Positions 1 through 64,000 of a DNA stretch of 64,000 nt are shown here, piece after piece. The DNA is from Nostoc cf. commune SO-36. Its GTDB lineage: Bacteria > Cyanobacteriota > Cyanobacteriia > Cyanobacteriales > Nostocaceae. Numbering within the stretch: the stretch's first letter is position 1; every line of letters starts with the position of its first letter. A program made the position numbers and the translations under genes. The DNA is taken from positions 4,347,001 through 4,411,000 of the forward strand of contig NZ_AP025732.1 in assembly GCF_023734775.1 (NCBI RefSeq), in the 5' to 3' direction. Below the pieces are notes generated by a model. The model did not search any database and was not told where the DNA came from. It saw only the letters and a list, made by a program, of their open reading frames with translations.

Positions 1-257
1 TGAGGCTGGAAACAAGACTTATTTTAAAGAAGTTTTAGTTTAAGTTCCACCAATCCACATCTGTAACCCCCTGCTGGGCAAAATATCCGCATTAAAGGTG
101 GAATTACATGAGATGATGTTTCAAGAACTGTTGGAAAATCCAATTTAAATTTTGCACCTATCCCTTTATAGATCAAAGAACTTATTCTTTGGCTTGTAGC
201 AAATAAAGATTCTGTTCGTTGTAAATTTCAATATTTTTTGATCCGGGAGGCTCCTAA

Positions 258-906
258 ATGACACTGCGATCATATAGTCGGGTGTGTCTTGTTCCATTAG
301 TTTTCTCTTTACTCGGCGTGGGTGCGAGTACAGCAAAAGCGATCGCTCAAACTACTTTTCCATTTGAGGTAGTATATGAGTACAGAAGTTACTCTGACAC
401 CTATCCCATCAACCGACGTATCAAAAGCATTTGTCTCAGGCTTTAATCCTGATGCTGAGTATGGTTTAACTAACTTTTCAAGTATCGACAATTACAGCAG
501 GGTTGACCCCGATACTGGAAACCTTGTATTCGTTCAAGATCCAGCAATATTTGGTTTGCAAGGCTTACCAATCGGCAGAGACGAGTTTTTTGGTAGTGGT
601 GATGATAAATTATTTGGCAGGAGTAGCGCTACTGCCTCATTTGACTTTATCAACCGCCAATTAGTAGGTTCTGGTAATATCACTATCAATGGTGGTACAG
701 GCAACTTTAGCGGTGCTACAGGTATATTTAACTTTCGTGAAATTGAGTCACTCGATCAAGATCCAAATGCTCCCTTGAAAGGTCAAGCTTTTTTGAGTGG
801 TTCCTTCCAGACACCGAAGAAAGTTCCAGAACCAAGCACTAAGGCAACACTATTCGGTATGTGTGTAATTGGGATTGGTTTGATGGCAGGTAAACGTTAC
901 TTTTGA
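258..906 (+). CDS. PEP-CTERM sorting-domain protein, frameshifted
   Basis: Exported protein of unknown function, about 215 residues once one frameshift is repaired. The ATG at 258 follows a good ribosome site (GGGAGG at 246-251). Residues 1-29 form a signal peptide ending near AKAIA. The body continues one frame over (from about 382 to 906) and ends in a PEP-CTERM tail: VPEPS, a hydrophobic segment (FGMCVIGIGLMAG), then KRYF. Removing one T near 382 joins the frames as VVYETEVTLTP. The tail is the known signal for exosortase-type sorting. Function beyond export is not visible. Either an assembly error or a real null allele. Confidence 0.7.
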
Positions 907-963
907 GCTACTGGGTAAATTATGGCATTCTTGAAGAATTTAGCCATTCTGAATACAGTAATG

Positions 964-999
964 AGAATCAACGCCGAGTGAAGTCGAGGCGTTGATTCT
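964..999. terminator. Hairpin between convergent genes
   Basis: AGAATCAACGCC and GGCGTTGATTCT form a 12-bp stem with a 12-base loop. It sits between the 3' ends of the PEP-CTERM gene (+) and the gene at 1062 (-), so it may end both transcripts, although no long T-run follows. Confidence 0.45.
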
Positions 1000-1061
1000 G
1001 AGCGTAGTGTCTCGTAGAGAAGGGTCAATACAGTGGGAGCAGAAATGTTGGGTTGGGAAAA

Positions 1062-1436
1062 TTACTTTTTCGGTTGACCCTTTTCCAAAGCTTGTTGTAC
1101 TAGCTCATCAGTGACATTACCTACACCCTCAGTCTTAGAATTCCCAACTTCTTTTGCTAATTCTAAATAATCATCAGGATTACCAGTTGATTGTGCTTGA
1201 ATTTTTGTCTCTTGTGGCTTAGAGGCTTGATAATTAGGTGCAGTGGCTGCTTCGGCTGCTGCTGCTCCTTCACTTGTGCGATCAACATCACTCACGCTGA
1301 ATTGCTGTGCTGTTGCATAATCAGCATCAAAATCGACCTTTGGCGCTTTTTCCTCACCACTAGCTATGCTTTCGGCAGCTAATTGTGCATCATGGGTGGG
1401 AGCTTCATTTAAATTGGGCTTTACTTCATCGGGCAT
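1062..1436 (-). CDS. Hypothetical acidic, low-complexity protein
   Basis: 124 residues, rich in Ala, Glu, Gln and Asp, with no membrane segment, signal or cysteine. It looks largely disordered (AAAAEAATAP) with a short possibly helical C-terminus (DYLELAKEVGNS, VTDELVQQALEKGQ). No family recognised. The coding frame is plausible: the ATG at 1436 is followed by sensible composition and the gene stands alone. Confidence 0.55.
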   Translation of the reverse strand: MPDEVKPNLNEAPTHDAQLAAESIASGEEKAPKVDFDADYATAQQFSVSDVDRTSEGAAAAEAATAPNYQASKPQETKIQAQSTGNPDDYLELAKEVGNSKTEGVGNVTDELVQQALEKGQPKK

Positions 1437-1658
1437 AATTAAAACCTTAAGTAAATTTTTTATTGCTTACTTAAGCGATATTAGCAAAGCAATTCGCCAA
1501 TTTCTTGCTTCTTAAGGAGTGACTTTACCTCTATTAAAAGGTAGATAAAAGCTGTAATTTTTAATTAATTTAAATCATTCTATTGATACTAGAATCTGGT
1601 TCTCAAACTTTGGTACGACTTAGTTTGGCCTGTTAAATTCCCTTGGAGATAAATAATA

Positions 1659-2189
1659 ATGACTGCAAGTTATGACAAAACTATTTCTCAAGCCCAAAGC
1701 AATGAAACTCAAAATTTGGTGGATGCGTTTAACGCCTTAGATACCGATGCCAAATTAGCTTGGTTTTATTTTGTTTATAAAAAAATGGGTGATTCTGTGA
1801 CGCCAGCTGTTCCGACTGCGGCTGAACCAGAATTAGCACCAATTTTGCTAGGAGATTATTTTGAATTATCTGATGATGAGCAACTAGCAATTATGCGGGA
1901 TATTGTTAACCGCAAAGATACGGAGTATTCTCGCGCTTATGGGTCGATCAAAGAAAACAACCAGCTGTTGGTTTGGTATGCTTGGGCGGTAGCTATGGGA
2001 AATCAAGTGGTTGGGATGCCAGCTAACTACGAGCCAAGTAAGGAAATTAATGATCTACTTTCCCAAACTGAAGGGCTAGATTTTGAAGAGCAAATTTCAA
2101 TATTTCGGACAATAGCTGGTGAATTGGGTTACACCGATGTCAAGCCGATCGCAACGCAAGCAGAAACTGGAAAAACGTCAAGTTTGTAA
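1659..2189 (+). CDS. Helical carotenoid protein (OCP N-terminal domain homologue)
   Basis: 176-residue all-helical protein matching the N-terminal carotenoid-binding domain of the orange carotenoid protein over its whole length. Visible family features are AWFYFVYKKMGDSVTPA near residue 34, a second helical repeat with SRAYG near 91, and LLVWYAWAVAMG followed by PANYEPS near 105-125. The C-terminal light-sensing domain of full OCP is absent, so this is a stand-alone HCP. The family quenches singlet oxygen or phycobilisome excitation. ATG at 1659 is preceded by GGAGA. Transcribed alone. Confidence 0.88.
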   Translation: MTASYDKTISQAQSNETQNLVDAFNALDTDAKLAWFYFVYKKMGDSVTPAVPTAAEPELAPILLGDYFELSDDEQLAIMRDIVNRKDTEYSRAYGSIKENNQLLVWYAWAVAMGNQVVGMPANYEPSKEINDLLSQTEGLDFEEQISIFRTIAGELGYTDVKPIATQAETGKTSSL

Positions 2190-2248
2190 TCAGCCTTGGC
2201 GACTTCGAGTCGCCGCTATACAAATGTTTGCATAGCCTCCCGCAGGCA

Positions 2249-2266
2249 AGTCCGCGAATGCGGACT
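2249..2266. terminator. Hairpin between convergent genes
   Basis: AGTCCGC-GAAT-GCGGACT is a perfect 7-bp stem between the 3' ends of the carotenoid protein gene (+) and the ABC ATPase (-). It is followed on the plus strand by TTAATT. It may act as a two-way terminator and belongs to a repeat-like block (2229-2266). Confidence 0.4.
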
Positions 2267-2270
2267 TTAA

Positions 2271-3036
2271 TTATGAGAAAGCTAACTGACTCAAGTCATC
2301 TGGGGTTAAATTTGAGTGTACTACTTGACCATCACGGAACCAAAGGATGCGCTCGGTTTGACGAGCAACTTCTGGTTCATGTGTCACCATAACAACGGTA
2401 ATTCCACTATCATTAAGTTGGCCGAAAATATCTAAGACTTCTTGGGTTGTGCGCGAATCAAGTGCGCCTGTGGGTTCATCGGCTAGTAATACTACGGGAT
2501 CATTGACGAATCGCCCGAGCGATCGCTACTCTTTGTTGTTGTCCACCAGATAGTTGAGTTGGTTTGTTATTGAGGCGATTGGCTAAACCTACTCGTGTCA
2601 GTGCTACTGTTGCGCGATCGCTTCTTTCTTTTGGACTCACGCTAGCATACACCATTGGCAGCATCACATTTTCTAATGCTGTTAGTTGGGGCAATAAATG
2701 GAATTGTTGAAAGACAAACCCCAGCTTTTTATTACGAATGTGTGCCAAATTTGTATCATTCATTTGGGCCACATCGAGATTATCTAGATAATAGTGTCCA
2801 GAAGTCGGGCGATCTAAACAGCCGATAATATTCATGGCTGTAGATTTACCAGAACCAGAAGGCCCCATAATTGAACAATATTCGCCCTCGTGGATAGTCA
2901 AATTCACATCACTTAGCGCTCGAACTTCAGTTTCGCCACTGCCATATATTTTAAAAATATTTTCCAAACGAATAATTGTTGATTTCGGGATGGGATTGGG
3001 AACTGGAGAATCGGTAATTGAAATAGTATTTGCCAT
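2271..3036 (-). CDS. ABC transporter ATP-binding protein, MacB/LolD/DevA type, frameshifted
   Basis: ATPase of the MacB/LolD/DevA class that energises tripartite export or lipoprotein release. Walker A GPSGSGKST, Q-loop FVFQQFHLLPQ and signature LSGGQQQRVAIARAI are in the first frame. Walker B LLADEPTGALD and the switch His (VMVTHEP) follow in a second frame. An extra base near 2502 (ATTCGTCAAT instead of ATTGTCAAT) causes a premature stop directly after the signature. Repaired length is about 254 residues, normal for the family. No membrane-fusion or permease gene is adjacent, so the partner is unknown. Confidence 0.8.
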
Positions 3037-3151
3037 AAGTATTTAGTTGTTAGTTGGTAGAAAGGCAATTATTGCGATCGCCATAACACTCCTTACGCAA
3101 TGTGCAACTTTCTTTTAAACCTTAGAATAAATTGCACATCGCCTTACCTGA

Positions 3152-3658
3152 CTATCGACAACCCAAACTATCTCGCGTTGACATACCCGTAACCGGATTT
3201 ACCCCATCAGCTCTTTCACACAATAGTGACACCTGATAACGATCAATTAAAGCGTCTGTAAAATCAGCGCCTGTAATTTCGGCATCATAAAAACGGCTGC
3301 GAGTCAAAGTTGCTTCTGTAAGAATTGCATTTCTCAGGTTAGCACCATCCATAGTCACGCGATCTACTAAAGCGCCACTCAAGTTTGCGCCTTCCAGGTT
3401 TGCCTTTAATAAAACTCCTTTAGTCAAAATTGCGTTGGTTAAATTCGCCCCTTGGAAATTCGTCCCCCGCATTTCTGCTGCTACAAAAGTCACACCTGCC
3501 AAATCAGTATGAGAAAAGTCACGATTTTCTAAATTTATATTGTTGTAATTAATTGTGTTTATTTGAGCAAAAGCTGGTTTGGGGTTAAGTATTATCCACC
3601 CAAATGCTAGTAGCAAAATCACGATTAAACCAAAAAAGCGCAGTAAAATCTTTTTCAT
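3152..3658 (-). CDS. Pentapeptide-repeat protein, exported
   Basis: About 168 residues. An N-terminal signal peptide ([20 protein letters not shown], cleavage after AFA) is followed by tandem A(D/N)LxX pentapeptides from residue about 45 to 140 ([30 protein letters not shown]). These form a right-handed beta-helix. The C-terminus has two cysteines (SLLCERADG and SLGCR). The pattern resembles lumenal pentapeptide proteins of cyanobacteria and plastids. The ATG at 3658 was chosen because the in-frame ATG at 3676 lies at the edge of an intergenic heptamer repeat. Confidence 0.75.
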
Positions 3659-3692
3659 AACTTTATTATTTGTCATTAGTCCTTTGTCATTT

Positions 3693-3718
3693 AACCAATG
3701 ACTAATGACTAATGACTC
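3693..3718. repeat. Heptameric short tandem repeat (AATGACT)
   Basis: Three to four copies of a 7-base unit (CAATGACTAATGACTAATGA) between two minus-strand genes. It is typical of the short tandemly repeated repetitive sequences of heterocystous cyanobacteria. Confidence 0.7.
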
Positions 3719-3722
3719 TTAC

Positions 3723-5261
3723 CTATTTCCAATCTTTACCAATGCGAATTGTCAGATCAGATTCTAAATCACCAATTGCCGCTACCTCAATTTGACCCAA
3801 GCCTAAGACTTTTTGCAAATCAACTCCCACTCGTCGGTTGCCTTTTTGGACAACAATCTGAGTTTGACGTTGGGTATCTGGCCAATCAGGCACTTTGTAA
3901 ATATTAGTAAAGCCTTTCTGTTTCAGATAAGCAATAACTTTTTCAGTTAGCTGAGGTTGATTGGAAGCATTTTGAATAGCAATTTTGAGGTTAGGAACCT
4001 GACGCATATCTGGTTTTAGACCAGGTACATTTACCCCAACATAATCATTCAACAGGCTCTGTTGTCCAGTCATATTCAGCCAATAGCTATCAGGATCTTT
4101 GCTAAAACGGCTAAATGTACCAGGCAACACGGTCATTTGGAAATTATCCCGATCGAGGTTGAGACCGAAGTTTACCAACGCCATCATTTCTTCCATCTTC
4201 AGGTTGGTATCAAAGTATTTTCGCATTAAGCGAGTTAATTGAGGCAACCTGGGTAAGACAGTAGGACTATTTAAGCGTTGCAGCAGGGCTGCTATGAGTG
4301 CTTGCTGACGCTGCACTCTCGGCAAATCTCCCAAACCTGGTTCACGGAATCGAACAAACTGTTCTGCTTGTTCGCCGTTGAGGGTTTGCCAGCCACTGAC
4401 TAAATTAATCGACAATCGACTGCTGGAGTCTTTATATGCCATTGATTGGGGAACAAAGACCTCAACTCCGCCTAACTGATCGACTAACTGCCGTAAGCCA
4501 CTAGTAGAAATGCGGATATAACGATCGATTGGGGCATTGTTTAAGGTACGACTAACTACCCGTGCTGCCAAAACTGGGCCGCCTTGGGCATTGGCATCAG
4601 ATACCTTAGTTAATCCCTTTTCTCCCTTTTCGGGGATAGCGATCATTGTATCTCTGGGAATCGAAAGCACTCGTACAGATTTTTCACTAGGGTTAAGCCG
4701 TACCAGCAGCATGGAATCGCTTTTTCCAGCAAAGCTTTCTGGTGAACCATCAACCGTACCATTGACTGGTTCAATCCCCATAATTAAAATATTCATCGGT
4801 CGTGAAAGCTGGTACTGGGAGAGTTTGCTCCATAACTCCCCTGGTAATGGTATTTTTACGTCGTCTTTACCAGTAGTTCCTAAATCTTCATCTGTTCGAT
4901 CTAGATTGCTCCACAAAGGAGTCCACAACGCTAACGTTGATACTAGCAACCCAGATAATATAACGCCGATGACAACCGTCATGATCCACAACAGCCATCG
5001 AGGCATGGTCAAGCCCAGTCTCTCATAAAGCTGATTGGGAATTGCGCCTACTGATTCGACGACACTACGGTTTGGATTCGCTGGCTGGTTTAGTTCGACA
5101 TCCTCCTCCTCTGAGTCGGCTACTACTGGTGCAGGCGTTACTTGATTTTCTGTTCGTTGAAGTTGCTGCGATCGCACCTCAGTTTGAAATTCTACTTGTT
5201 GAGATGTCACCGGATTTTCCGACCATTCGACTTGTTTTATCACAATTATCTCCCCACTCAA
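3723..5261 (-). CDS. LytR-CpsA-Psr (LCP) family protein with LytR_C domain
   Basis: 512 residues. A cytoplasmic Glu/Gln-rich N-terminus comes first, then one membrane segment at about 91-115 (LLWIMTVVIGVILSGLLVS). The LCP catalytic domain is at about 150-330 (NILIMGIEP, SDSMLLVRLNP, LSIPRDTMI, ending RVQRQQALI). A LytR_C domain follows at about 405-490. LCP enzymes transfer lipid-linked glycans onto peptidoglycan or other acceptors outside the membrane. It is divergent from a mannose-1-phosphate guanylyltransferase gene, which fits an envelope-polysaccharide role, but the acceptor is not known. Confidence 0.85.
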   Translation of the reverse strand: MSGEIIVIKQVEWSENPVTSQQVEFQTEVRSQQLQRTENQVTPAPVVADSEEEDVELNQPANPNRSVVESVGAIPNQLYERLGLTMPRWLLWIMTVVIGVILSGLLVSTLALWTPLWSNLDRTDEDLGTTGKDDVKIPLPGELWSKLSQYQLSRPMNILIMGIEPVNGTVDGSPESFAGKSDSMLLVRLNPSEKSVRVLSIPRDTMIAIPEKGEKGLTKVSDANAQGGPVLAARVVSRTLNNAPIDRYIRISTSGLRQLVDQLGGVEVFVPQSMAYKDSSSRLSINLVSGWQTLNGEQAEQFVRFREPGLGDLPRVQRQQALIAALLQRLNSPTVLPRLPQLTRLMRKYFDTNLKMEEMMALVNFGLNLDRDNFQMTVLPGTFSRFSKDPDSYWLNMTGQQSLLNDYVGVNVPGLKPDMRQVPNLKIAIQNASNQPQLTEKVIAYLKQKGFTNIYKVPDWPDTQRQTQIVVQKGNRRVGVDLQKVLGLGQIEVAAIGDLESDLTIRIGKDWK

Positions 5262-5346
5262 CCACTCCCTAAAAGTATGTTAATCCAAGCTACAAATATT
5301 GCCAGTGGAAAAGCTCACTGTAAACTTGTAATGTTCTTCGGTAGGC

Positions 5347-6426
5347 GTGTATGACAACATGAATACTTTATTGTTCCCCGTGATCCTTGCTGGTGGTAAA
5401 GGTGAACGTTTTTGGCCCCTGAGCCGCAAAGACCGACCCAAGCAATTTTTAAGTCTTGATGGTAGCTCTAGAAGTTTATTACAAGCAACCGCCGATCGAT
5501 TAATAGAACTCGGTGGCGGCGGGTGGGATTCCTTGTGGGTAATTACTTCTAGTCAGATAGCTGAAGGGGTAAGACAACAATTACCTGATCTACCAGTTGA
5601 AAACTTGCTGATTGAGTCAGAAGGCAGAGACACTGCCGCAGCCGTTGCTTGGACAAGTTTAGAAATCAAACAGCGCTATGGAGAAGACGCTGTTATTGGC
5701 TTTTTCCCTGCTGACCACTGGATCGCTGACCAAGAGGCGTTTGCACACACATTAAGGGCGGCTACGCAACTAGCAGCAAGCACAGCAGCGATCGTTACAC
5801 TGGGGATCAAGCCTACTTTTCCATCAACCGGTTACGGCTACATTGAACAAGGTGAAAAAATAGGTAGCTTTAATGAGTTGCCAGCTTATCACGTTAACCG
5901 TTTTACTGAAAAGCCTAACCGGGAAACGGCAGAAACTTTTTTATCTACGGGACGTTTTAGCTGGAATAGTGGAATGTTCGTTTTTCGGGCAGGGGTTGTT
6001 CTCAAAGAACTACATACCCATGCACCAGAAATTATCGAACCTTTAGAACAACATGGCCCTGATATCTATCCCCAGTTGCCTAAGAAGAGTATAGACTATG
6101 CGCTAATGGAAAAGACAACTCTAGCATACGTTTTGCCAGTTGATTTTGGTTGGGATGATTTGGGAGATTGGAATGCGATCGAACGCCTACTCAAAACAGA
6201 AGAGAATCCCAATGTGGAACTTGGTACGCACGTAGGGCTAGATACGCAGGGGGCGATTATTTACGCCTCAAATCCAGAGGATGTAGTTGTTACAATTGGT
6301 TTAGAGGACGTGGTGATTGTGCGCGATCGCAATGTCACCCTCGTTGTTAAAAAAGAACGTACCCAGGAAATCAAGCAGATCCTCAAAATTCTCCAAAGCG
6401 ATTCCCGATTTACTGACCTGCTATAA
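5347..6426 (+). CDS. manC: Mannose-1-phosphate guanylyltransferase
   Basis: 359 residues. Makes GDP-mannose from mannose-1-phosphate and GTP for glycan synthesis. The nucleotidyltransferase signature LAGGKGERFWPLSRKDRPKQ is at residues 14-33. Further family motifs are EGRDTAAA, FPADHWI, FTEKPNRETA and WNSGMFVF. It is the short single-domain form without the C-terminal phosphomannose isomerase half. GTG at 5347 and ATG at 5359 are both possible starts, and the latter gives the usual MNTLLFPVILAGG. 85 bp separate it from the divergent LCP gene. Confidence 0.85.
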   Translation: MYDNMNTLLFPVILAGGKGERFWPLSRKDRPKQFLSLDGSSRSLLQATADRLIELGGGGWDSLWVITSSQIAEGVRQQLPDLPVENLLIESEGRDTAAAVAWTSLEIKQRYGEDAVIGFFPADHWIADQEAFAHTLRAATQLAASTAAIVTLGIKPTFPSTGYGYIEQGEKIGSFNELPAYHVNRFTEKPNRETAETFLSTGRFSWNSGMFVFRAGVVLKELHTHAPEIIEPLEQHGPDIYPQLPKKSIDYALMEKTTLAYVLPVDFGWDDLGDWNAIERLLKTEENPNVELGTHVGLDTQGAIIYASNPEDVVVTIGLEDVVIVRDRNVTLVVKKERTQEIKQILKILQSDSRFTDLL

Positions 6427-6488
6427 AAGTTAAAACCCTTGGTAGAGGCGAAAAAGCCTATTTTCCCATTATAACTTGACTTTGGGAA

Positions 6489-6612
6489 TTGGGAATGGGG
6501 CATGGAGCATGGGGCATTGAGAAAATTCTTTCTTTGTCCACTTCATCTTTCTCATATCCCCATTCCAATGCCCAATGCCCAATCCCCAATCCCCAATCCC
6601 CAATTCCCTATT
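6489..6612. repeat. Low-complexity heptamer-based repeats
   Basis: The block is built from GGGGCAT/GGGAATG-like and CCCCAAT/GCCCAAT units, on opposite strands on its two sides. Similar filler lies at 17455-17600 and 31880-31990. No gene. Confidence 0.6.
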
Positions 6613-6619
6613 CCCCAAA

Positions 6620-8266
6620 ATGTTCCTCACCCAAACTGTTCCCCGTCAACGAGAAATTCTTGAAGTATTCCTTCGCAATGGCTGGGACTATATGCGAAGG
6701 TTACTTACTGGTGGCAAAGCTGATGAACCCCAGCTACCTACACCTGCGGTTTTAAAAAATATCTTGGTAGATTTGGGGCCAGTTTACGTCAAACTTGGTC
6801 AGCTACTTTCTACCCGTCCCGATTTACTAAACGCCGCCTATATTGAGGAACTATCAACTTTACAAGACGAAGTACCGCCAGTACCTTGGTCAGAGATAGA
6901 AATAATCCTTCGCAAAGAATTAAAACGCCCACTAGCAGAAACCTTCAAGACAGTTAACCCGATCCCAGTAGCGGCGGGATCAATTGCTCAGACACATCGC
7001 GCTACATTAGCAGATGGTCGAGAAGTTGCTCTGAAAGTGCAACGTCCGGGAATCGATCTGACTATTGCCCAAGATATTGCTTTAATTCAAGGTATTGCGG
7101 ATTTAGTGGCGCGGACTGAGTTTGGACAAACCTATGAAATCAAATCCATCGCCGAAGAATTTACCAAAGCTCTAGAAGCCGAGTTAGATTTTACACGGGA
7201 AGCGGGTTTTACAGACCAACTGCGGCGTAACTTATCTAAAAGTCGCTGGTTTGATCCCACGCAAATAGTGGTTGCGGAAATTAACTGGGAATTGACCACA
7301 GAGAAATTACTGGTAATGGAATGGCTGGATGGGGTGCCGTTCTTGTCGGCGGATTTGGATAATGACCCCAATGTTAAAGACCCTGCCCTCAAGCGTAAAG
7401 AAATAACTACTTTGTTATTTCGGGTATTTTTCCAACAACTATATATTGATGGCTTTTTTCACGCCGATCCCCATCCAGGAAACTTGTTTTATCTCAAAGA
7501 TAGTCGTGTCGCCCTCTTAGACTGTGGCATGGTGGGAAGACTTGATCCCCGGACACAGCAGATATTAACAGAGATGTTGTTAGCGATCGTTGATTTAGAT
7601 GCTCAAAGATGCGCTCAATTAACTTTGCAGCTATCAGATTCTGCTCAACCAGTAATTTTATCACGGTTAGAAAATGATTACGATCGCATGTTGCGAAAGT
7701 ATCACAATGTCAGCTTGACGCAAATAAACTTCAGTCAGATAATTTATGAAGTTTTACAAGTTGCCCGTAACAATAAAATTAGATTACCTAGCAATATGGG
7801 TCTGTATGCCAAAACCCTAGCGAATTTAGAGGGTGTAGCGCGGACATTTAACCCGGATCTTAACTTTTTTGATGAAGTTAAACCATTAATTACAGACTTG
7901 TTTCGTCGGCAGTTACTAGGCGATAATCCAGTGCGATCGCTATTACGGACAGCTTTAGATATTAAAAGTCTGTCTCTCCAATCTCCTCGCCAAATTGAAC
8001 TGTTATTAGACCGAGTTACCTCAGAAACTTTACAGTGGAATCTATCGCTGCGGGGGTTAGATGGTGTGCGGCGCACTATGGATGATGCAGCTAACAGGCT
8101 ATCTTTTAGTATATTAGTGGGTTCGCTGATTATGGGTGCAGCAATTATTTCCACCAGAGCGCAGACAACACAGCTATCTTTTTTAAGTACGACCCTGTTT
8201 GCAGTTGCTAGTTTATTGGGTTTGTGGTTAATTGTTAGTACATTGCGATCGGGACGTTTACGGTAA
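6620..8266 (+). CDS. ABC1/AarF (UbiB) family atypical kinase
   Basis: 548 residues from the ATG at 6620. The longer frame from 6575 starts inside intergenic repeats and was rejected. ABC1K proteins are atypical kinases/ATPases linked to prenylquinone metabolism. Visible motifs are the KxGQ segment VKLGQLLSTRPDLL (about 55), ATP-binding Lys in ALKVQRPG, HADPHPGNLF and metal-binding LLDCGMVG (about 290-310). Two hydrophobic segments are at the C-terminus (FSILVGSLIMGAAIIS and TTLFAVASLLGLWLIV). Transcribed alone; a hairpin follows at 8346. Confidence 0.88.
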   Translation: MFLTQTVPRQREILEVFLRNGWDYMRRLLTGGKADEPQLPTPAVLKNILVDLGPVYVKLGQLLSTRPDLLNAAYIEELSTLQDEVPPVPWSEIEIILRKELKRPLAETFKTVNPIPVAAGSIAQTHRATLADGREVALKVQRPGIDLTIAQDIALIQGIADLVARTEFGQTYEIKSIAEEFTKALEAELDFTREAGFTDQLRRNLSKSRWFDPTQIVVAEINWELTTEKLLVMEWLDGVPFLSADLDNDPNVKDPALKRKEITTLLFRVFFQQLYIDGFFHADPHPGNLFYLKDSRVALLDCGMVGRLDPRTQQILTEMLLAIVDLDAQRCAQLTLQLSDSAQPVILSRLENDYDRMLRKYHNVSLTQINFSQIIYEVLQVARNNKIRLPSNMGLYAKTLANLEGVARTFNPDLNFFDEVKPLITDLFRRQLLGDNPVRSLLRTALDIKSLSLQSPRQIELLLDRVTSETLQWNLSLRGLDGVRRTMDDAANRLSFSILVGSLIMGAAIISTRAQTTQLSFLSTTLFAVASLLGLWLIVSTLRSGRLR

Positions 8267-8345
8267 AACCATTTGAGATTTTGGATTTTGGATTTTTGAT
8301 TAAAAAAAAATCTAAAATCTCAAAATAATAACAAGTTTATAATAG

Positions 8346-8385
8346 TAAGCGGCTCCAGCCCTTAAAATATGGCAAGAGCCGCTTA
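8346..8385. terminator. 10-bp-stem hairpin downstream of the UbiB gene
   Basis: TAAGCGGCTC and GAGCCGCTTA pair perfectly around a 20-base loop, 80 bp after the ABC1K stop. Possible terminator; the T-run is weak (TTATT). Confidence 0.45.
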
Positions 8386-8449
8386 TTATGAGCTAATTTA
8401 ATTAATTTTGCATTACAAAAGACATAGTTTAATTTATTCTTAACCACTC

Positions 8450-8577
8450 ATATCATGTCCGCTTAATTAGTTATTATTCCGAGCATCTATGCAAAAATCT
8501 TAAAACTCTCTTTTCCCCTGCTCACTGCCCCATAACCACTGCGGTCTTAATGATAAGTCTTTAACCGGACATGATAT
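8450..8577. repeat. Short inverted-repeat element, family E2, copy 1
   Basis: 128 bp bounded by ATATCATGTCCG and CGGACATGATAT. No coding capacity. The left 31 bases match the reverse complement of the right end of the copy at 38980-39108 almost base for base (CTTAATTAGTTATTATTCC versus GCTAATTAGTTATGATTCC). A lone end is at 49621-49650. Confidence 0.7.
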
Positions 8578-8712
8578 CACTTATCCCAATTCTGCCTAAT
8601 CTTGCACTTAATAATTACTCCTTATCTCTTGGTGTCCTTGGCAGTTCGTTTAATAATTAATTGCATCTTCATAGCGAATTAGTATTCAATTTGTGGTTCT
8701 AATATAAAAAAT

Positions 8713-9696
8713 ATGTCAATCATCATTGCTGAAAATCTGAGTAAATCTTATCCAGTAGCAGTTAAAAGTCCGGGTATTAAAGGTACAATAACCCACTTTT
8801 TTCGCCGTACCTACCGCTCAATTAAAGCAGTTCAGGATGTTTCCTTTGAAATTGCCCCTGGTGAAATAGTGGGGTTTTTAGGCCCAAATGGTGCTGGTAA
8901 AACTACCACACTTAAAATGCTCACAGGGTTGATTCACCCCTCTAGCGGTACTGTCAAAGTAGCGGGACAAGTTCCGTTTCAGCGTAAAGAAGCATTTTTG
9001 CAAAAAATTACCTTGGTGATGGGGCAAAAGCAGCAGCTAATTTGGGACTTACCAGCACTCGATTCTTTGAGAATTAATGCCGCTGTATACAACATCTCTG
9101 ATAAAGAGTTCCAACGGCGGGTAGGAGAATTAACAGAGATGCTTTCTCTAGAAGGCAAACTTACCCAACCAGTGCGGAAGCTATCTTTGGGTGAGCGAAT
9201 GAAGGCGGAATTATTAGCAGCACTTTTACACCGTCCCCATGTATTGTTTTTAGATGAACCGACGCTGGGATTGGATGTAAATGCTCAAGCAGCAGTGCGC
9301 GAGTTCTTACGCGACTACAATCAGCGTTATCAGGCTACAGTGCTGTTAACAAGTCATTACATGGCTGACATCACAGCTTTGTGTCAACGGGTACTGTTGA
9401 TTCACGAGGGAAGCCTGATGTATGACGGCAGCTTAGATGGACTGCTGGAACGTTTTGCTCCTTACCGAGAAGTCTACATAGAGTTAGCCCAACCTCTACC
9501 AATAGAAAAACTTATGACTTATGGTGATGTCAAACTCTTAGAAGGGCGAGCAGTGCGCTTTATGGTATCACGAGAGGCGCTCACCCGCACCGTATCCCAG
9601 ATTTTAGCGGATTTAGAGGTAATTGACTTAACAGTTACCGAGCCGCCCGTGGAAGAGGTAATTGGACGAGTTTTTCAGGCAGGTGTTGTGGAGTAG
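8713..9696 (+). CDS. ABC-2 type exporter, ATP-binding subunit
   Basis: 327 residues. Walker A GPNGAGKTT near 57, Q-loop VMGQKQQ, signature LSLGERMKAELLAALL, Walker B VLFLDEPTLGLD, and switch His in LTSHYMAD. A roughly 90-residue C-terminal extension is typical of ATPases that pair with DUF990-type (ABC-2) permeases. Its natural partner is the permease at 10524. An IS607-type element has separated the two genes. Substrate unknown. Confidence 0.85.
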   Translation: MSIIIAENLSKSYPVAVKSPGIKGTITHFFRRTYRSIKAVQDVSFEIAPGEIVGFLGPNGAGKTTTLKMLTGLIHPSSGTVKVAGQVPFQRKEAFLQKITLVMGQKQQLIWDLPALDSLRINAAVYNISDKEFQRRVGELTEMLSLEGKLTQPVRKLSLGERMKAELLAALLHRPHVLFLDEPTLGLDVNAQAAVREFLRDYNQRYQATVLLTSHYMADITALCQRVLLIHEGSLMYDGSLDGLLERFAPYREVYIELAQPLPIEKLMTYGDVKLLEGRAVRFMVSREALTRTVSQILADLEVIDLTVTEPPVEEVIGRVFQAGVVE

Positions 9697-9720
9697 AGAT
9701 GCGATTAATCGCGTCTCTAC
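9693..9720. repeat. Hairpin repeat overlapping the ATPase stop codon
   Basis: GTAGAGATGCGATTAATCGC followed by GTCTCTAC is a nearly perfect 28-base palindrome. It begins inside the stop codon of the ABC ATPase. A related GTAGAGAC...GTCTCTAC hairpin occurs at 54501-54530. It may terminate or attenuate transcription ahead of the insertion element. Confidence 0.5.
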
Positions 9721-9769
9721 AAGAGTGGAGAATTCTGGGTAATTTTTGTAGTAGGAAGGTAATTGATTA

Positions 9770-10520
9770 GCTAGTTTTTTGCTAACAATCACTTACAAAT
9801 GCTAACATAGTGGAATGGCTTATGTACCACTACGAGAAGCAGTCAAAAAACTTGGATTGCATCCGAACACGCTAAGGAAGTACGCAGACAATGGCAAAAT
9901 CGAAAGCATCAAAAACGAAGCAGGACAAAGACTCTTTGATGTCGAGTCCTACCGTCGCGGTGCAGCACACGCATCCATTATTTGCTACTGCCGAGTTAGT
10001 TCAACCAAGCAGCGAGATGACCTTGGAAGACAAATTGCTTATATGCAATCCCTCTACCCAGATGCCGAAATCATCAAAGATATCGGCAGTGGAATCAACT
10101 TTAAGCGTAAAGGACTGCAAGCCTTATTGGACAGACTTATGCAAGGAGATAAGCTCACGCTTGTTGTTGCCTGTCGTGACCGACTCGCGCGGTTTGGATT
10201 TGAACTTATTCAGTACATGGTCGAGCAAAACGGTGGACAAATCGTGGTTCTCGACAACACTGTACACTGCCCAGAATCAGAACTTACCTCGGATCTTCTC
10301 TCCATCCTCCACGTCTTCTCTTGTAGGATGCACGGACTCAAGAAGTACAGTAAAAAAATCAAGGAAGATCCGGATCTTCCTCACAGCACTACAACGGCAG
10401 ACTCTTAAACAATGGTTTGGTGTGTCTAGGTTTGTTTACAATACGACCGTCAAACTATTACAAGATTCATCAATAAAGGCTAATTGGAAAGCGATTAAGA
10501 CTGATATTTTGAATGGGGAA
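9770..10520 (+). mobile_element. IS607-type insertion, 3'-truncated
   Basis: The element consists of a complete serine-recombinase gene and only the first part of an overlapping tnpB. It lies between the ATPase and permease genes of one ABC exporter. The right boundary is close to 10517-10523, where tnpB homology stops and the permease ATG begins. The left boundary is approximate. With its own recombinase but a truncated tnpB, the unit may still move or may be a deletion relic. Confidence 0.7.
9815..10408 (+). CDS. tnpA: IS607-family serine recombinase (TnpA)
   Basis: 197 residues. Residues 1-60 are a MerR-type helix-turn-helix (LREAVKKLGLHPNTLRKYAD). Residues 62-175 are a serine-recombinase catalytic domain with IICYCRVSSTKQRDDLGRQ (catalytic Ser) and VACRDRLARFG (catalytic Arg). 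This order of DNA-binding domain first is specific to IS607 transposases. The C-terminal about 25 codons overlap the tnpB remnant in another frame, as usual in this family. Length is normal, so it appears intact. Confidence 0.88.
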   Translation: MAYVPLREAVKKLGLHPNTLRKYADNGKIESIKNEAGQRLFDVESYRRGAAHASIICYCRVSSTKQRDDLGRQIAYMQSLYPDAEIIKDIGSGINFKRKGLQALLDRLMQGDKLTLVVACRDRLARFGFELIQYMVEQNGGQIVVLDNTVHCPESELTSDLLSILHVFSCRMHGLKKYSKKIKEDPDLPHSTTTADS

Positions 10521-10523
10521 TAA
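10334..10523 (+). pseudogene. tnpB: TnpB N-terminal remnant
   Basis: Only the N-terminal about 50 residues of a TnpB (RNA-guided nuclease of IS605/IS607 elements) remain. FLTALQRQTLKQWFGVSRFV is the typical first helix pair, ending at AIKTDILNGE. The RuvC-like and zinc-finger parts are gone. The stop codon at 10521-10523 directly abuts the permease ATG at 10524. Start codon unclear. Confidence 0.7.
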
Positions 10524-11312
10524 ATGAAGCAGATAATCAGAAAAGCCTTAACTTTGCTGTCAGTATACTACGCCTATATGGTTGAGTATCGGGCAGAACT
10601 AATCTTATGGGTTTTAGCTGGCTCTTTACCGATTATCCTCATGGGTGTCTGGATACAGGCAGCACAAGGAGGACAATTTGGGTTATCACCTGTAGATTTT
10701 GCCCGTTACTTCATCACGGTTTTCATTGTCAGACAAATCACAGTTGTTTGGGTAATTTGGGACTTTGAAAGGGAGGTAGTGGAAGGCAAATTATCGCCCA
10801 AGTTACTACAACCGCTCGATCCAGTATGGCATCACGTTGCATCCCATATTTCTGAAAGATTTGCTCGTTTAACCTTTGCTTTTTTATTAGTAGGATTATT
10901 TTTTATTCTTTATCCCCAGGCTTTTTGGGTACCAAGTTTAGATAGATTTTTGCTATTTATACTGGCGGTAGGGCTAGCTTTTACTTTGCGGTTTACCATT
11001 CAGTATACTTTTGCTATGTTTGCTTTTTGGACAGAACGGGCTAGCGCTTTAGAAAATTTCTGGTTGTTATTTTATCTATTTTTATCTGGTTTAATAGCAC
11101 CTTTAGAGGTCTTTCCAGAATCTGTGCAGAAAATAGTCATGTTTACGCCTTTTCCCTATTTGATTGATTTTCCTGCGAGTCTTTTGGTAGGGCTACCCGT
11201 GGATATAGGACGGGGATTTTGGTCAATCGTGGGTTGGATATTAATATTTTTGGGTGTGAATCGCTTTCTTTGGCGTGCAGGTTTAAAGCGGTATTCTGGG
11301 ATGGGAGCTTAA
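10524..11312 (+). CDS. ABC-2 type exporter permease (DUF990-like)
   Basis: 262 residues with about six hydrophobic segments (LILWVLAGSLPIILMGVW, FAFLLVGLFFILYP, FLLFILAVGLAFTL, FWLLFYLFLSGLIAPL, WSIVGWILIFLGV). It matches the ABC2_membrane_6/DUF990 permeases encoded next to ATPases like the one at 8713. A full-length protein starts at 10524, so the insertion has not cut it. It may now depend on transcription through the insertion element. Substrate unknown. Confidence 0.8.
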   Translation: MKQIIRKALTLLSVYYAYMVEYRAELILWVLAGSLPIILMGVWIQAAQGGQFGLSPVDFARYFITVFIVRQITVVWVIWDFEREVVEGKLSPKLLQPLDPVWHHVASHISERFARLTFAFLLVGLFFILYPQAFWVPSLDRFLLFILAVGLAFTLRFTIQYTFAMFAFWTERASALENFWLLFYLFLSGLIAPLEVFPESVQKIVMFTPFPYLIDFPASLLVGLPVDIGRGFWSIVGWILIFLGVNRFLWRAGLKRYSGMGA

Positions 11313-11507
11313 ATAATTTAATAATAACTTTACTACAGAGCGCCCTATGTCTTCATACATACTCTTTGTTTTGGCGAAGGTATTAATATATCTTTAATAA
11401 TTATTTAATCACCTTACGACTTGTAAAGAAATATAAACTCAAATTAAATTAGTGGTGCAGTTTTGAAAGTGTCACTCAATATACTCGTTTTTTGATGGAA
11501 GCAGTGA

Positions 11508-11513
11508 TATTAT
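11508..11513 (+). promoter_or_regulatory. Likely -10 box of the Yfr2-type RNA
   Basis: TATTAT lies 6 bases before the proposed RNA start at 11519-11521. No clear -35 box was seen. Confidence 0.4.
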
Positions 11514-11518
11514 CTAAT

Positions 11519-11588
11519 GGTGTGAGGAGCAAGTTAAAAATAAAGAACGTCTGGGGTGGAAACACGGCAACACTCCCAGGCGTTTTTT
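11519..11588 (+). ncRNA. yfr2: Yfr2-family small RNA
   Basis: About 70 nt. The 3' part is a Rho-independent terminator hairpin (AACGTCTGGGGTG ... CACTCCCAGGCGTTTTTT) whose loop carries GGAAACACGGCAA, the unpaired GGAAACA hallmark of Yfr2 RNAs. The 5' end, GGTGTGAGGAG, is the reverse complement of the conserved CTCCTCACAC core of Yfr1, another cyanobacterial small RNA. A TATTAT box precedes it. It lies alone between the ABC permease and the HD gene. Confidence 0.72.
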
Positions 11589-11696
11589 AATGGGTATACA
11601 GAAAAAATTTCTTGCAGATTCACTAAAGTTTTTGAGATAGTCACCTACAATCCAAAATCTAATCAACCCCACCCACAATCAAAACTAGAAATTCAG

Positions 11697-12305
11697 GTGC
11701 AAATCAATCGGCTGACTCAACAAATTCAGTTCATTATCGAGATTGATCAATTGAAACAGGTGATGCGCCAAACCCTACTCACTGATGGATCACGCCGGGA
11801 AAATAGTGCCGAACACTCTTGGCATATAGCTATGATGGCAAGTGTATTAGCAGAATATGCCCCAGAGGGTGTTGATATATTCCATGCCATCAAAATGCTG
11901 CTGATCCACGATTTGGTAGAAATTGATGCAGGTGACACCTTTTGTTACGATGTGCAGGGTAATGACAGCAAGGCAGCAAGAGAAGCACAAGCAGCGTTGC
12001 GCTTATTTGGACTTTTGCCAGCAGATCAAGGTAGGGAGTTGCGTTTAGTCTGGGATGAATTTGAAGCAGGAGAAACACCCACCGCCAAGTTTGCCGCAGC
12101 TTTAGACCGCATACAGCCTTTGCTGCACAATCAGCAAACTCAGGGCGGGACTTGGCGCATTCATGGCATTAGGCGCGATCAGGTGATGAAACGGGTAGCG
12201 CCAGTAGAAACAGGTGCGCCGGAACTGTGGCCCTTTGTCCTGCAATTGATTGATGATTGTGTGACAGCAGGATACATAAAAGAGACTTCTAGTCTCAAGA
12301 TTTAG
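11697..12305 (+). CDS. HD-domain hydrolase (YfbR/HDDC2-like)
   Basis: About 202 residues from GTG at 11697. The longer frame from 11556 runs through the Yfr2 terminator and is unlikely. Metal-binding HD motifs are visible as ENSAEHSWHIAMMA, LLIHDLVEIDAGDTF and a later Asp in AALDRIQPLLHN. The family are phosphohydrolases such as 5'-deoxynucleotidases. The actual substrate here is not shown. Its 3' end overlaps the convergent ligase gene by 4 bp. Confidence 0.75.
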   Translation: MQINRLTQQIQFIIEIDQLKQVMRQTLLTDGSRRENSAEHSWHIAMMASVLAEYAPEGVDIFHAIKMLLIHDLVEIDAGDTFCYDVQGNDSKAAREAQAALRLFGLLPADQGRELRLVWDEFEAGETPTAKFAAALDRIQPLLHNQQTQGGTWRIHGIRRDQVMKRVAPVETGAPELWPFVLQLIDDCVTAGYIKETSSLKI

Positions 12306-13030
12306 GGCTGATAGGCCAAAATTGCTTCCCACTCAGATTGTGAGAGTGGTTGCAACTCTATTTGCATATCAAAGCAATTACTAGCTGCGGTAACTAAAGC
12401 TGCAATAATCTTTTCTACAGTCAGACCTTGATGCAGTTGTACAGTTGTAAAAGATTCTGTACCAAATACTTGAGTAAACAGTTCAGCATCAGGTTGCAAA
12501 CGGATTGAACCATGTTGCAGAATTACCCCGCTACGTCGCAATTGAGCGCTACCAATGAGTTTGCCACCATCTGGCAAAACTAAATCTGCACTAGTTGCTG
12601 TACCAAAACAGTTAGGGTTGTGGATGTAACCTCGTCCAGCCGTACCGTAATGTAATTCTACGCCGAGCGATCGCCACCCTTGAATCAAAAACTCACAAAT
12701 TGTTTCATATACCTGGAGACGACTACCGGTAAGCCCAGATGTGACTATGGCGTAAGTTAAATCTCCTTGGTGTAGCACCGCCCTTCCACCAGTAGGACGC
12801 TGCACTAAATCTAGTTTTTGTCCTTGCCAAATCAAATTTTGCCAATATTCAGGATATTGGCGTTGATGATAGCCGAGAGAAATGGCAGGTGGCGACCAAG
12901 TATAAAAACGCAGAGTTGGCGGATGTTTCCCAGACTGGTGCTGTTCTAGTAACCATCTATCAATTGCCATCTGCACATTGCCAGCCGCCTCTAGCAAAGG
13001 AATTAGTCGCCAAACCTGATTGCTATGCAT
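12302..13030 (-). CDS. Lipoate/octanoate protein ligase family (LipM/LplA-like)
   Basis: 242 residues of the BPL/LplA/LipB fold. QMAIDRWLL (start), LRFYTWSPPAISLGYHQ, RPTGGRAVLHQGDLTYAIV (the conserved RRxTGGGAVxHxxGxL-type loop) and lysine-containing KLIGSAQLRRSGVILQHGSI are all present. These enzymes attach octanoyl or lipoyl groups to lipoyl domains of 2-oxoacid dehydrogenases and the glycine cleavage system. Whether it uses free lipoate or octanoyl-ACP cannot be told. Confidence 0.8.
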   Translation of the reverse strand: MHSNQVWRLIPLLEAAGNVQMAIDRWLLEQHQSGKHPPTLRFYTWSPPAISLGYHQRQYPEYWQNLIWQGQKLDLVQRPTGGRAVLHQGDLTYAIVTSGLTGSRLQVYETICEFLIQGWRSLGVELHYGTAGRGYIHNPNCFGTATSADLVLPDGGKLIGSAQLRRSGVILQHGSIRLQPDAELFTQVFGTESFTTVQLHQGLTVEKIIAALVTAASNCFDMQIELQPLSQSEWEAILAYQP

Positions 13031-13058
13031 CCGATGCAGCTATAGCCCAATCTAAATA

Positions 13059-13163
13059 GAACTTACGCAGTGAAAACCTGAAACCTCGATCCCTCCTAAA
13101 AAAGGGGGGGATCTGAAAAGCCCCCTTTTTTAGGGGGTTGGGGGATCTCTTCTGTGTAAGTCC
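13059..13163. repeat. Short inverted-repeat element, family E3
   Basis: About 105 bp bounded by GAACTTACGCAG and CTGTGTAAGTCC (imperfect inverted repeats). The interior can fold: an AAAAAAGGGGG run pairs with CCCCCTTTTTT. No coding capacity. No target duplication found. Confidence 0.55.
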
Positions 13164-13169
13164 TACTAA

Positions 13170-13200
13170 AATCCAAAATCCAAAATCCAAAATCCAAAAT
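13170..13200. repeat. Heptameric tandem repeat (CCAAAAT)
   Basis: Four copies of CCAAAAT directly downstream of the YbjN gene stop. Confidence 0.75.
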
Positions 13201-13203
13201 TCC

Positions 13204-13683
13204 TTAAGTCGTACCAAATTCAATTTGTAAGGCTTCATCGTTATTATCAGCGATCGTTGCTACAACGGTAATGAGCCGAGAAACTTCGCCAGGAGATAAC
13301 TCTGCTAAGGTGCGTGTGGATATCACAACTACTCGGTTTTCAATAATACCAAAACGCGCTTCAAAAGTACTAGAGCAGTTTAACTCCAAAAGATACCGCA
13401 TCAACTTAGGTTCATCTTTGGCAGGTAAATTTAGCACCGCAGACCAAACCGTTATGGTGTCTTCATCGGTTGTTCCGTTGAGTTTGACAAATACTTGCAC
13501 ACTTCCATACTTAAACTTCCAGAGATAACCACCCTCTGGAGTGTGGCTAACCATCGCACTATCATCTTGTTCTAAAGAATCGATGACATTTTCAATTACC
13601 TCAACATGGTTAATGCTTGGCGTCTCGGCGATTAGCTGATCAATCGATTGGTTACTAGTTAGGGTTTCTGGGTAGCTTGTCAT
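13204..13683 (-). CDS. YbjN-domain protein
   Basis: 159 residues matching the YbjN family (type III secretion chaperone-like fold). The hallmark parts are VFVKLNGTTDEDTITVWSAV, LMRYLLELNCSSTFEARFGI and a C-terminal helix with LSRLITVV-like spacing. Function in cyanobacteria is unknown. Probably cytosolic. Confidence 0.75.
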   Translation of the reverse strand: MTSYPETLTSNQSIDQLIAETPSINHVEVIENVIDSLEQDDSAMVSHTPEGGYLWKFKYGSVQVFVKLNGTTDEDTITVWSAVLNLPAKDEPKLMRYLLELNCSSTFEARFGIIENRVVVISTRTLAELSPGEVSRLITVVATIADNNDEALQIEFGTT

Positions 13684-13818
13684 ACAGATTTATTCTCAAC
13701 ATACTCGCTGTTTTCTCTACACATACTTTATAACTTGTAGAGGCAGTTAGTTTTCAAATGCCTAAAGTCTGAGATGCGTCTTGGCTATGTGAGAAAAATT
13801 AGCTGGAAGTTCAACGCA

Positions 13819-13859
13819 TTTCTCCCGCCACCATGTGTGTGGGATGGTGGCGGGAGAAA
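13819..13859 (-). terminator. Strong hairpin after cmpD
   Basis: TTTCTCCCGCCACCA pairs perfectly with TGGTGGCGGGAGAAA (15 bp, 11-base loop), 38 bp beyond the cmpD stop. Likely end of the cmp operon, though no T-run follows on the minus strand. Confidence 0.55.
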
Positions 13860-13896
13860 CAAAGAATTATTCTGCAAAAATTAATGACGATCGCAC

Positions 13897-14754
13897 TTAA
13901 CCTACATCATCATGGGCAAAGCGGTTAAAGAGGAAGTCTAAGGCATAGTTACGCAGTTGATAGTATTGGGGATCTTCCATGATGCGGCTGCGATCGCGGG
14001 GACGAGAAAAAGGAATTTCCATGACTTCACCAATTTTCGCATGGGGGCCATTGGTCATCATTACCAATTTGTCTGCTAAAAATAGTGCTTCGTCGATGTC
14101 GTGGGTAATCATCAGCACTGTACAACGGTTATCGCCCCAAATTTTCAGCAATTCTTCCTGTAATTCTTCTTTGGTGATGGCATCCAGCGCCCCAAAAGGT
14201 TCATCTAAAATTAAAACTTTCGGACGAATCGCCAAAGCACGGGCGATAGAAACCCGTTGTCTCATCCCCCCAGACATTTGCATTGGTTTCTTTTCCATCG
14301 CATCAGCCAGTCCCACCATTGCGAGATGATCGCGTACAATCGCTCTTTTTTCGGCTTGTGGTTTGTTGGGATAAACGGCGTTGACAGCTAAGTAGATGTT
14401 TTCAAAAGCAGTCCGCCAAGGTAGCAAGGCATAGTTTTGGAAAACAACCATCCTGTCTGGGCCTGGCTTGGTAATGGGTTCTCCTTCGAGTAAGACTTGC
14501 CCAGAGGTGGGAAAGTTAAAACCGGATACCATATTTAACAGTGTCGATTTGCCACAGCCAGAGTGACCGATAACGCAAATAAACTCGCCTTGTTCGACGT
14601 TGAGGTTAACGCCGTCGAGTACGGTAAAAGGGCCTTGCTTTGTCGGATAAACTTTGGTAACGTCTTTAATTTCTAGAAAAGGTCTGCGGCTGGTGCTTGC
14701 AGTGGCGAATGATTTTTCTAGTGTGTTTATAGCTGTGAAGTCGCGGTTTTGCAT
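13897..14754 (-). CDS. cmpD: Bicarbonate/nitrate ABC transporter ATPase (CmpD/NrtD)
   Basis: 285 residues, the stand-alone ATPase of a Cmp/Nrt importer. Walker A GHSGCGKST near 65, Q-loop VVFQNYALLPW, signature MSGGMRQRVSIARAL, Walker B VLILDEPFGALD and switch His LMITHDIDEA. CmpD and NrtD cannot be separated by these motifs; the call follows the binding protein at 18563, which resembles CmpA. It is the last gene of the operon, separated from cmpC by 690 bp of repeats. Confidence 0.8.
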   Translation of the reverse strand: MQNRDFTAINTLEKSFATASTSRRPFLEIKDVTKVYPTKQGPFTVLDGVNLNVEQGEFICVIGHSGCGKSTLLNMVSGFNFPTSGQVLLEGEPITKPGPDRMVVFQNYALLPWRTAFENIYLAVNAVYPNKPQAEKRAIVRDHLAMVGLADAMEKKPMQMSGGMRQRVSIARALAIRPKVLILDEPFGALDAITKEELQEELLKIWGDNRCTVLMITHDIDEALFLADKLVMMTNGPHAKIGEVMEIPFSRPRDRSRIMEDPQYYQLRNYALDFLFNRFAHDDVG

Positions 14755-14813
14755 GGTATTTGGGGATTAAAAAACTTAATTTAAGCGATGTGCAACTGAA
14801 TATTCTGACCTCT

Positions 14814-15072
14814 CTCCTAGAAGGCTACGGTGTACACACAAGTACTATCTGAAAGGGTTTCAGGCGTTATAGACCCCTTAAATTGTCATTACGAGCGCAG
14901 TGATAACGGAGCGAAGTAATCACATAGTCCCGTGAGTTTTTGCGATTGCTTCGTCGTTCCTCCTCGCAATGACAGACTTTCAGAGCGATCGCACAATCCC
15001 TATTGCTAGAGGATGAAACCAAATGTCAGGTGGAATTTCACGGCTTGTGTGTACACCGTAGCTCCTAGAAGG
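14814..15072. mobile_element. TIR element E1, copy 1, with 11-bp target duplication
   Basis: The element body is 14825-15061 (237 bp). Its perfect 18-bp inverted ends are CTACGGTGTACACACAAG and its complement. CTCCTAGAAGG is repeated directly on both sides (14814-14824 and 15062-15072). It sits within an older repeat, which would read through continuously if the element were removed. The interior carries a palindromic TCATTACGAG/CTCGCAATGA unit and no gene. Another copy of the ends is at 49320-49577. Confidence 0.8.
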
Positions 15073-15167
15073 GGAGAGGCTTTGACTTTCCCCCCTTCCC
15101 TACAAGGGAAGGGGGTAGGGGGTTAAGTCTTTTGTTGGTTTTTCCACATGACTTAAAAAGTCAAATC

Positions 15168-15398
15168 ATTAATGGAGTTCAAAGGCTCATTAATGGAGTT
15201 CAGAGGCTCATTAATGGAGTTCAGAGGCTCATTAATGGAGTTCAGAGGCTCATTAATGGAGTTCAAAAGTTCATTAATGGAGTTCAAAGGCTCATTAATG
15301 AAGTTCAAAGGTTCATTAATGGAGTTCAAAGGTTCATTAATGGAGTTCAAAGACTCATTAATGAAGTTCAAAGACTCATTAATGGAGTTCAGAGGTTC
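15168..15398. repeat. 21-bp tandem array A, 11 units
   Basis: Eleven consecutive 21-base units, each starting ATTAATGGAGTTCA with a variable AGAGGCTC/AAAGACTC end. There are no spacers and the units differ at a few positions only. CTCATTAATGGAG at each junction is nearly palindromic. Confidence 0.92.
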
Positions 15399-15446
15399 GC
15401 GTGTGATGTGCTACTTCTTCCACTTCCTCTTTCTCTCACCATTCTT

Positions 15447-17445
15447 TTATGAGGCGAGTCTCCTTCTTGGTGCATCAAGAACAACTTCCGCAACTGAAAA
15501 ATCACGTTTAATTTTCAAGTTGTTGAGATAAGTGATCGGATCATCAGCGTTAAAGGGAGTACCATCGAACATTTGAATCGGTTGGCGAATATAGCTAATA
15601 TCCAAACCTAATTCTCGCGCGGCGGTGCTGAAAACACGCACGCGACACACCCGTTCCACAACTTCAACCCAATTTCTGGGGAAGGGAGTATCACCCCAAC
15701 GCGCCAATTGACTCATAATCCAAATTTGTTCGGTGCGACTGGGACGGTTAATTGCGGAATCGGAATAAAACTGAAGATGGGCATAGTCTCGCAATGGATG
15801 GTCTAAGTCACAGGTGAGACTATCTGGATCTTCGAGTTGAATGTATTCTAAATCAGTGCTGACATAATCTCGCCCTGCTAGGATTTGCCGAATTTCTTGG
15901 GTATTTTCGGGATTTGCACAATACACGCAAGCTTCTAACAATGCTTTAGTCAAGGCGATATGCGTATTTGGATAATTTTCTGCCCAATCTTCCCGCACAC
16001 CAAGAACTTTACCGGGGTGTCCTAGCCAAACTTCTAAATCCGTAGCGATGGTAAAGCCAACATTTTCCACAGCAGCGCGGTAGTTCCAAGGTTCACCCAC
16101 GCAGTAACCATCAATGCTTCCAGCTTTTAGGTCGGCTACCATCTGCGCTGGGGGAATAGTCTTCATATCCACATCGCTATCGGGGTCGATTCCACCAGCC
16201 GCTAGCCAGTAACGCAACAGCAAATTGTGCATCGATGCGGCGTGTACTACTCCCATTGTGTGCCGTTGGTCACGGGTGCGAAGCAGGTATCTTTTGAAGT
16301 CTGATAAGGTTTGTACACCTTGGTCGAGAAAGCGTTTTGCCAAGGTGATGGCGTTACCGTTGCGAGTCATGGTAAGGGCGGTGACAACGGGCAGAGGTTG
16401 ATTATTATGTCCTCCCAAAGTTAACCACATCGGCATTCCTGAAGGCATTTGTGCCGCATCTAAATAACCACCACTGATGCCATCTTCTATACCCCGCCAG
16501 CTACTTTCCCGCACGAGGTTAACTTCATCTAAACCATGCTTGACAAAAAAGCCTTTTTCTTTAGCAACTGCTAAGGGGGCGCAAGCTGTCAGAGGTAAAA
16601 AGCCAATTTCTAGGTTAACTTTTTCTAATCCATGACGGGCAACGTCGGCAGTTTTCCGCGCCCGAATTTTCTTAATGCGTTTCTGCTGATTAAGGAAGTA
16701 AATCATCTCACTTCGCAAGCTGTAGTAGCTGGGATGTTTTACTACTTCCATCCGCTTACGGGGTCTGGGAATATCCACTTCTAAAATGTCGCCGATTTTC
16801 GATTCGGGGCCGTTGGTTAACATCACGATTCTGTCAGATAACAGCACCGCTTCATCTACATCATGTGTCACCATGACGGCGGTAACTTGATTTTCTTCGC
16901 AAATTTGCATCAGTTGTTCTTGCAAATTGCCGCGTGTGAGTGCATCCAACGCACCAAAGGGTTCATCTAGCAAGAGTAATTTGGGACGAATCGCTAAGGC
17001 GCGGGCGATCGCAACTCGCTGTTTTTGTCCACCTGATAACATTCCCGGTTGTTTATCAGCATGGGGACGCAAACCCACCATATTAATATGTTTTTCGATG
17101 ATAGCGTTGCGTTCATCTGCGGGTAAGCCTTTCATTACCGAGTCCACAGCGAGGGCAATATTTTCTCTTACCGTCCGCCAAGGTAATAGCGAATAATTTT
17201 GGAACACCACCATCCTGTCTGGGCCGGGTTTGGTGATTTTTTGTCCTTCGAGAGTGACAAGACCTTCAGTAGGCAAATCTAAACCCGCAATCATATTTAA
17301 TAAGGTGGATTTGCCGCAACCGGAGTGACCAATCAAAGAAACGAATTCTCCTTTTTAATTTGAAGGTCGATTCCTTTGAGGGCGATATATTTGCCACCAC
17401 CAGTTATTCAAAAACTTTATCAATTTGGTCAACAGCTACGAACAT
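15447..17445 (-). CDS. cmpC: Bicarbonate/nitrate ABC transporter ATPase-binding fusion (CmpC/NrtC), frameshifted
   Basis: Fused protein of about 666 residues. An N-terminal ATPase (Walker A GHSGCGKST, signature LSGGQKQRVAIARAL, Walker B LLLLDEPFGALD) is joined to a C-terminal domain resembling the solute-binding protein (LEIGFLPLTACAPLAVAKEK onward). In Cmp/Nrt systems that domain senses substrate. The first 36 codons from the ATG at 17445 are broken by two single-base deletions (GAATAACTGG for GAATTAACTGG near 17407; AAAAAGGAGA for AAAAAGGGAGA near 17353). Repaired, the N-terminus reads MFVAVDQIDKVFE then LTGGGKYIALKG. Confidence 0.82.
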
Positions 17446-17454
17446 AATATATTT

Positions 17455-17600
17455 GGTATTTGGTAATTGGGCATTGGTAATTGGGCATTGGGAATTGGGC
17501 ATTGGGAATTGGGAATTGTAAATTAGAGATTATTTAGGATTAGGGATTGGAGAAATCTTTCCTAGTTTTCATGCCCCATGCCCTATGCCCTATGCCCCAT
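17455..17600. repeat. Heptamer-based repeats between cmpB and cmpC
   Basis: Units such as GGGCATT, GGGAATT and, on the other side, GCCCTAT/GCCCCAT fill the gap between the two genes. No gene. Confidence 0.6.
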
Positions 17601-17616
17601 TCCCCATGCCCCATGA

Positions 17617-18456
17617 CTATTTTTGCTCTGCTGGTAAAATCTTGTTTTGCAGCCAACCCATCATTTTATCTAGCACCAACCCAACGACACCGATATAAAC
17701 TAGAGCTAAAATAACTTCGCTGACGTTGTTATTTTGATAAGCATCCCAGATAAAAAAGCCGATGCCGACAATACCGGACATGACGATTTCAGCGGCGATA
17801 ATCGCTAACCATGCTAAACCGATCGCAATTCTCAAGCCGGTAAAGATGTAGGGTAATGCCGCCGGAATCAAAATATTAATGAAATAGTCTTTGCGGCTAA
17901 GTTGCAGAACTTTGGCGACGTTGTTGTAATCTTGGGGAATTTGGGTAACGCCGACAGCAGTGTTAATTAAGATGGGCCAAATGGCGGTGATGAAAATTAC
18001 GAATAAGGCGGCGGGTTCGTTTTGTCGTAAGGCTGCTAAAGAAATCGGAACCCAAGCTAGAGGCGGTACTGTCCGCAGTAGTTGAAAGATGGGGTCTAAA
18101 GCTTTGGACATGGTTTTATTGACACCAATTAAAATGCCCAAGGCAATACCAGCGATCGCAGCTAGGGTATAACTGATAGCAACCCGTTGCAGACTAGCGA
18201 GAATCTGCCAAAATAGACCTTTATCAATGCCACCTCGGTCATAAAAAGGCCAGAAAATGAGAACCCAAGTGTCTTGGATAACTTGTATAGGCCCTGGTAA
18301 TGTGGCTCCTGGAATCCAAGCGAAGAGTTGCCAGAGAACGAGGAAGATTGTGATGGCGATCGTTGGTGGTATCAGATCAGGAAGTTGCTTTTTCAGGCTG
18401 GATATAAAGCCATTATTCAATCTAGGACTTGCAGGGCGTTTTTGGGCTATTGTCAT
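17617..18456 (-). CDS. cmpB: Bicarbonate/nitrate ABC transporter permease (CmpB/NrtB)
   Basis: 279 residues. A short cytosolic N-terminus is followed by about six membrane segments (IAITIFLVLWQLFAWI, ISYTLAAIAGIALGILIGV, LAWVPISLAAL, LFVIFITAIWPILIN, IGLAWLAIIAAEIV, LALVYIGVVGLVLDKM). The binding-protein-dependent permease loop around AAEIVMSGIVGIGFFIW contacts the ATPases CmpC and CmpD. Second gene of the operon. Confidence 0.82.
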   Translation of the reverse strand: MTIAQKRPASPRLNNGFISSLKKQLPDLIPPTIAITIFLVLWQLFAWIPGATLPGPIQVIQDTWVLIFWPFYDRGGIDKGLFWQILASLQRVAISYTLAAIAGIALGILIGVNKTMSKALDPIFQLLRTVPPLAWVPISLAALRQNEPAALFVIFITAIWPILINTAVGVTQIPQDYNNVAKVLQLSRKDYFINILIPAALPYIFTGLRIAIGLAWLAIIAAEIVMSGIVGIGFFIWDAYQNNNVSEVILALVYIGVVGLVLDKMMGWLQNKILPAEQK

Positions 18457-18527
18457 GATGCTGTATTCTCCTCAAATTTTATTTGTTATTTGTCCGTGGT
18501 CATTTGTCATTTGTCCTTTGCAAATAA

Positions 18528-18562
18528 CTAATGACCAATGACCAATGACTAATGACTAATGA
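18528..18562. repeat. Heptameric tandem repeat (AATGACT/AATGACC)
   Basis: Five to six 7-base units between cmpA and cmpB, directly after the cmpA stop. Confidence 0.75.
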
Positions 18563-19945
18563 CTAAATACTGACCTTTTTAATTTTCAAATTCTTCAAAT
18601 ATTCTTCTGGTTTTTCGGGGTCAAATTTAATGCCATCAAAAAACTCTTCTACACCACGGGATGTATTTGTAGGAATATCAGCAGCAGCAATCCCAGCTTC
18701 TTTAGCAGCTTCTTTCCAAATATCTTCACGGTTGACTTTGTTGATAAGTTCCTTAGCCTTAGCAGCATTATTGTCAATGTAATCTTTTGGTAAGAATCCC
18801 CAGCGAACGTTTTCAACTATGAACCATAAATCATGACTCTTATATGGATAAGAAACATTACCTTTTTCATCTTTCCAGTAGTAAGCAGCCATTGATTTAT
18901 CATCAATTTTGCGACCATCACCCATGTCATACTTACCTTGGTATGGATCGGCTAAGATTTCGGGTGAAGAAAGATTAAAATAATTTCGTCCCGCGAGAAT
19001 TTGAGCAGCTTCTTTGCGATTATCAAAATTATCTAACCACTGTTGGGCTTCCATAATTCCTTTTAAAATTGCTTTGGTAGCCTTGGGATTTTTATCAACC
19101 CAATCGCCTCTCATGGCAAGATATTCTTCAGGATGGTTCTTCCAAATTTCTGCGGTTAATGCTGCTACATAGCCAATTTTTTCTTGAACAAGGCGATAAG
19201 GCCAGGGGTCGCCTGTACTAAAAGCATCCATTGTTCCTGTTTTCATGTTGGCTACAGTTTGCGCCGCAGGTACTGTCAGCAGCTTGACATCTGCATCTGG
19301 ATCTAACCCGCCTGCTGCTAACCAGTAGCGAATCCACAAATCTTGGTTGACGTGGGGAAAGGTAAATGCGGCCGTGAAGGGTGTTGAAGATTTTAAATCC
19401 TTAATTAAAGACTTGGCGCTAGCGAGTTGTAAATTAATACCTTTGCCTTCGTGCTTGTTGGCGATCGCAATTCCATTTCCATGCGTAATTAATTGACATA
19501 ATACATACATGGGAATTTTTTGATTGCCCTTGGTAATTAAACCTTCTGTAATTAAATGTGGCATTGGCATCTGCCATTGACCGCCATCTATCCCACCACC
19601 GGCAGAACCAATTTCTACGTTGTCCCTTGCTGAACCCCAAGAAGCTTGCTTGGAAAGGTCAACATTAGTCATGCCATACTTTGCAAAAAAGCCTTTTTCT
19701 TTAGCAATAATTAAAGGAGCCGCTTCCACAATGGGAATATATCCCAGCTTAACTGTAGTCGTCTCTGGTGCTTGTCCAGAACTAGTATTAGCAACCGGTT
19801 GAGCAGTTGGTTGTACTTGAGTGCTTCCACCAGTCAGGTTGTCAGGGGGATTGCCCAAACAGCCTTTGAGGAATACAGCACTCGCCGATGCTCCGGCTGT
19901 GAAGATGAATTTGCGGCGAGAAATTTGATTAAAAAATTCTGTCAT
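18563..19945 (-). CDS. cmpA: Bicarbonate-binding lipoprotein CmpA (NrtA family)
   Basis: 460 residues. A twin-arginine-type start ([21 protein letters not shown]) contains a lipobox Cys near 29. A Pro/Thr linker is followed by the periplasmic binding domain ([20 protein letters not shown]). Choice of CmpA over NrtA rests on [34 protein letters not shown] and HPEEYLAMR. To my recollection these match Synechocystis CmpA, whereas NrtA has different residues there. CmpA captures bicarbonate for inorganic carbon uptake under low CO2. First gene of cmpABCD. Confidence 0.8.
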
Positions 19946-20501
19946 AATATCTCCTGAAAATGTAAATGTTATTTTTTATAGCTATGACAATTTAGGCAAA
20001 AAACGTGATGTTTCTTGCGCTATTAATGATTAATCAAGCTATATTTTGCAAAGCAACCGCAGCCATTCCATCAATGACGCGGCTACTTGTATAAAAACTC
20101 GGCTAATTTCTTGACTCTGCTCTAGTGTGTTTTAGAGGTGTCATTCACCTTGTTGAAATCAGTTTACAGCCTTTGAAGCAAAATTGCTCAACTTGAAGGA
20201 TCGATTTATTAAAGAAATATTAAATTGGATATATAAGGAAAAATTTATCTATTTTCCTTAACTATATGAATAATTTTTAATATATCAAATTTTATCTATG
20301 GAGACTATTACTTTTATACTATGATTTGCTGTTTTCGTTTATTCTAAAACTTAATTTTAGTAGGATTTTCTAATATATAAACTCTTGTTTATGAAGACTA
20401 TTATGTTAACGCTATGATTTAGGGTAGCACAGCTAGTTGTACTACCCTACCAAACGTATTTGTATCAACCTGAAAGTAGAAACGGTATACCTGTAAAGAT
20501 T
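19946..20501. other. Upstream region of cmpA
   Basis: 555 bp, AT-rich, holding the promoter of the cmp operon and the 3' side of argJ. I found no GTA-N8-TAC NtcA site. There are many TTA/TAA triplets, but none with the exact TTA-N7/8-TAA spacing expected for CmpR. A 28-base imperfect hairpin is at 20421-20448. Confidence 0.5.
20421..20448 (-). terminator. Hairpin downstream of argJ
   Basis: AGGGTAG and CTACCCT close a nearly palindromic 28-base hairpin 54 bp beyond the argJ stop. No T-run. Confidence 0.35.
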
Positions 20502-21742
20502 TTAAGTAGTGTATTCAGCGTTAATCTTCACGTAGTCGTAACTCAAATCACAACCCCAAGCTTTACCCACACCATGACCATTGCCAACATTAACGGAGAT
20601 TAACACCGTATCCTGTTGCAGATAAGCACCTGCCGTTGCTTTTTTCAAATAAGCACTTGCTGCCGCACGATCAAATTGCAAAGGTTGCCCGTTTTCTAAC
20701 ATTAAGAAATCCCCTAGCTTAATTTGCAGGTTTTCTTGCTCAAAGGGCACACCCGCACGTCCGGCGGCGGCGGCGATGCGTCCCCAATTTGGATCGCGTC
20801 CAAAGATTGCAGATTTAACTAAGGATGAACCAGCGATGGTTTTGGCTATTTGTCGGGCTGAGAGTTCGTCATGAGCGCCAGTCACTTCCACTTCAATTAG
20901 ACAGGTTGCGCCTTCACCATCACGAGCGATCGCTTTGGCTAAATGCTGGCAACTGCTGTTAACATCGCCTCTAATTTCTCTGCTTCTGCGCCCCATTCTG
21001 TAATTGCTGGGGTGCGAGATTGACCATTTGCTAAGGCGATTAAACTGTCGTTGGTACTAGTATCACCATCCACGGTAATGGAATTAAAGCTTCTATCAGC
21101 TGCCCTTGCTAACATCTGCTGCCAAAGGGCTGGCGAAACCACAGCATCACAAGTAACAAATGCCAGCATGGTTGCCATGTTGGGGTGAATCATACCGGAA
21201 CCCTTGGCAATACCGCCAATTCGTACCGGGCGCTCGTTTATAGTTGTCTCTAAGGCAATGGATTTTGTTACCAAGTCTGTAGTGATAATCGCTCCGGCGG
21301 CGGCATCTGAGCCTGTTTCTGATAGTGCTGCTACTACTTTAGGAATCCCACTTCGCAAAGCATCCATCTTAATTCTTTGACCAATCACACCGGTGGAAGC
21401 CAATAATACAGATTCAGACGAGATGTTTAGGGCTTGGGCTATTGCCATAGCAGATTCTAAGGTATCAAGGTAGCCTTGAGTTCCGGTAGCGGCGTTTGCT
21501 TGTCCAGCGTTGCAGAGGATGGCACGAGCGCTATGTTTGGCTTGCAAGCGTTGGCGACAATATTCTACGCAGGCAGCTTTGACTTGGCTGGTGGTGAATA
21601 CACCAGCTGCGATCGCTTCTACCTCTGAGAATATCAAAGCTAAATCTGGCAACCCCGAAGGTTTCAATCCTGCGGTGATTCCCGCCGCCTGATACCCCCT
21701 TGGTGCTGTGATACCACCTGTTATTTCTTGCCAATCTGCCAT
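20502..21742 (-). CDS. argJ: Glutamate N-acetyltransferase / N-acetylglutamate synthase, frameshifted
   Basis: About 413 residues after repair. Bifunctional ArgJ recycles the acetyl group from N-acetylornithine to glutamate in arginine synthesis. The self-cleavage site [20 protein letters not shown] (cut before Thr) is near residue 185. The C-terminal half shows [20 protein letters not shown] and the family's terminal [17 protein letters not shown] missing T near 20945 (GCAGTTGCCAG for GCAGTTTGCCAG) splits the gene into two overlapping frames. Since the rest is perfect, a sequence error is likely. Confidence 0.88.
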
Positions 21743-21811
21743 TATTCTTCACTCTAAACTATTAAGGGATTTGAACAACCTCTCAATAGTTTAAAGTTTT
21801 GAGGGTAAATT

Positions 21812-21994
21812 TTACCCTGTATTGCGCTCTTCTGAGAGAAAAATAATCTGCAAAATTACAGTATCCGGCGATAATAGCTCTATCCAGCCATCTACATTAG
21901 CAAACTGAGGATACCCCCGATAAAATTCGGCTGGTAGCCCGAACCTCGTACTGTTACGAATTTTGGCACTCCGAATGCTGTAGGAGTTGCTCAT
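21812..21994 (-). CDS. Small hypothetical protein
   Basis: 60 residues from the ATG at 21994, without signal or membrane segment. It contains DGWIELLSPDTVILQ. Composition is protein-like and it lies alone in a 410-bp gap. No family recognised and it may be spurious. Confidence 0.35.
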   Translation of the reverse strand: MSNSYSIRSAKIRNSTRFGLPAEFYRGYPQFANVDGWIELLSPDTVILQIIFLSEERNTG

Positions 21995-22153
21995 ATTCAT
22001 GCTTATGCACAGCGTGTACTTAACATAATAGACTATTTATAATCTTACAAATTAAATTAATGTTCGGCTTTAGGTTTATTTTGATGAAAATTAAGCGAAC
22101 AAGGCTCTAATATCATCAATCTTCATTAATCTTTAATTTATGGAGAATTTAAA

Positions 22154-25100
22154 ATGAACAATCAAATCAAAGAAATTAAACTTCTATTCCTAAACCTATC
22201 AAATGGGGATGATGAGTTTCGACAAAATCGTGAGGACACTTTAAAACATATTAGATCAATTCCCAAAATAGAAATTGAAGAAACAAACTCACTTGAAACT
22301 GCAAAAGAAAAGCTTATAGGCTTTAATGCTTTTGATTTAGCATGGGATGTTTTTTTTGTGTGGATTGATTCTGAAAATTCTCATATTTGGGATGACTTAG
22401 CCAACTTCAAAGATCAACATAAAGAACTTGACTATCTAGGAATTATTGTTGTATTTGGCTTCAATGAAACCATTCAAGAAAAAGCTCGTGATGCGATGTT
22501 AGGGGGGATATACGCATTTGCTTGTCCTTTCAATTCGTATGTTCTTGAAGCCTATATTGAATCAATAGGCTTAGAAATGAAAAATTCTAAATCTTTGTTC
22601 AAGTTTAAAAAAGACTTTCTTCAAGAACAAGATTTTGATTTTGAGGAAATGGTAGAAAATGTTTTCCTGGAGTTGAAAACTAATCCCATAGTTGGATACG
22701 ACAGAGCTACAATATCATTAATTGATAATAAGACTAGTGAAAGATATTTATTGAAATATGATGGTCTTCGTTCAAACCCAGATCGACAACTTCTCAAATT
22801 AATTAATGAAGATAATTTGATCAAGAATGTCAATGAAAAGGGCGTACTGATCATAGATGACCTTAAGAATTTACGTGATAATCATCCAGAGCAATTACAT
22901 AACCTGGGTTGGGAAAATGAGGATGCAACAAATGATATTAACTCTTGGGTTGGTTTTGCTGCAAAACGTCAAAATAAAAGTATAGCCATTATTACTCTTG
23001 ATCACAAAACTCCAGGTCATTATGCACGATATAAAGACAAACTAGTTAACTTTCTTAAAGGCTATAGTGAAATTCTCGCGGATACGATCGTAGACTTTTT
23101 ACAGGAAAGAAATGCCAGGGTAGTTAGAGAAATTACACGTGAAATCGGAGATGACCTAAAAAGTAAGGCTCTGATGCATCAAATACTTGTGAAGCTAAGG
23201 GATGAACTTAAATGTGATAATTGTACATATTTTAACGTTTCTTCTTCTATTGATGTTAGCGAAACTTTTCTTGAAGAATGGGTTGCAGCCAATGACTCAA
23301 AAAAATTTGAAGAACAATCGGGAAGATTTAAAAGACGTTTCAAGAAAGGAGAAGGAATTGTCGGCTGTGTGTTAACAGATGGTAAGAGTAGAATTATACC
23401 AAATGCGGCAGAAAATGCAGAGTTTGAACCAACTTTGCACTTTACAGGTAGCAATCTTTCTATGCTGGCAGTGCCTGTAATACCTTATATAGATGCAAAC
23501 GAGGTTAGCCAGTCCAACCGGATGATTGGTGTAATTAATTGCTATAAGGAAAAGAAAGATCATTTTACTATTTATGATCGGGATCTTGTTGAAACCGTTG
23601 CACAAAGTACGGCAACTATCATTGAACGTACAATGACTTTAGAGTACTCGAACGATATCAGCAGCAAGATGAATGATCTTGTACTCGATAAAAACAAGAC
23701 AAACAAGACAAATTTACTCAAAAAAATTTGTGAACACGCGTTAAAAGTCACCAGTGCTAGGGCGGCAGTTATTCATCGGTTAGAATATTCCGCAACATTA
23801 GCAAATGGTGAGGAAACTTATAGAGTCAAAGGTGAGCCTTATGCTTTTCCTGAAAATGATAAGCCGCAAACTCCCCGCTTGGATGGAAGCGGCACTACAG
23901 ATGTTGTAATTCGAGAAAAGAAGACAACGGAGTTTTCCGAAAGCTTTGGAAACTTTAACTGTATTCAAGAAGAATTAATCAATTTAGGAATTAAGTATCA
24001 AATAGTTGTTCCTTTGATGATTAAAGATGAAGAAGAAAAACAGCGTCTTATTGGGGCTTTATATCTAAATAAATATTCGGAAATCCCCTTTTCTGAAGTT
24101 GAAAAATTCGCACTTGAGTTGTTTGCAAGCCAAGCCGCCAGCACAATTTATCATCAAGGGTTTTTGTCTGAAAGATTAACTTGGACTAAAGCCAACACGG
24201 ATCTTGCTAGTGCTATTGAAGTTATAGCTACAAGAGACGATCCAGCCCTGCTGCTAAGAGATATTGTATGTTATGCTTATTCGCTGGTAGCTCCAAGTTT
24301 TAGCTATCTAGCTCTCTTGACTGATGACAGCAATCTTGACTACAAAGCTGCCTGGCCAGAATCTATTTTAGCTGAATTAAATGAATTTCATGGTGATAAT
24401 GAAAATATTATAAATAAAAACAAAATAGGAATTACAAAACTTGCCGTCAAGCAACGAAAAACTATTCTTATTGCTGATCTTCACGAAGAAAAAAGCAAAA
24501 ATTCAGAATATTGGCAGGAATATATTCTCTTTAGAAAAGAAACTCGCTCAGAGCTTGTGGTTCCTATAATAGGTGTTGACAAGATAATTGGTGTAATAAA
24601 CCTTGAGCATGAAGAACCCTATGCTTTTACTGAGGTACACAGAGAAGTTATTGAACATTTTGCAAGACAAGTTGCAATTGCATTTCAAAAGAAAAATCTT
24701 GTTGAATCTGTCAGCCGTCAGAAGAATATATTAATTGGGCTTCAACGCTCTTTACAAAAGATAATTGAATCGCCGCATCCTCAAGATATGTTGCGAAATG
24801 CAGTTTGGCAAACTCGAGAAGCCGTTGGAGCTAATGAAGTTATTGTTTTTCCAATTCAAAAACAAAACGGTAAATCGGAAATTTTTATCAAAGATATTGT
24901 TCCTCTGAATGTTAGCAGCAATAAAATTAATGCTTTGAAAGAAGTATCTCTGCAAGTGTATTATGAGCCAAAAGCCGGAGTGTATGATGACAAAAAAAAG
25001 ATTCATGTATCTAAAATCAAATTTCTTCTTAAGTCCATAAATGTAAACAAATCCGATCAAAAGCAAATAAATGAATCAGTTATTGCTTGTGGGTTATGCG

Positions 25101-25753
25101 TTCCCTTCTCCTCTCGATATGAGAAGATAGGTGTCATGTGGATACTCTTTTCAAAACCATTTGAAAAAGAGCTTTCAGAAGAAGATAAAGCTATATATCA
25201 GGTATATGCTAACCAGATAGCATTAGCTTACACTAATGCTAAACAATCTGAGATATTAAAGCAAAAACTTTCTAAGAATACATCTGAGCTTACTGCAAAC
25301 ATTGATCATAACTACAAAGATGCTCGAAAACAGGCAAATATAAGTTTTGGAATCTCAATATGCACTTCACTTGCTGGACTTATACTTATATTCTATGGTG
25401 TATCTAATTTAATAGCCAAGAACGACAAAACCTCCCAAGCTTTTACTGGTGGAAGTGGTATTGCTACCTTGGTTGGTGTATTGTTACAAGCAGTTACCGT
25501 GTTAGCGTTCGACCGTGGGAAAGCAGCAAATGAACGCATGGATCGATATCATAAAGAATTGTATAATGTGCGCCAATTGGAGATATTACTCTCGGCCACA
25601 GAACAGCTTGATCCAGAAACTGCGCCAAAGGTAAAACAAGAAATTATTCAGAGTGCTACTAATAGTTGGATTGAATCTGTTAGTGAATCAAATTCACGTT
25701 CTTCAAAATCTACTGAAGTTAAACCACTGGTGAAGCCAGAGCAAAGCGAATAG
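22154..25753 (+). CDS. Pseudo-receiver / multi-GAF / two-TM signalling protein
   Basis: 1199 residues. Residues about 1-140 look like a receiver-type domain (KLLFLNLSNG, VFFVWID, LGIIVVFGF) without an obvious full acidic phospho-site. About five GAF-like domains follow at roughly 150-310, 325-490, 510-670, 690-870 and 880-1040; the fourth shows SELVVPIIGVDKIIGVINLE. Then come a short coiled coil, two membrane segments (about 1064-1084 and 1098-1118) and a helical tail with ANERMDRYHKELYNVRQLE. The two-TM part resembles the cyanobacterial TRADD-N-associated 2-TM domain. No kinase or cyclase domain is visible, so output probably runs through the membrane module or a partner. DNA is more AT-rich than its neighbours. 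Confidence 0.7.
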   Translation: MNNQIKEIKLLFLNLSNGDDEFRQNREDTLKHIRSIPKIEIEETNSLETAKEKLIGFNAFDLAWDVFFVWIDSENSHIWDDLANFKDQHKELDYLGIIVVFGFNETIQEKARDAMLGGIYAFACPFNSYVLEAYIESIGLEMKNSKSLFKFKKDFLQEQDFDFEEMVENVFLELKTNPIVGYDRATISLIDNKTSERYLLKYDGLRSNPDRQLLKLINEDNLIKNVNEKGVLIIDDLKNLRDNHPEQLHNLGWENEDATNDINSWVGFAAKRQNKSIAIITLDHKTPGHYARYKDKLVNFLKGYSEILADTIVDFLQERNARVVREITREIGDDLKSKALMHQILVKLRDELKCDNCTYFNVSSSIDVSETFLEEWVAANDSKKFEEQSGRFKRRFKKGEGIVGCVLTDGKSRIIPNAAENAEFEPTLHFTGSNLSMLAVPVIPYIDANEVSQSNRMIGVINCYKEKKDHFTIYDRDLVETVAQSTATIIERTMTLEYSNDISSKMNDLVLDKNKTNKTNLLKKICEHALKVTSARAAVIHRLEYSATLANGEETYRVKGEPYAFPENDKPQTPRLDGSGTTDVVIREKKTTEFSESFGNFNCIQEELINLGIKYQIVVPLMIKDEEEKQRLIGALYLNKYSEIPFSEVEKFALELFASQAASTIYHQGFLSERLTWTKANTDLASAIEVIATRDDPALLLRDIVCYAYSLVAPSFSYLALLTDDSNLDYKAAWPESILAELNEFHGDNENIINKNKIGITKLAVKQRKTILIADLHEEKSKNSEYWQEYILFRKETRSELVVPIIGVDKIIGVINLEHEEPYAFTEVHREVIEHFARQVAIAFQKKNLVESVSRQKNILIGLQRSLQKIIESPHPQDMLRNAVWQTREAVGANEVIVFPIQKQNGKSEIFIKDIVPLNVSSNKINALKEVSLQVYYEPKAGVYDDKKKIHVSKIKFLLKSINVNKSDQKQINESVIACGLCVPFSSRYEKIGVMWILFSKPFEKELSEEDKAIYQVYANQIALAYTNAKQSEILKQKLSKNTSELTANIDHNYKDARKQANISFGISICTSLAGLILIFYGVSNLIAKNDKTSQAFTGGSGIATLVGVLLQAVTVLAFDRGKAANERMDRYHKELYNVRQLEILLSATEQLDPETAPKVKQEIIQSATNSWIESVSESNSRSSKSTEVKPLVKPEQSE

Positions 25754-26227
25754 GTTGGATCAAATCATCACAGTGTATTTGCTTACTAAAATAAATTATT
25801 TCTGTACTAAGGGTTAATACTTATTTATTTAAATTTTTTTAAGAATGCTCAAAAGTTATGCGTAAATACCACATAAACAAATAAAAAAAGAGAGCTACTA
25901 AGGCAGCTCTCCAGATCATCAGGGTGCATCTACTTACCACAGCATATCATTTTATGTATGCGGGTTGTCACCAGTTTTTATATGAAGATTCTGTGAAGAA
26001 GACCGGGAAAATACTTAGTTGGGCATTGGGAATTGAGCATCGTGCATGGGGGAAAGATTTAGTGCAACTTCCCCTCTGCTCACCTACGCTACATCCCTTA
26101 CCCAGCAAACTTGATTTGACAGACTACTAGTACAACACGGCGGAAATAAACATACCATTTAAAATGGTGCAAGAAGCTCGGAATACAATTCTTTTGACTT
26201 TTGACTTTTGACTTCCGCCTCGCGGTA
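25754..26227. other. Gene-free stretch with a minus-strand terminator
   Basis: 474 bp between the GAF protein (+) and gatB (-). It holds the terminator at 25883-25911, GGGCATTGGGAATTGAGC-type filler, and a CCATTTAAAATGG palindrome at about 26156. No credible protein gene. Confidence 0.55.
25883..25960 (-). ncRNA. Candidate small RNA ending in a Rho-independent terminator
   Basis: On the minus strand GAGAGCT-GCCTTAGT-AGCTCTC is followed by TTTTTTT (25883-25911), a textbook terminator. It lies 317 bp beyond the gatB stop, which is far for a gatB terminator. Upstream, GTGACA and GATATG 17 bases apart could be a promoter. It could be the gatB 3' UTR or a separate short RNA. Confidence 0.35.
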
Positions 26228-27707
26228 CTAGCCGTTCAGTTTCTTTTCTACCAATTCGTTAGTCAACTTAGGATCAGCACGTTTGGCTGTCTTTTTCAAA
26301 ACTTGTCCAACAAAAAAGCCTTTGAGATTGGTGTTACCGTTGCGATACTTTTCTAGTTCTTTGGGATTGGCGGCTATGACTTCATCAACGATGGGTTCTA
26401 GTACACTAGGATCGGTGATTAACTCTTGACCTGCAAAGGCTTTTTCAGGTGAAATACCACTGAGCAAATCTGGCAGCTTTTCTTTAGCTTGAGCATTACT
26501 AATTTTGCCCGTTTCAATGCGAGTGATGATATCTGCTAAATTGGTGGGAGTTAGGGCGATTTCAGTAATACTGAGTTTTTGCTTATTGAGGTGTGCGGCA
26601 ATATCTTGAGTAATCCAGTTGGCAGCAGCTTTGGCATTTGCTCCAGATGCGATCGCAGTTTCAAAATATTCGGCTATTGAACGATCTTCTGTCAACACTC
26701 GCGCATCGTAAGGCGAAAGCCCCAACTCACTTTCATAATGATGGCGTTTGTGGGCTGGTAATTCTGGTAGTTCGCTACGCCATTGCTCTAATTGTTGATT
26801 TGACACCTCAATTGGTGCTAAATCTGGTTCGGGGAAGTATCGACTTAATCGCTAGAACCTTCCTTCACCCGCATACTACTTGTGCGTTGAGCGCCTTCTT
26901 CCCACAGCCGAGTTTCTTGGATGATTGCTCGCGCCTGCTTCGATGGCGGCAATTTGTACGTTCAATTTCGTAGTCAATCGCTCGTTGGATGGCGCTGAAG
27001 GAGTTCATGTTTTTAATTTCTACCTTAGTGCCAAATTCTTCTCGTCCCACTGGACGCACAGAAATATTGACATCGCAGCGCAGAGATCCTTCTTGCATAT
27101 TGCCGTCACTCACACCGAGATACCTGACAATCCGGCGCAATTCTTCAGCATATTCAGCAGCTTCTATTCCAGAACGCAAATCAGGTTCCGAGACAATTTC
27201 GACTAACGGGATACCTGCGCGATTGTAGTCTACCAGAGAATAGGAAGAACCAGAAAGGCGATCGCTACCTGCGTGTACCAATTTTCCAGCATCTTCTTCC
27301 ATGTGCAAACGCGTGATACCAATGCGTTTGCGAATCGGATTCCCCCCAGCATCTACCAACTCAATTTCTAACCAACCATGTTCTGCGATCGGTAGATCGT
27401 ATTGAGAAATTTGGTAATTTTTGGGTAAATCTGGATAAAAATACTGTTTACGGTCAAATTTGCTATATTTAGCGATTTGACAATTTAGTGCCAAACCAGT
27501 CTTGACGGCGTATTCTAATACTTTTTCATTGAGTACAGGTAAGACCCCAGGTAAACCCATACAAATCGGGTCAATGTTAGTATTGGGGTCAGCACCGAAT
27601 GCCGTAGAGCTATTAGAGAAAATTTTGGTGTTGGTACTCAGTTGACAATGGGTTTCTAAACCAATAATCGCTTCATACTCAGTTTTTACGGTCGTAGCAG
27701 TGGTCAT
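26228..27707 (-). CDS. gatB: Asp-tRNA(Asn)/Glu-tRNA(Gln) amidotransferase subunit B, frameshifted
   Basis: About 492 residues when repaired. GatB phosphorylates and amidates Glu-tRNA(Gln), which cyanobacteria need because they lack glutaminyl-tRNA synthetase. The N-terminus [20 protein letters not shown], the metal-binding core ([12 protein letters not shown]) and the C-terminal YqeY/GatB tail (KKLNG end) are all present. Three indels lie within 26820-26970: an extra A in CGTACAAATT, an extra base in GGCGCGAGC, and a missing base in GATTAAGTCG. An essential gene with three clustered indels points to poor base calls here rather than real loss. Confidence 0.88.
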
Positions 27708-28171
27708 AATATCAATAATTTGGGCATAATCCTTGTAGTGCTACTATTGTAACGGCGTATTGAGTTGCCCTGAAGACGGTTATTGGGGTGAGCAATGCTT
27801 ACCTTGTCGAACGTAAAAAGCTCGGTGCAAACTTAAAAGTCAACAGATTTTGAATTTTAAATTTGGAATCAGAGTTTGTAGTGGGGACTTCAGTCCCCAA
27901 AGCAAGCACTAAAGCCCTGTAAGTTTTCTTGCTAGCAGTGATAAGCTGTTCCACAAATAAACTTGCATATACTGCAATACGGTTCAGTTAAGGCTAAAAC
28001 TCTGGTTCCAAAGTCAATTTTTTAACGAACCGCCAAGGCGCAGAGAACGCAGAGAGAAGAAAGAGATGCTTAACTGAACTGTATTGGCATATACTGGACG
28101 GGCAAGATGCCCTCCACAAGAGTTATATTTAATTCGATTATGCAAATTAGATGTTTTTTAGCTTAAAACTC
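27708..28171. other. Gene-free stretch with E4 element
   Basis: 464 bp between gatB and the shc stop. It holds a GGGGACTTCAGTCCCC hairpin at about 27884 and the E4 element with target duplication (27965-28096). No gene. Confidence 0.55.
27965..28096. mobile_element. TIR element E4, copy 1, with 10-bp target duplication
   Basis: The body is 27975-28086 (112 bp) with ends CAATACGGTTCAGTTAAG and CTTAACTGAACTGTATTG. GCATATACTG is repeated perfectly at 27965-27974 and 28087-28096. The interior contains an AACGCAGAGAG-type repeat and no gene. Confidence 0.85.
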
Positions 28172-30090
28172 TCAAAACTTTTTAATTGCTGCTTGATAGC
28201 GACCTAGAGCGATTAAAGGAAAGTATTGTTGATACAGATGATATTTCAGATAAAAATGGCAGGGAAAACCAGTACTGTAAAGTCCGCCTCAAACCAACTA
28301 CCATCGGATTGTTGAGTTTCCACCAGATAGTTTATTCCGCGCTCAATCACATCAAGAGCAAATTTACCAGTGGCTTCACCTGCTGCTATCAACCCTATTA
28401 TTGCCCAAGCAGTTTGAGATGCAGTACTATTTCCTTTTCCTTTAAGGTTGGGATCGTCGTAGCTGCGGCAAGTCTCACCCCAACCACCGTCTGGGTTTTG
28501 ACATCCCACTAACCAAGCTGCTCCCCTTTCTATACTGAGTTTATGCCTTTGAGGATCAATTAACGCCAAGGCTGACAAGACGCCGCTAGTGCCGTAAATA
28601 TAATTTACACCCCAACGACCAAACCAACAGCCTTCGGTTTCTTGTTCTCTGTGAAGATAAATAAGCGATCGCTCCAAATTATCACTATCAATTGCCAAAT
28701 CACAAGCACCCAGCATTTCTAATACTCTAGCCGTAACATCTGCGGTGTTTGGATCAATCATCGCTTTCAAGTCACCATAAGGGATGGAGTTCAGCCAATC
28801 TTGATCGTTATCCAAATCAAAAGCTGCCCACCCACCTGGTTTACATTGCATAGATGCAATCCAGTTTAAGGCACGAGCGATCGCAGCCTGTTTGATTTTT
28901 TCATTTGGAAGTTTCACCAAATGTAGTGCCATCACCACCACAGCCGAGTCATCTACATCGGGATAAAAGCGATTCTCAAACTCAAACGCCCAAGCCCCTG
29001 GTTTTCCTTGGCGATTTTTGACAGCCCAATCTCCGTAATCTAAAATTTGTTTTTGCAATAACCATTCTCCAGCCTTTACCACAGCTGGATGATCTGGTGC
29101 AAAGCCAGATTCTATCAAAGCACGTATCGCCCAAGCTGTATCCCAAACGGGTGAAACACAAGGTTGTACTCGGTAACTATTTTCTGTTTCAATGACAAAG
29201 TTATCAATTGCTTGCAAACCTCGTTCCACAATGGGATCGTTTCGGTCATAATCCAGACACCGCAAAGCTAGCATTGAATTCAGCATCGCCGGAATAATGC
29301 CACCCCAGTCGCCTGTAGCCTCTTGACGCTCTAAAATCCATTTTTCGGCGGCTTTGATGCCTTCTTGACGAAAGGGTACTAAATTCAGACTTTCTGCCAA
29401 CTTGAAACCCTGATCGAGGGTGAGGAATAAATCTGTCCAATCGCCACTTTGAGGTAATTCCCACCGGACTCGATCAACACCTTCAACGTATAGCTCATCT
29501 AGATTGATCGCTGAGTCGGTGAGAAAAACAGGTTTGCGATCGCATACAATCAGCAACGGCACAGTACTAGAACGTGCCCAACTAGACATTTCGTAGATAT
29601 TGACGGGGAAAGCTTTGGGCAACAACATTATCCAAGGCGGTAGTGAGGGAATACCGCGCCAGTTGTAGCAGCCAATCAAGGCCAGGTGTAACTTGGTAAA
29701 AATCCGAGTTTTGCTAATACCACCCCGTTGGAGAATAAAGGCTTTCGCCCGAATCATTGCCGGATCGGTTGCTGGTACACCTAGCAGCCTCAGCGCCATA
29801 TAAGCTTCAACCGAAGTGCTAAGTTCTCCGCCATCACCGTAGTAAAGTTCCCAACCGCCATGCTGCCGTTGCTCTTGACGCAGGTAGGCTTCGACTTTGT
29901 GTAAAGGTCTTGTTTGGTCTGTTCCCCAAATCTTATGTAGGAGAACGACTTCAGCAGTGATAGTGACATTAGATTCTAACTCTGCCCACCAGTAACCTGC
30001 CGGATTTTGAATTGAAAGCAGATATTCTTGGCTGGCTGCGATCGCTGTTGCGACTTGATTGACTTTTACCCTGTCTTGTGTTTGCATCAA
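28172..30090 (-). CDS. shc: Squalene-hopene cyclase, frameshifted near the C-terminus
   Basis: About 639 residues after repair. It cyclises squalene to hopene, the hopanoid core, at the membrane. The catalytic DVDDSA motif (DxDD) is near residue 370. Several QW motifs occur (QNPDGGWGE, QQSDGSWFE, QCKPGGWAAFD). A missing G near 28270 (ACAGTACTGG for ACAGGTACTGG) shifts the last about 35 codons. The correct frame reads TGTGFPCHFYLKYHLYQQYF and ends at 28172. A hpnB relic lies divergently upstream. Confidence 0.9.
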
Positions 30091-30210
30091 ATACTATCTA
30101 ACCTCAACACTCAACGCTAGTTATGAACACCGCCGTACAGTAAAAAAAACTTTTTCCTCTATCAGTAGACATAGTATTGTGTCTGAGTCACTGAAAATTT
30201 GCAATAGGTC

Positions 30211-30388
30211 ATGGGTGTAATTGTATTAGGATTGATGCTTTTATCCTTGACAATTTGGTTAGGATTACTGAGTTTTTGGGGACAGTTTTGGCGGACAGAC
30301 GAGCAATATGATGACTTTAGACTCAGCACTCCGACACTGGCAAGGGCGCGGCGGTGCTTGGAAAGGAAGAGTTTACCCCGTAAAATGA
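30211..30388 (+). pseudogene. hpnB: hpnB-like glycosyltransferase relic (internal deletion)
   Basis: The first about 33 codons read as the membrane-anchored N-terminus of a hopene-associated glycosyltransferase (IWLGLLSFWGQFWRTDEQ). They are joined, one frame over at about 30305, to what looks like its last about 26 codons (TLDSALRHWQGRGGAWKGR, stop at 30386). The whole GT2 catalytic core, around 330 codons in the family, is missing. The position next to shc supports the call. Non-functional. Confidence 0.55.
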
Positions 30389-30420
30389 AAGTAAGCCAAA
30401 AGTGGTTGATTAAAAAAATT

Positions 30421-30658
30421 ATGACAACCGCAACACCAAAAGATAATCTTAATTAGTGTCCCCAAAAAGCTGCCTTTTCTGGAGTCAATTTGTTGGCAAA
30501 CTGCTGATGTATATCGGTTTCCTCCAGAACAAATGCTGAGTCGCTACGAGCGTGGTTGGCAATATTGCAACCTATTTAATAATCTTGAGGGTGAAGAACT
30601 CAGTTTTCTTAAGGAACTCGCCAAACGCTATAAATCCTGGTTGCAAGTTTGTTTATGA
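30421..30658 (+). CDS. Small partner gene of AbiEii-type module, frameshifted
   Basis: About 78 residues after removing one T at about 30455 (AATTAG to AATAG). It reads MTTATPKDNLNSVPKKLPFL and then SICWQTADVY, MLSRYERGW and LKELAKRYKSWL. I recall such short proteins in front of AbiEii-like nucleotidyltransferase genes in cyanobacteria, where they probably act as the antitoxin side. The TGA stop overlaps the ATG of the next gene (ATGA, 30655-30658), the usual toxin-antitoxin layout. Confidence 0.5.
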
Positions 30659-31081
30659 CTTCTAGGTTTGAACACCATAATAAAATTCTTACAGTTTAAG
30701 CTGCTGTCAAATTCTGACCGTTACGCAGATGACAGTGTTGAAGCAAGAGATTTAATCGATCTAGCAATTCTCAGGCTGCGATCGCCAATCCCTCAAGCAT
30801 CAATTGAGAAGGCTAAAAGAGCATATCAGGTTATGCGCCCTTTGGAAAGAGCGTAGGCATAGCCCGTCGTAGACATCGCACTATTTCAGGAAAAACCAGA
30901 TTACAGGGAGAAATGCTTTCTTGGTCTGCAAGTTGATCAAGCTCAGATACCCAAAATTATCGACGGTATTGATTTACTCTCTATGGATGTAGGTTTATCT
31001 CCCACTCCAAGGACTTTTCGAGAACAACATGATATCTTTGCTGATTTAGAAACACAAATTGAAAAACAAGAAGATTCTTAA
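30655..31081 (+). pseudogene. AbiEii/AbiGii-type nucleotidyltransferase relic
   Basis: The N-terminal piece MTSRFEHHNKILTV (30655-30696) is joined in another frame to the family's C-terminal region from about 30701 (KLLSNSDRYADDSVEARDLI, then IPQASIEKAKRAYQVMRPLE). The intervening catalytic part is deleted, roughly 150 codons by the family's usual length. A 29-base dispersed repeat at 30851-30879 inserts two in-frame TAG stops. After it the same frame resumes (FQEKPDYREKC, IIDGIDLLSMDVGLSP) to TAA at 31079. Clearly dead. Confidence 0.65.
30851..30879. repeat. Small dispersed repeat inside the AbiEii relic
   Basis: GCGTAGGCATAGCCCGTCGT followed by AGACATCGC. The complement (GCGATGTC...GACGGGCTACGCCTACGC) recurs at 53427-53456. 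The homologous reading frame continues on both sides, so it was inserted into the gene. Confidence 0.75.
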
Positions 31082-31101
31082 ACAGGTTATGCCCCATACC
31101 T

Positions 31102-31452
31102 CTAAATCCTAAAAGCTGTTTGTTTAGCACTCGCAGGGTCAACAGGCAATGGTTGAGCGGCTTTCAATACCGCATCTAGCAACCCTGGAAACAGCATCTC
31201 TAAATCTTCACGCCGCAGGATGTTAATATGGTGTGTACCTTCTTTGCGTGTCAAGACTATCCCCGACTCCCGCAAAATCTTGAAGTGATTGGACATAGTA
31301 GACTTAGCGATCGCAAAATCAAAACTGGCACAGCATTGTTCCCCTTCAGTCGCCAGCCGCCGCACAATCTCTAACCGCACTGGATCGCCCAATGCATACA
31401 ATACGCCCGGTAAAGAAATATTTTTTCTATCTGGATGATAAAGAAATCTCAT
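31102..31452 (-). CDS. rexT: RexT-like redox-sensing ArsR-family repressor
   Basis: 116 residues of the ArsR/SmtB winged-helix fold: LGDPVRLEIVRRLATEG, recognition helix AKSTMSNHFKILRESGIV, wing TRKEGTHHINIL. It lacks ArsR metal motifs but has vicinal cysteines at positions 40-41 (EQCCASF). This is where Nostoc RexT forms its peroxide-induced disulfide. As in the known case it sits beside a thioredoxin gene, here divergent with 81 bp between. It is predicted to repress trxA and perhaps the genes that follow until oxidised. Confidence 0.8.
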   Translation of the reverse strand: MRFLYHPDRKNISLPGVLYALGDPVRLEIVRRLATEGEQCCASFDFAIAKSTMSNHFKILRESGIVLTRKEGTHHINILRREDLEMLFPGLLDAVLKAAQPLPVDPASAKQTAFRI

Positions 31453-31490
31453 AGTTGCATTATCTCATCAGGTGGCATATATTTTTATTA

Positions 31491-31505
31491 TTCGATATTA
31501 TCGAA
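31491..31505. promoter_or_regulatory. Likely RexT operator
   Basis: TTCGATA-T-TATCGAA, a perfect 15-base palindrome midway between the divergent rexT and trxA starts. Its position and symmetry fit a dimeric ArsR-family site controlling both promoters. Confidence 0.65.
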
Positions 31506-31533
31506 TTATAGAATTAATTAGGAAGGCAATTTT

Positions 31534-31857
31534 ATGTCATCCATTACAAATGTCACAGAAGCCACATTCAAGCAAGAAGTCTTGGAAAGTGAGATTCCGG
31601 TATTAGTGGACTTTTGGGCACCGTGGTGCGGCCCTTGCCGGATGGTGGGCCCAGTCGTCGATGAAGTTGCTGCTGAATACGAAGGACAGGTGAAATTTGT
31701 GAAGCTGAACACAGATCAAAATCCTACTGTCGCCAGCCATTATGGAATTCGCAGCATTCCCACACTGATGGTTTTTAAGGGCGGTCGGCAGGTTGATACT
31801 GTCGTCGGGGCAGTCCCAAAAACTACCTTGAATAAGACCTTAGCACAGCATCTTTAA
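31534..31857 (+). CDS. trxA: Thioredoxin
   Basis: 107 residues, a classical thioredoxin with the active site [13 protein letters not shown] near 31 and cis-Pro loop RSIPTLMVF near 75. It reduces protein disulfides in the cytosol. ATG at 31534 is preceded by AGGAAGG. It is divergent from rexT with a palindromic operator between them, matching the redox-regulated trxA2-type arrangement of Nostoc. Confidence 0.92.
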
Positions 31858-32043
31858 TTTAAGTGAAAGGGGGGTGGGGATTAGGGGAGCAGGCAGCAGG
31901 GAGCAGGGAGCAGGGAGAAAATTCCTCTCCTCTGCACCCTTCCCCTTTCCCCTCTGACTCTTGTGCCCAATTACCAATGCCCCATTCTCCACTCCCTACT
32001 CCCTACTTCTGAATTCTGTTTCAACTAACGGGAAAAGAGCGAA
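31858..32043. repeat. Heptamer repeats (GCAGGGA) and filler upstream of SDR gene
   Basis: AGCAGGGAGCAGGGAGCAGG (three GCAGGGA units) and CCCTACTCCC-like filler separate trxA from the SDR gene. No gene. Confidence 0.55.
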
Positions 32044-32838
32044 ATGGACTTGAAATTGCATGGTAAATCCGCGCTGGTGAGTGGCTCAACCGCAGGTATT
32101 GGTTTGGCGATCGCTCTTGGGTTAGCTCAAGAGGGTGCATCAGTTATTATTAACGGTCGTTCTTCAGAACGAGTAAATCAAGCGATCGCTAAAATTAAGC
32201 ATTCTACACCCGACGCAAAAGTTTCTGGTGTTGTTGCTGACACAGGGACTGCATCAGGTGTAGAGAAACTCTTTCAAGAGGTTCCTCACGTTGATATCTT
32301 GATAAACAATTTAGGTATTTACGAGCCAAAAAGTTTCTTTGATATTACTGATAAAGACTGGTTAAACATATTTGAGGTTAACGTCCTCAGTGGAGTCCGT
32401 TTGAGTCGGCAATATCTGCAAAAGCAGCTAGAGCAAAACTGGGGGCGGATAATTTTTATCTCCAGCGAATCTGCTATTCAAATTCCCGTAGAAATGATTC
32501 ACTACGGTACAACTAAGACAGCGCAGCTAGCTGTTGCACGAGGTCTAGCAGAAATGACTGTCGGGACTGGAGTCACGGTAAACTCAGTCCTTCCCGGGCC
32601 AACCCGTTCAGAAGGAGTTGAAGAGTTTATCACCAACTTGGCACAGGAACGCGGTATTGATCGCGCCCAAGTCGAGGCTGAGTTTTTTCAGAATGTGCGT
32701 CCAAGTTCCTTAATCAAACGCTTTGCAACTAATGAAGAAGTAGCAGCGATCGTAGTTTACCTTTCTAGCCCTGTAGCTTCAGCAACTAATGGTGCAGCTT
32801 TGCGGGTAGATGGTGGCGTTATTCGGTCGATTGTCTAG
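32044..32838 (+). CDS. Short-chain dehydrogenase/reductase
   Basis: 264 residues of the classical SDR family. The cofactor loop is GSTAGIGLAIALGLAQEGA (TGxxxGxG) near 14, the NNLG-type NNAG motif is near 88, and catalytic Ser and Tyr-x-x-x-Lys appear in IFISSESA and YGTTKTAQ. It has the 3-oxoacyl-reductase-like C-terminus GAALRVDGGVIRSIV. Substrate unknown. It belongs to the rexT-trxA redox cluster by position. Confidence 0.85.
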   Translation: MDLKLHGKSALVSGSTAGIGLAIALGLAQEGASVIINGRSSERVNQAIAKIKHSTPDAKVSGVVADTGTASGVEKLFQEVPHVDILINNLGIYEPKSFFDITDKDWLNIFEVNVLSGVRLSRQYLQKQLEQNWGRIIFISSESAIQIPVEMIHYGTTKTAQLAVARGLAEMTVGTGVTVNSVLPGPTRSEGVEEFITNLAQERGIDRAQVEAEFFQNVRPSSLIKRFATNEEVAAIVVYLSSPVASATNGAALRVDGGVIRSIV

Positions 32839-32947
32839 TTAATGTGCTTTGATGCGGTGATTAGGAACTGGGGACTGGGGACAAGGAGAAATAACCAATG
32901 CCCAATGCCCAATAACCAATGACTAAAATAATTTGGAGATATAACCA

Positions 32948-34060
32948 ATGACTACTGATATCAACTTATTCTCTCCTTACCAATTAGGGAATCTGGAACT
33001 ACCCAACCGGATAGTAATGGCACCCTTAACCCGGAATAGGGCAGGTAAAGGAAATGTACCACACCAATTGAATGCTACCTACTACGCTCAACGTGCTTCC
33101 GCCGGACTGATTATTTCCGAAGCAACACAGGTAACTCCTGAAGGACAGGGCTATCCCGCTACACCAGGCATTCATTCACCAGAACAGGTGGAAGGATGGA
33201 AATTAGTAACCGATGCCGTACATCAGCACGGAGGGAGAATTTTTCTGCAACTATGGCACGTAGGTAGGATTTCCCATCCTGACTTACAACCAAATGGAGC
33301 TTTACCAGTAGCACCTTCTGCCATTGCTCCTAAAGGTGAGGCTGCAACGTATGAGGGGCCAAAACCCTATGTTACACCCCGTGCTTTAGAAACTTCAGAA
33401 ATACCGCAGATAGTAGAACAGTACCGTCAGGGAGCGGCAAATGCCCTAGCTGCTGGGTTTGATGGGGTGGAAATTCATGGAGCTAATGGTTATTTAATAG
33501 ATCAGTTTCTGCGCGATCGCACCAATCAACGTACAGATAAATATGGCGGTTCCATTGAGAATCGCGCCCGATTCCTGTTAGAAGTGACAGAGGCGGTAAC
33601 TAGTGTGTGGGATTCTAACCGAGTAGGGGTACGTTTATCTCCCAGTGGGACTTTTAACGATATAGGTGACTCCAATCCCCTGGAGACATTCGGTTATGCG
33701 GCTCAAGCGTTGAACCAGTTTAATTTGGCATATCTGCATATTTATGAAGCAACAGAAGCAGACATCCGACATGGCGGAATAATTGTACCGACGAGCCATC
33801 TACGCGATCGCTTTACAGGTACACTCATCGTCAATGCTGGTTATACTCGTGAAAAAGGCGATGCTGTACTAGCCAACAAAGCAGCAGATTTAGTTGCCTT
33901 TGGCACATTATTTATATCAAATCCCGATTTACCCCGACGCTTGGCTTTGAATGCACCATTAAATGAAGCAGATCAAGCAACCTTTTATGGTGGCGGTGAA
34001 GAAGGTTATACAGATTATCCATTTTGGTCGGCTGCTAATGAACCGGTAGCTAGGGCGTAA
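32948..34060 (+). CDS. Old yellow enzyme family alkene reductase
   Basis: 370 residues, an FMN-dependent ene-reductase (NemA/OYE). Family features are LPNRIVMAPLTRNRA (start of the barrel), QLWHVGRISHPD, HGANGYLIDQFLRDRTN with TDKYGGSIENR, and the catalytic Tyr/His region. Such enzymes reduce activated C=C bonds or nitro compounds using NADPH, fitting detoxification of reactive electrophiles. ATG at 32948 follows GGAGAT. Same direction and spacing as neighbours in the redox cluster. Confidence 0.9.
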   Translation: MTTDINLFSPYQLGNLELPNRIVMAPLTRNRAGKGNVPHQLNATYYAQRASAGLIISEATQVTPEGQGYPATPGIHSPEQVEGWKLVTDAVHQHGGRIFLQLWHVGRISHPDLQPNGALPVAPSAIAPKGEAATYEGPKPYVTPRALETSEIPQIVEQYRQGAANALAAGFDGVEIHGANGYLIDQFLRDRTNQRTDKYGGSIENRARFLLEVTEAVTSVWDSNRVGVRLSPSGTFNDIGDSNPLETFGYAAQALNQFNLAYLHIYEATEADIRHGGIIVPTSHLRDRFTGTLIVNAGYTREKGDAVLANKAADLVAFGTLFISNPDLPRRLALNAPLNEADQATFYGGGEEGYTDYPFWSAANEPVARA

Positions 34061-34092
34061 TTCGTAATTCGTAATTCGTAATTCGTAATTCT
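34059..34092. repeat. Heptameric tandem repeat (AATTCGT)
   Basis: Five consecutive AATTCGT units begin at the stop codon of the alkene reductase. A shorter run is at 38155-38168. Confidence 0.8.
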
Positions 34093-34210
34093 GACTTTTG
34101 TTCGGAAACAAGGAATAATTTTTATTTTTGTTTCATGAATAAATAAACTCGCTTGTATTGTAATTACGACTGACGAATTACAGCGTTTTTCAGGTAAATG
34201 AAGTATGGGG

Positions 34211-34233
34211 TAGGGGCACGGCAGTGCCGTGCC
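34211..34233. repeat. GGGCACGGCA hairpin
   Basis: GGGGCACGGCAGTGCCGTGCCC is a near-perfect palindrome upstream of the nitroreductase gene. Related TAGGGGCACAGCA ends bound the element at 63388-63623. Confidence 0.6.
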
Positions 34234-34307
34234 CTTACAATAATCTTTTCCTCACGCCTGTTGCAATCTGCTGTATTTGGTTAAAACTCAACTATCAGGA
34301 GAATCTC

Positions 34308-34973
34308 ATGAGTTCCATCACTCAAACTCAACCTTTAGATGTACCAAGTGCGATCGCTCAACGCCGTTCAATCAAAACTTTTAAAACAGACCCCATCGCC
34401 CCAGAACTACTCAAGCAACTGGTAGAGTTAACTGTGGCAGCGCCCAGCAGCTATAATATCCAAGGCTGGCAAATTATTCTTGTGCAAGATGAGGCGCAAA
34501 AGGCAGCATTGTCAGCCGCATCATGGAATCAACAGCAAATTGTCCAAGCACCTGTAACTTTCGTCTTTGCCGCCGATCCTAACGCAGGCGAACAAAACTT
34601 GACCCCAATTCTAGAGCAGGGACTCGAAACTGGGGCATGGAATGAAGGCACAGTAAACTACTTTAAAACCGCTATCCCGCAATTTCAAGCTGGGCTAGGT
34701 GAGAAGCGACGCGAATATGCGATCAAAGATGCCATTATTGCTGCTACTCATTTGGTGTTAGCAGCAGAAAGTTTGGGATTATCCACTTGTTTTATGAACG
34801 GTTGGATTGAGGATCAAGTAAAACAAGTGATTGGGGCTGGGGATAATCCAGATTTAGCGATCGCTGTTGTTGTTCCTGTTGGCTATGCAGCCGAACCACG
34901 CTTAAATCCCGGTCGTTTGCCATTCTCCTCCAACGTCTCTGTAGATAGAATTGGCAATCCTTATACAGGGTAG
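34308..34973 (+). CDS. Nitroreductase family protein
   Basis: 221 residues from the ATG at 34308, which follows CAGGAGAA. FMN-binding nitroreductase fold: AIAQRRSIKTFKTDPI at the start (RRSxR motif), PSSYNIQGWQIILVQD near 50, and AESLGLSTCFMNGW near 155. Reduces quinones, nitro groups or enones with NAD(P)H. The upstream extension (from 34224) is unlikely. Part of the rexT-trxA region. Confidence 0.85.
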   Translation: MSSITQTQPLDVPSAIAQRRSIKTFKTDPIAPELLKQLVELTVAAPSSYNIQGWQIILVQDEAQKAALSAASWNQQQIVQAPVTFVFAADPNAGEQNLTPILEQGLETGAWNEGTVNYFKTAIPQFQAGLGEKRREYAIKDAIIAATHLVLAAESLGLSTCFMNGWIEDQVKQVIGAGDNPDLAIAVVVPVGYAAEPRLNPGRLPFSSNVSVDRIGNPYTG

Positions 34974-35012
34974 TTTCCTTTAAATGGGAATAGGGAATAG
35001 GGAATAGGGAAT

Positions 35013-35237
35013 GAGTCTTTGATACTCATGAATGAGCCTTTTATACTCGCCGACGAGTCTTTTATACTCGTAAATGAGTCTTTGATACTCGTGAATGAGC
35101 CTTTGATACTCGCCAACGAGTCTTTTATAGTCGCCGACGAGTCTTTGATACTCGTGAATGAGTCTTTGATACTCGCCGACGAGCCTTTGATACTCGCCAA
35201 CGAGTCTTTTATACTCGTGAATGAGTCTTTGATACTT
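35013..35237. repeat. 21-bp tandem array B, 10 units plus partial
   Basis: Units begin GAGTCTTTGATACTCG and end TGAAT or CCGAC. Each contains GAGT-N7-ACTC, which can pair. The array is entered directly from a heptamer repeat (GGGAATA x3, 34987-35010). No spacers. Open frames across it are by-products. Confidence 0.92.
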
Positions 35238-35287
35238 GCCTCCCCTGCTCCTCCTGCTCCCCCTGCCCCCTGCCCCCTGCCCCACCC

Positions 35288-36586
35288 ATGTCCCTACCCT
35301 CCTTCCTAGCGCGTCGTTCGTTCCACTATGCCTGGATCGTAGCTGGTTTAACATTCCTAGCCTTGCTTGTTGCAGCCGGAATTCGCTCTGCTCCCGGAGT
35401 TTTTATAGTCCCTCTCGAACAGGAGTTTGGCTGGAGTAGAGCAACTATATCTTTGGCAATCTCTATCAACTTAGTACTCTACGGATTAATTGGCCCTTTT
35501 GCCGCCACAGTTATGGAGCGAATCGGCATTCGCCGGATGATGGTGTTCTCACTTGCTGTCATTGCTCTCGGTGTCGGTTTAACTACTTTGATGTCAACTT
35601 CCTGGCAGCTAGTTTTGCTGTGGGGTGTAATTGTCGGTTCTGGTAGCGGAGTTATTGCCCTGGTTTTGGGTGCTATTGTTGTCAATCGCTGGTTTTTGGA
35701 AAAGCGGGGTTTAGTTCTGGGCATCTTAACCGCCAGTACAGCCACGGGGCAACTAGTGTTTCTGCCCATGCTGGCCTCAGTAGCCGATCGCTTTGGGTGG
35801 CGAACTGCTGCTCTAGCTTTGACTGGTGCAGCACTCCTAATTATTCCAGCGATCGCAGCCTTTATGCGCGATCGTCCGGCGGATGTCGGTTTGCGACCCT
35901 TTGGTGACAACAGCGAAACTGTGGAAGTGTTACAGCCTAGAGCAAATTCCATCGCCTCTACCCTCAACGCTCTTTGGCTGGGAATGCGTAATCGAGATTT
36001 CTGGCTACTATCTGGTAGCTTTTTTATCTGTGGTGCTAGCACAAATGGGTTAATTGGTACTCATCTTATCCCCGCTTGTATTGACCACGGTATTCCTGAA
36101 GTCAAGGCTGCTGGTCTTTTAGCAATCATGGGACTATTCGATTTTTTTGGAACTACTATGTCCGGTTGGCTATCTGACCGATGGAACAATCGTTACTTAT
36201 TGTGCTGGTATTACGGACTACGGGGTTTGTCTTTGATTTTCTTACCATTCAGTTTCAACTTTTCTTTTTATGGACTTTCCATTTTCGCCGTCTTCTATGG
36301 ACTTGATTGGATTGCCACCGTACCACCGACAGTCCGTCTTGTTGCCAACGTCTTCGGTAAAGAAAATGTCGGCGTGATGTTCGGTTGGATTGTAGCAGGA
36401 CACCAGCTAGGTGCAGCCACAGCAGCATTCGGAGCCGGAGTGTTGAGAACTTGGACAGGTAGTTATTTACAAGCGTTTATTTTATCAGGTGTTCTCTGTC
36501 TGATTGCCGCAGTTTGTGTACTGCAAATTGGTCAAAGTCCCACTAAGGGCAATTCAAAGTTATCTTCAGTGACGTTCAATTCTTAA
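35288..36586 (+). CDS. MFS transporter
   Basis: 432 residues with about 12 membrane segments, for example ATISLAISINLVLYGLIGP, LVLLWGVIVGSGSGVIALVL and ALTGAALLIIPAIAAFM. It resembles the oxalate/formate-antiporter-like or monocarboxylate-type MFS group, with Arg in FGWSRATISLA. The ATG at 35288 sits right after a heptamer and 21-bp repeat block with no strong ribosome site; an internal start cannot be excluded. Substrate unknown. Confidence 0.82.
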   Translation: MSLPSFLARRSFHYAWIVAGLTFLALLVAAGIRSAPGVFIVPLEQEFGWSRATISLAISINLVLYGLIGPFAATVMERIGIRRMMVFSLAVIALGVGLTTLMSTSWQLVLLWGVIVGSGSGVIALVLGAIVVNRWFLEKRGLVLGILTASTATGQLVFLPMLASVADRFGWRTAALALTGAALLIIPAIAAFMRDRPADVGLRPFGDNSETVEVLQPRANSIASTLNALWLGMRNRDFWLLSGSFFICGASTNGLIGTHLIPACIDHGIPEVKAAGLLAIMGLFDFFGTTMSGWLSDRWNNRYLLCWYYGLRGLSLIFLPFSFNFSFYGLSIFAVFYGLDWIATVPPTVRLVANVFGKENVGVMFGWIVAGHQLGAATAAFGAGVLRTWTGSYLQAFILSGVLCLIAAVCVLQIGQSPTKGNSKLSSVTFNS

Positions 36587-36660
36587 TCTTTGAATGTTTT
36601 AATCGCATGGCACTAATAAAAGCTCTAAGCTTGGCAGAATAAGCACTACAAGTTGAAAAT

Positions 36661-37350
36661 ATGGCAACAACAGCTTTAATTGTCGGTGCAGGTAGTGGAT
36701 TGAGCGCTTCTTTAGCCCGCCTATTTGCCAAAGAGGGATTCACCGTAGCTTTAGCGGCTCGCCAAATTGAAAAACTGACTCAATTGAGCAGTGAAATTGG
36801 CGCATTTAGTTTCGCTGCTGATGTCTCAAAGCCAGATGAAGTAGAACAGTTATTTATTGATATTGATAATAAAGTTGGTTCCCCGAATCTTGTCGTTTAT
36901 AATCCCAGTTACCGAGTGCGTGGGTCTCTTGTTGATTTAGACCCTGCTGAGGTAGCAAAAACCCTAGATGTAACTGCTTATGGAGGCTTTCTGGTTGCCC
37001 AAGCTGCTACCAAAAGGTTTTTGCAACTTGGTGGCGGTGCTATATTTTTTACTGGAGCCTCAGCAAGTATTAAGGGTTATGCTCAGTCTGCCCCCTTTGC
37101 AATGGGTAAATTTGCACTACGCGGTTTGGCTCAGAGTATTGCCAGAGAATTAGCACCAAAGAATATTCATGTAGCGCATTTTGTGATTGATGGTGTAATC
37201 CGTTCAGCAGTTCGCCAAGATCCAGTAGATAATCCTGATAGTACTCTCGACCCGGATGCGATCGCTCAAACTTATCTCAGTATTCTCCGCCAACCCCGCA
37301 GTGCTTGGACTTATGAAGTAGAACTACGTCCCTGGGTAGAGAACTTCTAG
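36661..37350 (+). CDS. Short-chain dehydrogenase/reductase (second)
   Basis: 229 residues. Cofactor loop GAGSGLSASLARLFAKEG near 8, YNPSYR in place of NNAG. Where a Ser/Tyr-Lys triad is expected it has FTGASASIKGYAQSAPFAMGKFALRG, so the catalytic Tyr is shifted or replaced by Phe and activity may be atypical. Lies between the MFS and methyltransferase genes with short gaps. Confidence 0.8.
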   Translation: MATTALIVGAGSGLSASLARLFAKEGFTVALAARQIEKLTQLSSEIGAFSFAADVSKPDEVEQLFIDIDNKVGSPNLVVYNPSYRVRGSLVDLDPAEVAKTLDVTAYGGFLVAQAATKRFLQLGGGAIFFTGASASIKGYAQSAPFAMGKFALRGLAQSIARELAPKNIHVAHFVIDGVIRSAVRQDPVDNPDSTLDPDAIAQTYLSILRQPRSAWTYEVELRPWVENF

Positions 37351-37384
37351 CCTAGACTATTATTACAAGAATGGTTTTGTAGGT

Positions 37385-38161
37385 ATGAAAATTGATTTTG
37401 GTGCAACTGCTGCTGATTATGCAAAACACCGTGCTGGCTTTCCCAGTTCATTATTTAACAAACTGTCTGAATATGGTATAGGTTTACCAGGGCAGAATAT
37501 CGTTGACCTCGGCACAGGGACAGGAACACTAGCGCGGGGCTTTGCTGATAGAGGTGCTTATGTAATTGGCATAGATCCATCAGCCTCACTTTTAGAACAA
37601 GCGAGGCAGTTAAGCGAATCTATCGAACTCAAAGTAGATTATCGAGTCGCAACTGCCGAGAATACCGAGTTACCAAATGCAAGCGCAGATGTAGTGACAG
37701 CTGGACAGTGTTGGCATTGGTTTGATCGTCCGCGTGCTGTCCAAGAAATTACTCGGATATTGAAAAAAAATGGTTCGCTTGCGATCGCACATTTTGATTG
37801 GATACCCTTAAAAGGTAATGTAGTTGACGCAACCGAACAACTGATCAAGGCTCATAATCCAGCGTGGAATATGGATGGCGGTAATGGGTTGTATCCCTTG
37901 TGGTTGCAAGACATTGGCGAAGGAGGATTCCGAGAAATCCGCACATTTTCTTACGATGTCTTTGTATCTTATACACACGAAGACTGGCGGGGACGAATTC
38001 GTGCTAGTGCAGGCGTGGGAGCCAGTTTGACACCAGAAAAGGTAGAAGTATTTGACCAAGAATTGGCGACATTACTCGAAACGAAATATCCTACACCAAT
38101 TCTTCAGGTTCACCATCGAGTTTGGGCTGCGATCGCAAAATCACCGCAATCTAATTCGTAA
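37385..38161 (+). CDS. Class I SAM-dependent methyltransferase
   Basis: 258 residues, Methyltransf_11-like. Motif I VDLGTGTGTLARGFADRG near 41-58, acidic end of beta2 GIDPSAS, then ASADVVTAGQCWHWFDRP and LKKNGSLAIAHFDW. Substrate unknown. 34 bp downstream of the SDR gene, so probably cotranscribed. Confidence 0.85.
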   Translation: MKIDFGATAADYAKHRAGFPSSLFNKLSEYGIGLPGQNIVDLGTGTGTLARGFADRGAYVIGIDPSASLLEQARQLSESIELKVDYRVATAENTELPNASADVVTAGQCWHWFDRPRAVQEITRILKKNGSLAIAHFDWIPLKGNVVDATEQLIKAHNPAWNMDGGNGLYPLWLQDIGEGGFREIRTFSYDVFVSYTHEDWRGRIRASAGVGASLTPEKVEVFDQELATLLETKYPTPILQVHHRVWAAIAKSPQSNS

Positions 38162-38233
38162 TTCGTAATGAAGAGATGTTTGTAAGGCACTATTAACCTA
38201 CAAAAAAATTGGATAAATTTAGGAGAAATAACC

Positions 38234-38932
38234 ATGATTGAACTTTATTATTGGACAACTCCCAACGGTCATAAAATTACGATTTTCTTGGAAGAAGTCG
38301 GCTTACCTTATACTATAATTCCTGTGAATATTGGGGCTGGAGATCAATTTAAACCAGAATTTCTGAAAATTTCTCCTAACAATCGTATTCCTGCGATCGT
38401 TGACCACAAACCAGCAGATGGAGGTCCGCCAATTTCTGTATTTGAGTCTGGTGCAATTTTGCTATATTTGGCAGAAAAAACCGGGAAATTAATCCCGCAA
38501 GATTTACGCCAACGCACTCAAGTTTTAGAATGGTTGTTCTGGCAAATGGCAGGACTGGGGCCAATGGCGGGACAAAATCATCACTTTAGTACTTATGCTC
38601 CCGAAAAGATTGAATATGCCATTAACCGCTATGTGAATGAGACGGGACGCTTATATGCAGTACTAAATAAGCAACTAGCAGATAGAGAATTTGTCGCTGG
38701 CGATTATTCCATCGCCGATATTGCAGCTTATCCGTGGATTGTGCCCCATGAACGCCAAAGTCAAAATCTAGAAGATTTTCCTCATGTTAAACGCTGGTTT
38801 GAGGCAATCAAAGCTCGTCCGGCAACAATTCGCGCCTACGAGAAAGCCGAAGCATTGAAAACTCAAGCGATCGATCCAGATAAGTCACGAAATTTGTTAT
38901 TTAACCAGTCGGCGAAAACTATTCAGCCTTGA
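38234..38932 (+). CDS. Glutathione S-transferase (YfcG/Nu-class-like)
   Basis: 232 residues. An N-terminal thioredoxin-like domain (IELYYWTTPNGHKITIFLEE, ISPNNRIPAIVD, FESGAILLYLAEKTG) and an all-helical C-terminal domain (YSIADIAAYPWI) are present. The TxPNGxK start is typical of YfcG/YghU proteins that act as disulfide-bond oxidoreductases with glutathione. Last gene of the redox run that starts at rexT. Confidence 0.88.
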   Translation: MIELYYWTTPNGHKITIFLEEVGLPYTIIPVNIGAGDQFKPEFLKISPNNRIPAIVDHKPADGGPPISVFESGAILLYLAEKTGKLIPQDLRQRTQVLEWLFWQMAGLGPMAGQNHHFSTYAPEKIEYAINRYVNETGRLYAVLNKQLADREFVAGDYSIADIAAYPWIVPHERQSQNLEDFPHVKRWFEAIKARPATIRAYEKAEALKTQAIDPDKSRNLLFNQSAKTIQP

Positions 38933-38979
38933 GCCTTTAGAATTGTCTTGTCATTGTGGCGATCGCTAAGTTAGCTCTA

Positions 38980-39108
38980 ATATCATGTCCGCTTGTATTA
39001 AACCCAAAGAACCCCACCCCGCCAAAGCTACGCTTTGTCTCTTCTCGCCAACGCTTTGGAGATGTCTAATGACTGTGGGAATCATAACTAATTAGCCGGA
39101 CATGATAT
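38980..39108. repeat. Short inverted-repeat element, family E2, copy 2
   Basis: 129 bp bounded by ATATCATGTCCG and CGGACATGATAT. The right 31 bases mirror the left end of the copy at 8450. The rest of the interior differs. No coding capacity. Confidence 0.7.
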
Positions 39109-39164
39109 TTATTAAATTGGTATAAAGTTGCGATATCTAGAATGAACTCGAGTAGCAGTACCTA

Positions 39165-39295
39165 ATTTGACACTCCTCGCTCTAAAGAGACGAGGATTCT
39201 TGAATCAATGAGATCACTTAACTTGGAGTTCTTGCGTCATCCAAGCCAGAGGTGAGACTCTCGTAGAACGACGGGGCTTTAGACCCAATTTTTTG
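39165..39295 (-). mobile_element. Possible IS200/IS605 right-end relic
   Basis: CCTCG-CTCTAAAGAGA-CGAGG followed by ATTCTTG resembles right-end hairpins of TnpB elements. On the minus strand a short frame just before it (LKPRRSTRVSPLAWMTQELQ then VK and stop) resembles a TnpB tail. Only fragments remain, so the call is tentative. Confidence 0.3.
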
Positions 39296-39352
39296 GTAGA
39301 ATTCGGTGCGGTTCCACTCATTAACCTCGCTACCCAATCCGGAATTTTAGCT

Positions 39353-42300
39353 TCAGTTGACACTAATGGTAATAAAGTCGCTAGCGTTCAAAGTTGATGC
39401 CATAATTCCAGTTAACAGAGCAAGACTTTCGTTATTGGCAGTAACCTTAATCAAGGTAGCGCTGCCGCTCTGAGTAACAGACAAACCAGAGTAGAGCAAA
39501 CCACCTGCTAAGGCAATCAAATCTTCACCAGTCTTGAAATCTCTAATAGTATCTCTACCTTCACCTTTGGCAAGCACAAAGATATCATTACCTGCACCGC
39601 CTGTGAGATTATCGACACCTAAACCGCCATAAATCTGATCGTTTCCTAACCCGCCAACAATTACGTCATTACTAGCAAAGCCAAAAATCAGATCGTCTGA
39701 GGTAGTTCCCTGCAAATTATCAACTTTGGCTGAACCTGTCATAACGCTATTGACTTGGTTGCCATTTTTAATGTTGATGACATCAATATCGGCAATATTG
39801 GCGGGGTTGAAATTGTTATATTTGGCATCACTACTAACTACTGTGCCAGTAATGATTTTATAGGCAATGTTGTCATCTGCAATACCATCATTAACACCTG
39901 TAACTGTGATTACTTGGGGTGTATTCCAGTTAGCAGCCGTAAATGTAATGCTAGAAACTGGAACAGTACCTTCATTGACATTGGAACTACTCAAATTTAA
40001 GGTGACATTAGCAGTAGGCTGGCTAGTAAGTTGGATACTGAAGTTCGCAGTACCACCAGCCTCTGTAGTTATTAATCCGGTTAGAGGAGAGATAGTAAAA
40101 CCAGCTGTATCATTGTCAGTAATTGTACCAATAGCTTGGTTATCACCAATGCTGGCATTAGTGGGGTTAATGAGATTGACAAAAAAGCGATCGCCGGATT
40201 CAGCAACGAAATCGTTGAGAATTGGTACAGTGATTGTTTGAGTGGTAACTCCAGGGTTAAAAGTCAGGCTGCCTGTGACTGCGGTGTAATCAACGCCTGC
40301 GATCGCAGTATCATTACTAGTGTTGTAAGCGACTGTGACTATTTCACTACTGGCATTGGAGAGTTTGACAGTAAACACAAAATTGCCAGCGCTTTCGCTA
40401 CCACTTTTATCTACGATGGAGATAGTGGGAATGTTGTCATCATCAACTATGGTGATTGTACCAGGAGCGATCGCAACTGTTTGGTTGGGGTAATTCAGGT
40501 TAAGATTAATGGTTTCGTCAGTTTCAGTCACCTTCTCACCCAGAACATTGAGTGAAATGGTCTTTGTTGTTTCCCCAACGGCGAATTTTAAAGTCCCAGA
40601 TGAAGTACCTGTTACAGTTCCAACTTTAATGTTATTGTAGTCGCTGCCAGAAGTTGCCGTGCCATCTAAGACATAATTTACGGTAGTGGCAATGGCAGTA
40701 TTACCACTGCGAGTCACGGTGAAATTGACAATTTTGCTACCACTATTACCTTCAGTCACAGTTGGGATAGTAGTTGAAATGGCGTAATTGAGATTAGCAC
40801 CAGGAGCAAAATTAGTATCCCCAATATGATTCAATGGTTGCTCGGCAAAGTTTCCAGGTGATGTGTTAGCAACAGTACCTAATGTTAAATTCGGCGCTGT
40901 CCCAGTAATTAAACTCGCTACCCAATCTGAGGCTGTTGAACCAGTGGTGTTACTTGAACGCCCTACATATCCAGCGATAAATGAGGTGTCAACAACTGTG
41001 GCATTAGCTGGAACTGAACCGCCAGTAGAACCTTTTCTAAATACAATCGAGCTATATGCTCTGTCCGTAGTAGATGTGCCATCTAAGACGGAAACTGAAT
41101 CTAATACAGTCCAATTTGAGTACACAGTACCATCAGCAATACCATCGTTATTTGAGTCAATATCATTGCTAAGGATGGGTGCGCTAGTAGTTTGAATCAG
41201 GAAAAAGCTAACAGAGTTATTTTCTATGTCAGTTGCGCCCGTGTGACCGATTGAACTTGAGGCTCCGCTTCCCCATCCGGCTCCACTTCCATTATTAGTT
41301 AAGACATTTGCACCAGAGTTGACTGTATAAGTATTGCCTTTTTGTAACAGAACCAGCAATCCATTGCTTCCAAACTGCTTACCAGACAAATCAAAAATAT
41401 CTTGAACATTGCCAGGATTGGAGGAGCCAGAATCACCTTCAATCCCAACTAGATAAGTTCCGGGTGCTAGAGTTGCACCGGGAGTACCACGCAGTTCGAT
41501 GTATTCTTTAGAGCCATCTGTACTTGGAGGATCAAAGAGAATTTCGTTGATGAGTATCGGCTGAGGGGGAACGGGCTCAACAGGATTATTGGGATTACCA
41601 GGATTATTAAATAGCACCGAAACATTTTTAGATTCACTGTTTGCCACCGCCAAGTCAGATTTACCGTCTTTGTCGAAGTCGCCTACAGTGACAGCATAGG
41701 GTGTTGTGCCTACGTCAAAGTTCGTGGCATTTCCAAAGCTGCCAGTGCCATCTCCTAGCAGAACTGAAACCGTGTTTGAATCTGCATTTGCGACTGCTAA
41801 ATCAAATTTTTCATCCCCGTTGAAGTCAATCACTGTCACAGATACGGGATTTAACCCCACATTAAAGTTGGCAGCAGGTTTAAAAGTGCCATCACCATTG
41901 CCCAATAACACCGAAACATTGTTAGAGTCCGAATTTGCCACCGCCAAGTCAGATTTACCATCTTTATCGAAGTCGCCTACGATGACAGAATGAGGATTTG
42001 TTCCTACGTCAAATTGAGTGGCTGAGTTAAAAGTGCCATCACCGTTTCCTAATAGGATTGAGACGTTGTTGAAGTAAGAACTCGTCACCGCTAGGTCAGA
42101 TTTTCCATCCCCGTTGAAGTCGCCAACTGTGACGGAAGTCGGACGGCTGGGAACTCTAAAATTTTTGGCAACTGCAAAGCCGCCATTACCATCTCCCAAC
42201 AGCACTGAAACATTTTGGGAAGCATTGTTTGCTGTTACTATGTCAGATTTTCCATCCTTGTTAAAGTCGCCCATTGCGATGGATACGGGAGATGATGATC

Positions 42301-45300
42301 CTGATGGCAGAGCAAAATTGATCGCAGGCCCAAAGCCACCAGTAGCTTTGCCATCTCCAAATAGCACCGAAATGTTACTGGAAGTATTGTTTGCCGTTAC
42401 CAAATCGGTATTACCGTCTTTGTTAAAGTCGGCTACAGCGACAGAATAAGGATTTAATCCGTTGAACCCGACCACGCTAAAGTTGCTGGCAGGGTTAAAA
42501 GTGCCATCACCCTTTCCCAAAAGTACCGAAACGCTTTGTGAGGACTTGTTTGCCGTTACTAAATCGGTATTACCGTCTTTATTAAAGTCGCCTGTAACGA
42601 TAGAATAGGGTCTTAGCCCTACAAGAAGTGCGATCGTGATGCTGGCAGTCTCAGTAGCAGCACTGTAGGCTGTTGTGCCACCGCCAACACTGACATCTAC
42701 GCCAGTAGTGCCACTAGCCTTGCCGTCTGAGGCATCCCAAGCGCGAAAGGTGATTTCAGCCTTGCCTTTGTAGTTAGCATTGGGGATAAAACGGACTTTT
42801 TCTGTATCTCTGAGCAATGTAGCAGAAGTATTGGATACAGCGAAATCAATCCAGTTATTACCGCCATTTGTAGAGTATTGCCATTTGCCGTTAGTATTAT
42901 CTACACCAATGACCGCAATTCCTTCCACTGCACCTGCGTCTGCATCACTAATGGGGTTGCCACCTGCACCTGTGGCAAGGATGGCAGAAATGAGAGTGCC
43001 ATCATTGTTGGTAGAGTTTTCGTTAATTGCTACTAATGTGGGATTACCTGTGTTGTCTAGTACGGGGGCATTTTTCAAGTTGAAGATATAGGCAATTCCA
43101 GCATCAGTATTAGTATCGGCATCATAATAAGGAGCGCTAATAGCAATTCTATTGCTGTCAATAATGCTAATCGCTGCTCCAAAGGCATCATTACTTGTAC
43201 CTGGATTGCTAAAGATTTTTTCGAGTTTGTAGGTTGGTGATGCTCCATCGCCATCATATAGATAAACTGCACCACGAACTGGATTAGGGGTGAAATTTGC
43301 ACCGATAACACTAAAACTACCAGATGCACCAATCAGGATATCGTTATCAAGAAATGCTAAAGAAGAACCAAAACCGAGATTGGTAATATCTGGATTTGTA
43401 AAGGTTTTCAAAAGTGTGGGAGTTGCGGTGGTGCTGTCATATAAATATACAACCCCAGCATCAGTTGCACCGTTGTCTTCACCTGGAGCCCCAATCAGGA
43501 AGCGTGTACCAGCACTATTCGACTTCACCGAGAAGCCGAAGAAATCTTGCGCTGTTGGATTTGGGTTAGTGAATGTCTGTAACCGTGTGCCTGTTGTGTT
43601 GTAACGATCAACTTGTCCAACACCAAAACTAAATCCAGGTGTACCAATGAGAATGTCATTGTTAGCAGCTGCTAATGAAAAGCCAAATCGTGCATCTTGA
43701 ATAAATCCTGATCCAGGATTACTAATTGTCTGTAATACTCCAGCATTATCAAATAGGCGTATCTGTCCAGCATTATCATTAGCAGTCACTTTGCCCTTTT
43801 CTGGTGCGCCAATGACGTAGTTACCATTACTGAGAATTGCTACGGCACTACCAAATTCACTATCGTCATTATTAACCGAATTATTGAAAGTTTGTTGAAG
43901 TGAGCCACTTGCATTAAATTTGTATGCTCGTCCGACATCTGCAACCGCATCATCAAATTTAGGAGCGCCAATTAGGTAATCGATGTCATTCATTGCCACC
44001 GAAAAGCCAAATAACTCTCCTATCCCACTCGAAGGATTAGTAAATGTTTGTTGGAGTACACCATTGATATTTACTTGGTAGACTTCCCCTTTATTACTAT
44101 TAGCTAGAGGCGCTCCAATTAAAATATTGGTATTATTAGATGCTAGAGAAAAGCCAAATTGCTCATTAGCAGCAGGTGATGGGTTATTAATTGTTACAGA
44201 GGGGGCAGTTAAAACTGTAATAGCCCCACGCAAAATGTTAATCCAAGTCGTATTATTTTCAGTATTACCTAGACCAGGAGTAGCGCTTGTAAATATAGCA
44301 TCATTTGACCAGTTATTAGTATTTGTAGCACCCACAGCTGAGTTACTAGTGTAAGCACTAAATTTACTAGTGGTAGGAGTTGTGGTTCGAGGAAAGGTAT
44401 ATATGGGAGTATTGCTAGAGTTCAGCAACTGGGGAACATCTGTATTGTCGGTGTTGTTAAAAGCCTCTGTTGTTGTATCCCAGCTATTGTTACGTGTTAC
44501 TGCATATACTCCGCTACTATTTAAAGATGATATTTTTAGTACATAGTCTCCAATTGTCGGGTCGTAAGTTAAGTCTGGAGTAATAGTGGCATCGATATCA
44601 CCACCGTTATACAGCACTATTAAAGTTCCAGCTTTCAAAGAGCTAAAGCCAGAGCCAGACAAAGTGATATTCAGGGAGCCATTACCGTCAACTAATGTGT
44701 GATTTTGGAGATTTACGTTGTCCCTAACAACTAAAAGTTCAACCCATTCTTTGGCTCCATCACTACCTTGGGAAAATTCATTAATAATTACGTCGCCAGT
44801 GCCGGCTAAAACGTAGTCATAAGTCTGTATTACATGGGTTTTAAATGCCAAGGAAGACTCAATTTTTCCAATTTTAAACTCAAAATCCCAATTGCCACCT
44901 AAAGCTTTACTTCCTGTTTTGTCAGTAGAGGCGGCAACATTTGCCCCGGTGATTTGGCTAATCTGCTCCACAAATTCTGTGCCTTCTCCATTTGCAACAT
45001 CACAGCCATAGAGTAAAATATCCGCATCATCACTTAAATAATTTCTCCACTGTTGTAATTGATTGGTGTAGTAGTTTAAATTGTTGCTATTTAATTGCGT
45101 GTAACCCAGTTGCAAGCTTCCGGTACTGCCGTGCGAGACAATATGAACTGATTTGTATTTGCCACCTTGCAAAGCTTGAGTGATTTGTTCTACTCCATCC
45201 TTGTTAGAGTTAAGAACTACTACACTAATTCCTGGTTTTATCCCAGCAATCAAACTTTGGTAGTCTGTTACTGCGGTATCAATAAAGGCGATATTTTGAT

Positions 45301-45352
45301 TTAGCACTTGTAATTCCTTAGCAAAATTAGTTTGAGTTTTTAGCATTTGCAT
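39353..45352 (-). CDS. Giant secreted DUF4347 / FG-GAP / Calx-beta / RTX protein
   Basis: 1999 residues. DUF4347 lies at about 1-165 (VHIVSHGSTGSLQLG, ILLYGCDVANGEG). A lamin-tail-like domain starts near 185 (DVIINEFSQGS). FG-GAP-type repeats occupy about 380-770. A cadherin-like segment is near 790-890. VCBS/FG-GAP repeats (VTVGDFNKDGKSDLAVAN-type, with calcium-binding DxNxDGxxD loops) cover about 910-1220, and a second lamin-tail domain starts near 1225. Calx-beta domains lie at about 1440-1830. RTX nonapeptides (GGLGNDQIYGG, GGAGNDIFVLA) come near the end. There is no N-terminal signal peptide, and RTX repeats point to type I secretion. Likely a cell-surface or matrix protein. Confidence 0.85.
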   Translation of the reverse strand: MQMLKTQTNFAKELQVLNQNIAFIDTAVTDYQSLIAGIKPGISVVVLNSNKDGVEQITQALQGGKYKSVHIVSHGSTGSLQLGYTQLNSNNLNYYTNQLQQWRNYLSDDADILLYGCDVANGEGTEFVEQISQITGANVAASTDKTGSKALGGNWDFEFKIGKIESSLAFKTHVIQTYDYVLAGTGDVIINEFSQGSDGAKEWVELLVVRDNVNLQNHTLVDGNGSLNITLSGSGFSSLKAGTLIVLYNGGDIDATITPDLTYDPTIGDYVLKISSLNSSGVYAVTRNNSWDTTTEAFNNTDNTDVPQLLNSSNTPIYTFPRTTTPTTSKFSAYTSNSAVGATNTNNWSNDAIFTSATPGLGNTENNTTWINILRGAITVLTAPSVTINNPSPAANEQFGFSLASNNTNILIGAPLANSNKGEVYQVNINGVLQQTFTNPSSGIGELFGFSVAMNDIDYLIGAPKFDDAVADVGRAYKFNASGSLQQTFNNSVNNDDSEFGSAVAILSNGNYVIGAPEKGKVTANDNAGQIRLFDNAGVLQTISNPGSGFIQDARFGFSLAAANNDILIGTPGFSFGVGQVDRYNTTGTRLQTFTNPNPTAQDFFGFSVKSNSAGTRFLIGAPGEDNGATDAGVVYLYDSTTATPTLLKTFTNPDITNLGFGSSLAFLDNDILIGASGSFSVIGANFTPNPVRGAVYLYDGDGASPTYKLEKIFSNPGTSNDAFGAAISIIDSNRIAISAPYYDADTNTDAGIAYIFNLKNAPVLDNTGNPTLVAINENSTNNDGTLISAILATGAGGNPISDADAGAVEGIAVIGVDNTNGKWQYSTNGGNNWIDFAVSNTSATLLRDTEKVRFIPNANYKGKAEITFRAWDASDGKASGTTGVDVSVGGGTTAYSAATETASITIALLVGLRPYSIVTGDFNKDGNTDLVTANKSSQSVSVLLGKGDGTFNPASNFSVVGFNGLNPYSVAVADFNKDGNTDLVTANNTSSNISVLFGDGKATGGFGPAINFALPSGSSSPVSIAMGDFNKDGKSDIVTANNASQNVSVLLGDGNGGFAVAKNFRVPSRPTSVTVGDFNGDGKSDLAVTSSYFNNVSILLGNGDGTFNSATQFDVGTNPHSVIVGDFDKDGKSDLAVANSDSNNVSVLLGNGDGTFKPAANFNVGLNPVSVTVIDFNGDEKFDLAVANADSNTVSVLLGDGTGSFGNATNFDVGTTPYAVTVGDFDKDGKSDLAVANSESKNVSVLFNNPGNPNNPVEPVPPQPILINEILFDPPSTDGSKEYIELRGTPGATLAPGTYLVGIEGDSGSSNPGNVQDIFDLSGKQFGSNGLLVLLQKGNTYTVNSGANVLTNNGSGAGWGSGASSSIGHTGATDIENNSVSFFLIQTTSAPILSNDIDSNNDGIADGTVYSNWTVLDSVSVLDGTSTTDRAYSSIVFRKGSTGGSVPANATVVDTSFIAGYVGRSSNTTGSTASDWVASLITGTAPNLTLGTVANTSPGNFAEQPLNHIGDTNFAPGANLNYAISTTIPTVTEGNSGSKIVNFTVTRSGNTAIATTVNYVLDGTATSGSDYNNIKVGTVTGTSSGTLKFAVGETTKTISLNVLGEKVTETDETINLNLNYPNQTVAIAPGTITIVDDDNIPTISIVDKSGSESAGNFVFTVKLSNASSEIVTVAYNTSNDTAIAGVDYTAVTGSLTFNPGVTTQTITVPILNDFVAESGDRFFVNLINPTNASIGDNQAIGTITDNDTAGFTISPLTGLITTEAGGTANFSIQLTSQPTANVTLNLSSSNVNEGTVPVSSITFTAANWNTPQVITVTGVNDGIADDNIAYKIITGTVVSSDAKYNNFNPANIADIDVINIKNGNQVNSVMTGSAKVDNLQGTTSDDLIFGFASNDVIVGGLGNDQIYGGLGVDNLTGGAGNDIFVLAKGEGRDTIRDFKTGEDLIALAGGLLYSGLSVTQSGSATLIKVTANNESLALLTGIMASTLNASDFITISVN

Positions 45353-45913
45353 AATTATTGTTATTAATTTATAAAGTGTAATTTCGAAACTATCAATTCT
45401 AAAAGAATGACTTTAGAAATACAGAAATATGATACTGCAATCAAAATTTAGGCTAAGAATACTAGATTTTCTACCAATGTGGTTCGGTTAAGATTATGGA
45501 TGGGCTTTTATGGTGTGTAGTAGAGATATTGCATTCCCATGTCTCTACAAGTATTATCGATAAGCAATTTATCTTAACCAAACCTTATTTGATTTTCTAC
45601 TGTATTATTACTGTAATAACTAAAATCTGCGAAAAATTTAGATTTAGAAAGTTAATTTAGGGACTGAGAAAAATAAATTATCTGAAATTATTTTTACATT
45701 TGTAGGGCGTACATCTGGGCTACCCGGAGATGGGATGTTTTTTAACTAAATCTGAAATCATTAGAAATTAAAATTTTTCTAGCACCTAGCCTCTATTCCT
45801 CAATCTCCAGTCCTTCTTTCATGTTGCAGTTCATGACGATTGTTTTAGCGCTTACAATCGAAACGATCGCTATTTATGTTGATTGTTCATAATTTGATGA
45901 TGTCTGTAGCCAA
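45353..45913. other. Divergent upstream region with E4 element
   Basis: 560 bp between the giant gene (-) and the GHL10 gene (+). Contains the E4 copy at 45465-45600. Otherwise AT-rich; promoters not resolved. Confidence 0.5.
45465..45600. mobile_element. TIR element E4, copy 2, with 10-bp target duplication
   Basis: The body is 45475-45590 (116 bp). Its ends CAATGTGGTTCGGTTAAGAT and ATCTTAACCAAACCTTATTT match the E4 ends at 27975-28086. GATTTTCTAC is repeated perfectly at 45465-45474 and 45591-45600. The interior (with a GTAGAGA...TCTCTAC pair) is unrelated to copy 1. Confidence 0.82.
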
Positions 45914-47177
45914 ATGATGAAAATTTTTGTAAAATCGTCTGCTGGGTTTCTTTCTTGGTGGAGTATTCGCCAAACCAGAAAGTCTCTTTTGTTTGGCGTT
46001 ATGCTTATCTTGAGTGTGGTAAGTACGGTGATGCTGTCGTTCCCCTTGAACGCTCAAACAAATTTACCGCAAACGCCCGCATCTGAGTTAAGGGGAGTGT
46101 GGTTAACAAATATTGATAGTGATGTGTTATTTGAGCGCGATCGCCTCAAGGGATCTTTGCAACGCCTTGACGAACTCAATTTTAACACGATATATCCGGC
46201 GGTTTGGAATTGGGGATATACATTGTATCCTAGCAAAGTTGCCCAAAAAGTTATCGGGCGATCGCTCGATTCCCACACCCGGACTTAAAGGGCGAGATAT
46301 TCTCAAAGAAATTGTCGATGTGGGACATCAAAAAGGCTTAACAGTAATTCCCTGGTTTGAATTTGGCTTCATGGCACCAGCAGATTCTCTATTAGCTAAA
46401 AATCGTCCCCAATGGCTCACTAGTCGCAGCGATGGAACTCGGATTGTCAAAGAAGGTACACATAATCGTGTTTGGCTAAATCCCTTTCGTCCAGAAGTAC
46501 AACAGTTTATCCAAGATTTAATCGTTGAAATTGTTAGAAACTACAATATTGATGGTATTCAATTTGATGACCATTTTGGCTTACCATCAGAATTAGGTTA
46601 CGATGCCTATACGGTGGCACTTTACAAGAAAGAACACCGTGGTAAAGCTCCCTCTAAAAACTTCAAAGATCCAGAATGGGTGCGCTGGAGAGCTAACAAA
46701 ATCACCGAGTTTATGAAACGGGTATTTACAGCCATCAAAGCTACTAAGAAAAATTGCCTGGTTTCCGTTGCTCCTAACCCTCAACGTTTTTCCTACGATT
46801 TCTTTTTAGCAGACTGGCAGAAGTGGGAACGGATGGGAATCATTGAAGACTTAGTTTTGCAGATATATCGTGATGATTTGAATGTTTTTGTTAGCGAATT
46901 AGAATATCCAGAAGTGAAAGCGGCTAAGAGCCATATTCCAGTGAGTGTGGGCATTCTGGCTGGGTTGAAAAATCGATCTATACCAATGCAGCAGATTCAG
47001 ACACAAGTGCAAAAAGTACGCGATCGCAATTTCGCCGGAGTCTCTTTCTTTTTCTATGAAACCCTCTGGAACATGAGCAAAGAAAAGCCACAAGAGCGTC
47101 AAACTGCCTTACAGAAAATTTTCCCTACACCAACGGCTTACCCAAATTTGTTAGCAGGTTGGAAACCATTTAGTTAA
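45914..47177 (+). CDS. GHL10-type glycoside hydrolase (DUF187), frameshifted
   Basis: About 420 residues after repair. A signal peptide at the N-terminus (FGVMLILSVVSTVMLSFPLNAQ) is followed by a GHL10 (DUF187) domain: ELRGVWLTNIDSDVLF, LNFNTIYPAVWNWGYTLYPS, PWFEFGFMAP, VWLNPFRPEVQQF, YNIDGIQFDDHFG. These proteins are predicted to act on peptidoglycan or exopolysaccharide. An extra T at about 46269 (GATTCCC for GATCCC) splits the gene; the repaired joint reads RSLDPTPGLKGRD. Confidence 0.82.
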
Positions 47178-47191
47178 TTTTTCTAGCAATC

Positions 47192-47236
47192 TGTCGGTGA
47201 ACACATCACTTCATGTTCAGTGAAGGTTCACCGACA
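47192..47236. terminator. Two-way terminator hairpin
   Basis: TGTCGGTGAAC and GTTCACCGACA form an 11-bp stem between the convergent GHL10 (+) and DUF6887 (-) genes. Confidence 0.55.
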
Positions 47237-47262
47237 ATCACTTAAGAATCTGTCACCGTCTT

Positions 47263-47460
47263 TTAACTAGCTTGCTGTCCAAACCGTCTCTGTAAATCAG
47301 CCTCCGCTTCCTCAATTGTCATGGGCATCTGTTTTGGAGATTGGGCGCGTCTCCTATCAATGTAAATATGGAATGCATCATCGTCGTTGCGATGCTCCAA
47401 AATATAAGTTCTTAGCTGCTCTAAAAGCATTTGTTGAAAGTTAGGTTTTGTCATAACCAA
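47263..47460 (-). CDS. DUF6887-like small protein
   Basis: 65 residues (or 63 from ATG at 47454). KPNFQQMLLEQLRTYILEHR followed by NDDDAFHIYIDR fits the small cyanobacterial DUF6887 family. It overlaps the end of the DUF6888 gene by about 10 bp, the pairing usually seen for the two. Function unknown; the pair looks like a toxin-antitoxin or accessory unit by size and overlap only. Confidence 0.6.
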   Translation of the reverse strand: MVMTKPNFQQMLLEQLRTYILEHRNDDDAFHIYIDRRRAQSPKQMPMTIEEAEADLQRRFGQQAS

Positions 47461-47627
47461 AGAATTTCTCCAGTTGGTATTACCTCAGCTTCAATTGAAT
47501 TATTCGCCAAGATATAAACATTTCTGGTGCGCTCATCTAATCTCACAAGGTCTATTCGTTTATAAACTCTGGTAAGTTGAGCGCACACCCGAATTGCAGA
47601 TATTGCTTGTTTGGGTGTAGGCTCCAT
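47451..47627 (-). CDS. DUF6888-like small protein
   Basis: 58 residues from ATG at 47627 (GTG at 47633 possible). EPTPKQAISAIRVCAQL, YKRIDLVRLDERTRNVYIL and the terminal IPTGEILWL fit DUF6888, the usual partner of DUF6887. Starts a few bases after the M50 protease stop on the same strand, so probably one transcript. Function unknown. Confidence 0.6.
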   Translation of the reverse strand: MEPTPKQAISAIRVCAQLTRVYKRIDLVRLDERTRNVYILANNSIEAEVIPTGEILWL

Positions 47628-47632
47628 AAACA

Positions 47633-49114
47633 CTATCCTATTCCCAAACGCCCAGCCAAACCGGGAGTTAGGGGTAGAAGTGTGGTAATCATCAAGAATA
47701 GAGCCAAAAGACCCAAAGCGGCTCTAGCATCATCGGGTTCAGTGACTTCATTCAAGCTGGGGCGTTCTTGATCCCGTTGCAAGAAGAAAATCACGATCGC
47801 CCAGTACATGGCAAGAGTATTACCGAGAGACACTAACGCTAGTAAAATTAAAGTTGCTACTGTTGCTCGTCCTGCGGTTTTGCGTCCATAAATCGCCTGA
47901 ACAATGCGCCCACCATCGAGTTGTCCGGCTGGCATTAAGTTCAAAGCGTTAATTACTAACCCCAGCCAACCAATTATCACTAAGGGATGAACACTTACCA
48001 GGGATGACTGCAACGCCGAACCGAGGACAACTCGCGCCAAGCTTCCCACCAAAATCGACCCTTGAAAAAACTGATTTGGCAATTGAAATAAACTACCTGG
48101 GACAGAAAGCACCAAGCCCGTCACCAGCATTAACAGAGAAATAATACCACCTGCGGCTGGCCCTGCCAAGGCGATATCAAATAATACCTTCCGGTTAGGC
48201 ATAGAGATTCAAAGCGGGTAATTGCACCAAAAGAACCAATTTGCACAGCCGGCAGAAAGAAAGGCCAGCTAAGGCGAATTTGGTGACGCCGAGCAAGTAA
48301 CCAATGACCGATTTCGTGAGCAACTAAAATCGCAAATATCCCAGCGCCTATAGGCAAAGCTTCTTGAAACCGCCCTGGATTGCCAAAGAAATCAAAATTC
48401 AGTAGTAATCCCGCAGCTTCTAAACTTGTGGCAATGGTGGCTATCAACAGAATACCTGCAAAAGCTTTTTGCGATCGCAACATCGGCTTGGGATCGTTGC
48501 GGCTGGGTAGGACGATTACTACTGGTTTGCCGTCTGTATTTTCCACTAAAAACAGGCGATATTGATCGCCAAGTGCGTTGCCGTAAACTTGCAGTTAGAC
48601 GGTTGTGAGTCTCTTCTGGTTCTCCCCGCAAATTACCTTTGAAAATGGCTCCATCTTGGTAAGCGATCGTTTCTGTGGCAAAAAATGTATCGATACCGAA
48701 AATTCCTTTAACTGCATTCAAGTCTTCTTCCGGTATCGGTGGGATCTCCGGTTTCAATTCTGCTGCTGTTGGTTGTGGGGAATTTGCTTCAAGTGAGGAA
48801 GCAGCAGCGAGTCTTTCTGTGGCGCGTTGCTTGAGGATGGCATCTTGCCCAGCTGCGCGTAACTGTCTGCCCAAGTAGACGTACAATCCGGCGGATGTCA
48901 CCACTAAGAACAATATACCAGCTATATTGATGTAAATCCCTGCGGCAAACAATCCAAAAAACAGGAGCCAGGGAGCCATCAACACCACCGACTGTAACCA
49001 GGCCAAGATTCCCAGTTTACCAAAAGGTCTGGCGCGATAAAAGCCCCAGCCCAAAATGCCTAAAGCTAACAGTAGGATTGCCGCTAGGATAGAAGTTTCT
49101 GATAAAGTAAACAT
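47633..49114 (-). CDS. Site-2 (M50) membrane metalloprotease, two frameshifts
   Basis: 493 residues when repaired, from ATG at 49114 (FTLSETSILAAIL). N-terminal membrane segments and a soluble region come first. The zinc site VAHEIGHWLLARRHQ follows, then FDIALAGPAAGG, and the third-ligand region NALNLMPAGQLDGGRI. Site-2 proteases cut within membranes, for example to release anti-sigma factors. An extra base near 48588 (CAACGCACTTGG) and a missing base near 48204 (TCTCTATGCC) break it into three frames. The two shifts cancel, giving the normal length. Confidence 0.85.
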
Positions 49115-49319
49115 CTCCAAACCTTTGCTATTGAGACTAAGCCAGAACAAGTCCGGTATTGCAGATACACTTATTAATGTATAACGCCGCCTGTAATCTG
49201 CCCAAATTATCCCGCTTTGTGTAGAGCTACTAGACATCTCCAGAAATTAATTATGTGTTACCTGAAACCCTTGTAAAAACGTTGCAATGCAACGTCTTTA
49301 CATTCATTTTCGGAGATGT

Positions 49320-49577
49320 CTACGGTGTACACACAAGTCTTTTAAAGTTACTGCCTAACAGAGGGTAGGTTAATTTTTGCAGGTCGATGCAACAAAGGTG
49401 TAGGTCGATGCAACAAAGGTGTAGGTTGATGCAACAAAGGTGCAGGTTGATGCAACAAAGGTGCAAGTCGATGCAACAAACGTGCAAGTTGATGCAACAA
49501 AGGTGCAGGTCGATGCAACAAAGGTACAAGTCGATGCAACAAACGTGCAGGTCAAGAAACTTGTGTGTACACCGTAG
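49320..49577. mobile_element. TIR element E1, copy 2, enclosing array C
   Basis: The same perfect 18-bp ends as at 14825-15061 (CTACGGTGTACACACAAG and complement) bound 258 bp. The interior is unrelated to copy 1 and consists mostly of 21-bp tandem array C. No target duplication was found at the flanks. Confidence 0.8.
49381..49553. repeat. 21-bp tandem array C, 8 units plus partial
   Basis: Units begin AGGTCGATGCAACAAAGG and end TGT or TGC. Each unit boundary carries TGCA-N6-TGCA. The array lies wholly inside the E1 inverted ends. Confidence 0.92.
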
Positions 49578-49620
49578 GGTAGCTTTACTACGGGAGGGGC
49601 TGCTCTTGAGAAGTCACGCA

Positions 49621-49650
49621 GGAATTACAACTAATTTACCGGACATGATA
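49621..49650. repeat. Lone end of E2 family
   Basis: GGAATTACAACTAATTTACC followed by GGACATGATA matches the right end of the E2 element at 38980-39108. No left end nearby. Confidence 0.6.
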
Positions 49651-49676
49651 AGCTGTTCCACTGATGGTGGTAAAAT

Positions 49677-49701
49677 CCCCGACTTCTTAAAGAAGTCGGG
49701 G
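49677..49701. repeat. CCCCGACTTCTT palindrome
   Basis: CCCCGACTTCTT-A-AAGAAGTCGGGG, a perfect 12-bp hairpin; 99 bases from the convergent radical-SAM gene end. Repeat-like, possible terminator. Confidence 0.6.
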
Positions 49702-49799
49702 ATCTGGCAGCGCCTCAAAATTAATGCGATAGACCACTAGATGTGATTTAGCTTATGAGTAGGTCAAGAGTTCAAACTGTATTTGAACGAAGTCGTCTT

Positions 49800-50888
49800 C
49801 TAAGTCCAATAAAGAATTTCAGCATTTGGAAAGCGCCTACTAATCTCACTCTCAAAAAAGCTACGCAACGCCTTCATTGTATCCTTCTCGTAAACGTACT
49901 TCGTCCCACCAAACTTATTACGCTTGACGCTGCGTTTTGCCTCATCCATCTCTAATTTCGATTGCGGATACCAAGTTTGTAACACTTCTTTTGAACCAGG
50001 TGTGAACCGATGGGAGATTAGCTCAAAGGTAAGGTTACAATCAAAATCCAGTGCTTCGTTTATCTGCTCAAACAAACGACTATAGTGCATCTGCCAATCG
50101 TCTATCGGCATAATTGGCGCGATAACCAATCCTATTGGATAATTGCCACCGCCGCGCTCTTGTGGTAACGCCAACCGTCGCAACGCATTAAGTCTGGATG
50201 CTACGGATGCCGTGCCACCTTCAAACTTACCAGAAATTGGTGCAGCATTAACGCTCATCCGACAGTGAGTATTCCCATTGTGTGGTAAATTGAGTAATCC
50301 ATCCACAGCATCAAACTTCGATACCCAACGTAGATGTGCATTGGGACGAGTGCCAAAGTAACGGATACATTCAGCAAGACTTCCAGTTAAATGCTCAATA
50401 CCTAATGGATCTGTGTAACAACTAACTTCAAAACTCGTGTTTTTACCCTGTTGCTCGTAGTTCCCTAAGTTCTCTAATATCTGCGGTAAGTTGGCAAAAG
50501 CGCGAATGACAGGTGGCCCCGACAAGCTACCAGCTAGGTAGCAGTATTGACAGTGAGCCGGGCAACCTTCGGCAAGGTGAAACTGCCAATCCGCAGAAGG
50601 TGGAATGGGACTCAGCTTAAAAGAACTGGGTGGTGCAGTAACCACCGCTAAAGTACGCTTGGCGATGTTGTAAGTATCACGCTCAGACTCACCACGCAGT
50701 CCCTTCAGGCGGTTCTGTGATAATTCTTCTATTGGTAAGTTGAGTGACTGCACACGTTTAAAAATCTGCTGCCCCCAATCCTCATCTAGGGCAGCAGGTG
50801 TAAACATTACCCGTTCAGGTATCCACAACCTTGATGATCTTGTTTGTGTATCTGATACTGAAACTTGGTCTGTAATGGTATTCAGCAA
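49800..50888 (-). CDS. Radical SAM protein, spore photoproduct lyase-like
   Basis: 362 residues. The iron-sulfur motif is CPAHCQYCYLAGS (CxxxCxxC) near 110. SPL-family context includes LWIPERVMFTPAALD, FEVSCYTDPLGIEH, ISHRFTPGSKEVLQTWYP and GGTKYVYE. SPL repairs the spore photoproduct in Bacillus; homologues occur in cyanobacteria, where no spores are made, so the substrate here is open (possibly a UV lesion). 16 bp after the gene at 50905, so likely an operon. Confidence 0.82.
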   Translation of the reverse strand: MLNTITDQVSVSDTQTRSSRLWIPERVMFTPAALDEDWGQQIFKRVQSLNLPIEELSQNRLKGLRGESERDTYNIAKRTLAVVTAPPSSFKLSPIPPSADWQFHLAEGCPAHCQYCYLAGSLSGPPVIRAFANLPQILENLGNYEQQGKNTSFEVSCYTDPLGIEHLTGSLAECIRYFGTRPNAHLRWVSKFDAVDGLLNLPHNGNTHCRMSVNAAPISGKFEGGTASVASRLNALRRLALPQERGGGNYPIGLVIAPIMPIDDWQMHYSRLFEQINEALDFDCNLTFELISHRFTPGSKEVLQTWYPQSKLEMDEAKRSVKRNKFGGTKYVYEKDTMKALRSFFESEISRRFPNAEILYWT

Positions 50889-50904
50889 TATTTTTCTCCG
50901 TTAT

Positions 50905-51264
50905 TTAATTTGCTTCAAGGACTTGCTTAATTCGTCGCTCTAACAAATCAAGATCCAAACTGCCTTCATCACGGTTAATTCGGCGCACAGTTGAATTAAC
51001 ATTAGCTAAATTAACCAATAAATCTTGAAGAATTTCCTGCTGCTGACGGGCTTGAGTAACTTCGCGTGGTTCCTGTACCAAATCACGGATGATGGTATCT
51101 TCAGCGCGAGAGGCGATAATTGGATCGTTTTGCCCTTGAACGTGAACAAAGGTTCGTCGCCCAGGGCCTCGCTCCTCTTCTATTGGGATAACTGCTGTCA
51201 CTTGGTCAGAACGCACATATTTGCCAAATCCCAAATGGACTAGCTCTGATGAGAGTATTTTCAT
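50905..51264 (-). CDS. Small protein with DUF370/RemA-like N-terminus
   Basis: 119 residues. ELVHLGFGKYVRSDQVTAVI, then GRRTFVHVQG and IIASRAEDTII, recall the pattern of RemA/DUF370 DNA-binding proteins. The C-terminal half (about 70-119) is helical (QARQQQEILQDLLVNLANVN). The similarity is suggestive only. Upstream partner of the radical-SAM gene with 16 bp between. Confidence 0.5.
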   Translation of the reverse strand: MKILSSELVHLGFGKYVRSDQVTAVIPIEEERGPGRRTFVHVQGQNDPIIASRAEDTIIRDLVQEPREVTQARQQQEILQDLLVNLANVNSTVRRINRDEGSLDLDLLERRIKQVLEAN

Positions 51265-51487
51265 ATAATTGAAGCGTTATTTTTATGTCTTACTTATATT
51301 GTAAAATCTAGAAAAGTGACTTGAACCCATAGAGCATACGGGTTATACCCAATTCAAGGTAGTAGTTTCCTTTCCCAATTACTCTTTGATATCTCTATGT
51401 CAATCACACTATTTTTGCCAGCTTTTGGGCTTGTTCTGGGGTTTCACTAAGCTCAGTAAACTCAAGTTTTAGATTGCAGTTATAACC

Positions 51488-51504
51488 CAATACGGTTCAG
51501 TTAA
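51488..51504. repeat. Lone end of E4 family
   Basis: CAATACGGTTCAGTTAA matches the left end of E4 at 27975. It lies 49 bp before the truncated Uma2 gene; no second end found. Confidence 0.6.
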
Positions 51505-51552
51505 CGCCATCGTTCGTTACCAGCACATCTGGTAATTTGTCTAATAATAGCA

Positions 51553-52005
51553 ATGAGCTTGTGGTCGAGAGATTCAATGCAAAAACGTTTAGTTGCAGTG
51601 ATTGATGCCTTGGGCAGTAACTATGAAGCTTTTCCTGAATTGCGCTGTACCTGCGGTAATCGTTCAGTAGTTCCTGATGTGGTTATTATTTCTAGCAATC
51701 AAATACCACTGGATGAAAGCGGTGAAATTATTAGCAGCGGTATTGATTTTGCACCCGCTTGGGTCATCGAAATTCTTTCCCCTGCTCAAAGCCAAACCAA
51801 AGTAACTGGAAATATTCTACACTGTTTGAAAAATGGCAGTCAGTTAGGATGGTTGATTGATCCAAGTGAACGCTGTATTTTAGTTTATCAGCCTAATTCT
51901 TTACCAGATTTGTTAGCAGGACAAGATATATTAACAGTGTTAGAAGATTTGAATTTGACGCTCTCTGTGAATGAAGTCTTTGCTTGGTTACAGCGTCAAG
52001 TTTGA
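51553..52005 (+). CDS. Uma2-family (DUF820) nuclease-like protein, 5'-truncated
   Basis: 150 residues versus about 190 for the family. The remaining part has AFPELRCTCGNRSVVPDVVI, WVIEILSPAQSQTKV and GWLIDPSERCILVYQP, that is the PD...(D/E)xK-like core. The N-terminal about 40 residues are missing and an E4 end lies just upstream. Function of Uma2 proteins is unknown. Possibly a relic. Confidence 0.7.
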   Translation: MSLWSRDSMQKRLVAVIDALGSNYEAFPELRCTCGNRSVVPDVVIISSNQIPLDESGEIISSGIDFAPAWVIEILSPAQSQTKVTGNILHCLKNGSQLGWLIDPSERCILVYQPNSLPDLLAGQDILTVLEDLNLTLSVNEVFAWLQRQV

Positions 52006-52034
52006 CAGCAACTCCCAATAATCAAAAAATCTAA

Positions 52035-52220
52035 ATACTCGCTCAAGAATGCTTTATTCAAACCAAGCCTCAGACTGAGAAATATTGCTTTGCAAAAGAA
52101 ACCCTTGAGATTACCTTACGCTTGTTTGATGAATGCGATCGCGTCGATGCTAAAGGGATTGAGGATATACGAGAAAAAATTGATGCAGGGATTTATAGCT
52201 TCAGACCAAACACCACCTAG
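52035..52220 (+). pseudogene. Unrecognised short frame without start codon
   Basis: Open from 52035 to TAG at 52218: ETLEITLRLFDECDRVDAKG, IEDIREKIDAGIYSF. No ATG, GTG or TTG in a useful place. It may be the end of a lost gene; the DAGIYSF tail loosely recalls FlgM-type ends. Function not assigned. Confidence 0.25.
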
Positions 52221-52312
52221 TAAACCAAATTATAGAGCGGTTTCGATCAGGACATTAAGCGTAACCCTTGAGACACTGTGAATTTCAGGTGGTATTGGGT
52301 TAAAAAAGAAAC

Positions 52313-53494
52313 ATGAAAATTATAAAATCCATCACCAATTGGTTAGAAACCCGCGCCAGTGCCCCTGCTTATGGCGGTTGGGTACTAGCAGTAACCGCTA
52401 TTTGTTTTTTTGGTGCAGGTATCAATACGATGGCTGGTTGGCTGTATGCCATTAGCGGCATCAGTTTTGCACTTCTGGGTGTAGCAGCTATTTTACCGCC
52501 GCGATCGCTCACAGGTCTATCCATCACCCGCCGTCCCATGCAGCCAGTATCAGCCGGCGACGATCTAACGGTGGAGTTAGAAATCCGCAATCAGACACAA
52601 CAGGCTGTAAGTTTATTGCAAGTTGAAGATATACTGCCCTTCGTCTTAGGGAAACCAGTAAAAAAGGCAATTGAGACAATTCCTAGTCAAGGTAGTTACC
52701 GTTGGGTATATTACCACCCTACTGTGCGCCGGGGCATTTATCGCTGGCATAGAGTCGAACTAGGTTCTGGTGCGCCTTTGGGATTATTCTGGTGTCGCCG
52801 TCAGCGTGATTGTGCTGCCACAGCGATCGTCTATCCCACAGTGTTACCCTTGGCTACCTGCCCCCTAGTAGACGAAATGGGGCAACAAGAGAGCAAAAGG
52901 GGCGATCCTCGTGGTAGACCCTTGCAGACAGCGACAACGGGGCTGGTGCGATCGCTCCGTCCTTATCGTGTAGGAGATCCCACCCGTCTGATTCACTGGC
53001 GGACTAGCGCTCGTTATGGAGAATTAAGGGTGCGGGAGTTAGAAATGGTGACAGGTGGACAAGAAATAGTTATTGCCCTTGACAGTGCTAGCAATTGGGA
53101 AGAAGAAAACTTTGAACAAGCAGTAATTGCCGCAGCCTCGCTGTATTTTTATGCACAGCAACAGCAATTACAGGTGCAACTATGGACAGCATCAACAAGT
53201 TTAATTAAAGGCGATGCCTATGTTTTAGAAACTTTAGCAGCAACCAGAGCATTAGAAGATGCCAGTTCAGTAGTTCCTAAAAGCCATCCTTTGATTTGGC
53301 TGACTCAAAACCCCCTGAGCCTTGCTACTCTTCCTCAAGGCAGTCGCTGGGTTTTGTGGTCAAATATTTCCTCATCAGGAGAACAAGAGGTAATCAATTG
53401 GGAACATCCTGGTATAGTTTTGCAGAGCGATGTCTCCGACGGGCTACGCCTACGCCCACTACAACTCCAGCTACAAAAAACATTACCTTCATAA
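52313..53494 (+). CDS. DUF58-domain protein
   Basis: 393 residues. Two N-terminal membrane segments (GGWVLAVTAICFFGAGI and LYAISGISFALLGVAAI) come first. A beta-rich region follows, and then the DUF58 core: YRVGDPTRLIHWRTSARYGEL near 220 (the conserved R-x-Y-x-x-GD-x-R-x-I-x-W motif). A von Willebrand-like part follows (EIVIALDSASNWE). DUF58 proteins often go with MoxR ATPases; none is in this window. The last about 20 codons contain a small dispersed repeat. Confidence 0.82.
   Translation: MKIIKSITNWLETRASAPAYGGWVLAVTAICFFGAGINTMAGWLYAISGISFALLGVAAILPPRSLTGLSITRRPMQPVSAGDDLTVELEIRNQTQQAVSLLQVEDILPFVLGKPVKKAIETIPSQGSYRWVYYHPTVRRGIYRWHRVELGSGAPLGLFWCRRQRDCAATAIVYPTVLPLATCPLVDEMGQQESKRGDPRGRPLQTATTGLVRSLRPYRVGDPTRLIHWRTSARYGELRVRELEMVTGGQEIVIALDSASNWEEENFEQAVIAAASLYFYAQQQQLQVQLWTASTSLIKGDAYVLETLAATRALEDASSVVPKSHPLIWLTQNPLSLATLPQGSRWVLWSNISSSGEQEVINWEHPGIVLQSDVSDGLRLRPLQLQLQKTLPS
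53427..53456. repeat. Small dispersed repeat at the DUF58 3' end
   Basis: GCGATGTCTCCGACGGGCTA followed by CGCCTACGCC. It is the complement of the repeat at 30851-30879. Here it is read in frame and encodes SDVSDGLRLRP. Confidence 0.72.
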
Positions 53495-53740
53495 ATTGCA
53501 AACATTGGGCATAGGTTATTATTCCCCTTGTCCCCTTGTCCACCAATCCCCAGCCCCCACACAAGTTAAGCTTTTGCAATTTCCTAGATTTTCTCTGATC
53601 CCAACACACCGGACATATCAGCCTTTGAGCAAAGGAAAAATTATTTGAGCGGGTAAGGTTGGGGATATACACCCAGTAATCCTCTAGCGAGGCTGAGTTA
53701 CAATGCAAAGAAATATTTAAATTATGAGCGACCGATCCAC

Positions 53741-54106
53741 ATGATCACATCAGAACATAACACAAAATCCAGCGATAAAAGTCTAGAGGCAATGCGGCAT
53801 TTTTCCGAACAATACGCCAAGCGTACTGGAACCTACTTCTGTTCTGAACCTTCTGTTACCGCAGTTGTGATTGAAGGACTAGCTAAACATAAAGACGAAC
53901 TAGGTGCGCCTTTATGTCCCTGTCGCCACTACGAAGATAAAGAAGCTGAGGTTCACGCTACATATTGGAACTGTCCTTGTGTGCCAATGAGAGAACGCAA
54001 AGAGTGCCATTGTATGTTGTTCCTCACCTCTGACAACGAGTTTGCGGGAGAACAACAAGAAATCTCTCTCGAAACAATCAAAGAAGTACGAGATAGCATG
54101 GGATGA
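53741..54106 (+). CDS. ftrC: Ferredoxin-thioredoxin reductase, catalytic subunit
   Basis: 121 residues. Passes electrons from ferredoxin to thioredoxin through a 4Fe-4S cluster and an adjacent disulfide. The cysteine pattern CPCRHYED ... CPCVPMRERKECHC is complete. ATG at 53741; its stop overlaps the next gene's start by 4 bp (ATGA). Links photosynthetic electron flow to thioredoxins such as trxA in this window. Confidence 0.93.
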   Translation: MITSEHNTKSSDKSLEAMRHFSEQYAKRTGTYFCSEPSVTAVVIEGLAKHKDELGAPLCPCRHYEDKEAEVHATYWNCPCVPMRERKECHCMLFLTSDNEFAGEQQEISLETIKEVRDSMG

Positions 54107-54495
54107 GCGAAATCATCCCCCAAGAGTTTTGGCAAGGCGTAGAACAGTTTAATTCTGGTCAGTTCTACGCTTGTCATGACACTTTAGAGGCTTTGTGGAT
54201 TGAAGCTAGCGAACCCGAAAAAACCTTTTATCAAGGCATTCTCCAAATTGCGGTGGCACTGTATCATTTAGAAAATCGCAATTGGCGAGGTGCAGTAATT
54301 TTATTGGGAGAAGGCAGCAATCGCCTACGCCGTTACCCATCTAGTTACAGTGGCGTTGATGTAGATGAGCTATTGAGTCAGAGTGCAGTTTTGTTGACGA
54401 CATTACAACAAATAAGGCCAGAAAAAATTACATCTGGTGATCTGGGTAAAAATCAAGTCTTATCTTTGCCTAGAATTGTGCTGACTCCTGATTAA
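54103..54495 (+). CDS. DUF309 protein
   Basis: 130 residues. FWQGVEQFNSGQFYACHDTL followed by EALWIE is the DUF309 signature (FNxGxYxxxHExLExxW), then YQGILQIAVALYH and GAVILLGEGSNRLRRYP. Helical, cytosolic, function unknown. Translationally coupled to ftrC through an ATGA overlap. Confidence 0.85.
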   Translation: MSEIIPQEFWQGVEQFNSGQFYACHDTLEALWIEASEPEKTFYQGILQIAVALYHLENRNWRGAVILLGEGSNRLRRYPSSYSGVDVDELLSQSAVLLTTLQQIRPEKITSGDLGKNQVLSLPRIVLTPD

Positions 54496-54535
54496 CCTAC
54501 GTAGAGACGCAAAATTTCGCATCTCTACGTAGGTT
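54494..54535 (+). terminator. Hairpin after ftrC-DUF309
   Basis: AACCTACGTAGAGA and TCTCTACGTAGGTT form a perfect 14-bp stem starting at the DUF309 stop. Likely terminator; related to the hairpin at 9693-9720. Confidence 0.6.
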
Positions 54536-54733
54536 GATGCTTGAACTTCCCATTTCTAATATATTTAAGCTGTAGTGCATTTCATGCCAATTTCCTGAAA
54601 CCTTGAGGTTAGGGGTAGCGTCACTATTTCAGCCAGTAGTTATCGGAAATCACTCCAGATAGTATATTTCATATCTGGATAAAGTACTTGAGATAATTAG
54701 AATACAAGCTGAAATCCTGAATCCCAAACTGCT

Positions 54734-55231
54734 ATGATGCCCTGCTTTCAATTGCCTTTATCACAGATGCGTCGCTTTGGATTAGCTTTAATGCTCCCAG
54801 TTGCACTCTTGGGCACTTTTGCATTCCCTACTCAAGTGCAAACTGCTACTGCACAGACATCTGAGGCTAATCGTCCCCTCACTATCCGCGCTGATGTGCA
54901 AGAATATGACGCTAAAAATCAAGTAATCACCGCTCGCGGTAACGTGCAAATGTTGTATCCTGCTCGCCAACTTCAGGCAACATCTGCCCAAGCACAGTAT
55001 TTTAGTAAAGAACGCCGAATTGATTTCAGTGGCAATGTCTATATTTTGCAACAGGGTGGTAACAGTATTCGGGCGGAGAAAGTAACCTATTTAATTGATG
55101 AAGGGCGATTTGTTGCTTTACCCCAATCCAACCGTCAGGTAGAGTCCATTTATATGATCCAAGAATCAGATAATAATGGACAAACTGCTACACCTGCCCC
55201 AAACACACCACCATTCAAACCTTCTAATTAG
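54734..55231 (+). CDS. lptA: LptA-like lipopolysaccharide transport protein
   Basis: 165 residues. N-terminal signal peptide (LALMLPVALLGTFAFPTQ, cleavage after ATAQ), then an OstA/LptA domain: IRADVQEYDAKNQVITARGN, VQMLYP, FSKERRIDFSGNVYILQQG. It forms the periplasmic bridge carrying LPS to the outer membrane. Pro-rich tail. First of lptA-lptB-lptF/G, with lptB 30 bp downstream. Confidence 0.85.
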   Translation: MMPCFQLPLSQMRRFGLALMLPVALLGTFAFPTQVQTATAQTSEANRPLTIRADVQEYDAKNQVITARGNVQMLYPARQLQATSAQAQYFSKERRIDFSGNVYILQQGGNSIRAEKVTYLIDEGRFVALPQSNRQVESIYMIQESDNNGQTATPAPNTPPFKPSN

Positions 55232-55261
55232 CATTTACCACCAAGAAAGGGTGCTTCCAGC

Positions 55262-55990
55262 GTGAAAATTGTTTTAGAGAATATTCACAAATCTTATGGC
55301 AAGCGAGTAATTGTCAATCGTGTTAACCTTTCTGTTGCTCAGGGCGAAGTCGTTGGTTTGCTAGGCCCTAATGGGGCTGGTAAAACGACGACTTTTTATA
55401 TTGCCACAGGTTTAGAAAAACCCAATCAAGGAAAAGTCTGGCTGGGTAATATGGATGTGACAGGAATGCCAATGCACAAAAGGGCGCAACTGGGTATTGG
55501 CTATTTAGCACAAGAAGCAAGTGTTTTTCGTCAACTCTCGGTAGAGGACAATATTCTGTTAGTGCTAGAGCAAACTCATGTGCCACGATGGGAATGGCCA
55601 AGACGACTCAAAACTTTATTGCGGGAGTTTCGGTTGGAAAAATTAGCTAACAGTAAAGGAATTCAACTTTCTGGTGGTGAGCGACGGCGGACGGAATTAG
55701 CAAGGTCTTTAGCTGCTGGACAAGAAGGGCCAAAATTTTTGCTTTTGGATGAACCATTTGCGGGGGTTGATCCGATCGCAGTCTCAGAAATTCAACAAAT
55801 CGTAGCACAACTGCGCGATCGCGGCATGGGAATATTAATTACAGATCATAATGTCCGCGAAACCCTCGCCATAACCGATCGCGCCTACATCATGCGCGAG
55901 GGGCAAATCCTTGCTTTTGGTGCTGCTGAGGAACTCTACACTAACCCCCTAGTGCGGCAATATTATTTAGGGGATAACTTTCAAGTCTAA
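55262..55990 (+). CDS. lptB: LPS export ABC transporter ATPase LptB
   Basis: 242 residues from GTG at 55262. Walker A GPNGAGKTTTFYI, Q-loop YLAQEASVFR, signature LSGGERRRTELARSL, Walker B LLLDEPFAGVD, switch His ITDHNVRETL, and the family C-terminus. It powers LPS extraction from the inner membrane with the LptF/G-type permease at 56268. Confidence 0.92.
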   Translation: MKIVLENIHKSYGKRVIVNRVNLSVAQGEVVGLLGPNGAGKTTTFYIATGLEKPNQGKVWLGNMDVTGMPMHKRAQLGIGYLAQEASVFRQLSVEDNILLVLEQTHVPRWEWPRRLKTLLREFRLEKLANSKGIQLSGGERRRTELARSLAAGQEGPKFLLLDEPFAGVDPIAVSEIQQIVAQLRDRGMGILITDHNVRETLAITDRAYIMREGQILAFGAAEELYTNPLVRQYYLGDNFQV

Positions 55991-56267
55991 ATTAACAATG
56001 ATTTAGTTAATATTTTTAAATGATATAGGAATCCGGTTTGATTACTGAAATTATTTGCGTAGGCTGGGAGTGGGGACTGGGGAGTAGGAAAAAAGACTTT
56101 TTCAGTGTACGGAGTTTTTTCAAAAATCAAATATGAGTCCTGTATTTGGTATTTTTTATTCTTCAGCATAAATCTATTAGTTAATTTTTAGCTATTAGAG
56201 AATTTAATTTTGATACGAAATGCAGTGGATATGCTTTGCCACGGTTGCCAATATTTAACTTTTCAAG

Positions 56268-57449
56268 TTGCTTATGATATCAAAGAAATTCACGTTTTTG
56301 TACAGCCTCTATTCGCTGCTGCCTTTTACGATCATGGATCGCTATCTTACCAGCGAATTGTTAGCGCCGTTTTTCTTTGGTGTTGGAGCTTTTTCATCAA
56401 TTGGCGTTACCATTGATGCTGTGTTTGATCTCGTCAGAAAAATCGTAGAATCTGGGCTACCCATAGACATTGCTATTCAAGTTTTTTTGTTAAAGTTTCC
56501 CAACTTTATTGTTTTAGCCTTCCCCATGTCTACGCTGCTGGCTACTTTGATGACCTACAGTCGTCTTTCTAGCGAGAGCGAACTAATAGCCTTACGTGGT
56601 TGTGGCGTGAGTGTCTATCGGATGGTGCTAACTGCTGTGATGTTAAGTCTTGTGGTTACAGGAATGACATTTGTGTTTAACGAACAAATTGCACCAGCAG
56701 CAAATTATCAAGCGGCGAGGACTCTGGAGAAAGCACTCAAATCAGACAAGCCAACTTTTAAACAGCAAAATATTTTTTATCCTGAATATCAAGATGTTAC
56801 CCAGCCGGATGGTTCTAAAAATCGGATATTGACACGCTTGTTTTACGCCGACCAATTTGATGGTAAGCGTATGATGGGTTTGACGATTATAGATCGCTCA
56901 ACAAAAGGTCTGAATCAAATTTTGGTATCAGAATCTGCCCAGTGGAATGCTTCGCAAAATGTCTGGGATTTTTATAACGGTACTATCTATTTTGTCGCTG
57001 CCGATCGCTCTTATCGCAACATCGTTAGATTTGAACAGCAGCAACTGCAACTACCGCGCACGCCATTAAGTCTGGCAGAAAAAAGCCGAGACTATGGGGA
57101 GATGAATATTGCCGACGCATTAGATCAACTACAAGTAGAATATCTTGGTGGCGATCGCCAAAAAATTCGTAAACTTCAAGTAAGGATTCAACAAAAAATC
57201 TCCTTGCCCTTTGTATGCGTAGTTTTTGGCTTAGTAGGCGCAGCAATGGGAAGCATACCCCAGCGAACTGGAAGAGGTACCAGTTTTGGGATTAGCGTCA
57301 TAGTTATATTTTCGTACTACTTAATTTTCTTTATTAGTGGTGCGATCGCACAAGCAGGTGTCATCTCTCCCTTTATGGGGGCTTGGTTGCCCAACTTTGT
57401 TTTTTTGGGAATAGGTCTATTTTTATTGATGCGAGTTGCCAACCGGTAA
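56268..57449 (+). CDS. LptF/LptG family permease
   Basis: About 372-393 residues; starts at 56274 (MISKKF) or 56334 (MDRYLTSELL) are most likely. YjgP/YjgQ fold: MDRYLTSELLAPFFFGVGAF, then about three membrane segments including LKFPNFIVLAFPMSTLLATL. A periplasmic beta-jellyroll at about 150-270 and three C-terminal segments follow (SLPFVCVVFGLVGAAMG, ISVIVIFSYYLIFFISG, FVFLGIGLFLLMRV). Cyanobacteria often have one such protein. Completes the Lpt set with lptA and lptB. Confidence 0.88.
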   Translation: MLMISKKFTFLYSLYSLLPFTIMDRYLTSELLAPFFFGVGAFSSIGVTIDAVFDLVRKIVESGLPIDIAIQVFLLKFPNFIVLAFPMSTLLATLMTYSRLSSESELIALRGCGVSVYRMVLTAVMLSLVVTGMTFVFNEQIAPAANYQAARTLEKALKSDKPTFKQQNIFYPEYQDVTQPDGSKNRILTRLFYADQFDGKRMMGLTIIDRSTKGLNQILVSESAQWNASQNVWDFYNGTIYFVAADRSYRNIVRFEQQQLQLPRTPLSLAEKSRDYGEMNIADALDQLQVEYLGGDRQKIRKLQVRIQQKISLPFVCVVFGLVGAAMGSIPQRTGRGTSFGISVIVIFSYYLIFFISGAIAQAGVISPFMGAWLPNFVFLGIGLFLLMRVANR

Positions 57450-57961
57450 ATTGAGGAAGATGGAGGGACAAGGAAGAATAATGATTGTTTGCTTGGGGAC
57501 TTCCAGAAATTAAATTATTCAATTTTGGGAGCGAAGACGAGATCGTTAAATTCTTCCTCCCCTGCTCCCCCTGCTCCCCCTGCTTCCTCATCCCCACACC
57601 TGAATTAAGAATGACGATATCCCGGTGCAGCGCTTTTATGGAGGTATCGAAGCACTGACTTTTCACGGTATCTGGAAAACCTCTCTCTAAATCTCTCTCC
57701 TAAAAGGAGAGAGACTTTGAATTTCCCCCTTCCTGCATTGGGAGGAGGTTTTTCGTGGACTTTTCCACATAACGTGAAAAATCAGATCGAAGCATTGCAG
57801 GGCACAGTTTGCTAAATAGGAAGTAAAAAAGGTCAAGTCCTGATGTTATCCAATGTGACCAATGCTCAAAAACTAAGCATAAATTGCGATCGCATTCTGC
57901 CGATCACAAATAATAAATAGGAATTGACCGACAAGGGGATGCGATCGCTACTGAAGATACT
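57450..57961. other. Gene-free stretch with E7 element
   Basis: 511 bp between convergent genes. Holds CCCTGCTCC-type heptamer filler (57556-57585) and the E7 element with 9-bp target duplication. No gene. Confidence 0.6.
57646..57794. mobile_element. TIR element E7 with 9-bp target duplication
   Basis: The body is 57655-57785 (131 bp) with ends CTGACTTTTCACG and CGTGAAAAATCAG. ATCGAAGCA is repeated at 57646-57654 and 57786-57794. The interior carries CTCTCTCCTAAAAGGAGAGA and TTCCCCCTTCC. A related sequence at about 14805-15166 is split by E1. Confidence 0.75.
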
Positions 57962-58558
57962 TTATTTATTAATTGCCGCCAATTGCCTCATTTTCCAGAA
58001 ATAGCTAGAAATAAAATTTGTAATAATATGAGCGACAATCGGCACTAACAAGTTGCCAGTAAGCAGAGCGCTATATGCGAATATCATCCCGACAATCGTT
58101 GCCCAAATCACATAAGGCCATTGTTGGGAACCGCTATAATGCAAAATGCCAAAGCAAAGACTGGATACAATAACAGCCAAATGATCCAAGCCTAAAGCTG
58201 GCAGCATCACACCTCTAAATAATAATTCTTCGCTCAACCCCGGCAGTAGCCCCAACCAAATTAAGTCTGGCAAAACTAAAGGCTTCAGCACCATTTCTAA
58301 ATAATAATCTGCACTTTTACGATAGCCAGCCCACAGGCGATAAGTTAAGCTACTTAACGCGGTGATGACAAACCCCAGCCCTACACCCAACAGCAACTCT
58401 CTTTGGTTCAAGTTCCAAGAAAATAGAGAAAAGTTGCCAAAGTGTAACGAAAGTTTGGCGACAATCAACAAAATAATTGCAGTCGCTCCCATCGCCCCAA
58501 GTATTTGGATGCGCGTCAGGTATGGAATTTCTGGCTCTTTCTTTTGTTGTTCAATCAC
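57962..58558 (-). CDS. CPBP-family intramembrane metalloprotease
   Basis: 198 residues with about five membrane segments. The abortive-infection/CAAX-type motifs are LSEELLFRGVMLP (EExxxR), FGILHYSG (FxxxH) and PIVAHIITNF (HxxxN/B). Family members process prenylated or bacteriocin-like substrates. Role here unknown. Confidence 0.88.
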   Translation of the reverse strand: MIEQQKKEPEIPYLTRIQILGAMGATAIILLIVAKLSLHFGNFSLFSWNLNQRELLLGVGLGFVITALSSLTYRLWAGYRKSADYYLEMVLKPLVLPDLIWLGLLPGLSEELLFRGVMLPALGLDHLAVIVSSLCFGILHYSGSQQWPYVIWATIVGMIFAYSALLTGNLLVPIVAHIITNFISSYFWKMRQLAAINK

Positions 58559-58593
58559 AGGCTTTTAAGGGGCATTGGGCAAAAAGACAATAA

Positions 58594-59657
58594 CTAATGA
58601 CTAATTGACTGCAAAGGTAATAATTTAGGACGCAGAGCGGAAGGGTTGATGCCTGCTTTATGTGCTACTAATACACCTATTGCTTCTAAATATGAGTTTA
58701 CCTGTATAGCTTTGATCCCCAACGGTTGGGGAGGAACTCTTATCAGAGTTTTATTTTCTTCTACTGTAATTATTTGGCATCGTCTTTGGCTTAAACTTAG
58801 TAAAGCACTGCTACCACAAGCAGTTGCAGGTGCGATCGCAGCATCTACTTCATCTGCCCAAATATCTCTTTTTTCTGATGCAGTCGCTCCTTTATCTATT
58901 ATAAATTGTGGGGCACGACTTAATCCTACAAGGACGCACGGCAAAAAAGTATAGCCTAATTCTTCGGCGGCAGAACGCGGAGATAAATCAGGTTGTGGAG
59001 GTTCGCTCAAAAGGGCGGGAGAATGGGCGCAAGGAATTTGAAAGGTTCGCACTAGCAAATGGCTAATTACGGCTTCTGCACCCGCCAGAGAATCTACGCC
59101 CTCACCCTGACGATATTTTTGTACTGCTTCCTCATCCATATCATCGGGGAAACGGGCAACAACTGCGATCGCTTCTGCCCCCGCTTTTTTAATTAATATC
59201 TCGGCTGCCCGTAATAAACTATCTGGGTTGCCAATTGTCCCCCAACTCGTTCCCGATGCTGTAGTACGCAATTCTACATTTAATGGGGCATCTGTAATTA
59301 CATAATCTGTTAAAGTCAATCCTAGAGTTGCTCTGACTGCATCGGCGGCTTGTATATGTCGTAGCCGTAACTCGGCTCAATACCTTGGTCTAAAAGCAAA
59401 CCCACTTTGTTGTTACGGACTGGACGCAAACCCCAGCATCCAGAGGCGAATTTGTCAAGCCCGTAACCTTCAACATAGAAAGCGTTAGGAAGGTTCCAGT
59501 ATAAACTTGCGCCATTGAGGACATTGGGGTGAGTAATTAGGCGATCGCAAACCTGTGCTATGACTCTAGCAACAGGTAAAGCATCTCCTGCATAACCCCC
59601 AATGGCAGCCCCAACGCCTGTTGGTACGATTAAGATAGCGGTGTATGGACGATTCAT
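58594..59657 (-). CDS. DUF3326 protein, frameshifted
   Basis: 354 residues after repair. The N-terminal part (AILIVPTGVGAAIGGYAGDA, then LPVARVIAQ) and C-terminal part (SPRSAAEELGYTFLPCVLVG, CGSSALLSLSQRR) match the cyanobacterial DUF3326 family over full length. A missing G near 59377 (GAGCCGAGTTACGG for GAGCCGGAGTTACGG) separates two frames; repaired it reads EPELRLRHIQAADAVRATLG. Function unknown. Confidence 0.8.
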
Positions 59658-59710
59658 TTTAAGTTATTTCCCACTCTCCAGGGCTATTTCGTTCTAAACA
59701 CAAACTGCCC

Positions 59711-59802
59711 AGAACTAAAGTCCGTTAAAACGGGCTATAACCTTTTCTTAGTCGTCTTAAGACGACTTTTGCTATTAGACTCAGAATTAATTCTGAGGCG
59801 GG
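59711..59802. repeat. REP-like triple-hairpin unit
   Basis: Three hairpins in a row: CCGTTAAAACGG, AGTCGTCTTAAGACGACT (59750-59767) and CTCAGAATTAATTCTGAG (59780-59797). They are joined by CTAAAGTC at the left, the linker TTTGCTATTAG, and GCGGG at the right. The same skeleton with different stems is at 63483-63577. Confidence 0.75.
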
Positions 59803-59853
59803 CTAGATGAAAATGAAATAACCTTTGCCCACTCTCAACTTTTAACTCCTAAC

Positions 59854-60060
59854 TCAATACTGGCTTAATGCCTCGCTATCGTTAACAGCACTTTTTGTCA
59901 CCACAGCTTCAACTGTAGCTTTTTGTTCATCAGCATCCACAGAAGTAACTGCCCAACGCAGAGGTTCGCCTTGTTTCTTCAACTCTGTTTCAATTACTTC
60001 TAGTAACTCTGCGGGAGTTTCTTGTAAATCAATTTCTGCGGTAATAAAATGAGTAGTCAT
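59854..60060 (-). CDS. Conserved small hypothetical protein
   Basis: 68 residues: THFITAEIDLQETPAELLEV, then EPLRWAVTSVDADEQKATVE and AVVTKS. An alpha/beta pattern of the kind conserved in cyanobacteria, without known function. Codons are coherent and ATG at 60060 is well placed. Confidence 0.65.
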   Translation of the reverse strand: MTTHFITAEIDLQETPAELLEVIETELKKQGEPLRWAVTSVDADEQKATVEAVVTKSAVNDSEALSQY

Positions 60061-60207
60061 TTTGGTAAATCCTGTTGATTTGTAGTTTCTAGAATAGCTG
60101 ATTTCATCTGCAATGAAATACTTGCGTAATTTATCAGATTTGGTAATTTCCGTGAACAGTTATTCAGTTATGAATAATCATCCGATATACTGATAACTGT
60201 TCACTAA

Positions 60208-60528
60208 TTATTTGCCTTTGCCAAATTGTAACTGATAAAGTGCATCTTCTTTTTCCGTCTGAATTTTCAAATCAGAAAGGGGTTTGGCAATACAAAGCAA
60301 TACGTAACCTTGCTTTTGCAAATCTGGACTAACGCCCATACCATCAGTTTGATCCACAGTTCCCTCGCTTATTTGACCGGCGCAAGTTGTGCAAACACCT
60401 GCATTACAAGAACTCGGCAGTTCCAAACCAGCAGCTTCGGCAACTGATAAGATCGTTTCATTTTCAGGAACTTGCAAGGTATGAATTTTGCCTTGGTGAT
60501 CAATTTCTACGGTGTAAGTTTTGGGCAT
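60208..60528 (-). CDS. [2Fe-2S] plant-type ferredoxin
   Basis: 106 residues from ATG at 60528. Cluster cysteines in LPSSCNAGVCTTCAGQI (CxxxxCxxC) and VLLCIAKP. The C-terminal extension (about 20 residues beyond the cluster) is longer than in photosynthetic PetF, resembling the alternative or C-terminally extended ferredoxins of cyanobacteria. Electron partner unknown. Confidence 0.9.
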   Translation of the reverse strand: MPKTYTVEIDHQGKIHTLQVPENETILSVAEAAGLELPSSCNAGVCTTCAGQISEGTVDQTDGMGVSPDLQKQGYVLLCIAKPLSDLKIQTEKEDALYQLQFGKGK

Positions 60529-60716
60529 ATACAAAAGAAGCGTGATGCAACGGACAAATGTATTAGTTTATCTGAATTAGTTAAAAATATCCAGATGTTA
60601 CTATAAAAATTTAGGGAAAAGATTGATAATTATAACAACCAATTCTGAACAACTTTTAGGTTAGTAACATTATTTACTATACAATACACAAATAAATTAG
60701 TTAAATTTGCTTATAT

Positions 60717-61214
60717 ATGAATATGCGCGATCGCGTTTCTTTAGAGACTGTATCTGTAAGTCTGCCTTTTGGCATTGGTTCGATGTCGTGGAAGGTTGAC
60801 ACCACACAAAAGAAGGCGGCTTGGTCGCTGTATGTGGAATTGGTGACGCGCATTGCTGTGCAACCATTAGAAGTTGACCAGGGTTTGGTACGGGAAGCGA
60901 TGAACTCTCTTTATAGTTTATTTGGCACTACCCGCGAAGTTCTCAAAGCAGCCGGGCCGGATGTGGGGGCTTCTCGTGATTCAGTGGGGGGAATTGCGAT
61001 CGCAGTGTTGAATAATGGGTTAAGGCCGTTTTTGGCTAAATGGCATCCGTTGTTGCAAGCGTGGGAAGCTAGACGACCTGTGGGGGTGAGTCCGAAGGAA
61101 CATGAGCAGAGTTGGTCGGAGGAAGCAAAGTTGCGAAGTGAGTTGGAAGTTTTGCGCGGTGGGTTGGAAGATTACGCCAAGGCGTTGGCAAAAATTGCTG
61201 GGGTGGAGGAGTGA
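60717..61214 (+). CDS. Conserved partner protein of a TIR-GUN4 module
   Basis: 165 residues (ATG at 60717 or 60723), mostly helical: VSVSLPFGIGSMSWKVDTTQ, then WSLYVELVTRIAVQPLE, MNSLYSLFGTTREVLKAAGP, and LRPFLAKWHPLLQAWEARRP, ending in a short coiled coil. No domain I can name. Its TGA stop overlaps the GTG start of the TIR gene (GTGA), so the two are translationally coupled. It is probably a regulator or sensor for the TIR protein. Confidence 0.65.
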   Translation: MNMRDRVSLETVSVSLPFGIGSMSWKVDTTQKKAAWSLYVELVTRIAVQPLEVDQGLVREAMNSLYSLFGTTREVLKAAGPDVGASRDSVGGIAIAVLNNGLRPFLAKWHPLLQAWEARRPVGVSPKEHEQSWSEEAKLRSELEVLRGGLEDYAKALAKIAGVEE

Positions 61215-62208
61215 TAACTGCCAAAGGATGTTTTCCTCTGCCACAATAGCAAAGAAAAGGCAGAGGTAGAAAAAATTAGAGCGCAGCTATTACAAGAAGG
61301 AATAGATGCTTGGCTAGATAAATATGACTTTGAGCCATTTCTTCCTTGGCAAGACCAACTAGAAACAATTATTTCACAAATCAAAGCAGCAGCCATATTT
61401 ATAGGTTCATCTGGTGTAGGCCCGTGGGCAGATATTGAAATGAAGGAGTTTCTTGTTGAATTTGTACAACGAAAACTACGTATGGGCTTAGTAATTCTTC
61501 CTGGTTGTCCTGATGAACTTATAAATACAGTTCCAAGATTCATGAAGCGGTTCCATTGTGTAGATTTTCGCCAACCAGATCCTGAACCGATGGGACAGTT
61601 GATTTGGGGTATTACTGGGAACAAGCCAAGGAGTAACGCCCATAATTCAGGCTCAATCACCAACAATTCCGCCGAAGCAAGAACTTGTGTTTTTAGGAGA
61701 TATTTCTCTGCCGAAGCGAGAACTTGTGTTTTTGGGAGATATTTCTCCTCCAGAACGCGACTTAGATGACCTATTCTCAGAAAAAGGCATAAACTACACC
61801 AGACTGCGTGACCTACTCGCAGCAAAAAACTGGGAAGAAGCCGACCAAGAAACCTATCGGGTGATGATTCAGGCTGTAGGTAAAAAAGATGGCGACTACT
61901 TCGTCTCAAACGAACTCTTAAATTTTCCTTGCACTGACTTACGCACAATTGACCGCTTATGGGTAGAATACAGCAATAGACAATTTGGCTTCAGCGTCCA
62001 GAAAAAAATTTACTTGAGCGTTGGCGGTAAAGCTGACGGCAAGTTTTACGAAAAAGCCTGGGAGAAGTTTGGCGATCGCGTGGGATGGAGAGTGAAAATT
62101 AATTGGATTTCTTACGAATGTATAAGGTATTCAGATGTTAACTTTGATACCTCTTCCCCAGAGGGGACACCTCCCTATAGTGGCTGGGACACCTCCCGGT
62201 TTTTATAA
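61211..62208 (+). CDS. TIR-GUN4 domain protein, two frameshifts
   Basis: About 331 residues after repair. TIR domain at about 1-135: DVFLCHNSKEKAEVEKI, WLDKYDFEPFLPWQDQLE (Glu in the usual catalytic area), AAIFIGSSGVGPW. Then a linker with a 13-residue repeat (ELVFLGDIS-L/P-P). A GUN4-type domain follows at about 185-331 (YTRLRDLLAAKNWEEADQET, TIDRLWVEYSNRQFGFSVQ). GTG start at 61211 overlaps the upstream stop. Extra bases at about 61226 and 61629 break the frame. TIR domains in such proteins often cleave NAD; GUN4 binds tetrapyrroles in its classic role. Likely a stress or defence effector. Confidence 0.75.
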
Positions 62209-62216
62209 GCATTTTT

Positions 62217-63102
62217 CTATACACAACGGGTTGTGTGGTAGGTTCCATACTCTCGCATCGAGACTTGTAAACTGTAACATTTAAGGCTCTCAGATATTTT
62301 TAAAGATTTATTACAAGCCCCGGATGCACGGTAGAATAAACATTTCAGATTTCCGATACCTGGCACTGCGGGGTTATAACAGTTCGCCTGAATAAATTTT
62401 TTTGCTACCTCATGCACCTCCGTATCTTCAGTGACTCTCTGCTTATCCCAAGGCAAACTCATCTGTCCCGGTGATTTCTTCTTACTCTTATTCTTCAAAG
62501 AAGGCAAAAAACGACTACCCCAATGATTCCTTTTTTCAGGCTTTGCCTTTGGTCGATATTTCTTACAAAACTGGCGATATCTAGCAGCGCATTCTTCCAA
62601 CGTCCTCCCCAATAGCAAAAACGCCGGATGCCATTGAGTGATACCATCATTACTCAAGCGGTCATGAGTGCCGTAATTGCTGAAGTCGTAGAAAAAACCC
62701 TGCTGTATTCCTGCGGCTTTCGGGTTAGCGTGGATATATCGCAGAGTATTTAACGCACGGCGTTTATCTGTATTGGCAAAACCTGTACTGTGGTAGCGCT
62801 TTTCCCAAAAATGCCCCGTGCGGTTGAGCATTCGGTTAAAACACATAGCAGTATACCAATTCAACCAGTGCATAATTTACGGTAAATCTTCTGGTTGTTT
62901 GGGTTCCAGCAGATAATGCACATGATTGCTCATAATGCACAAAGCATAGAGCTTAAATTGATATTTTTCCTGTGCCTTCTTGATGGCATACAGAAAGACT
63001 TCGCGGCATTCTAAGCGCGTTAGGCAAAGTTCGCGGTTATTGCAGCGAGTTCGTGATGTGATAGCAAAAGCCTGATTGTAAATTACGTTTTGGGCGAGGC
63101 AT
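62217..63102 (-). pseudogene. REP-associated tyrosine transposase (RAYT, Y1_Tnp), decayed
   Basis: Reconstructed 294 codons from ATG at 63102: MPRPKRNLQSGFCYHITN, CREVFLYAIKKAQEKYQF, and the HUH site IMSNHVHYLL. A downstream portion follows with HFWEKRYHSTGFANTDKRRA (catalytic Tyr region) and RALNTLRYIHANPKAAG. An extra T at about 63049 and a TAA at 62876-62878 (LPKIMHW read as LP-stop) inactivate it. RAYTs handle REP-type hairpins; such hairpin units lie at 59711 and 63388. Confidence 0.75.
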
Positions 63103-63166
63103 GAAAAAAATCGTTAAAATACCACGCTTGCTATAATGCACTCACCAACAAACTTTGCTCATCAAT

Positions 63167-63355
63167 GTTACAACATTAAGCCTTAAAGCTAGAACCTTAA
63201 GCCTTAAAGTTACAACATTAAGTCTTAAAGCTAGAACCTTAAGCCTTAAGGTTACAACATTAAGCTTTAGAGCTAGAACATTAAGCCTTAAGGTTACAAC
63301 ATTAAGCCTTAGAGCTAGAACCTTAAGCCTTAAGGTTACAACATTAAGCCTTAAA
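63167..63355. repeat. 21-bp tandem array D, 9 units in alternating pairs
   Basis: Units alternate between GTTACAACATTAAGCCTTAAA-like and GCTAGAACCTTAAGCCTTAA-like forms, giving a 42-bp higher-order repeat. CTTAAG palindromes recur. No spacers. Confidence 0.92.
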
Positions 63356-63387
63356 GTTAAAGCGATATGGAATACAGACCATTTGTA

Positions 63388-63623
63388 GGGGCACAGCAAT
63401 GCTCATTGATGTCAACTTAAGCTAGAAATAGCTTCGCTGCGGGCTTCATAACCCGCCAGAGAATGAATTCTCTGGCTCATAGCTAAAGTCTACTGAAGTA
63501 GACTGAATATTTTTGGGGATATCTAGTCATCTTCAGATGACTTTTGCTATTAGCAAGGAACTTCAGTTCCTTGCGGGACATAGTTTTTGCGTTAAGTTGA
63601 CACCAATGAGCAATGCTGTGCCC
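63388..63623. repeat. TIR element E5 packed with hairpins
   Basis: 236 bp with about 32-bp inverted ends (GGGCACAGCAATGCTCATTG ... and complement, three mismatches). Inside are five hairpins: GCGGG...CCCGC, CCAGAGAATGAATTCTCTGG, AGTCTACTGAAGTAGACT (63487-63504), AGTCATCTTCAGATGACT (63525-63542) and AAGGAACTTCAGTTCCTT (63555-63572). No target duplication seen. Confidence 0.8.
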
Positions 63624-63801
63624 TATTGTCTATTGCTTAAACATAATATTATTTTGCTGAAAATCAACCTTTGACGATTTAATTCCGAGAAATTACGGGC
63701 ATAAATAAAAACTTTTACTAAAACAATGCGCTTTTTGCTGAACCATAATCCAGGTTAATTGAGACACAATAGCTGTGTAAAGCTTTTAAAAGCGTAAAAT
63801 T

Positions 63802-64000
63802 ATGACTAGAAGAAAACGTAGTTCTCGGATTTTAGAAAAAGCTGAGTTTAGAGTTGCCGGGCTGAAAGCTATCAATCCAAATATCAATTTTGATGATACT
63901 CACAACTTGCAAAACCTGACTCAATTAATAGACAATTTTCACAATCTGCTTGATGATTATAACGCTGCGATCGCTATGATTGACTCTTCTAGGAATAAGC
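63802..64000 (+). CDS. Hypothetical protein, runs off the window
   Basis: The first 66 codons are visible, with a basic start (MTRRKRSSRILEKAEFRVAG), then LKAINPNINFDDTHNLQNLT and helical LIDNFHNLLDDYNAAIAMID. No family recognised from this part. The 3' end lies outside. Confidence 0.55.
   Translation, partial: MTRRKRSSRILEKAEFRVAGLKAINPNINFDDTHNLQNLTQLIDNFHNLLDDYNAAIAMIDSSRNK

Follow-up and report, generated by a model that had tools for sequence, protein, structure and literature searches.

The 64,000-nucleotide window (the whole stretch of DNA analyzed here, from a host genome of 7.4 Mb in 5 contigs) contains near its right end what is rather probably a two-gene TIR conflict module in damaged form, in which a constant partner would gate or relay the activity of an exchangeable TIR. 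In the mechanism that we propose, the first gene would specify a small, highly conserved helical protein, the constant component, and the second an exchangeable TIR enzyme that would cleave NAD or yield a signal of the ADP-ribose kind and that would carry a variable C-terminal domain, GUN4 in the window copy. The partner would be an adaptor or the receiver of the TIR product rather than an obligatory antitoxin, and the module as a whole is probably an anti-phage system of the cell-suicide type. The features of the window on which the argument draws are as follows.

58594-59657, minus strand: DUF3326 gene, split into two frames (profile search)
60208..60534, minus strand: 2Fe-2S ferredoxin gene, left flank (position shared by many related strains)
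60717..61214, plus strand: constant partner, 165 amino acids (list of open reading frames, AlphaFold model, family alignment)
61218..61769 (domain about 61230-61601), plus strand: TIR piece (Pfam TIR_2, E 2.3e-15)
61687..62208 (domain about 61777-62184), plus strand: GUN4 piece (Pfam GUN4, E 5.5e-38)
62217..63108 (extent approximate), minus strand: decayed Y1/IS200-like transposase remnant (open reading frame 62217-62873, DNA similarity)
63167..63359, strand not applicable: tandem repeat with a period of 42 and 4.5 copies (42-bp repeat array)
63802..64000, plus strand: right flank gene, running off the window (DNA conserved in position across many related strains)

An initial annotation of this DNA had described a conflict-type module with a coupled partner, and a survey of gene neighborhoods bears this out. 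Among 388 genomes of the order, a TIR domain lies within 3 kb of the partner, on either side and either strand, in 45 of 47 partner copies, two of the 45 neighbors being weak matches (E 1e-3 and 1e-4), and directly downstream within 500 bp in 34 of the 47. These copies were not chosen for TIR; they were taken at a cut of at least 95 profile positions, and for about half of them the flank examined was 1.5 kb or less. The copy at locus L239, which meets the cut, has a TIR directly downstream, and the copy at L238, which falls just below it, has none in the 7 kb examined. Since 24 relatives have 146 TIR_2 matches in approximately 166 Mb, only about 0.3 chance TIR neighbors would be expected among 47 copies. 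In the GTDB-wide set the figure is 48 of 59 full-length copies within 3 kb, with eleven lacking a TIR neighbor, so that the family is not found mostly away from TIR genes.

The downstream gene is more uniform in its TIR than in what follows it. Among 56 distinct downstream open reading frames of at least 140 amino acids, TIR_2 is present in 49 and GUN4 in 28; other C-terminal parts are FGE-sulfatase (four), TPR (four) and WD40 (two), and there are single partner-linked cases with EAD10, iSTAND or Methyltransf_33. No caspase appeared among the 25 of 87 families listed for these frames. The four partner-linked TIR proteins that appear to end in FGE-sulfatase were identified by eye as those at L023, L025, L055 and L056. 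The partner, then, is TIR-linked rather than GUN4-linked. The order of the genes can vary: TIR lies upstream of the partner at some loci, as a 1,022-residue WD40-TIR protein at L118 and at L120 as three consecutive open reading frames (positions 1766-5086), which together hold six TIR domains and one GUN4 and lie immediately before the partner gene. In Nonomuraea, the TIR and partner genes overlap according to a mechanical gene call. Four full-length partner genes (L081, L082, L083 and L086) have no TIR in the stretch examined, and a TIR-independent role of the partner is possible there. As a side observation, a gene that by eye is FtsH-like lies upstream of the partner in L081 and L083, the two loci inspected.

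What sets the two genes apart is that the partner is constant and the TIR changes. The comparison was confined to units having a partner, a TIR and a GUN4 domain (36 units, 32 of them distinct), and it leaves aside the global DNA identities of TIR segments, which free end gaps make unreliable. For the 80 pairs of units with partners 95-99.5% identical, median identity is 38% for TIR, with 63 of the 80 under 50%, and 74% for GUN4. With partners at least 85% identical (165 pairs from the 32 distinct units), TIR identity falls under 50% in 124 pairs and GUN4 identity in 8. Across the distinct units, partner similarity is correlated with GUN4 similarity (Mantel r 0.66, p 0.001), and its correlation with TIR similarity is not significant (Mantel r 0.15, p 0.066). 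A three-unit tandem array at L045 has partners that are 98-99% identical, TIRs that are 28-49% identical and GUN4s that are 71-76% identical.

The boundaries of the changing segment can be followed in the DNA. At 12 loci, a set in which some strains appear twice (L013, L014, L015, L016, L017, L019, L022, L043, L044, L045, L047 and L048), similarity to the window ends between 61212 and 61276 and restarts between 61764 and 61777; at six loci with the TIR type of the window (L012, L018, L041, L046, L049 and L054), it continues to about 61628. Moreover, the flank on the ferredoxin side and the right flank gene at 63802, of which 66 residues are visible in the window and have no Pfam match, are found at the same place both in L044 and L048, which have other TIR types, and in L041, L046 and L049, which have that of the window. 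Judging from these alignments, one TIR segment takes the place of another while the flanks stay constant, and at least some of these exchanges are at a single chromosomal locus. That the TIRs instead diverged rapidly where they stand is less likely, given that TIR types reappear beside different partners; one type (60% linkage) is found with partners as different as 71%. We infer that recombination exchanges the segment, using conserved sequence in the partner gene on one side and at the start of GUN4 on the other, a replacement that phage countermeasures would probably drive.

The initial annotation had assigned the first gene to a helical protein of 165 residues and unnamed family, and this description holds. 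Searches of Pfam, NCBIfam, PADLOC (E up to 1) and PHROGs (E up to 0.1) gave no match to the window partner. A search of Pfam with 50 members of the family gave scattered weak matches at chance level (best E 0.0065, at most two members per Pfam family), a profile of the family found nothing better than E 1.9 in the PDB and no match in 50,697 phage records, and we did not find the family named in the open-licence literature (main texts, mostly titles and the openings of abstracts). The AlphaFold model (pLDDT 85.8, pTM 0.80) has a beta hairpin and four main helices. It resembles only common four-helix arrangements, with no known ligand-binding fold recognized, and we therefore infer no function from the fold. 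The alignment has 28 invariant columns across cyanobacteria and actinobacteria, and the window protein has no hydrophobic segment. R103 and H110 are invariant in 50 of 50 members, and this R-x6-H pattern recalls the R-x4-6-H motif of HEPN ribonucleases; the Arg is replaced, as judged by eye, in the Ruegeria homolog, HEPN chains match only at E about 2, and the HEPN reading was set aside.

The closest named relatives of the window partner are in Nostoc strains. Counting fragments, matches occur in 46 of the 388 genomes of the order and in 23 of 386 genomes of a phylum sample, and likewise in 70 loci of GTDB genomes, five actinobacteria among them, and in 12 plasmid records, 11 of which are outside the cyanobacteria. 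Truncated relics are also seen, and some of them break at or beside a palindrome in the partner gene, GCGATCGC, at codons about 93-96. We take this palindrome to be HIP1. At least four of 12 truncated copies (L095, L097, L099 and L104) are broken there, which suggests HIP1-linked deletion or recombination behind these relics.

The relics bear on whether the partner simply neutralizes the TIR, as the antitoxin of a toxin-antitoxin pair. The layout, a small gene tightly spaced upstream of a predicted toxic enzyme, fits such a pair, but we regard it as very improbable. Intact TIR-GUN4 open reading frames are present in two genomes without a partner match (G272 and G383), in G077, where the partner survives only as a 24-residue relic, and, free of a partner, at second sites in G265, G356 and G378. 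Because intact TIR-GUN4 frames thus occur without the partner, an obligatory antitoxin or inhibitor role is disfavored, and with it the inhibitor role initially suggested for the partner. In addition, an antitoxin constant at 95-99.5% would face TIRs sharing under 50% identity, and many relics (among the 12 truncated copies) retain the start of the partner gene after the TIR has gone.

Relatives on plasmids point instead to a regulatory or relay role. We covered nine of the 12 plasmid records (H1 is the Calothrix plasmid of L059, and H3 and H4, from the species of H2, were left out). TIR lies within 5 kb of the partner domain in eight of the nine regions, which span Actinomycetota, Pseudomonadota and Bacteroidota: two from Streptomyces and one each from Photobacterium, Vibrio, Aureispira, Sinorhizobium, Mesorhizobium and Rhizobium. 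For H12, a record lacking annotation, the TIR was recognized by eye in an upstream open reading frame, with one weak profile match elsewhere; in the Ruegeria region (H8) a search for TIR found none. In Sinorhizobium and Mesorhizobium the partner domain makes up the N-terminal part of a protein that also matches Patatin, at E 2.1e-5 (below the Pfam cut-off) in one and 1.2e-8 (above it) in the other, and an open reading frame of Rhizobium is similar to these proteins by eye. The large rhizobial proteins with the partner domain (L233:4902-7526, L234:4902-7478 and L237:4827-7574) have about six hydrophobic segments and TIR genes around them. In Aureispira, as in those actinobacterial proteins that were checked, one or two hydrophobic segments precede the partner domain. 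The first part of the partner at L130 (profile positions 3-120) is naturally fused to GUN4 and followed by a TIR-GUN4 gene. Joining of the domain to patatin, hydrophobic segments and GUN4 suits a regulatory or relay domain, and the constancy of the partner against the changing TIR, taken together with its fusion to output-type parts, favors such a role for the partner of the window as well.

Genes like those for nucleoside 2-deoxyribosyltransferase adjoin or lie near the partner at L031 and L232:283-672 (Pfam) and at L040 (by resemblance), and genes annotated as NUDIX hydrolases do so at L235:5613-6152 and L236:4170-4739, pointing to NAD or ADP-ribose chemistry; cas genes adjoin the Aureispira locus. 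From neighbors of these kinds (EAD10, iSTAND, Nuc_deoxyri_tr2, NUDIX and cas genes) and from published related systems, we infer that the module would serve in defense.

How the partner would receive the TIR output is a further step. In a Thoeris-like arrangement the TIR would make an ADP-ribose-type messenger, which the partner domain would bind to switch on the part attached to it, a scheme that is possible but doubtful. Partners constant at 95-99.5% accompany TIRs diverged beyond 50%, and a common small molecule fits such constancy better than a tight protein interface; since partner-TIR covariation is not significant, the TIR product is mildly favored over the TIR protein as what the partner binds. 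The output-type parts joined to the domain (patatin and hydrophobic segments), the NUDIX-annotated genes adjoining it in two Streptomyces plasmids, and the Nuc_deoxyri_tr2 genes beside the partner in L031 and in its vicinity on the Aureispira plasmid are likewise in keeping with a receptor. However, the partner has no recognized ligand-binding fold, the cyanobacterial partner stands alone, without an effector domain, and different TIR types may yield different products. In a more general form, which we put forward tentatively, the partner could be the founding member of an undescribed helical receptor or adaptor domain, spread over at least four phyla, to which exchangeable TIRs would pass their output, and would thereby define a new TIR signaling system: alone in cyanobacteria, carried on membrane helices in actinobacteria and Aureispira, and on a patatin-like protein in rhizobia. 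At a fixed locus of Nostoc, the TIR would be traded in the manner of a cassette within unchanging surroundings.

The TIR and GUN4 assignments themselves are borne out by the Pfam searches listed above, in which the C-terminal part scores as GUN4. The fusion of the two, which the initial annotation had placed in this DNA, exists in relatives; in the window, the TIR and GUN4 pieces are in different reading frames. A model of the TIR-GUN4 protein of a relative (L042) comprises a TIR plus a GUN4 domain (pLDDT 81.1, pTM 0.51); Foldseek placed it closest to Gun4 (1z3x, E 8.7e-9) and to TIRs including the NAD hydrolase AbTir (E 6.9e-5), and its sequence matches AbTir and Cat1. Glu75 of the W-x-x-x-E motif, which we take to be the catalytic Glu of the TIR, is invariant in 26 of 26 aligned relatives, and the TIR piece of the window retains the motif with its Glu. 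The TIR is a predicted NADase, which would cleave NAD or generate an ADP-ribose signal.

The GUN4 domain had suggested a different logic, in which GUN4 would read the tetrapyrrole or photosynthetic state and gate the TIR, with the partner, made in fixed ratio, as sensor or inhibitor. The fold and core of GUN4 are kept in TIR-GUN4 proteins, and Kaur et al. (2020; PMC7159879) propose, in the available part of their text, that GUN4 senses the state of photosynthesis in fusions of this kind. Nevertheless, we consider this logic unlikely. Phe196 and Arg214 of the Syn protein are described as porphyrin-binding residues of Gun4 in the accessible text of PMC8967248, and the equivalent positions are F in three and R in one of 29 distinct TIR-GUN4 proteins, at the end of the domain where the alignment is uncertain, with gaps in 11 of the 29 at the Arg. 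The stretch N-x-[LI]-R-G-x-R, which is present in the authentic Gun4 of the same genome, is found in none of the 29. Because the end of GUN4 aligns so poorly, the missing porphyrin residues are a caution more than a proof, and tetrapyrrole sensing by TIR-GUN4 is possible but unsupported. Also against this logic, half of the distinct downstream frames lack GUN4 (28 of 56 have it), and the GTGA overlap that had been taken to imply a fixed ratio is absent. The frame entered from the GTG at 61211 runs for only about a dozen codons before a stop and is not that of the TIR; the TIR frame opens with a CTG at 61218, 3' of the partner's stop, and has no ATG, GTG or TTG start at the junction. In intact relatives of the pair, the TIR start is often just 3' of the stop of the partner, and the gap is exactly 3 nucleotides in 18 of 89 rows (some strains counted twice). 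As an aside, the genome of the window has eight GUN4 matches, which include one authentic Gun4 and two kinase-GUN4 proteins as judged by sequence.

Returning to the module as a constant partner with an exchangeable TIR, we note that the copy in the window, as read, would no longer be functional. Besides the change of frame, the GUN4 piece diverges from its relatives near its end, and a GHLP stretch, whose H is present in 26 of 29 distinct relatives, is unreadable. The neighboring DUF3326 gene, which is whole in two related genomes, is also split, its pieces covering profile positions 1-91 and 110-337. In a small test of open reading frames of relatives against the window, 8 were intact and 3 broken (TIR-GUN4 once and DUF3326 twice), and in the reverse test 10 were intact and 0 broken. 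Since DUF3326 is split as well, assembly error and real decay are indistinguishable here as the source of the breaks. The chances that the module is dead in this strain (SO-36), its pair a decaying remnant, seem to us evenly balanced; this is compatible with our preferred explanation. Decay would account for the frame breaks and the lack of a standard start, and truncated partner relics in related strains, several at one locus, are consistent with it. Against it, the split DUF3326 neighbor may point to assembly errors and the partner itself is intact; nor does decay in this strain speak to the module elsewhere.

The surroundings agree with the initial description of an accessory locus, in that both the decayed transposase and the 42-bp repeat array at 63167-63359 are present. 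DNA of the remnant is similar to a transposase gene in L084 (62608-63074) and to L089 (62681-63066), and its score with Pfam Y1_Tnp is below the Pfam cut-off. By eye, the remnant was labeled REP-associated.

TIR enzymes hold a central place in the immunity of bacteria, plants and animals, and every TIR system requires a component linking the TIR to sensing or to output. The partner has the look of an undescribed component that TIR-based defenses of bacteria have in common: a conserved, unnamed domain that goes with TIR genes in Cyanobacteriota, Actinomycetota, Pseudomonadota and Bacteroidota could fill this missing place. Meanwhile, a fixed locus at which the TIR is exchanged between constant flanks provides a natural experiment on what drives the turnover of TIRs.

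Among known systems, Thoeris (ThsA/ThsB) resembles the module in joining a TIR protein to a second protein and, possibly, in signaling through a TIR product. ThsA of Thoeris is of the SIR2-SLOG or Macro type. The partner, in contrast, matches no Pfam or PADLOC model and hence neither SIR2-SLOG nor Macro, and the TIR piece of the window matches the ThsB models of PADLOC weakly (best E 0.029). The kinase-GUN4 proteins represented by the PADLOC model PD-T4-6 share the GUN4 domain, and the GUN4 piece of the window matches this model (E 4.6e-42, positions 297-424 of 450) so strongly that the model may label unrelated GUN4 proteins as defense proteins; in the present module, however, a TIR serves as the effector and has a partner gene of its own. 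The targets of diversity-generating retroelements, as far as the available text of PMC7517822 describes them, are also variable multidomain cyanobacterial proteins with TIR-like and GUN4-like modules, and FGE-sulfatase, a type diversified by these elements in cyanobacteria, occurs in four partner-linked proteins. The variation seen here differs in being the replacement of a whole TIR segment.

The nearest precedent is the two-gene logic of EACC1, described in PMC7159879, and of EACC2, described in 2021 (PMC8195603), in both cases as given in the accessible text of these papers. There too a constant component adjoins or accompanies a fixed catalytic part with a highly variable C-terminal part; the variable parts include repeats, STAND and signaling domains, and most reports of these systems concern multicellular bacteria. 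Their fixed part is described as a caspase or, in some cases, a cyclase, whereas in the present module it is a TIR that is itself exchanged, and the constant component has one transmembrane segment in EACC1 and is alpha+beta in EACC2, whereas here it is a helical bundle. Indeed, the window partner has no transmembrane helix and the fixed part downstream is TIR_2 (49 of 56), not caspase; EACC1 was absent from the 19 weakly matching families over 50 partner members, in a library that may hold no EACC1 model. Kaur et al. (2020; PMC7159879) found GUN4 together with kinases, caspases, trypsin and TIR. Thus, going by the available text of these sources, GUN4-TIR fusions and two-gene systems with a constant component were already known, and the present module differs from the latter in having a TIR as the effector, a helical protein as the constant component, and an exchange of the TIR.
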